Positions 1-23,785 of a DNA stretch of 23,785 bases are shown piece after piece. Both the position numbers and the translations under genes were made by a program. The DNA lies in the IMG/VR virus record IMGVR_UViG_3300027782_000361, positions 1 through 23,785 of that record, one strand, 5' to 3'. The notes under the pieces are model-generated. The model searched no databases. It saw only the letters and a program-made list of their open reading frames with translations, and was not told where the DNA came from. How positions within the stretch are numbered: the stretch's first letter is position 1; every line of letters starts with the position of its first letter. This DNA is from a virus.

Positions 1-301
1 AACTGCCTTCAGATTGTTTGATAACTATAATATTATTAAAAGTTGATATACCTACTGGAAGATAAGGAATACCCATATCCTGCAAAATACCACTTGAACC
101 AACTTCTGTAATATGAGTATGTACTGGATTTGCAGGAGAACTTGCAACACTTACAGTTGTTGGAATTGTAATGCTTCCATTAATTGTAATACTTGAACTT
201 CCAAGAGATACTGGAAATGGGTTAGCATAAGTAACTAATGATGTTCCAGCACCTGTAAGAACTACGGATTGTGCTGGTTGTGGAAGAGGATTATAAGACA
301 T
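1..301 (-). CDS. Beta-rich virion structural protein, N-terminal 100 residues (cut by window edge)
   Basis: Translating from the ATG at 299-301 gives 100 codons without a stop to the left edge. The sequence begins MSYNPLPQPAQSVVLTGAG, continues with beta-prone Ser/Thr/Val/Ile segments (SSSITINGSITIP, TTVSVASSPANPV) and has HTHITEVG and STFNNIIVIK blocks. No catalytic or membrane motif is visible. The start is one base past the stop of the 297 aa gene, so the two are probably co-translated and may be partners, for example a fibre or head-decoration pair. That partnership is inference. The C-terminal part outside the window is needed to name it. Confidence 0.65.
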   Translation of the reverse strand, partial: MSYNPLPQPAQSVVLTGAGTSLVTYANPFPVSLGSSSITINGSITIPTTVSVASSPANPVHTHITEVGSSGILQDMGIPYLPVGISTFNNIIVIKQSEGS

Positions 302-302
302 A

Positions 303-1196
303 TTAGATTAAGAACCAATTAGAACCATTGTAAAAATAAGTAAAACTTTGATGATTGATAGTCATAATAACTGAACTATCATTCTCTACACTTGTTCCAG
401 CACCTGCCTGGACTGTTATATTGTATGTAGCAATCTTATTACCCTCGTCTTTTACGATTAACTTCTTACCATAAGAAGGAATTTGGGGTAATACAATTGT
501 TACTGGAACATTTGCATTTACACCAATATAATCGTCAACATTTGATGCCTGATAGTAAGTGGTAATACCAGAGATATTTACAATTGTTGTGCCACCAACA
601 TCATTTGGATCAACAAACTCTGCTTGATTTGTTGTGGAATTCCATTGTAAAAATTTATTATTATAAGCACCAGAATTAGTTGCGATGCCTACAATATCAT
701 CCAAGTATCTTAATCTGGTTTCTCCTCCTCCACCAACTGTTGATAGTTGTTGTTGAATACGAGAAAGGAAAGTGCTGTAATGCTTTTGTAAATCATCAAG
801 TGTTGCGAACTTTTGATCCAGTGGAGTTAATGGATCATTTTGTTGCTTAACATCACTTGGTTCGGCAAGAAGTCCTAATGATTTTTCAATCAGTTCCTCT
901 TTGGGTTCTTCCTTATGGTCTTCCAATACCTCAAGAACTTCATCCAAAGACTCTTCAATTACATCCTCAATAATTTGTTCTTGTTCCTTGGTTGTCTCTG
1001 AATACAACCATTTCTCAAAGGCTTTAACAGTTTTTTGTTCTTGTACCTTTTTCTTTTTAGTTTCCTTCTTTAGATTAGCAAATTCTCCAAAAAGAGAATC
1101 TAATCCCAAGTCTCCGACTACGGAATCAAATTCTTCTTTTTTCTTTTTCTTATCTTCTGCCAATAATTTAAAGAAATCATTCAAGTCTTGAGACAT
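303..1196 (-). CDS. Virion protein with charged helical N terminus and fibre-like beta C terminus (297 aa)
   Basis: 297 residues in three parts. Residues 1-115 are highly charged and helical (DLNDFFKLLAEDKKKKKEE, then KKETKKKK, then an acidic stretch of about 70-105), probably coiled coil. Residues about 120-155 are a helix ending in a GGGGE linker (155-159), followed by a short block RLRYLDDIVGI and KFLQWNSTTNQ. Residues 213-297 form a beta domain (YYIGVN-like DDYIGVN, PVTIVLPQIP, KKLIVKDEGN, FTYFYNGSNWFLI) of the kind found at ends of many phage fibre and head-fibre proteins. N-terminal anchoring with an exposed beta tip is inferred. The gene starts one base after the 553 aa gene's stop. 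Confidence 0.75.
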   Translation of the reverse strand: MSQDLNDFFKLLAEDKKKKKEEFDSVVGDLGLDSLFGEFANLKKETKKKKVQEQKTVKAFEKWLYSETTKEQEQIIEDVIEESLDEVLEVLEDHKEEPKEELIEKSLGLLAEPSDVKQQNDPLTPLDQKFATLDDLQKHYSTFLSRIQQQLSTVGGGGETRLRYLDDIVGIATNSGAYNNKFLQWNSTTNQAEFVDPNDVGGTTIVNISGITTYYQASNVDDYIGVNANVPVTIVLPQIPSYGKKLIVKDEGNKIATYNITVQAGAGTSVENDSSVIMTINHQSFTYFYNGSNWFLI

Positions 1197-1197
1197 A

Positions 1198-2859
1198 CTA
1201 ACAATTCCACTTTCTTAATGATTTATTGATTCTTGAATTAGGATCATTCGCAGTTTTTGCCGATGTGAGTTTCTTTTTCATTCCACTCATACGGGAACAA
1301 AAAGACTTTCTGCGATTTGCTGATTTTGATCCTTTTTTTAATTCTGATGGTTTAGTTGTAACCGCAAGTGATAGGTTTGATCCAGGATTCTCTTTGCGGT
1401 AAGAAGCAATCCCTTTTTTGTTTAGACCACCCTCAGAATTCTTTCCCTCTTTTCTTTGCCAAGCAGGTGATGCTTCTGTCATAAATTTCGCAAATGTTTT
1501 TGGAGTATATGAGTTTGCAAGTGGAAGTGATGGCCCGGAGAGTTTTCCCAAAGCAACCTTCTTTTCATTAGGATTGCTAGTTCCTGTAGCAAGATTTCTA
1601 ATTTTTGCTTGCTTCTGTGCTGCTTTATGTCCACCACCAATTTCAAAACTTAATTGTTCTGGAACGCAATTTGGAACAGTTTTTTTACCTTTTTTCTTCA
1701 TACCCTCTTGCTTATAACCATCCCAGCAATCTTCTGATTTTGTCCCCCAATTTGCGGCACCAACTTTACGGCACTTAACAAGTGCTCCAGATGCATATGC
1801 ACTAGGCCAAACATCATATCTAGACTTTACTTTACTGTAGCAGGCATCTTTTTTGCCACTACCCTTTCCCGGTTTATCCTTTACTTCTTGGATATTAATT
1901 TCTTCGGTTCTTACATTCGTTGGTTTTGCTCCACCAGATTTTTGTGGTTGATTTGGATCCAAACGATTTTTTCTAATTCTTGCTTTTTCTTCTTCTTCGG
2001 GTGAAAGATTTGCTGCCATTTTTGAACTACCACATTTTGGTGTAGAAGTTTGTCCTTCTTGACGGGCACAAGGTTCTCCTGCAAATTTTCCACCAAGTTG
2101 AACCCACCCTTTTTTTCCTGTGGATGATTTTGATTTTCCAAACCAATCACGAAGACCTTGATCACCAGACTTTGCTTCCTTTACAAGACGGTCTGCTTTG
2201 ATGATATCAATAATCTGAACAAAAGTATTACCGTTTGCATCTTCAATCGTTACATCCTCATTAACTTTACTTTCTCCACCATCAATATAATCTGCCGCAG
2301 TATCAATATAATCTGCTGCCTTTGTAATCTTTGACTGAACCCAAGCTTCAATATTACCTTCACCCTTCATTTTTTTCTTTAGTCTTCTAGCAGCATTCAT
2401 AATCGTGCTAAGTTCGGATCGAGCCATTGAATACTCGTAGTCCTTCTCCTCATTTGCGGGATGAGGTCTATTGGGATCATATTTCATTTGATTTTGAGTT
2501 AGCATTTCTTGGGGTCTTGTATACTTGCTCCACATATCTGGGCCATACTTGCAATCTTCTTGGGATTCTTCCTTTCTACAAAGACCACAATATCTCATTT
2601 CCGACTTTTGTTCCTTTACATCCTTAAACTTTTTATGTTCCCTCTTTGCATCTGCTTCCATTTTCTTTAGACGAGTATAATAGTCTGGAATTTCATCTAA
2701 ATGCTGTAATGCAATCTCAACAGCAAGTTTTTGATTTTTTGTGTGCTCGTGTTCAATAGGAGCACCCATATCAAGTTGCTTCTGAATATCGGAGACATCC
2801 ATACGATGTTTCTTTGCAATCTGCTCTACAGTTTTATATGGTTTCAGCTGCTCTTTCAT
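1198..2859 (-). CDS. Basic multi-module cysteine-containing phage protein (553 aa), function unknown
   Basis: 553 Lys-rich residues forming a chain of separate modules. Residues 1-80 resemble DUF5661 (GAPIEHEH, AVEIALQHLDEIPDYYTRL). A compact cysteine cluster CGLCRK...DC follows (C91, C94, C103). Residues 141-194 form a helical block (YSMARSEL, GNIEAWVQSKITKAADYID). Residues 235-313 hold WFGKSK...GWVQLGGKF with C264 and C276, ending DPNQPQKSGGAKP (DUF5872-like from memory). Residues 338-400 hold DACYSKVKSRYDVWPSAYAS with C340, C363, C378 and C398. Residues 465-553 hold AWQRKEGK...ANRRKSFCSRM with C521 and C553 (DUF6321-like from memory). These modules are familiar from phage and giant-virus proteins, but I know of no proven function. 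The basic charge suggests nucleic acid or head contact, by inference. The ATG is 12 bases after the gp16 stop. Confidence 0.8.
   Translation of the reverse strand: MKEQLKPYKTVEQIAKKHRMDVSDIQKQLDMGAPIEHEHTKNQKLAVEIALQHLDEIPDYYTRLKKMEADAKREHKKFKDVKEQKSEMRYCGLCRKEESQEDCKYGPDMWSKYTRPQEMLTQNQMKYDPNRPHPANEEKDYEYSMARSELSTIMNAARRLKKKMKGEGNIEAWVQSKITKAADYIDTAADYIDGGESKVNEDVTIEDANGNTFVQIIDIIKADRLVKEAKSGDQGLRDWFGKSKSSTGKKGWVQLGGKFAGEPCARQEGQTSTPKCGSSKMAANLSPEEEEKARIRKNRLDPNQPQKSGGAKPTNVRTEEINIQEVKDKPGKGSGKKDACYSKVKSRYDVWPSAYASGALVKCRKVGAANWGTKSEDCWDGYKQEGMKKKGKKTVPNCVPEQLSFEIGGGHKAAQKQAKIRNLATGTSNPNEKKVALGKLSGPSLPLANSYTPKTFAKFMTEASPAWQRKEGKNSEGGLNKKGIASYRKENPGSNLSLAVTTKPSELKKGSKSANRRKSFCSRMSGMKKKLTSAKTANDPNSRINKSLRKWNC
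2281..2319 (-). repeat. 21-bp in-frame tandem duplication (AADYIDx twice)
   Basis: Plus-strand positions 2281-2298 and 2302-2319 are identical at 17 of 18 bases and lie 21 bp apart. They encode AADYIDT followed by AADYIDG at residues 181-194 of the 553 aa protein. I recall the doubled motif in homologues, so the protein repeat is probably conserved, although the near-identity of the DNA copies is notable. Confidence 0.8.
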
Positions 2860-2871
2860 TATTCGTAAAGA

Positions 2872-3294
2872 CTAATCTTTACTATTTAGAAAACCTTGTT
2901 TGAGTATTTTTGAAAGTTCTGATGTTGACCCAACAAACAAAGCATTATTGGTCACACTGCTAGGTGATTTTACAGTATCTTCTTCGACATCTTTCAATTT
3001 CTTCTGCAAGTCAATTAACTTATCAGTTGTATCTGCAACACTCTTAATTAATTGACCGGCAACCTCATATGCTCTTGGAGAACCACCTTCTCCTGCAAGT
3101 TCCATAATTCCGTTGATTGCCTCTTGACCCTTCTCAATTAATGAATATAGATTTGCTCTTGTATATTCATAGTCTTTTCTAATATCATCGGGTTTTGATG
3201 GTACAATATCAATCTTTTCTACAGATTTCTCTACTTCAACTATACTGCTCTCGATATTGAGTGCTTTATCAATATCTTCATAATTATTGTTCAT
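2872..3294 (-). CDS. 16: Small terminase subunit gp16
   Basis: 140 residues (T4 gp16 has 164). The central region matches the T4-type small terminase: DIRKDYEYTRANLYSLIEKG near residues 37-57, then INGIMELA, PRAYEVAGQLIKSVADTTDKL near 73-94, and LQKKLKDVEED. These helices form the coiled-coil core that assembles into a ring and regulates the large terminase gp17 during headful packaging. The C terminus (SSVTNNALFVGSTSEL) also fits the family. The gene follows gp15 by six bases. gp17 does not follow directly here. Ribosome site weak. Confidence 0.92.
   Translation of the reverse strand: MNNNYEDIDKALNIESSIVEVEKSVEKIDIVPSKPDDIRKDYEYTRANLYSLIEKGQEAINGIMELAGEGGSPRAYEVAGQLIKSVADTTDKLIDLQKKLKDVEEDTVKSPSSVTNNALFVGSTSELSKILKQGFLNSKD
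2883..2890 (-). promoter_or_regulatory. Weak late-promoter-like octamer (TCTAAATA)
   Basis: The minus strand reads TCTAAATA, one mismatch from TATAAATA, 23 bases before the ATG of the 553 aa gene and inside the last codons of gp16. The spacing is suitable for a late promoter. In AT-rich DNA one-mismatch copies are expected by chance, so this is only a candidate. Confidence 0.2.
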
Positions 3295-3300
3295 AAGTCA

Positions 3301-4098
3301 TCAAATATCAGTCTGTTGTGTTGGACTATAAGTCTTGGAATCATTAAAGAACTCCCAATTCTCATTGAATCCGAAGTCATCATCTGGTACAGCATTAATA
3401 GGATCTGGAGTTACAGTATATCTCATTTCACGTTTAGCAGTTGTAGTATCAGTACTGGAATACATATCAACCTGAACCTTACGGATGAGACCGTCTGTAG
3501 TATTTGCAATAGGACCAAACAGATATGTTTTTGCCGTAAATTGTAAAGTATATATTAAGGATCTTCTTGTGGAAAAATCTCCCTCATAATCATCTTGAAA
3601 TGATACTGAGTCTAAAACAATTGGAATATCTCTCTTTTCTCCAATAGAATCAATTAGATCTACTGTTAAGTTAAATGATGGTTGAAAATATGGAAGAATT
3701 TGTTCGACAATCTGTAAGGCATCGTCATTTAATTTTGTAAGAATATTAAGTTCAAATCCAATGTTGTATGGAACAGGCATAAAAACCTTCTTTAGATTTG
3801 TTCCGTCAGATGCCTTAAAAGTTTGAGTAACTCCTGCCTTTCTTGTTGAATCATATTGAATAGAAGTCATCTCAAATGACATTCTGGGCAATGTCATTGC
3901 AATTGGTTTATTTAATTCTGGTTGCTGCTCAATTCTTGCCAAAAACTTCTGCACTGGTCCATATGCCAGTGGAACCCTCATATCACTGATTACACTATCA
4001 TTGGAATTTTGATGTTGAATGTGAATTTCGTTAAAGACTGTTCCAAAAGCAATAATTGTCTTTCTTATAATTTGATGGTAGTAATAAGTTCCTAACAT
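3301..4098 (-). CDS. 15: Tail sheath stabilizer and completion protein gp15
   Basis: 265 residues, close to T4 gp15 (272 aa). Diagnostic blocks are 'MLGTYYYHQIIRKTIIAFGTVFN' (split here by position: residues 1-22), 'VPLAYGPVQKFLARIEQ' near 43-58, 'TLPRMSFEM' near 70, 'PVPYNIGFEL' near 108 and 'RRSLIYTLQFTAKTYLFGP' near 180-198. In T4, gp15 forms a hexamer at the top of the finished tail, stabilises the contracted or extended sheath and joins the tail to the neck. The gene starts within the gp14 stop (TAATG) and is followed six bases later by gp16. No insertion modules are seen here, unlike gp14. Confidence 0.93.
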   Translation of the reverse strand: MLGTYYYHQIIRKTIIAFGTVFNEIHIQHQNSNDSVISDMRVPLAYGPVQKFLARIEQQPELNKPIAMTLPRMSFEMTSIQYDSTRKAGVTQTFKASDGTNLKKVFMPVPYNIGFELNILTKLNDDALQIVEQILPYFQPSFNLTVDLIDSIGEKRDIPIVLDSVSFQDDYEGDFSTRRSLIYTLQFTAKTYLFGPIANTTDGLIRKVQVDMYSSTDTTTAKREMRYTVTPDPINAVPDDDFGFNENWEFFNDSKTYSPTQQTDI

Positions 4099-5477
4099 TA
4101 ATAGTTACCAAATGGATTTGATTCTGAGAAATCTACAATAAGATCTGCTTCTGTTTCGATTTCATCATTTTCTTCATATTTATCATGTAATGAAGTCATA
4201 TTGTGTGTTTTAACCGAATATCTTGCCGAAGAAGCGGATCCTACAACTAGTTCTCCAGGATAGAATTGTCCATTATTGATCGATATTTCTAAAATATTAG
4301 TATCTTTATCCCAAGATTTAACTCTTGCAACAGTTCCTGATGTAGATCCAACTACTTCTTCATTAAAAATAAAATTGCCAGTGCCAGAAATAATCGGAGG
4401 AGCACCTAATGTAATTGTCGGTGCTACAGTAAATCCTGCTCCAGCATTTGAAACATATATTTTAGAAATATTTGTACCTTGAAGAGTTGCAAATGCGGAA
4501 GCTGCAATTCCAGGTCCGGTTGTTGGAGCACTGATTGAAATGGTGGGTGGATTCACGTATCCAGATCCACTATTCCCAATACTAATAACTCTTATACCAT
4601 TATATGCAGTCTGTATTCCACAGGTTGCAGCTGCTCCAGATCCACCTCCTCCACTGATCACAATTGATGGTGCAATAGAATATCCAGCACCAGCATTTGT
4701 TAAAACTATATCTCTAATAGAATAAACACCACCAACACTAGTAGTAATAGCAACAGCACTCGCATTTATACCTCCTGCCGGAGCAGTTGATATTGCAACA
4801 ATCGGAGTCGAAGTATATCCAGAACCATCATTAGTTAAATATATTTTTTGAACATATCCGGTGGATAATACAGATGATGCAGTTGCAGTAGAACCCATCG
4901 ATACCAACTCTAAAGATGTAATGTATCCCTGATCCTGTATTGTCTGATCAACTTCGTCAAGAGTTGTATCAAGAACTTCATCTTCATATTCGAAGAGTTC
5001 ACATTTTAATTCATAAACATAAGTTTTACCCAACTGGTAGAATGGTTGCTCGTGCTCGACAAATTTAATTTCAAATAGTCTTCTACCTAAAGGAAAATAA
5101 ACAATATCACCTTCTCTTGGACGAGATGCCAGTACAATCTCATCATCATCCATTGCCACTAAGAATGGTGATATGAAATCCTCAAATCTTTCTTTTGAAA
5201 CAATTAAAGTAAGTTCATCCTTTAAACTCATTCCAAACTTTGTTAAAATATCTCCAGATCCACTATATCCCTCATAGTTTGCAACATATGCTTCAAGGGC
5301 AAAATTATCATCAAATTTTGACGAGGTTACTTCTTTTATTATAGTTTCTTTTCTTACAAATTTTCTTGGAATATAAGTGACTTCAACTCCATATATTTTC
5401 AATTGCTCATTTATGAGTTCTTGAATTAATCTTTGTTCGTTTGCTGAACCTTGTAGAAAAAAGGGATTAAGTGCCAT
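4098..5477 (-). CDS. 14: Neck protein gp14 with a large repeat insertion
   Basis: 459 residues against 256 in T4 gp14. Residues 1 to about 188 match the marine gp14 core (MALNPFFLQGS, VTYIPRKF, SRPREGDIVYFPLGRRLFEI near 118-137). Residues about 430-459 (HDKYEENDEIETEADLIVDF..NPFGNY) match its usual C-terminal tail. Between them lie four GxGY/F modules (key residues at 218-221, 263-266, 304-307 and 346-349; spacing 45, 41 and 42), then a pair of FxxGExVxG-type modules at about 370-382 and 404-416. gp14 works with gp13 to close the portal neck after packaging. The insertion probably forms an exposed beta domain on the neck. This is inferred, not seen. The stop overlaps the gp15 ATG by one base. 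Confidence 0.92.
   Translation of the reverse strand: MALNPFFLQGSANEQRLIQELINEQLKIYGVEVTYIPRKFVRKETIIKEVTSSKFDDNFALEAYVANYEGYSGSGDILTKFGMSLKDELTLIVSKERFEDFISPFLVAMDDDEIVLASRPREGDIVYFPLGRRLFEIKFVEHEQPFYQLGKTYVYELKCELFEYEDEVLDTTLDEVDQTIQDQGYITSLELVSMGSTATASSVLSTGYVQKIYLTNDGSGYTSTPIVAISTAPAGGINASAVAITTSVGGVYSIRDIVLTNAGAGYSIAPSIVISGGGGSGAAATCGIQTAYNGIRVISIGNSGSGYVNPPTISISAPTTGPGIAASAFATLQGTNISKIYVSNAGAGFTVAPTITLGAPPIISGTGNFIFNEEVVGSTSGTVARVKSWDKDTNILEISINNGQFYPGELVVGSASSARYSVKTHNMTSLHDKYEENDEIETEADLIVDFSESNPFGNY
4398..4856 (-). repeat. Four tandem GxGY/F beta modules in gp14
   Basis: This segment encodes residues about 208-360 of gp14 as four diverged modules of 41-45 residues. Each has the pattern I-x-x-I-x-(L/V)-(T/S)-N-x-G-x-G-(Y/F)-x-x-x-P-x-I-x-(I/L)-S/G followed by a Gly/Ala-rich turn. 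Adjacent DNA copies are clearly diverged, so the array is not freshly amplified. Related modules occur in gp8 and in both giant proteins of the window. Confidence 0.8.
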
Positions 5478-5479
5478 AA

Positions 5480-6322
5480 TTATCCAATAAAGTCATAAGG
5501 TGGTAGTTCATATTCAAGTGACATTCTCTGCTTAATATCTTCCAATTCCTTTTCAGCATCTTCATATATTTCTCTACCATTCAATTCAACTCCACCAGGA
5601 AGTTTGACACCCCTAAATTTAATTAAATTTTGTCCCCACTGCTTTTTGATTAATGCAGTAAGGTATTTTTTAATAAAACTATCGTTATAAACATTCGTAA
5701 ATTGGTTTGGATCAAGTATTCTATAGCAATCAATGACAATATATTGATCTGTTTTTTGTGATGCCCAATCAAGATCCAAATATAATCTATTTTGCCTTTT
5801 ATTAAATCTAAGTTGTTTATCTGTAGTCAATAGAAAATCAATATCTTCGAGATATGATTTAACCATAGCATATTGTAAAAGTTCAACTGAGTTAAAATAA
5901 TATAAATCATTTAAAAACAACTGATATTTGATACTAAACATTCCACCAGAAATGGAACTAGTATCGAATTTAAATATTTTTTCAATACCTATAACTGAAT
6001 CTGGTATTTGGATATAATTTGAAGTTTCATAAAAATTATATGTTACAGTGCCAATACCAGTAACATTTGATGTTGCTGTAGTTGTGGTTACTCCTACACC
6101 ATTTGTATTTCTACCTCTACCCCTATCAAGATCTGCTTGAGTAATTTTATATTTCAAATACATTCTCTCAACGCCATCAAAATGCCTCTCTTGAAAGTAC
6201 TGAAGGGCATCATCGACTAAATCATCTATCTGGTCATCATCAACGTTAATCTCTAATACAGGGGCACCTAGGCGTCTTAGACAATAATCTATTAGTCCTT
6301 GTCTACTTGCTGGTTTTGCCAT
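5480..6322 (-). CDS. 13: Neck protein gp13
   Basis: 280 residues, close to T4 gp13 (309 aa). The N terminus carries the family signature: SRQGLIDYCLRRLGAPVL (residues about 6-23), an acidic 'NVDDDQIDDLVDDALQYF' helix, then 'RHFDGVERMYLKYKI' near 45-60. Later blocks typical of marine gp13 include 'DLYYFNSVELLQYAMVKSYLE' split around residue 150 and 'IDCYRILDP' near 200. In T4, gp13 and gp14 form the neck complex that closes the filled head and offers the joining surface for the tail. The gene sits immediately before gp14 with a two-base gap, as in T4 and cyanophages. It has a strong Shine-Dalgarno. Confidence 0.93.
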   Translation of the reverse strand: MAKPASRQGLIDYCLRRLGAPVLEINVDDDQIDDLVDDALQYFQERHFDGVERMYLKYKITQADLDRGRGRNTNGVGVTTTTATSNVTGIGTVTYNFYETSNYIQIPDSVIGIEKIFKFDTSSISGGMFSIKYQLFLNDLYYFNSVELLQYAMVKSYLEDIDFLLTTDKQLRFNKRQNRLYLDLDWASQKTDQYIVIDCYRILDPNQFTNVYNDSFIKKYLTALIKKQWGQNLIKFRGVKLPGGVELNGREIYEDAEKELEDIKQRMSLEYELPPYDFIG

Positions 6323-6783
6323 TAGTATGATCCTCCATCTATTACACTGGACCAGGTTGGTATTCCAGAATTGTTCGTTGTAAGTATATAGTTTGTATAA
6401 TTAATTGCAGAACTGGTTGATCCAGTAGAGACCATAAGACCAGAAGAATTGAAATATGCAACTCCTCCAGTATTATATTGTCCATAATAGAAAGCACCAG
6501 AAACAGTTGCAATTCCCGTTATATTTGCATTTCTGGCAGTAAATTCATCAAATCTTAAATCATCTTTTATATAAAGGTTTCCACCAATATAAACATCATT
6601 TCTAAAAGTTGCTATTCCAACAAATGTCGATAACCCACTCACATAAACCTGAGAGGCATTGACATTTCCACCAATTACATTTATTGCATTTACCGCATTT
6701 TCGGAAAATGCATTCCCACCAGAAACACTAGCAAGTATTTTTACTGAATTTTGTTGACCAACTCTTACCTTTATGTCAGACAT
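6322..6783 (-). CDS. Tail-fibre-like virion structural protein (153 aa)
   Basis: 153 residues. The N terminus MSDIKVRVGQQNSVKIL is a block I associate with small structural proteins of marine T4-like phages. The rest is made of short beta repeats of the fibre type (GLSTFVGIATF, NDVYIGGNLYIKDDL, NITGIATVSG), resembling the shaft repeats of phage fibres, and probably forms a trimeric beta structure. It sits between the baseplate proteins and gp13, where T4 has gp11, gp12 and wac (fibritin). It could therefore be a short fibre or whisker analogue, but I see no sequence similarity to fibritin. A GGGAGGGAG ribosome site precedes the ATG, and the stop overlaps the gp13 ATG by one base. Confidence 0.7.
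   Translation of the reverse strand: MSDIKVRVGQQNSVKILASVSGGNAFSENAVNAINVIGGNVNASQVYVSGLSTFVGIATFRNDVYIGGNLYIKDDLRFDEFTARNANITGIATVSGAFYYGQYNTGGVAYFNSSGLMVSTGSTSSAINYTNYILTTNNSGIPTWSSVIDGGSY
6331..6336 (-). promoter_or_regulatory. Strong ribosome binding site for gp13
   Basis: The minus strand reads GGAGGA with an 8-base spacer to the gp13 ATG at 6322. It is located in the final codons of the preceding gene. Confidence 0.75.
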
Positions 6784-7127
6784 TATCGAGTAACTCCCTC
6801 CCTTACGAGAACCATTCCTTCAACTACTCGTGTTTTAACTCCATAACTATCATTAAGTACTATATCATACACATATCTTCCTGGTTTCAGTGACGATGTA
6901 TTTTGTGAAGATAATGTTAAATATATTTGACCTAAAGTTGGTGGATTAGTTATTGAAGTGCCAAAACTTACCGAAGTTGAACTACCCGACCATTTTCTAA
7001 ATTGAGCATTAACAGCATATCCTGTTAAATTTAATGCAGAATTGTTGTCAGTACCTTCCAAGGTAAAAGACTGTGAAAAATCTGCACCAGAATTTATTAC
7101 TAGATTAGTGACATATACTGCTGCCAT
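6783..7127 (-). CDS. Small beta-rich virion structural protein (114 aa)
   Basis: 114 residues, beta-rich throughout. It has an N-terminal block 'VINSGADFSQSFTLEG', a central 'LNLTGYAVNAQFRKW' block and a C-terminal 'KPGRYVYDIVLND' followed by 'VEGMVLVREGVTR'. This arrangement (DLTGY-like, GxYxYDI, then a terminal VxPGVTR-like end) is shared by many small tailed-phage structural proteins near tail-fibre or baseplate genes, including the N-terminal domain type seen in BppU-like proteins. A role as a small attachment or baseplate protein is inferred. It is separated from the upstream 56 aa gene by 34 bases. Its stop overlaps the next ATG by one base (TAATG), which suggests coupled translation. 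Confidence 0.7.
   Translation of the reverse strand: MAAVYVTNLVINSGADFSQSFTLEGTDNNSALNLTGYAVNAQFRKWSGSSTSVSFGTSITNPPTLGQIYLTLSSQNTSSLKPGRYVYDIVLNDSYGVKTRVVEGMVLVREGVTR
6794..6802 (-). promoter_or_regulatory. Strong ribosome binding site for the 153 aa gene
   Basis: The minus strand reads GGGAGGGAG, with a 10-base spacer to the ATG at 6783. It lies within the last codons of the 114 aa gene, as expected for translational coupling. Confidence 0.7.
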
Positions 7128-7152
7128 TTAACCATATTTAAGATCTACTTTC

Positions 7153-7160
7153 TATTTATG
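7153..7160 (-). promoter_or_regulatory. Possible late promoter (CATAAATA, one mismatch)
   Basis: This is in the longest gene-free stretch of the window (7128-7161, 34 bp). The minus strand reads CATAAATA, one base from the T4 late octamer TATAAATA, ending 25 bases before the ATG of the 114 aa gene. Position and spacing are suitable for a late promoter serving the 114 aa gene through gp16. The evidence is the motif only. Confidence 0.35.
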
Positions 7161-7161
7161 T

Positions 7162-7332
7162 TTATAGAGAACCTAGAACTGATATTACTTCTTGTTGCTT
7201 TAGGTATAATTTGCAATATGATTTTGCAAATATTTTTAATTCTTCTTGATCTAATTGGTCTATTACTCTAGAATGTTTTTCATATTCAAATAATTTGTCG
7301 ATGCTTTCCAGATCAATACTATTTGGATCCAT
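7162..7332 (-). CDS. Small helical protein, 56 aa
   Basis: I translated this reading frame by hand: ATG at 7330-7332, TAA at 7162-7164, 56 codons. It starts MDPNSIDLESIDKLFEYEK and ends KLYLKQQEVISVLGSL. Composition and spacing predict two helices joined at about residues 28-31 (DQLDQEEL). A strong AAGGAG Shine-Dalgarno lies 7 bases upstream, the best ribosome site in this part of the window, and the start overlaps the end of the previous gene by 14 bases. Similar short 'FEYEK...LYLKQQEV' proteins occur, to my recollection, at this position in cyanophages. The helix-loop-helix size and the 'KLYLKQQEV' end loosely recall NblA-like proteins, but this is weak and I do not assign that function. 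Confidence 0.75.
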   Translation of the reverse strand: MDPNSIDLESIDKLFEYEKHSRVIDQLDQEELKIFAKSYCKLYLKQQEVISVLGSL

Positions 7333-7519
7333 TTAATAACTCCTTAAGAAGGTTTTTAATCTCATCAATATCTCTTCTCATTTCATTTAATTCTCTTTTT
7401 TGAGAATCTCTAATAGACAATGAATTCAAATATTGATTATATGCGGCAGAGTCGCAATTTACAATTGCCCCCGACCTTTCATCTCTATAGAGATTCTGAT
7501 GCCCTTCTACTCGTATCAT
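7319..7519 (-). CDS. Small conserved phage protein with C-terminal coiled coil (66 aa)
   Basis: 66 residues starting 'MIRVEGHQNLYRD'. The first 25 residues form a short conserved block (VEGHxNLYRD, SGAIVNCDS) that I recognise from small cyanophage proteins of this location. Residues about 35-63 form an amphipathic helix with heptad-like hydrophobics (L, M, I, I, L, L), probably a coiled coil. The ATG overlaps the stop of the 2463 aa gene in an ATGA arrangement, so translation is likely coupled. No Shine-Dalgarno is visible. The 3' end overlaps the next gene by 14 bases. The function is unknown. Its place in the baseplate-neck cluster suggests a minor virion component or assembly factor, by inference only. 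Confidence 0.75.
   Translation of the reverse strand: MIRVEGHQNLYRDERSGAIVNCDSAAYNQYLNSLSIRDSQKRELNEMRRDIDEIKNLLKELLNGSK
7340..7345 (-). promoter_or_regulatory. Strong ribosome binding site (AAGGAG)
   Basis: The minus strand reads AAGGAG with a 7-base spacer to the ATG at 7332. This match decides in favour of the short 56 aa gene. It lies inside the coding sequence of the preceding 66 aa gene. Confidence 0.8.
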
Positions 7520-10500
7520 CTTACAGCAAGTGTTCTAAGTTCTTTGATCCTTGGTGGATATGCCTGATTAGTTCCGGACATTACAATTTTAATTGTATAT
7601 CCACTAAACAAATCAAGATTGTCAGCAGTAAATTGATACTCAAGGAATTGATTATCCAAACTGGGACTTACAAAAGTATCTGGCAATCCACTATTTTTTG
7701 ATTTATCTAAAACTTTATAACCTTGGATAGTAGTATATGCCAAATTGTCATATCCGGGGAATAGTTCAAATGATTGATCAACTTCACTAGAATCTGGTCT
7801 AATTAAACTATAAAGAACTCTAAAATCAGCAGAAGAATGACGATATGCAGATAAAATAACTTTTAATGTAGTTGCCTGTTGGGACAAATTAACAGTATTT
7901 GATACATATACTGCAGCATGTGGGTCATTTAATACTGAATTAACTCTTCCATCTAATGCATAATCTGAAATTGGGTTATTTAAACGACTAGAGATAAATT
8001 CGGTAAATGTAGTATCCAAATAGATAATTGGTGATAAATTACTATCTGATGTATTTAATGTTATTCCAGTAGTGAATGATTTATTTCTGGGCAGATTGCT
8101 AAGATATTCAGTTTCGTTCTCCTTAGAGCATACAAGTCTTACTGATTTTAAAGAATTTAATGTATTTAATTGAATTGGTTCAAATCCATTGTCGAGGAAT
8201 GATACCTCATTGCCACTAACACTAGTTCCAGAAGTAGTTCTAATTATGGCAGTAGCAGAAGTAGAAGATCCTGGGGTAATAATATCATAATTTGGTACTA
8301 TTGAACTATATTGAATATTTTCAGTTGCAAGTACTTTAGAACCTCCTAGATTTGCCTCTGAAGTAAATGATAACTGAGGCATAGTTGATGATGCACCGTC
8401 AACACTTCTATTGGATCCATTTGAAGATCTATCAATTTCAATGTAATATTCATCTAGTCCAATATTAACATCACTAATATCGTGAGTTTTATTAATTCTC
8501 CTCAATGAAACTCCATTTAATTCATACTTATATACTAAACTATTGATATCATGGGGAATTACAATAGTAGAATCCATTCCTCTCCCATTAGATGCAAGTG
8601 TTAACGTACCATTCCCAACGTTATTGTATGCAATAATTTCATTCTCAATTTTTACATATCCAGTATTTGCTGCACCTACTGCAACTCCCTCAAAGGTTCC
8701 AAAATTTGCTGTGTCTCCAATACTAATGGTAGATACTTGTTGTGCAGTTAAAGTTGCAGAAAGAATAGTTGGTGACAGACTTGACTCAATATTACTTAAT
8801 GTTAATTTGTTATTTTTTGCATACATTCCGTGATTAAAATGTCCTACTTTTATAAAATTACCAGAATTTTGATTTCCAGAACTTGAAGAACTTCTAATAA
8901 AAGTACTTGCAAGGGATACCAATGTACCGGCATCATTATAATAGCTTAATCCAGCTCCAACAGTAAAGGATTCTCCCTGAACATTTGATAGGTATAATGT
9001 ATCAAGACTGCTGCCAATTGCTCCAATAGTAATTCTTGCATTTTTTCCAGTATTGCTTGATACTGTAGATGTTACTATTCCAACAACATCTCCAATAGCA
9101 TATCCATTTCCTGGATTTACTATAGTTGGTGTTCCTGTAATTGAACCACTGGTTGCAGTGATATTCAATACAAGACCAGAACCACTTCCAGTAATATTGT
9201 AGGTATCTACAGAAGTATCAGTAACATAATTACTTCCACCTGTAGTAAGTCCTACAGATGAAACTGAACTTCCAGTTCCAACAATATACCCATATACGTA
9301 ATTTTTTGATCCATCGGCAATTTTTCTGCCTTTAGACAAATTGGCAATTAGTGGTGCATTTGTTGTTGTAGTGATTCCAACTGTAATTGTTTTTGGTAAA
9401 GTTGTTAATGGATTATTGTCTAATCTTTGAACATATCCATTACTTTCATCTAATGTTGGATTGTAGAAGAAAGCGGTTCCTGTTGATGATGTAAATTGTG
9501 CTTTATAAAGTTTAAATTTAAGATCTTGGTATTGATTTGCTGTCCATATGGATCCATTTTGAGACTTAAACAAACTTCCCATAGAGAACTGTTTGGAATA
9601 AGTAACACTATCAACATCTGGAAGTGATTTGGTATTTACTGTTTTTTCACCCATAACTGCAGTCCATAATTCATATTGATCACTATTTTCTGAAATAATT
9701 ACAACTGCATATTCTCTTCCGGGTGGAAGATAAATTGGTTCACTAAAAGTAACTTTAGTTGCAGTTTCTCCATCACTGGAGACATTAACTTCATCTGGTC
9801 TCAATGTAACTGGAGTTCCAATTACAACTCTTGTTGGTGTTCCTAGTTCAACAGTTCTTATTTCAACTTTTACTGGTGCATTACCACTATCTTTACTTGC
9901 AAAGAATAAATCAACCGCAGTTAAGAATGCTCCATTAACATCATCATTTGTTGATGTTGGTGAAGGTGCTTCAACATTTCCACCAACAACAAATGATTGT
10001 GCAAGAGGGTCAACATATCTTTGAATTGTTGTTGTTGTATGAGTGTTTATTGTCGTAACTGATTGTGTTGTATTTGTTGTTAAGTTAGTTACTGTTTTCG
10101 TTGTTAAGTTAGTTGTAGTTGCAGTAACAGTGTTCTCCCACTGCTCAAGAGTTCCATCTGCATTATAATTTGTTTCTGCAGATGAAATTGAATTGCTACC
10201 AGGAAGACCCAAATCATTTGTTGAACTTGATGTCAACTTAAAGGTCTTAGTTCCTGTATTAATCCTAACAGTTGGAGTTGGATTTGCATTTGGATCTCTT
10301 AAGTAGAATGCTCCAATCAAATCTCCATAATTATCGGAGATTAGTCTCAAATCTTTCACATACGCAACTGCACCACTAGTTTGTCCGACTAATTTCATTC
10401 CAGCAACTAAATATCCAGAATATTTTCCTTGGTCTTCGTGTGATAGTGAAGATGTATCAACATTCAGAACTTTTGATGATTGACTATATGCTGATGGTAT

Positions 10501-13500
10501 GGATTCACCCTTAATATATGGATTTATTGTATATGTTGTAGATGGTGAATTAAACTTTCCATACTTATGATTTGAGGTAGCAACTCTAAATGTAATTAAA
10601 TTGCTGTTTGCATATGTTCCAACAATAGTTTCACCAACTATAAATGCACCAGAAGCACCATAATTTGCTAATGTTGAATCATTTGCAATTTCAACTAATT
10701 TTGGAATAAAATCAACACCACTATTTCCATCAAGGAATTGATAAAATTGTGTTCCTGGTTTTAAATTTGATGCAGAAAATTCAGTATTTCTGGATCTCAT
10801 ATAAGATTCATTGGATGAAGAAATTAAAACATTTCTAATAGTAGTATCAGTATTACTTACTGTGTCATAATCAATACTTTGTGTTGTATTGGATGTGGTA
10901 CTGGTAGCAGTTGATGAAGTTTGTGTATTTTCAACCCCAACTACCCTGTTATTTCCTCGACCACGTATCTCAGGAAGATTGACCGTGCTGCTACTCGTAG
11001 TTTGAATGGGGGTTAGAGTAACAAAAGCATTGCTTACTAGATTTTTCTCAAGAGTTCTTGTAGAATTTAATGTTACACTAACATTTTTATCTGGAAGTTG
11101 AACAGTTCTTACCCAAGTATCAATTTCTGGATTTAATTTAAGATCTCCACTATAAACAATAACATTAAATGGGTTCACATTCTCAACTGTTGTTGCAAAT
11201 GCTTGCTCAATCCATCCTATCGATTCATATTTTAAAGTTACGGATTTTCCTGTTTTTTGAATATTTGGATCCAACAGTTCAAAGTTTTCTGATAAATCTA
11301 AATCTTCATCATTAATTGCAATTGCTGGTGCAATTTGTGATTTTAATGAATTTCTACTGCTAATTGGTGTTAATTCATTTGCTACAGTATTAACTCTGAT
11401 ATTAGATAACTGTTTATTGATTAATGAATAGTTTTTAAAATCATCGACAAAAAATCCAGTCTTAAATCTATTCCTACCCTCAGAATCTTGAATTTGAAGA
11501 GTTTGTGTGTTTATTTCAAGTAATGATAATGAAGTAACTCTTTCTAAATTCTCAACCCTATCCTCAATTAACCCAATATCCCTCATTGTATATCTTCTAT
11601 TGTCAACCAATGAAAGAATGGCATCAGATGGGTTGTAAAGATATGGTGGCAGTTTAATTGTTGCAATTTCCATTACAGCATCATTTTTATTTGGTGCCTT
11701 TGGATCTCTTGCTGATACACCTTTTTCCAGAATAAAACTCCCAAATTTATCAAGATATAACTTATCAATTCTTGGTAAATAATACTCATATCCAATTAAA
11801 GAACTTTCATTTGCGGAAAGAATTAATTTTGGTTCAGTAGTAAAATTTCTAGAATTGAAATCAAATGGTGATGAAGTATTTGTTGAGAATATTGAGACTC
11901 TTGGTCTAAAATCTAAAGTATCGGAAGATCTTACTGATCTTGGCCCAATAGTGGGGATATCGGTTGCAAATCTATCCTGATTATAACTCAATACCGTAAA
12001 TACATCACCATTATCATTGGAGGGCACAGAATAATAATCAAATACTATTAAAAGTTGTTTAGAAGGTTCTGCTGTATTTTTATTTCTGACAATCCTGGAA
12101 TAATCGTAATATTGATTTTTTTGTGCTTTATCCAACGTATATGAATTTGTTATGTCCTTATACTTCCCAAAAGTAATTGATTCAATTTCCGTAGTTATAT
12201 TTGAATCTTTAAATGTTACAGTTTCTCCTACCAACAATCTTTCTGGATTTAAGTATACGATACCCAAAACATTTGCTGATGGTTTTGAAACAATCCTTGC
12301 AATTGCTTTACTGTTATTTCCTAATATATTTTCACCAATAATTGCATTTGTTGTTACATTGGCACTAGATGTAAATTGTACTTGATCTAATGTTGGTGCT
12401 GAAGAATCGAATGATTCATATACTGATATTACTTTTACTACATCTGGATAATTTAGTGATATTTCTTCATCTTGAACTCTTAGTCCATAATACTGATTGT
12501 ACGTAAGTCCATCACCAATTGAAGAACTAATTCCACTTCCAGATTGTGAGTATTTTGATAGTGATACTGATAAAGTTTGACTTCTATTATATTCCTTTAT
12601 TTTACTTTGAATTCCATTTTTAATTAAAGTTGTATTTACAGTAATATTGCTCTGGCTAGCGGTTAATCCGCTGATGGTTACAGTATTTCCATTAAGAGAG
12701 AATTGATCAGATGTTATTGTTCCAATTCCACCTCCTGAATAATGGACAGAGTATCTTTCCTGATCAAATGTAGCAAAAAATGAGCTAGTAATTCCAGTAA
12801 TTGCGGATAAATCAAAGGTTAATACCCCAGAAGGACTTGTAGTTTCTCCTGTTATTTGACTAGAAACTGTTAATAATGAATCTGAAAGATTTACTGAAGA
12901 AATATTGGAATCTGGAAGTTGAGCATATAGATATCCAGCACCTTCATTTCTTATAATTGCTGAACCAAGTAAAACTGTTGGTTGAATTGTACTTGAAGGT
13001 AACGCTCCATCAAATATACCAGAAACAGTATTGATGCCAGAAACAGTAATTGATAATCCATCTGCTGCAACAGAAGATACTCTATTATAAGTTTCAGTAC
13101 TAAATCCAACTCTTTGATATCTGATGATACTTCCTACCTTTACCCCAGTAAATACATTGCCTGCAGTAGCAGTGGTTACGGTTCCTCCAGAGGTGATACT
13201 TAATTGATTTAAACCATTTGGAAGTTTAAATCTTTCAAGTAAACAATCTGCATTGAAATTTACAGGAAGTCCTGATACACCAGTTCCCTGATATACGGAC
13301 TTAATATCTTCGGTGGAATATGCAGTTACAGTTCTAATGGTTCTTGCAAAATCAATTCCATTAATAATTAACTGTTCTCCAACTAAAAATGTTCCAGAGG
13401 TCTGTCTCAAACTAATTGTAGTAGATGCACCACCAGCAGAAACTGCATATCCACTAGCACCACTACTCTTACCCTTTACAAATGATGTTGCAGGTAATTC

Positions 13501-14907
13501 TGAATTTGAAATAGAAGAATTTAAACCTAATGAGATGTAAGTTTGAATATCATAAAGATATAAATCCCAATTAGTTACTCCGTTAGTATATGCCGCATCA
13601 GTTAAACTAAAATTGTATACTCTAGCATCACCAATTTTAGATCCTGCTCCACCAAATTGATTATACAATTCTATTGGATATTTTTGTTTTGGAGCTCCAG
13701 ATACGTTATTAACTCTTATAATATTCCCCATTTCAAAAGGAATATTAACATTACTTATAGATTTAGTATCTCTTGGTTTTTCAACATCAATAATAGTTGT
13801 CGAGATTTTTTCTACATCATATCCCCTTACATAAGCCTTTCCTGGAGAAACTTTTATACACATTAAGTCATCTGAAGGAGTATTACCCTGCTCGGTTGTT
13901 TCTGTATCAAAGAATAGTCCATTATTGCCCAATCTATCATTTAATGAATTGTGTATTGATGGATTAAATTGAGTTACTGCATAATCTCCAGATTCATCAT
14001 ATGTTCTTTCTGCTAGATAATCACGAATTATATTATATTGTGTTTTAGTTTCAATTTTTTTAATTTTTCCATCCTGAACCCTTAATAGCTCAACAAAATC
14101 TGTATCATTAGTATCAGATATTAATTTTTTACTTAGTGTTAAATTAATTTTAAGTCTATCTGCACCAGGAGCAGCATAATTTGTAAAACCTTTAGCATTA
14201 TCATATAATGAACTATCATCCTTTGCACTAATGATTAATTCACTAATTTGCAATCCAACTCTATATGAAGGAGTATTTGTATAATTATCAAGGATTATAG
14301 TTTGTTTAGATACATTTGCAAAATATCCTCTAATAAAATATACACCATCTCCAATAGATGCTGCAGATCCTATTGAGGTTGCATTTAATGAGATTAAAGA
14401 TGCAAAAGGGGTACCAGCATTAATAGTGGTATTTCCGTAAGTTACATTCTCTTCAGCAATTAATGATTCACCATCTTGGAATGGATTGAATTGGAAATTA
14501 TTATCAGAATCTAAGTATTTTACATATATTGTCAAATCTTCTACATTAATACCATCTGGAAGAGCAACATATTGAATCGTTGCTGTTGTTCCTGATATTT
14601 GACCTGTTACTTTTTTACCTATAAAATCATTAATATAGAGTGAAATATCAACTCCAAAATTTGTTGAATTAAGTTTTACTGAATAAAATTGTCCATCATA
14701 GGCAATATTGCCAGGGATCACCACTGATCCTTCTTTAAATATATGACTTCCAAAAGATTCTACTTGATTTTGTAGAATGGATTGTAAACTTGTTAGTTCT
14801 CTTGCCTGAACTGGTCTCCCCGGATTAAATAAGACTTTATAAAAATTCTTTTCAGAATCAAAATCATCATAGTATGGGCTAATGTTTAAATCTGTTTTTT
14901 GTGCCAT
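7516..14907 (-). CDS. Giant DUF4815-family virion structural protein, gp9/gp10-position baseplate or tail-fibre protein
   Basis: 2463 residues. The N terminus (about 8-66; motifs SPYYDDFD, FNPGRPVQARELT, FKEGSVVIPG) and the VSPGKAYVRGYDVEK block near 350 match what I know of DUF4815 proteins of tailed phages. Further conserved blocks are SSDTLDFRPRV near 990, YTMRDIG...RVENLE near 1105, MRSRN...FLDG near 1370-1395 and DPLAQSF near 1632. The last is followed by a roughly 120-residue beta domain with PPGREYAVVI. A Thr-rich linker (about 1590-1625) precedes DPLAQSF. GxGY modules sit near 1892 and 1934, and FxxGExVxG modules near 500, 800-860 and 1410. In cyanophages this gene follows gp8 and encodes a virion protein. 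Placement in the baseplate periphery or tail fibre is inferred. The ATG is 5 bases past the gp8 stop. The stop overlaps the next ATG (ATGA). Confidence 0.85.
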   Translation of the reverse strand: MAQKTDLNISPYYDDFDSEKNFYKVLFNPGRPVQARELTSLQSILQNQVESFGSHIFKEGSVVIPGNIAYDGQFYSVKLNSTNFGVDISLYINDFIGKKVTGQISGTTATIQYVALPDGINVEDLTIYVKYLDSDNNFQFNPFQDGESLIAEENVTYGNTTINAGTPFASLISLNATSIGSAASIGDGVYFIRGYFANVSKQTIILDNYTNTPSYRVGLQISELIISAKDDSSLYDNAKGFTNYAAPGADRLKINLTLSKKLISDTNDTDFVELLRVQDGKIKKIETKTQYNIIRDYLAERTYDESGDYAVTQFNPSIHNSLNDRLGNNGLFFDTETTEQGNTPSDDLMCIKVSPGKAYVRGYDVEKISTTIIDVEKPRDTKSISNVNIPFEMGNIIRVNNVSGAPKQKYPIELYNQFGGAGSKIGDARVYNFSLTDAAYTNGVTNWDLYLYDIQTYISLGLNSSISNSELPATSFVKGKSSGASGYAVSAGGASTTISLRQTSGTFLVGEQLIINGIDFARTIRTVTAYSTEDIKSVYQGTGVSGLPVNFNADCLLERFKLPNGLNQLSITSGGTVTTATAGNVFTGVKVGSIIRYQRVGFSTETYNRVSSVAADGLSITVSGINTVSGIFDGALPSSTIQPTVLLGSAIIRNEGAGYLYAQLPDSNISSVNLSDSLLTVSSQITGETTSPSGVLTFDLSAITGITSSFFATFDQERYSVHYSGGGIGTITSDQFSLNGNTVTISGLTASQSNITVNTTLIKNGIQSKIKEYNRSQTLSVSLSKYSQSGSGISSSIGDGLTYNQYYGLRVQDEEISLNYPDVVKVISVYESFDSSAPTLDQVQFTSSANVTTNAIIGENILGNNSKAIARIVSKPSANVLGIVYLNPERLLVGETVTFKDSNITTEIESITFGKYKDITNSYTLDKAQKNQYYDYSRIVRNKNTAEPSKQLLIVFDYYSVPSNDNGDVFTVLSYNQDRFATDIPTIGPRSVRSSDTLDFRPRVSIFSTNTSSPFDFNSRNFTTEPKLILSANESSLIGYEYYLPRIDKLYLDKFGSFILEKGVSARDPKAPNKNDAVMEIATIKLPPYLYNPSDAILSLVDNRRYTMRDIGLIEDRVENLERVTSLSLLEINTQTLQIQDSEGRNRFKTGFFVDDFKNYSLINKQLSNIRVNTVANELTPISSRNSLKSQIAPAIAINDEDLDLSENFELLDPNIQKTGKSVTLKYESIGWIEQAFATTVENVNPFNVIVYSGDLKLNPEIDTWVRTVQLPDKNVSVTLNSTRTLEKNLVSNAFVTLTPIQTTSSSTVNLPEIRGRGNNRVVGVENTQTSSTATSTTSNTTQSIDYDTVSNTDTTIRNVLISSSNESYMRSRNTEFSASNLKPGTQFYQFLDGNSGVDFIPKLVEIANDSTLANYGASGAFIVGETIVGTYANSNLITFRVATSNHKYGKFNSPSTTYTINPYIKGESIPSAYSQSSKVLNVDTSSLSHEDQGKYSGYLVAGMKLVGQTSGAVAYVKDLRLISDNYGDLIGAFYLRDPNANPTPTVRINTGTKTFKLTSSSTNDLGLPGSNSISSAETNYNADGTLEQWENTVTATTTNLTTKTVTNLTTNTTQSVTTINTHTTTTIQRYVDPLAQSFVVGGNVEAPSPTSTNDDVNGAFLTAVDLFFASKDSGNAPVKVEIRTVELGTPTRVVIGTPVTLRPDEVNVSSDGETATKVTFSEPIYLPPGREYAVVIISENSDQYELWTAVMGEKTVNTKSLPDVDSVTYSKQFSMGSLFKSQNGSIWTANQYQDLKFKLYKAQFTSSTGTAFFYNPTLDESNGYVQRLDNNPLTTLPKTITVGITTTTNAPLIANLSKGRKIADGSKNYVYGYIVGTGSSVSSVGLTTGGSNYVTDTSVDTYNITGSGSGLVLNITATSGSITGTPTIVNPGNGYAIGDVVGIVTSTVSSNTGKNARITIGAIGSSLDTLYLSNVQGESFTVGAGLSYYNDAGTLVSLASTFIRSSSSSGNQNSGNFIKVGHFNHGMYAKNNKLTLSNIESSLSPTILSATLTAQQVSTISIGDTANFGTFEGVAVGAANTGYVKIENEIIAYNNVGNGTLTLASNGRGMDSTIVIPHDINSLVYKYELNGVSLRRINKTHDISDVNIGLDEYYIEIDRSSNGSNRSVDGASSTMPQLSFTSEANLGGSKVLATENIQYSSIVPNYDIITPGSSTSATAIIRTTSGTSVSGNEVSFLDNGFEPIQLNTLNSLKSVRLVCSKENETEYLSNLPRNKSFTTGITLNTSDSNLSPIIYLDTTFTEFISSRLNNPISDYALDGRVNSVLNDPHAAVYVSNTVNLSQQATTLKVILSAYRHSSADFRVLYSLIRPDSSEVDQSFELFPGYDNLAYTTIQGYKVLDKSKNSGLPDTFVSPSLDNQFLEYQFTADNLDLFSGYTIKIVMSGTNQAYPPRIKELRTLAVR
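10076..10114 (-). repeat. Direct repeat, 24-nt period, in Thr-rich linker
   Basis: The 15-base string GTTGTTAAGTTAGTT (plus-strand reading) occurs at 10076-10090 and again at 10100-10114, exactly 24 nt apart. It therefore encodes an in-frame 8-residue repeat of the type TNLTTxTx. It lies in a Thr/Asn-rich linker of the DUF4815 protein just before the conserved DPLAQSF domain. In-frame DNA repeats of this kind can change copy number by replication slippage. Confidence 0.7.
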
Positions 14908-14912
14908 TTTTG

Positions 14913-16451
14913 TTAGAATTCCAGAATAATTTTAACGTCTTCTTTTTGTCTGATGTCTCTTACAACCAGGGGTCTATTATCAATATAAATTATGTCTCCT
15001 GTCTTTTTATTTATCTCTGGATTTGCAAGTCCATTTGAAAAAGTTACACCCAAATCTATAATTTTACTTCCAATCGTAACCTTATTGTCATTAAATGAGG
15101 TATCAATAGATCCTGCAAATGGTGCAATGCTATTTGCAGATGATTCAAAATCATAAACATTAGAATCTGTAGTAACTGTATTATAATCGGTTTGATCTTT
15201 ACTATTGCCAAAATACAAAGATCTATCTCTAAAATATTTTAAAACCCTAGTTTCAGTATCATATGAAGCTACATATCCCTTTGCAATTTTTCCATCTGTT
15301 CTTGTTTGTGTAATTTCTCCTCCAATCACTGGAGTTCCACTAAATGATGAAGTAAGTTTTATCGAATAGAGTGATGAATATTGATTTTGAGTAAAAACAG
15401 TAGTATTTGAAGTAAATGTGGTTGGATTTTTTATAATTCCAACTTGAGAAAATTGAGTATCTGTTGGAAAATCTTTAGTTGAATCGTCAAATCTTGCATA
15501 TACTAATACTTTATCAGTACCTAATTCCGAATAAATGTCATATCCGTGTCCTTTAGATGGTGGAATAATTGGTATTAATTTTGCTGGATTTGGAATACTT
15601 CCAGATGGTTGAAGATTTCCTAAATCAACAATCCCATAAGTATACCCACTACCACCAGAAGTCACAACAGCAGAAGTTATTACTCCACCAGTAGCAGTAA
15701 TTGATACTCTAGCACCACTACCATCACCAAGAATATCAACTGTTCCAGAACTATAACCAGTTCCACCGTCTTCAATATATACTTTTTTAATTTGATTAAA
15801 GTTTACGTTAGAATTTCCAGCCTCTCTAACAGAAACAATTTGAGAATCTGTTGATGTTGCCCAATCATTGGGAACAACAACGTACTCAGTTGAATCAAAT
15901 TTTATAATATCACTTGGAGAAACTGAAAAAAGATATTTCCAAACGTATCCATCCCCACTTACTCCTGCTGCAGATGGTTCTAAATCCGTAAATGTTGGTT
16001 CATCCTGAGATTTATTTCCTTTTGGACTTTCTCCAGAAGATCCATTATCAATGCAAATATAAACCCTATAATCACTATTAACTACGTAGTAGTTTGAATC
16101 ATATAATCTACTTGAATTTGAATTTGGGGTTGGATTTGAAATATTGTAATCATCTCTATACATATCATAAGATGTATTTGAAGTCCAAGTAACCTTTCTT
16201 ATGAGTTTTCTAATGTTGCTACTGGTAATTTTTTTACCAAATAGGGCAGTATCTCTATAATGTGTAGAATATTGAAAATTGTCAGTCGGATTTGGGATAT
16301 TAGAATCCCAATCAGTGGTTCTTCCAAATCCTACTGTCGTTGGATTATCTAAACCCAAGAAAACATAATAAGAATTATTGCCAGATATTACAGAATCTAC
16401 GAAATTGCTCGCATTTAATATTCTAAATTGGTCTGTTACAACGGCTGACAT
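14913..16451 (-). CDS. 8: Baseplate wedge subunit gp8
   Basis: 512 residues resembling the gp8 baseplate wedge protein of marine T4-like phages. The N terminus carries the family blocks FGRTTDW near residue 40, THYRDTALFG near 63-72, SYDMYRDDY near 95 and YRVYICIDNG near 130, then WKYLFSVSP near 170. In T4, gp8 (334 aa) is a dimeric wedge component that binds gp7 and gp10. This copy is longer partly because it carries two GxGY modules (residues about 228-270) and a 'GGEIT...GKIAKGYVASYD' variant of the FxxGExVxG module near 360-385. The C terminus 'VVRDIRQKEDVKIILEF' fits the cyanophage gp8 end as I remember it. The ATG lies 20 bases past the stop of the giant gene, behind a late promoter-like octamer. 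No clear Shine-Dalgarno is visible. Confidence 0.85.
   Translation of the reverse strand: MSAVVTDQFRILNASNFVDSVISGNNSYYVFLGLDNPTTVGFGRTTDWDSNIPNPTDNFQYSTHYRDTALFGKKITSSNIRKLIRKVTWTSNTSYDMYRDDYNISNPTPNSNSSRLYDSNYYVVNSDYRVYICIDNGSSGESPKGNKSQDEPTFTDLEPSAAGVSGDGYVWKYLFSVSPSDIIKFDSTEYVVVPNDWATSTDSQIVSVREAGNSNVNFNQIKKVYIEDGGTGYSSGTVDILGDGSGARVSITATGGVITSAVVTSGGSGYTYGIVDLGNLQPSGSIPNPAKLIPIIPPSKGHGYDIYSELGTDKVLVYARFDDSTKDFPTDTQFSQVGIIKNPTTFTSNTTVFTQNQYSSLYSIKLTSSFSGTPVIGGEITQTRTDGKIAKGYVASYDTETRVLKYFRDRSLYFGNSKDQTDYNTVTTDSNVYDFESSANSIAPFAGSIDTSFNDNKVTIGSKIIDLGVTFSNGLANPEINKKTGDIIYIDNRPLVVRDIRQKEDVKIILEF
15620..15775 (-). repeat. Pair of GxGY beta modules inside gp8
   Basis: This segment encodes two consecutive copies of a short module with the pattern (hydrophobic)-x-x-GGxGYxxG followed by a G-rich A/S stretch. 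The two copies are GGTGYSSG and GGSGYTYG, about 35 residues apart. The same module occurs in gp14 and in both giant proteins of this window. The copies are similar in protein sequence but diverged in DNA, so this is an old protein repeat and not a recent tandem duplication. Confidence 0.65.
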
Positions 16452-16468
16452 ATTAATAGTTTTTTAGA

Positions 16469-16476
16469 TATTTATA
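16469..16476 (-). promoter_or_regulatory. Candidate T4-like late promoter (TATAAATA) for gp8
   Basis: The minus strand reads TATAAATA here, an exact match to the T4 late promoter octamer recognised by gp55-type sigma. It overlaps the stop codon of the giant upstream gene and ends 17 bases before the gp8 ATG. With usual T4 spacing, transcription would begin about six bases downstream and leave a very short leader. It is the only perfect copy I found in the right position upstream of a gene. In AT-rich DNA a chance match cannot be excluded. Confidence 0.5.
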
Positions 16477-19400
16477 ATAGTTTAGGAAGTGCTCCAGTAT
16501 ATCTCAAACCATTACCCCTTCTCTGAATTGTTGGGAAAGTTGATAATCCAACATCTATGGTATTTCCAGTTACTCCTATAGAAATTGGAGAACTAGACCT
16601 AGTGAATCCTGACAACCTTCCCCAAGAGAATTTGCCTACTGGATTTGATACACTACCTGTAGATGTAAGTCCAACTACAGATGTATTAGATTTTATATTG
16701 CAAGTAATAATTCCAGTAGTACCACTATAAGAGAATTGGTGAATATAGTAAATATTATCTAAGAATGTCGATCCAACACCAACAACTGCAGTATCTGAAC
16801 TATCAATTGAAGTTACTCCCCTTCCAATACGTGTGTCAAAGATATAAATTGGATATCCAGTTTGTAATCCGGTATAAGATGCTGCATTTAAATTAAATTT
16901 AAGTGCCAATGAATTTCCACCACTACCCGTTGTGGTTCCAATTCCTGTAATAGTGCCAGAAAATCCATTCACTAAAGAAATATTTGAAATATTTTCATAG
17001 GTTGGGTCTGGTAGTGGGACAATAACTGCTGGTGGTATACCAATACTATACCCCAATCCAGGATTTGTAATTGTAATTGGTGTTGTTAGAGATCCTGCAG
17101 CAGAGACTGCAATAGTTGCTGTTGCAGTATTTCCAATACCAATACCAATTCCCATAGGTAATGAAGTTGAAATACCTACTGTTAATGGAGCAGCAATTTT
17201 AACATTAACCGATGATCCAGTATATCCACTTCCAGGATTAGTAATCGATAATGATTGAATAGTACCAGCAACAGAGACTATTGCAGTAACTGCTGCAGAT
17301 ACTGGATCAGTAGTTCCAGAAACAATTAAAGCATTAAAATTGACTGGAGATTCTTCCTCATAATTGAAGAAATCTGCATTATCAACAAATATTTGAGTAT
17401 CTGTGGATGAGAAATTTTTAATAATTTTTGCTGTTGGATATACTAAAGATTCAATAGAATCTCTAGTTTTATAAACATTCTCTCCATTAATTTTTCTATC
17501 AACTTTCTGTTTAATCCAACTTAATGGTTTATAATTTTCAGTATCAATTCCATTATCGGAATACAAATTAGTTTCAAATTTATCCGAGAAAGATAAATCA
17601 AATACCGTTCTCTTGTCCTGTGCTATTGTACCAAAAATGCTATTATTTTTAAGTACTTGTACAGTATCTCCTCTTTTTATAGTTTCATTTATAGTTGTAA
17701 CTAAACTACTATCATCACCTTTGGTTCCTCTGTAGAAAAAGATTGCAACTTTATCTTCTGGTTTTGGTGCAGTTGTGAATACAAAAGATGTTCCACCATC
17801 AAACTCGTATGCTACTCCAGGATTTTGGATTACACCATTAACAAAGATTAATAATATATTGGAAAGATTTATTTGAGTATCTGCCTGAGACTCAAAACTT
17901 AATAGTTCGTTATTATAGTATAATGGGAATCTAGTTCTAAATCCATCTTGGTAATTTACAATAGAATCAATATAATCAAATTCTCCAAATTGCCAAGCAG
18001 CAAAGGAATCGGTAAATGTATCAAGAACTGTTAGTTTAAATTCTGATAATGGAGATCCCAATCTAGAATCAGTGACTAAACCAACCGGTTTAAATATATC
18101 TCCACGTTGGAAATTATACCCTTGTCTAGAAATATTAAATTTATTTACTTGATAATATGTTGATCCTATTCCAGTAGTTGAACTTGCACCAACTTCAACA
18201 TTTAATAAAAGTCCGGTTCCAGTAGATGTTGTTGTACCTATACCCAATCTAGATACTCCCGTTACACTAAGATTTTCATATGAAGGTTCGGATACAAATA
18301 TCTTAGGATTGGTATATCCAGTTCCACCATTAATGATACTAAATGATAATGTTCCTCCTGCCCCAACGGATGCTCTTACAGATGCTGCTGTACCTGTATG
18401 CCCACTTTCATATACACTAACTCCTATAGAAACAATACCGTTGTATCCAGAACCAAGATTATCGGTAGTTCCCAAACCAACAGATCTAATTGAACCACCT
18501 GCCCCTACTACAGCAGTCACAGCTGCTCCAACAAGAGGTGCATATCCCAATCCAGCAGATGATCCTAGAGAAATGATTATTCCACCTCTAGGAATTTGAT
18601 TTTGATTTACATCAAATTGAGAAGTAAAAATATCTAAAGTATTTGCTGAAGTAATACCAGAAAATACTACACTACTTACTCCAACAATAGAATTTTCAAC
18701 AATTTTAAAATTATTTGATGGATTATTATCTGTTGTTGGTGTTTGAAAAATACCATTTATAAACAAAATACCATTACCGCCAGTTGAACCCAATCCAACA
18801 GTATTTGCTCCACCAACAGTTAATGTAAAAGTTCTACCAATACCTGTAAATCTGCTAGAAATATCATCATATATTTGATTAGTTGTATAATTATTCCTTA
18901 AATATACTCTTCCAGCAAAATCAGATGTTTCAAAAATTAAATTACTAGAATCTCTTATTATTTGAGGATTTCCTCTAGGTGGTTCAGTAAAGAAAATGCT
19001 ATTTCCAACAATATTATAAGAACCTTTATAAATTCTTGCTTGTGTTGAATCAGTATGTGTTGTTGAAGATGATCCAACAAATCCTCTAGAAACCTCAACG
19101 AGTGGAATTGATCCACTGTTCGTAATTGGCCCTACGTTAGTTGTTCCCAAACCAACACTAACGACTGCCATATACTCATTATCTATTTTAAGAATATTTT
19201 TTGGTGCAATTGTGCTTATTCCACTCAAAGCAAATATTGATGTTCCTATACTAATTTGTCCACCATTCCCCGATAAAGTATGTGATATTGGGGTATATGA
19301 TAATGGATATTGAACTAGGTTATCAATAGTAATAATTGCCTTTTCATTTTTTTTGTACATTTCAAGCATATGTGCATTTCCTTCTCCAACAGAAGTAAAT

Positions 19401-22400
19401 GTTACTCCAATACCACTTTGAGCATTGTTTTTAGTTGTTGCCAATCTAAATGTATTATTATCAACCTTAATTACAAAAACTGTAGAAGGCAAAACATTGG
19501 TTGGACTAATCATCATTGCAGTAGAACCAATTCCCAAAAATGTTGATTTTGGGGTATAAATTAGTTGCTCAGTATTGCTAAAAAAGTGATTTGGTATAGT
19601 AAATGTTCCCGTAGTTCTGTTCAATTCGGAAGTATTGGATGGATCAAATGTTTTTGCAAAAATTGGATATCCATCAGATGTTAAATTAAATTCTGTTCTA
19701 TTAATTCTATCCCCATTGATTGCATTGTAATAATTAACATCGATAGATTCTGAAATTGATCCATATACAAGATCTGGTGGAATATTTACATTATCTAAAA
19801 TTGTATACATGCACTGACTAAATGCAGAAATATTAATTTGTGATGTTATTGTTGAATCTGGGTAGAATTTTAGTACAAAATTATTCCCAGAGTATTCTCC
19901 ACCAAAAGTTCCAATTCCAGTAGTACTTCCAACAGAAAGGAAAGCACCTTGTTGAATATAGAAATTATTAGAATCTTGCACTAACATAATTTGATGCAGT
20001 GCATTTGTAGACCCTGAACCAACTTTAACTAAAGATTTGACTGCTGTAAAATCATTTTTGTTTATTGTTATTACTTCCGTAGATGCTGCAGAAACTGTTG
20101 ATGAATAATTTGATTTGTATATTGCAGTTCTTTCAAATCCATTTGATTGCCCAGGCAATTTAAAACGATATGTTCCAGTACCAATTGCTGTTGTACCAAA
20201 TCCAACAACTCTTGATCTAATAATATTATTATTAGACGAATTATTTGTATAATTTAAAGATAATACTCCAGAAGAAATATTGGCACCAAATGTTCCTATA
20301 AAATTTCCAGAGTAATTATTAGTTGAGAATTCAGAATCAAAATAATATTCGGAAATATAAGTATCTGTTCCATCATGAGTCACGTATAACTCAACAAAAT
20401 TCATATCATTTGTTGTGTTATTGATAACTTGAGTATTAACATAAAGTGAATTAAACTTATTAGCGTCTAAAGATATAATAGATGTTATTATTCCAGACGC
20501 TGCATTAATATAAGATCCAGTTAAATTAACAAAACCAATAGATGTAGTTCCAACTCCAGTAGAAGATGAATTAAATTCGTTAGTAATTAATTTTAAATCA
20601 TAATCAATATTATATGGGTCAACAGGTGTAAACTGCAAATAACTATCATTCAAATTATCCACATATATTGAGAATGATCCAATCTCTTCTCCAGAAGTAT
20701 GTGTAAGTCCAGATCCTACGTTAACTAATGTTCCCTTGTTCAATAAGAAATTGTCCGTACCATCATTTAATAAAACTAATTCTGTTAGTTGAATTTGGGA
20801 ATTATTGGAGCTAGAAATTCTTATTAATAAGTTGTAATAAGATACTCCAGAAGTTAATTTAATAACATTTAAGAAATTACTTGGTTCCCTGTTTAAGTTG
20901 GAAAACTGTCTGCTTATGTCATCTATCGATAGAACTACATTAGTTCTAGATTGAATATAATCAGTAAGTTTTTTATTTTTTAATTTTAAGAATTTAGAAG
21001 AGGTTCCAACAGTATCGATATCTACTACTAAATCAAAATCATAAATGGTGTCCACTCTATTTTCTTCAATTATGTCACAAATTATTGTTGTAGCATTTGA
21101 TGAAGAAATTCCGGAAGTTGCGGTTGATGTAATTCCAGTATCTGCAAAGTTTTTTAATCCACTGGTATGAAGTAAACTATTTACAGGAGTCTTTAAATTT
21201 TGATATGTAATAGGACTCTTTACAGTGTAAGATAGATTTTGATAATAATCATTATTTGGAATTACTTGATCATCATAATCAAGTTTTCCAATATCATCAA
21301 CCCATCCAAGATCTTTTCTAATAGAATAATTAATCTTAAATCTTCCAAAATTATCTTTAATTGAATCTATAGATGCAATATTCCCAGATTCTTTACCTTT
21401 TATGACTTCTCCAACGGATAATTCATAGGATCCAAGTACTTTAATGAATGAATTATTATAATCAGTAATAATCAAATCCCTTTCAATACCATCTGAAATA
21501 ATATTTTCACCAATAATAAATGACGATGATTTTTGAATAACTTCAAAAGTTGGATAATCAGTAATATTTACAATATTTGCAACTGAATCTTGAATTGTTT
21601 TTGCTATCCCAGTATTTGTTGTTAATCCAATAGAACCAAGATCAAGTACAACCTTATCAAGAACACCTGTATAATATCCACTAACGGTAAAAAACTGATA
21701 TCCATACTCTTCTGAATTAAATCCAGATCCACCAACACCAATGTTTTGAATACCTTCCACAAATACTTTATCACCTACAGTGAATGGTAAATTGGTTGTT
21801 GAGAAACCAAGTACTGGTGTAGTAATGAAACAAGTAAAAATTCCACTAGAGGAAGACTCCACTTTTTGAATACTAATTCCATTCGTGTTATTAGTTGCAA
21901 ATAAATGTACTGTTGTTTCTGGAAGACCTTTTGGTTCACTTATAATATTTACTGAAGATATTGAATTTCCTGATAATACTGATTCTAAAATTCCACTATC
22001 AATTTTTTCTCCAGTATTTGTATCTACAACTACAATTGATGGTGGATTAGTATATCCCTTCCCACCATCAGTAACTGAAATACTATCTATCGTATTTGAA
22101 TTTTTTATTGTAATTATGGGTGATATAAATGCAGTTGGTTGTAAAGTTTTATCCGAAGAATATTCAAATTCATCGTTAATAATTCGGACTTCTTTTACAT
22201 TACCTATTGTTGATGATTTTGCAATAATATAAGCATCTTTCCCCTCAATAGAGTCAGATCCTACAAATACAGGAAGTTTTTTATATCCCACTCCACCAGA
22301 GATAATATTGATTTTATTAATAGATCCTTTTTCTGATATGGAGCTGGTAGAATATTCTAAAGCATCACATTCATTTTGAGAATAGTTTAACTTTTCTGGA

Positions 22401-23785
22401 ATTTTATTTAAGGAAATATTAAATGTAGTTTGCCCAATACCTGAAATAACATAATCTGAATTATAATAACTATCTTTAAATAATATTTCTGAATAATTAT
22501 TTACTTCTACATCAGAAATACTAATATATCCAGATTTTTCCAAATTGTAATATAATTTATTTGGCAAATTAGAATCATAATTAATAGTAAGTGAAGCGTT
22601 AGTAGAATTTCCAATAGTTCCTACACCAGAAAGTGTAAATCCACTTGTTGCTCCAGTAGAAACAAATTCATTATTAAAGTTTTGGTCATAATATATTTTG
22701 AAATTATAACCAGAAAGTGAACTATCCGATAAATTAAATACTACATTGTTATTTTTAATTGTTTCAATTTGTGGGTTTATTAATGAAATGCTTTGATTTG
22801 ATCCACCAGTACTAGCAATACTTACTACAACAGGTGGAATAGTATTAACATCAATATAAGTTTTTGAAAGTTTGATATTGTTATCATCAACTTTATATGC
22901 ATAATAAGATCCTGTTGACAATCCAGATGCGACTAAGTTTGCAGAATATAAAACCTTATCTCCAGTATTTAAATTGTGTGAATTAATTGTGATTGTATTG
23001 GTTGTTGTATTAATTCCAGTGGAATTAAATGTAATAGGATTAATTAAAATATTTCCAGTAGTTGCATCCCTCTTAACATAAATTGAAGTTGAAGTTCCAA
23101 TACCAACTGAAAGATTCGGTTTAACATTTAAACTAACAATATCTCCAGCAGTTAATTCGTGGTATGTTGAAACTGAAACTGTAGATTTAATTTTTTGAAC
23201 TTTTCCTAGTTTTTGAGTATATACGCTTTCAAATGAATACCTCTCATTGTCACTTCCATTCGTAATGAAGAATACTTCGGATGAACTAAGAGTAGTCTTG
23301 ATTCCAATAGTATTTTTATTCTTACTTGTTAAGTATACATTTTGTGGCAAATTAAATAGACTTCCAGTTGGTGAAGTTGAAATTGCAATATTTGAACCAC
23401 TAGTTGTAAAAATAACTTGTTGATTATTTGTAAATGGATGATTTTCAATATAAATCCCTTGTGTTGGAATATTTCTTGTAATAGTAGAATCCCCAAATTG
23501 TAAAGTTATTGAATTTGTAATTCCACTTGTAGTCCCAACACCTACAGATTTTTTTGGATTAAAATATACTTTATTGTTAACTTTAGACTCAAAATAATCT
23601 ATATTTTGAGAAATTGTAAATGAATTGGGAATAAAGGTTATTTGTGAAGTTGCAGTATGAGATATTCCAGTTGATCCCCTGGATACTCTAAGTATATTGG
23701 AATTTTCAAATACTTCCAATACTGACATTGTTTCTGTTCCAATTCCAATACTACTTCCAACAGATACTGATGGTGGAAGTTGAGT
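16472..23785 (-). CDS. Giant beta-rich virion structural protein, gp7-position baseplate/tail protein (N terminus missing)
   Basis: The frame stays open to the right edge: 19 codons precede the first ATG (23726-23728) with no stop, so at least 2437 residues are present and the true start is outside the window. The protein is rich in Ser, Thr, Gly, Asn and Ile with few Cys, and consists of many short beta modules. Numbering from that ATG, HxxxxxxQ/DxVxY-like modules lie near residues 97, 251 and 1381. RGxxGxxxxH modules lie near 17 and 1551. GxGY modules lie near 479, 558, 1763, 1804, 2167 and 2226. A YYQNLSY motif near 829 and an NGVIQNPG...FFYRGT block near 1950-2005 are typical, as I recall them, of large cyanophage structural proteins. 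It lies directly upstream of gp8, where T4 has gp7 (1032 aa), so a baseplate wedge role is inferred from position. A tail-fibre-like role is the alternative. I see no enzymatic motif. Confidence 0.8.
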   Translation of the reverse strand, partial: TQLPPSVSVGSSIGIGTETMSVLEVFENSNILRVSRGSTGISHTATSQITFIPNSFTISQNIDYFESKVNNKVYFNPKKSVGVGTTSGITNSITLQFGDSTITRNIPTQGIYIENHPFTNNQQVIFTTSGSNIAISTSPTGSLFNLPQNVYLTSKNKNTIGIKTTLSSSEVFFITNGSDNERYSFESVYTQKLGKVQKIKSTVSVSTYHELTAGDIVSLNVKPNLSVGIGTSTSIYVKRDATTGNILINPITFNSTGINTTTNTITINSHNLNTGDKVLYSANLVASGLSTGSYYAYKVDDNNIKLSKTYIDVNTIPPVVVSIASTGGSNQSISLINPQIETIKNNNVVFNLSDSSLSGYNFKIYYDQNFNNEFVSTGATSGFTLSGVGTIGNSTNASLTINYDSNLPNKLYYNLEKSGYISISDVEVNNYSEILFKDSYYNSDYVISGIGQTTFNISLNKIPEKLNYSQNECDALEYSTSSISEKGSINKINIISGGVGYKKLPVFVGSDSIEGKDAYIIAKSSTIGNVKEVRIINDEFEYSSDKTLQPTAFISPIITIKNSNTIDSISVTDGGKGYTNPPSIVVVDTNTGEKIDSGILESVLSGNSISSVNIISEPKGLPETTVHLFATNNTNGISIQKVESSSSGIFTCFITTPVLGFSTTNLPFTVGDKVFVEGIQNIGVGGSGFNSEEYGYQFFTVSGYYTGVLDKVVLDLGSIGLTTNTGIAKTIQDSVANIVNITDYPTFEVIQKSSSFIIGENIISDGIERDLIITDYNNSFIKVLGSYELSVGEVIKGKESGNIASIDSIKDNFGRFKINYSIRKDLGWVDDIGKLDYDDQVIPNNDYYQNLSYTVKSPITYQNLKTPVNSLLHTSGLKNFADTGITSTATSGISSSNATTIICDIIEENRVDTIYDFDLVVDIDTVGTSSKFLKLKNKKLTDYIQSRTNVVLSIDDISRQFSNLNREPSNFLNVIKLTSGVSYYNLLIRISSSNNSQIQLTELVLLNDGTDNFLLNKGTLVNVGSGLTHTSGEEIGSFSIYVDNLNDSYLQFTPVDPYNIDYDLKLITNEFNSSSTGVGTTSIGFVNLTGSYINAASGIITSIISLDANKFNSLYVNTQVINNTTNDMNFVELYVTHDGTDTYISEYYFDSEFSTNNYSGNFIGTFGANISSGVLSLNYTNNSSNNNIIRSRVVGFGTTAIGTGTYRFKLPGQSNGFERTAIYKSNYSSTVSAASTEVITINKNDFTAVKSLVKVGSGSTNALHQIMLVQDSNNFYIQQGAFLSVGSTTGIGTFGGEYSGNNFVLKFYPDSTITSQINISAFSQCMYTILDNVNIPPDLVYGSISESIDVNYYNAINGDRINRTEFNLTSDGYPIFAKTFDPSNTSELNRTTGTFTIPNHFFSNTEQLIYTPKSTFLGIGSTAMMISPTNVLPSTVFVIKVDNNTFRLATTKNNAQSGIGVTFTSVGEGNAHMLEMYKKNEKAIITIDNLVQYPLSYTPISHTLSGNGGQISIGTSIFALSGISTIAPKNILKIDNEYMAVVSVGLGTTNVGPITNSGSIPLVEVSRGFVGSSSTTHTDSTQARIYKGSYNIVGNSIFFTEPPRGNPQIIRDSSNLIFETSDFAGRVYLRNNYTTNQIYDDISSRFTGIGRTFTLTVGGANTVGLGSTGGNGILFINGIFQTPTTDNNPSNNFKIVENSIVGVSSVVFSGITSANTLDIFTSQFDVNQNQIPRGGIIISLGSSAGLGYAPLVGAAVTAVVGAGGSIRSVGLGTTDNLGSGYNGIVSIGVSVYESGHTGTAASVRASVGAGGTLSFSIINGGTGYTNPKIFVSEPSYENLSVTGVSRLGIGTTTSTGTGLLLNVEVGASSTTGIGSTYYQVNKFNISRQGYNFQRGDIFKPVGLVTDSRLGSPLSEFKLTVLDTFTDSFAAWQFGEFDYIDSIVNYQDGFRTRFPLYYNNELLSFESQADTQINLSNILLIFVNGVIQNPGVAYEFDGGTSFVFTTAPKPEDKVAIFFYRGTKGDDSSLVTTINETIKRGDTVQVLKNNSIFGTIAQDKRTVFDLSFSDKFETNLYSDNGIDTENYKPLSWIKQKVDRKINGENVYKTRDSIESLVYPTAKIIKNFSSTDTQIFVDNADFFNYEEESPVNFNALIVSGTTDPVSAAVTAIVSVAGTIQSLSITNPGSGYTGSSVNVKIAAPLTVGISTSLPMGIGIGIGNTATATIAVSAAGSLTTPITITNPGLGYSIGIPPAVIVPLPDPTYENISNISLVNGFSGTITGIGTTTGSGGNSLALKFNLNAASYTGLQTGYPIYIFDTRIGRGVTSIDSSDTAVVGVGSTFLDNIYYIHQFSYSGTTGIITCNIKSNTSVVGLTSTGSVSNPVGKFSWGRLSGFTRSSSPISIGVTGNTIDVGLSTFPTIQRRGNGLRYTGALPKLL
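17030..17260 (-). repeat. Pair of GxGY modules near the C terminus of the giant gp7-position protein
   Basis: Two modules, ITNPGSGYTG and ITNPGLGYSI, lie about 59 residues apart. They are separated by a Gly/Ile/Ala-rich run that includes GIGIGIGN. They resemble the gp14 array most closely (N-x-G-x-G-Y). They are diverged in DNA. Confidence 0.6.
18300..18460 (-). repeat. Second pair of GxGY modules in the giant gp7-position protein
   Basis: The segment encodes GSGYNGIVSIG followed about 41 residues later by GGTGYTNPKIF, the same spacing as in the gp14 array. Between them is an Ala/Gly-rich strand (GTAASVRASVGAGG). Confidence 0.6.

Follow-up and report, generated by a model that had tools for sequence, protein, structure and literature searches.

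The window analysed here is a 23,785-nucleotide stretch of viral DNA in which the genes for gp13, gp14, gp15 and gp16, identified with Pfam and PHROG, lie upstream in reading direction of an open reading frame for a 553 aa protein. These neighbours identify the window as the neck and packaging block of a T4-like phage. The open reading frame runs on the minus strand from 2859 to 1198, directly after the gp16 small terminase gene (3294 to 2872), as a first-pass annotation made from the sequence had also observed. Among isolates the closest is S-SRM01, a Synechococcus phage from fresh water (Kyanoviridae), which has its homologue at the same locus, and the source is a cyanobacterial virus, a T4-like cyanophage of the Kyanoviridae type. 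The location between terS and terL is conserved for the homologues.

Among the flanking genes, the gp14-like neck protein (window 4098-5477) has a long insert, about 240 aa, whose GxGY...P repeats match tail-fibre and baseplate PHROGs as well. The gene downstream of the open reading frame (window 303-1196), a PHROG tail fibre match, combines an N-terminal half rich in Lys and Glu (EEFDSVVGDLGLDSLFGEF...) with a tail-fibre-like region behind it.

The 553 aa protein is indeed very basic, as had been claimed, with a pI of 9.6 and 109 Lys plus Arg residues versus 71 Asp plus Glu. It matches only function-less PHROG families and no NCBIfam profile, and IF2_N and other sub-threshold Pfam matches were dismissed as chance. 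Two Pfam domains score well above their cut-offs: DUF5661 (PF18905, aa 12-68, E 1e-14, 55.1 bits versus 27) and DUF6321 (PF19846, aa 472-551, E 4e-18, 66.3 bits versus 28.5). The protein is thus a member of the DUF5661/DUF6321 (T4-GC119) family. With relatives from viral contigs we delimited seven units, which follow each other in the order DUF5661-M2-M2b-M3-M4-M5-DUF6321. The features are as follows, a slash marking here and below a putative cut or a junction.

1198..2859, minus strand: whole open reading frame, ATG start, 553 aa modular protein (T4-GC119 / PHROG 727 family)
2872..3294, minus strand: context, gp16-like small terminase (PHROG 445, E 4e-55)
2614..2859, minus strand: module 1, DUF5661 (aa 1-82), invariant H18, H39 and H53
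2611..2613, minus strand: putative prohead-protease site after E83 (VKE/QKS), in low-pLDDT linker 78-88
2452..2595, minus strand: module M2 (aa 89-136), invariant C91/C94/C103/H133, candidate CCCH zinc site
2260..2451, minus strand: module M2b (aa 137-200), helical
2257..2259, minus strand: putative prohead-protease site after E201 (VNE/DVT)
2176..2256, minus strand: short linker module (aa 202-228, DVTIEDANGNTFVQIIDII...), recurring in relatives and ending in putative site VKE/AKS (E228)
1912..2175, minus strand: module M3 (aa 229-316), invariant C264/C276
1885..1887, minus strand: putative prohead-protease site after E325 (IQE/VKD)
1741..1854, minus strand: module M4 (aa 336-373), invariant C340/C363
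1657..1740, minus strand: module M5 (aa 374-401), invariant C378/C398, ending at putative site VPE/QLS (E401)
1474..1500, minus strand: capsid-targeting-like segment KTFAKFMTE (aa 454-462), putative cleavage after E462
1201..1473, minus strand: DUF6321 module (aa 463-553), invariant C521/C553, very basic, net +18

The protein has 11 cysteines, each invariant within the copies of its module. The positions listed in the first-pass annotation are right but its total of nine is too low. C91, C94 and C103 of M2 are kept together with H133 in 21 of 21 copies, the pairs of M3, M4 and M5 in 44/44, 26/26 and 29/29 copies respectively, and in DUF6321 C521 is kept in 71/71 and C553 in 70/70. DUF5661 and M2b are the sole modules without invariant cysteines.

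The AlphaFold2 model of the whole protein, derived from an alignment of full-length rows that covers M2 and M2b thinly, has a pTM of 0.28 and consists of small folded parts with low-confidence linkers between them. As modelled, the protein is beads on a string and not one fold. Predicted alone, DUF6321 is a small helical module (pLDDT 83). Searching PDB sequences with the whole protein and with the DUF6321 profile gave zero matches, and comparing both models with PDB folds gave none or weak helix matches only (best Z 3.4), which is no evidence of a new fold.

The arrangement of the modules differs among relatives, with more than a dozen orders found, and family members turned up in over 500 of the phage records searched. 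The order is DUF5661-M3-M4-M5-M2-M2b-DUF6321 in contigs L005-L008, DUF5661-M2-M2b-DUF6321 in L054, DUF5661-M3-M5-M2b-M4-M2-DUF6321 in L062 and, unlike the window, DUF5661-M3-M4-M2-M2b-M5-DUF6321 in S-SRM01; among the relatives compared, the full order of the window is complete in the window only. Several modules are also encoded by small genes of their own. DUF6321 stands alone as a protein of about 90 aa in many phages, M4 as a 70-76 aa open reading frame in L042 and L044, and DUF5661 as a protein of about 70 aa in Caulobacter phage Cr30. At least six modules occur separately, in keeping with the earlier claim of five or more. The gene encodes a chain of small, freely reshuffled, independent cysteine-bearing units. 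S-SZBM1_195, an 87 aa virion protein adjoining the small terminase, resembled a standalone module at first sight but proved unrelated.

An 18-nucleotide near-repeat at window positions 2168-2185 and 2603-2620 encodes the linker sites VKE/AKS and VKE/QKS. The repeat may mark a seam at which modules are exchanged by recombination, or it may be due to chance.

It is well supported that the orthologues are virion proteins, the data coming from relatives and not from the source phage. In S-CREM2, gp137 (490 aa, between terS and terL, with a C-terminal DUF6321 module) is in the virion mass-spectrometry table with 4 unique peptides at a low coverage of 4.1 % (PMC10665884 Table 3). In S-SCSM1, SSCSM1_29 (517 aa, M3-M4-M5-M2-DUF6321, likewise between terS and terL) is tagged 'virion protein' in its record annotation, and the same tag is carried by proteins that the paper names as detected by mass spectrometry, e.g. 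NMNAT ORF91 and ORF213 (PMC9602691). The S-SZBM1 proteins 192 and 194, from the same locus type, are missing from the 30 virion proteins detected by mass spectrometry (PMC9146016). Orthologues are thus present in two of the three cyanophage virion proteomes examined.

The segment KTFAKFMTE/ASP (aa 454-465; PKTFAKFMTEAS) immediately precedes DUF6321 and matches the N-terminus of the T4 internal proteins IPII and IPIII, MKTYQEFIAE/A (IPIII begins MKTYQEFIAEAS). In the T4 signal residues 4 and 7 direct targeting to the head core and residues 8 and 10 processing, and the protease gp21 cuts after L/I-x-E (PMC9026906). Of 72 distinct DUF6321 copies, 15 have a targeting-like core at precisely 4-5 residues ahead of the module's tryptophan, versus 0.13 expected. 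The protein's own N-terminus (MKEQLKPYKTVEQ) has no capsid-targeting sequence, the T4-like segment being internal instead. These signals of T4 type at module seams, together with the virion data, support the first-pass suggestion of a packaged internal head protein.

The protein has eight hydrophobic-x-E sites, and six of them fall in linkers (E83, E201, E228, E325, E401 and E462), which taken alone is a weak excess (P 0.03). Since the homologues are related, the P values are overstated. Only IQE325 and LDE56 among the eight are strictly L/I-x-E, the site at the last seam being MTE. DUF6321 copies without the complete targeting-like core still retain its cut-site part. Across the family, 41 of 47 fused copies have [LIMVF]xE at most 6 aa before DUF6321, compared with 11 % at positions drawn at random from these proteins and with 4 of the 26 copies that stand alone. 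Family-wide, 31.7 % of the Glu residues in linkers are part of a hydrophobic-x-E motif versus 18.6 % inside modules. The M4-M5 and M2-M2b seams, inspected for cut sites, gave no clear signal. In the major capsid proteins of cyanophages the presumed maturation sites lie where expected and read LTE/APT, LTE/AAPT and LAE/APT, and that of S-SRM01, FLSE/ASPT, is close to FMTE/ASPA of the window. S-SRM01 also encodes an S77 prohead protease (QPX48181, L106:3234-3884; Pfam E 8e-37), annotated as 'primosomal protein'. The pattern of sites suggests that a prohead protease may cleave the chain at its seams.

Related strings carry recognizable domains. S-SZBM1_194 (L086:18253-20376), between terS and terL, has a SAM lyase domain directly after TYREFIAE/G. 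A HicA-toxin domain is joined to DUF6321 across LEE/T at L061:5491-6276, and S-SM2_109 (T4-GC119) contains a DUF192 domain. In addition, a 69 aa DUF3008 protein of S-SCSM1, with the 'virion protein' tag, resembles the first segment of S-SZBM1_194. The embedded SAM lyase, HicA and DUF192 domains and the likeness to DUF3008 are more in line with a vehicle for delivered proteins than with a structural scaffold. We searched the literature on DUF6321, DUF5661 and DUF5872 and found no functional description.

A segment of this kind is also seen elsewhere in cyanophage virions. In S-CREM2 the virion enzymes, namely a SAM hydrolase/lyase (gp6), a Cas9-like nuclease (gp12), a kinase (gp14) and a cytidylyltransferase (gp154), and two small proteins have FxxF[LMF]xE at or near the N-terminus (LxxF in gp13; genes at L094:3837-5081, 7704-10313, 10310-10546 and 10579-12846, and L096:8301-9014 and 25608-26468). 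Five annotated proteins (gp6, gp13, gp14, gp136 and gp154) carry the motif at positions 3-6, and every one of them is on the virion list, which contains 52 of the 219 proteins (P 6e-4); in gp12, also a virion protein, the motif is at residue 19. The cytidylyltransferase/NMNAT virion proteins of S-SZBM1 and S-SCSM1 begin with MRFRQFIIEA and MKSFLQFLKEA, and in S-SZBM1 one of three motif-bearing proteins was detected in the virion. The authors of the S-CREM2 study left open whether the virion enzymes are true cargo (PMC10665884). The N-terminal signal that they have in common argues that several are. A literature search gave no account of capsid-targeting sequences in cyanophages.

Near the homologues we also observed a conserved protein of about 105 aa, MK[ST]F[KQ][QS]F[ILM]SES..GDFNGNLY (L104:22216-22536, L086:17312-17629 and L083:10196-10504), with a targeting-like N-terminus and a C-terminal part that resembles a module inside SSCSM1_29.

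We consider it fairly probable that the gene encodes a polyprotein of internal head cargo that the prohead protease matures and that is probably ejected into the host. The chain would be expressed late in infection and would enter the prohead core, where the prohead protease (gp21/S77 family) would cut the linkers after hydrophobic-x-E. The cuts would release several cysteine-bearing proteins, all small and most of them basic, the DUF6321 piece being the certain one if any is. The basic beads would be retained in the head with the DNA and then ejected with the genome, to act early on the host in take-over or anti-defence as T4 IPI, IPII, IPIII and Alt do. Ejection and bead function are proposed by analogy with T4 and with the embedded enzymes. 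We further propose that the reshuffling of modules from phage to phage stems from each bead folding and functioning on its own. The main gap of the cargo reading is that the protein's own N-terminus lacks a targeting signal. A wider version, which we put forward tentatively and with rather more doubt than belief, is a virion-borne effector polyprotein in which up to six or more unrelated mini-effectors are packaged whole and split by the protease in the capsid. New injected effectors would then be gained by shuffling beads between protease-site linkers, and an N-terminal F-x-x-F-[LIM]-x-E would mark the cyanophage ejected proteome generally (Cas9-like nuclease, kinase, SAM lyase, NMNAT).

Alternatively the chain may stay uncleaved as a multi-domain internal head protein, the intact basic chain binding or organising DNA and the E-rich linkers acting as flexible spacers. 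The detection of orthologues in virions is equally expected of such a protein, as are the basic character of the chain and a Glu content that is simply higher in linkers than in modules (9.1 % versus 6.5 %). Flexible linkers, however, leave unexplained why the last site keeps a fixed distance to the module and why position -2 of the last Glu is so often hydrophobic (39/44 versus 25 % of all Glu). They also do not account for the scarcity of the site in standalone DUF6321 copies or for modules that occur as separate small genes, and we regard this explanation as unlikely. A DNA-condensing role, which the first-pass annotation had also raised, is possible given the basic modules and the net +18 of DUF6321.

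That annotation had further pictured the modules as metal-binding knots, and we consider a series of zinc knots with nucleic-acid-binding activity to be improbable. Invariant cysteines in all modules except DUF5661 and M2b would suit it, and M2 has the invariant pattern CxxC-x8-C...H, a ligand pattern that supports a putative metal site in this module only. M3, M4, M5 and DUF6321 have one invariant cysteine pair each and zero invariant histidines. These are too few ligands for a zinc site of their own, making a disulphide or an inter-module or dimeric site equally likely. A four-cysteine site shared by M4 and M5 is not required since each was found without the other. A packaging accessory or terminase partner that is made late and appears in virion preparations merely as a contaminant would agree with the conserved place between terS and terL, the sole basis for such a role, and with the failure to detect the protein in S-SZBM1 virions. 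Yet the S-CREM2 virion list contains gp137 and not the small terminase (PMC10665884), the module content varies more freely than a protein devoted to a conserved motor would allow, and one podovirus has DUF6321 alone, directly after the major capsid gene. We therefore judge this role very unlikely.

Taken as head cargo, the protein resembles T4 IPI, IPII, IPIII and Alt in its KT[YF]xxF[IM]xE/A targeting and processing segment and in the presence of its relatives in virions. The T4 proteins are cut C-terminal to Glu by the S77 prohead protease, a cut that we infer from the sites here. They are single proteins with an N-terminal signal, whereas the window protein has its signal inside a long shuffled chain with several possible cut sites. 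Because the N-terminal targeting sequence is absent, we leave it outside the T4 internal-protein family. The inner-body and ejection proteins of phiKZ and SPN3US are likewise carried in the head and cleaved after the Glu of a short motif, in some cases at more than one site (PMC5694885, PMC10052503). The likeness is in the processing pattern; there only propeptides are removed, whereas the window chain would release several folded beads. The direct homologues are the T4-GC119 / PHROG 727 / DUF6321 proteins of cyanophages, with the same locus and the same modules, which are recorded only as hypothetical or 'structural' and differ in module order, even in S-SRM01. The phage SAM lyase (S-AdoMet_lyase, PF23780), which is a module in the S-SZBM1_194 string and, as S-CREM2 gp6, a virion protein with a targeting N-terminus, has no counterpart domain in the window protein.

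If the chain is cleaved cargo, its modules become candidates for the proteins with which marine and freshwater cyanophages take over the host early or counter its defences. A simple motif would then identify the phage proteins that travel in the head, and judging from its occurrence the FxxF[LMF]xE-type segment could predict the ejected proteome of cyanophages. The gene itself resembles a cassette of cargo proteins for delivery into the host cell.

Follow-up and report, generated by a model that had tools for sequence, protein, structure and literature searches.

Few phages are known to decorate their necks, and the decorations compared here are separate proteins. In T4, fibritin (wac), a trimer, forms whiskers at the neck, and a sensing role has been proposed for them. 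The accessible part of a T4 structural account (PMC12270204) places the binding of fibritin on gp13 residues 193-238 (domain III), and describes gp14 as a hexamer that touches gp15 in the virion through residues 178-256. The lactococcal 936 phages carry a neck passage structure decorated with carbohydrate-binding modules, one of which bound host cells weakly (available text of PMC6669499). For the cyanomyoviruses, the available sections of a review (PMC2984593) report no wac, an S-PM2 virion that shows no collar, and one St. Kilda isolate, whose name is not given there, that had whiskers. In S-SM1 virions, gp14 is among the proteins newly detected by mass spectrometry (accessible portion of PMC3037559).

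Here we examine a neck protein that is itself extended by repeated modules. The source is a virus record, IMGVR_UViG_3300027782_000361, positions 1 to 23,785; this whole stretch of 23,785 nucleotides is called the window. The array in its gp14 is real and family-wide. Our literature search, which covered a minority of subscription journals and no bioRxiv preprints, found no published account of this array or of a laminin-G domain in a phage neck.

Gene 14 and its inserted array

The window virus is a phage of aquatic cyanobacteria (cyanophage). The gene order 13-14-15-16 is kept: a gp13-type protein (PHROG 211), gp14, gp15 (PF16724), and the small terminase. The features discussed below are as follows.

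3301..4098, minus strand: gene 15, tail sheath stabiliser and presumed partner of the gp14 tail (PF16724, E 4e-90)
4098..5477, minus strand: gene 14, neck / head-closure protein, 459 aa (open reading frame with ATG start; PF11649; PHROG 460)
5480..6322, minus strand: gene 13, neck protein without the T4 fibritin-binding domain III (PHROG 211; 6 of 46 columns)
4932..5477, minus strand: gp14 core, residues 1-182 (Pfam match to 3-182; model match to T4 gp14)
4899..4925, minus strand: putative first strand of a proposed small barrel, residues 185-193 (predicted strand at 187-192 in the full-length model and at 185-192 in the model of residues 170-459)
4380..4898, minus strand: array of four GxGY/F modules, residues 194-366 (profile matches; pLDDT about 90 in most blocks)
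4773..4886, minus strand: module A1, residues 198-235 (profile match)
4641..4763, minus strand: module A2, residues 239-279 (profile match)
4515..4631, minus strand: module A3, residues 283-321 (profile match)
4392..4502, minus strand: module A4, residues 326-362 (profile match)
4197..4379, minus strand: FxxGE domain (domain B), residues 367-427 (profile match to 365-423, E 1.3e-30; predicted strands)
4101..4196, minus strand: conserved C-terminal tail with NPFG, residues 428-459 (alignments)

The window gp14 is a head-closure protein of the T4 superfamily, in which all of the testable defining features are present. Residues 3-182 match the Pfam family T4_neck-protein (PF11649; E 2.3e-31, 109.6 bits against a cut-off of 25), and the protein matches PHROG 460 (head closure Hc2) at E 7.8e-131. 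It is neither a fibritin nor itself a lectin; Pfam gave no match in it to Fibritin_C or to laminin-G. With T4 gp14 (PF11649; PDB 9mkb, 9lu4-9lu7) it shares the core fold, the gene order 13-14-15, and a C-terminal arm with a PF-type tail; T4-type gp14, tested on T2, has neither domain B nor modules.

An earlier note on this DNA had read gp14 as enlarged by a domain insertion between intact flanks, and this description holds. The protein has 459 aa against 256 aa in T2 gp14, the T4-type protein tested; its core is kept, and the tail ending in NPFG is conserved family-wide in alignments; in pf16, KVP40, and T2 it is reduced to a remnant NPF or PF. Lengths, alignments, and module profiles all support the insertion.

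The four GxGY/F modules described in that note are present, with GxG[YF] at residues 218, 263, 304, and 346. Chance repetition is ruled out as the source of the array by shuffling: within residues 185-430 the four observed motifs compare with a shuffle mean of 0.28, none of 10,000 shuffles reached four, and the four-module profile matched none of 1,000 shuffled inserts. The note's two FxxGExVxG modules survive in part; the motif is exact at 405 (FYPGELVVG) and degenerate at 369 (FIFNEEVVG), and the two belong not to separate modules but to a single domain of ~60 residues (365-423). The array modules have no match in Pfam or NCBIfam, where a xylulokinase line lies far below its cut-off, and a sequence search for solved relatives of the array found none (best E 0.38). 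A bacterial origin of the array was considered and set aside, as one scan of genome contigs, a weak one based on exact short patterns, returned no relative.

Structure models place the array outside the core fold. The full-length AlphaFold model (36 sequences) is of modest confidence (pLDDT 69.7, pTM 0.44); its residues 24-165 match T4 gp14 (9lu4_M; Z 11.2, 3.8 A, 105 residues aligned), and Foldseek aligns the core with T4 gp14 9lu5_M at E 7.6e-8. Residues 170-459 modeled alone (27 sequences) reach pLDDT 80.9 and pTM 0.68, with about 90 or more in most array blocks; a Foldseek search with this model gave nothing within an E limit of 0.001, which is not proof of a new fold. In the models the array is separate and well predicted, and the core alone matches T4 gp14.

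The models also bear on how the insertion is built. In S-PM2 gp14 (292 aa) a short strand is contiguous with the FxxGE domain, whereas in the window the modules separate the two. Small solved barrels (e.g., aIF2 gamma domain 3) align weakly over ~70 residues, with Z at most 6.5, spanning model residues 15-258, a range that gives the first and last aligned residues only and does not fix the position of the gap. Because so few aligned residues are spread over so long a stretch, the predicted barrel is probably built from both sides of the array. Sequence, length steps of ~85-90 residues, and models together suggest a nested insertion, in which the C-terminal arm bears a small barrel and pairs of modules are set into the first loop of that barrel.

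Module number across phages

The array is not unique to the window phage: 252 of 2378 tblastn-matching phage records cover at least 80% of the protein at one place. The best match is S-SRM01 (65.9%), and the next named isolates are P-SSM2 and P-SSM5 (55.7%). The gp14 proteins of P-SSM2, S-SRM01, and S-SKS1 (Kyanoviridae and Llyrvirus) share the four modules, domain B, and the tail. They are orthologues by position and sequence, annotated merely as neck proteins, and at full-length identities of 56%, 66%, and 50%, respectively, they differ from the window gp14 by sequence divergence only. In S-SRM01, a gene with an HNH domain lies between genes 14 and 15 (L081:4430-4957); it is absent from the window.

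Profiles assign the named phages to distinct states. Four modules occur in the window, S-SRM01, P-SSM2, and S-SKS1, and four are found in Sf-FS3; ACG-2014a, S-RIM2, and Sf-FP1 have two; S-CAM9 has eight. S-SM1, S-PM2, and S-RIM44 have domain B and no modules, and T2, KVP40, pf16, Vi01, and HTVC008M have neither. Protein lengths run from 256 aa in T2, 290 in HTVC008M, 292 in S-PM2, and 308 in S-SM1, through 390 in S-RIM2, to 470 in P-SSM2, 491 in S-SKS1, 657 in S-CAM9, and 763 in Sf-FS3. The possibility that all marine gp14 proteins carry equal repeats is ruled out, since module number goes from 0 (HTVC008M, S-PM2) via 2 and 4 to about 10. The window gp14 is not exceptional; four modules are the common state of its whole clade.

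For a wider view, we drew on six viral-contig scans with chosen queries, taking the best 80 of each; this sample is query-biased and does not measure prevalence. After incomplete or 3'-open reading frames were dropped, 489 proteins with a core gave 458 full and 357 distinct sequences. Among these 357 (best 80 per scan), 49 have neither domain, 3 have domain B only, 66 have two modules, 199 have four (17 of them with a laminin-G segment), and 40 have 3 or 5-10. The median span from core to domain B is 185 residues in proteins with four modules, rises to about 270 in those with 5-6, and reaches 366 in those with 7; in two-module proteins it is 116, a figure inflated by an ACG-2014a domain-B match that starts inside the profile. 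Because spans cluster near 185, 270, and 365 residues, and because proteins with three modules have the span of those with four, modules seem to have been missed where the count is odd, and the array seems to grow in pairs.

Array size is clustered on a quick core tree with long branches, from which this is the only result drawn: at least 13 changes are needed against a shuffled mean of 35.9. The window lies among four-module proteins in a diverse clade, and larger arrays appear in several places. Proteins of 1021-1109 aa with 8-10 modules (L144:2998-6324 and loci L146, L152, L173, L170, L149, and L154) contain a conserved mid-array stretch of roughly 150-250 residues. Separately, gp15 has 359-360 aa in S-CAM9, Sf-FS3, and S-SSM7, where gp14 is large or carries laminin-G, against 265 aa in the window (L084:3982-5061, L085:4313-5392, L495:5435-6517); Pfam recognised nothing in the C-terminal extension of the two that were scanned.

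Probable exposure, divergence, and reuse of the modules

In some relatives the array holds a further domain. Residues 322-448 of Sf-FS3 gp14 match Laminin_G_3 above the curated cut-off. Nine further gp14 proteins were scanned: eight relatives match Laminin_G_3, four of them above cut-off, and the one without an insert has no match. A laminin-G segment is found in 30 of the 357 distinct proteins (best 80 per scan), in all 30 between core and domain B. A segment of this type (about 210 residues) also occurs in gp14 of S-SSM7 and S-SSM6a, the latter known from a tblastn match only. Sf-FS3 and S-SSM7 share core, modules, and domain B with the window; they and S-SSM6a differ from it by this segment. 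A laminin-G-like stretch suspected by eye in the 1022-1109-aa proteins (L144, L173, and relatives) was not confirmed. Since a lectin-type domain sits inside the array in relatives, the array site is probably exposed and able to take up domains.

We infer the nesting of the barrel, the hexameric state, the outward direction, and the function of the window gp14 as follows. Residues 185-193 and 367-427 would form a small beta-barrel on the C-terminal arm, and two pairs of GxGY/F beta modules (194-366) would be inserted in its first loop; the conserved tail after the barrel would dock on gp15, a contact taken by analogy from T4. With six copies around the neck, the modules would point outward as short arms. 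The array adds a computed ~16.5 kDa per gp14, and a T4-type channel, going by its description in the available part of PMC12270204, would be too small for six extra arrays. The arms would most likely serve as surface decoration, either a spacer or a weak host- or glycan-contacting device; lineages would lengthen them by pairs of modules and in some cases add a laminin-G domain. We put the probability of this whole reading, an outward accessory neck decoration, at about 0.5.

An alternative is that the arrays pack on gp15, the top of the sheath, or a capsid vertex, and stiffen the neck with no host contact. The array-bearing arm is the arm that binds gp15 in T4 (accessible part of PMC12270204), the collar of phage Milano is described as a stability structure without fibres (available portion of PMC10491603), and in alignments Gly, Pro, Ala, and Tyr account for most of the invariant array positions. 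A stiffening element is, however, hard to square with a module number that varies from 0 to about 10, with S-PM2 and HTVC008M having none, and laminin-G inside the array fits exposure better. We consider this explanation unlikely.

Sequence divergence gives a measured picture. Among 108 related loci and the window (of 160 four-module loci, the 108 in which both gp13 and gp15 are complete), mean pairwise identity is 49.5% for the array, 70.5% for the core, 73.0% for gp15, and 80.2% for gp13. Pairwise identities of array and core correlate at 0.74, and those of core and gp15 at 0.55. The faster divergence of the array favors the decoration reading. Against that reading, the array diverges only moderately faster than the core and tracks its history, unlike a swapped receptor binder. 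Synechococcus WH7803 is the recorded host of both S-PM2 (no modules) and S-SKS1 (four modules), so the array is dispensable on that host.

The modules are not confined to gp14. The window also encodes, at 16472-23785 on the minus strand, a 2437-aa baseplate-wedge-type protein (PHROG 2885) with four matches to the GxGY module profile; since both proteins match, one module is reused in two virion parts. Modules further occur in PHROG tail-fibre and baseplate families, P-SSM4 gp7, and a tail-fibre-like protein of S-RSM4, and their presence in such proteins is as compatible with a generic structural use as with adhesion. This spread is what would be expected if beta modules moved through many virion proteins and accumulated with little specific function. 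Drift of this kind is rather unlikely, as gp14 modules keep position-specific sequences across the clade (54-71 bits to their own profile, 18-36 to the others) and a diverse clade has kept four modules.

A related observation concerns annotation. In HTVC008M, I899_gp055 (L096:33435-36485, 1016 aa) lies among baseplate wedge genes and carries the annotation "head closure Hc2", although I899_gp074 occupies the gp14 position. PHROG 3465, which bears the head closure Hc2 name, weakly matches the gp14 array, and the label on I899_gp055 was perhaps carried over through shared modules.

The missing fibritin dock and the proposed role of the array

The window lacks the T4 docking site for whiskers. 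Of the 46 columns of gp13 domain III (T2 gp13 193-238), the window gp13 and 11 other cyanophage-type gp13 proteins fill 6, against 46 in T2 and 41 in KVP40; the stretch is missing in Vi01, and pf16 was left out of the comparison. The gp13 of S-CAM9 (L084:871-1992) has 373 aa, with ~90-residue insertions relative to other cyanophage gp13. Fibritin_C had no match in the 23.8-kb record, in a search equally silent on its controls, and none in ten cyanophage-type genomes, in a search that found one of two controls (T2) and missed KVP40, which is annotated with wac. Compared with T4 fibritin, the window array shares the neck position and the proposed sensing role, and differs in that neither the fibritin C-terminal domain nor its dock was found in the window.

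These absences raise the idea that the arrays hold or sense long tail fibres in place of T4 whiskers, an idea with which the review's wac-less cyanomyoviruses, collarless S-PM2, and whiskered St. Kilda isolate (available sections of PMC2984593) also agree. Yet fibritin and domain III are likewise missing from phages without modules, and the array is therefore not a simple exchange for them. Because fibritin is absent from phages with and without modules, its absence alone does not point to the array; moreover, the Fibritin_C profile missed KVP40, and our literature search found no link between S-SKS1 and the whiskered isolate. A substitute for fibritin is, on this evidence, improbable.

The probable exposure of the site and the missing gp13 dock together favor the outward neck decoration, which we regard as plausible. 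The laminin-G segments in the arrays of relatives and the missing dock also lend indirect support to the whisker, adhesin, or glycan-binding role suggested in the earlier note, and the array is possibly a weak glycan-binding or whisker-like device. By analogy, its mode of action may resemble that of the 936 neck passage structure. Compared by description (available text of PMC6669499), the two share decoration at the level of the neck; the 936 structure is a separate protein with a BppU-like N-terminus, and in the window the head-closure protein itself is extended.

A broader and more tentative idea, which we hold to be unlikely as it stands, is that in cyanobacterial T4-like phages without fibritin and its dock the head-closure protein became a collar organ. 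Its six outward arms, built of paired beta modules, extended step by step, and bearing a lectin-type domain in some lineages, would touch the host surface or hold tail fibres. The idea is open to direct test, since module numbers of 0, 2, 4, and more occur among natural relatives. What the array reveals is a head-sealing protein, in a common group of aquatic viruses, with a site into which repeats and a lectin-type domain can be taken up. Should the arms point away from the neck, these phages would have a second device for host contact or fibre control, away from the baseplate.
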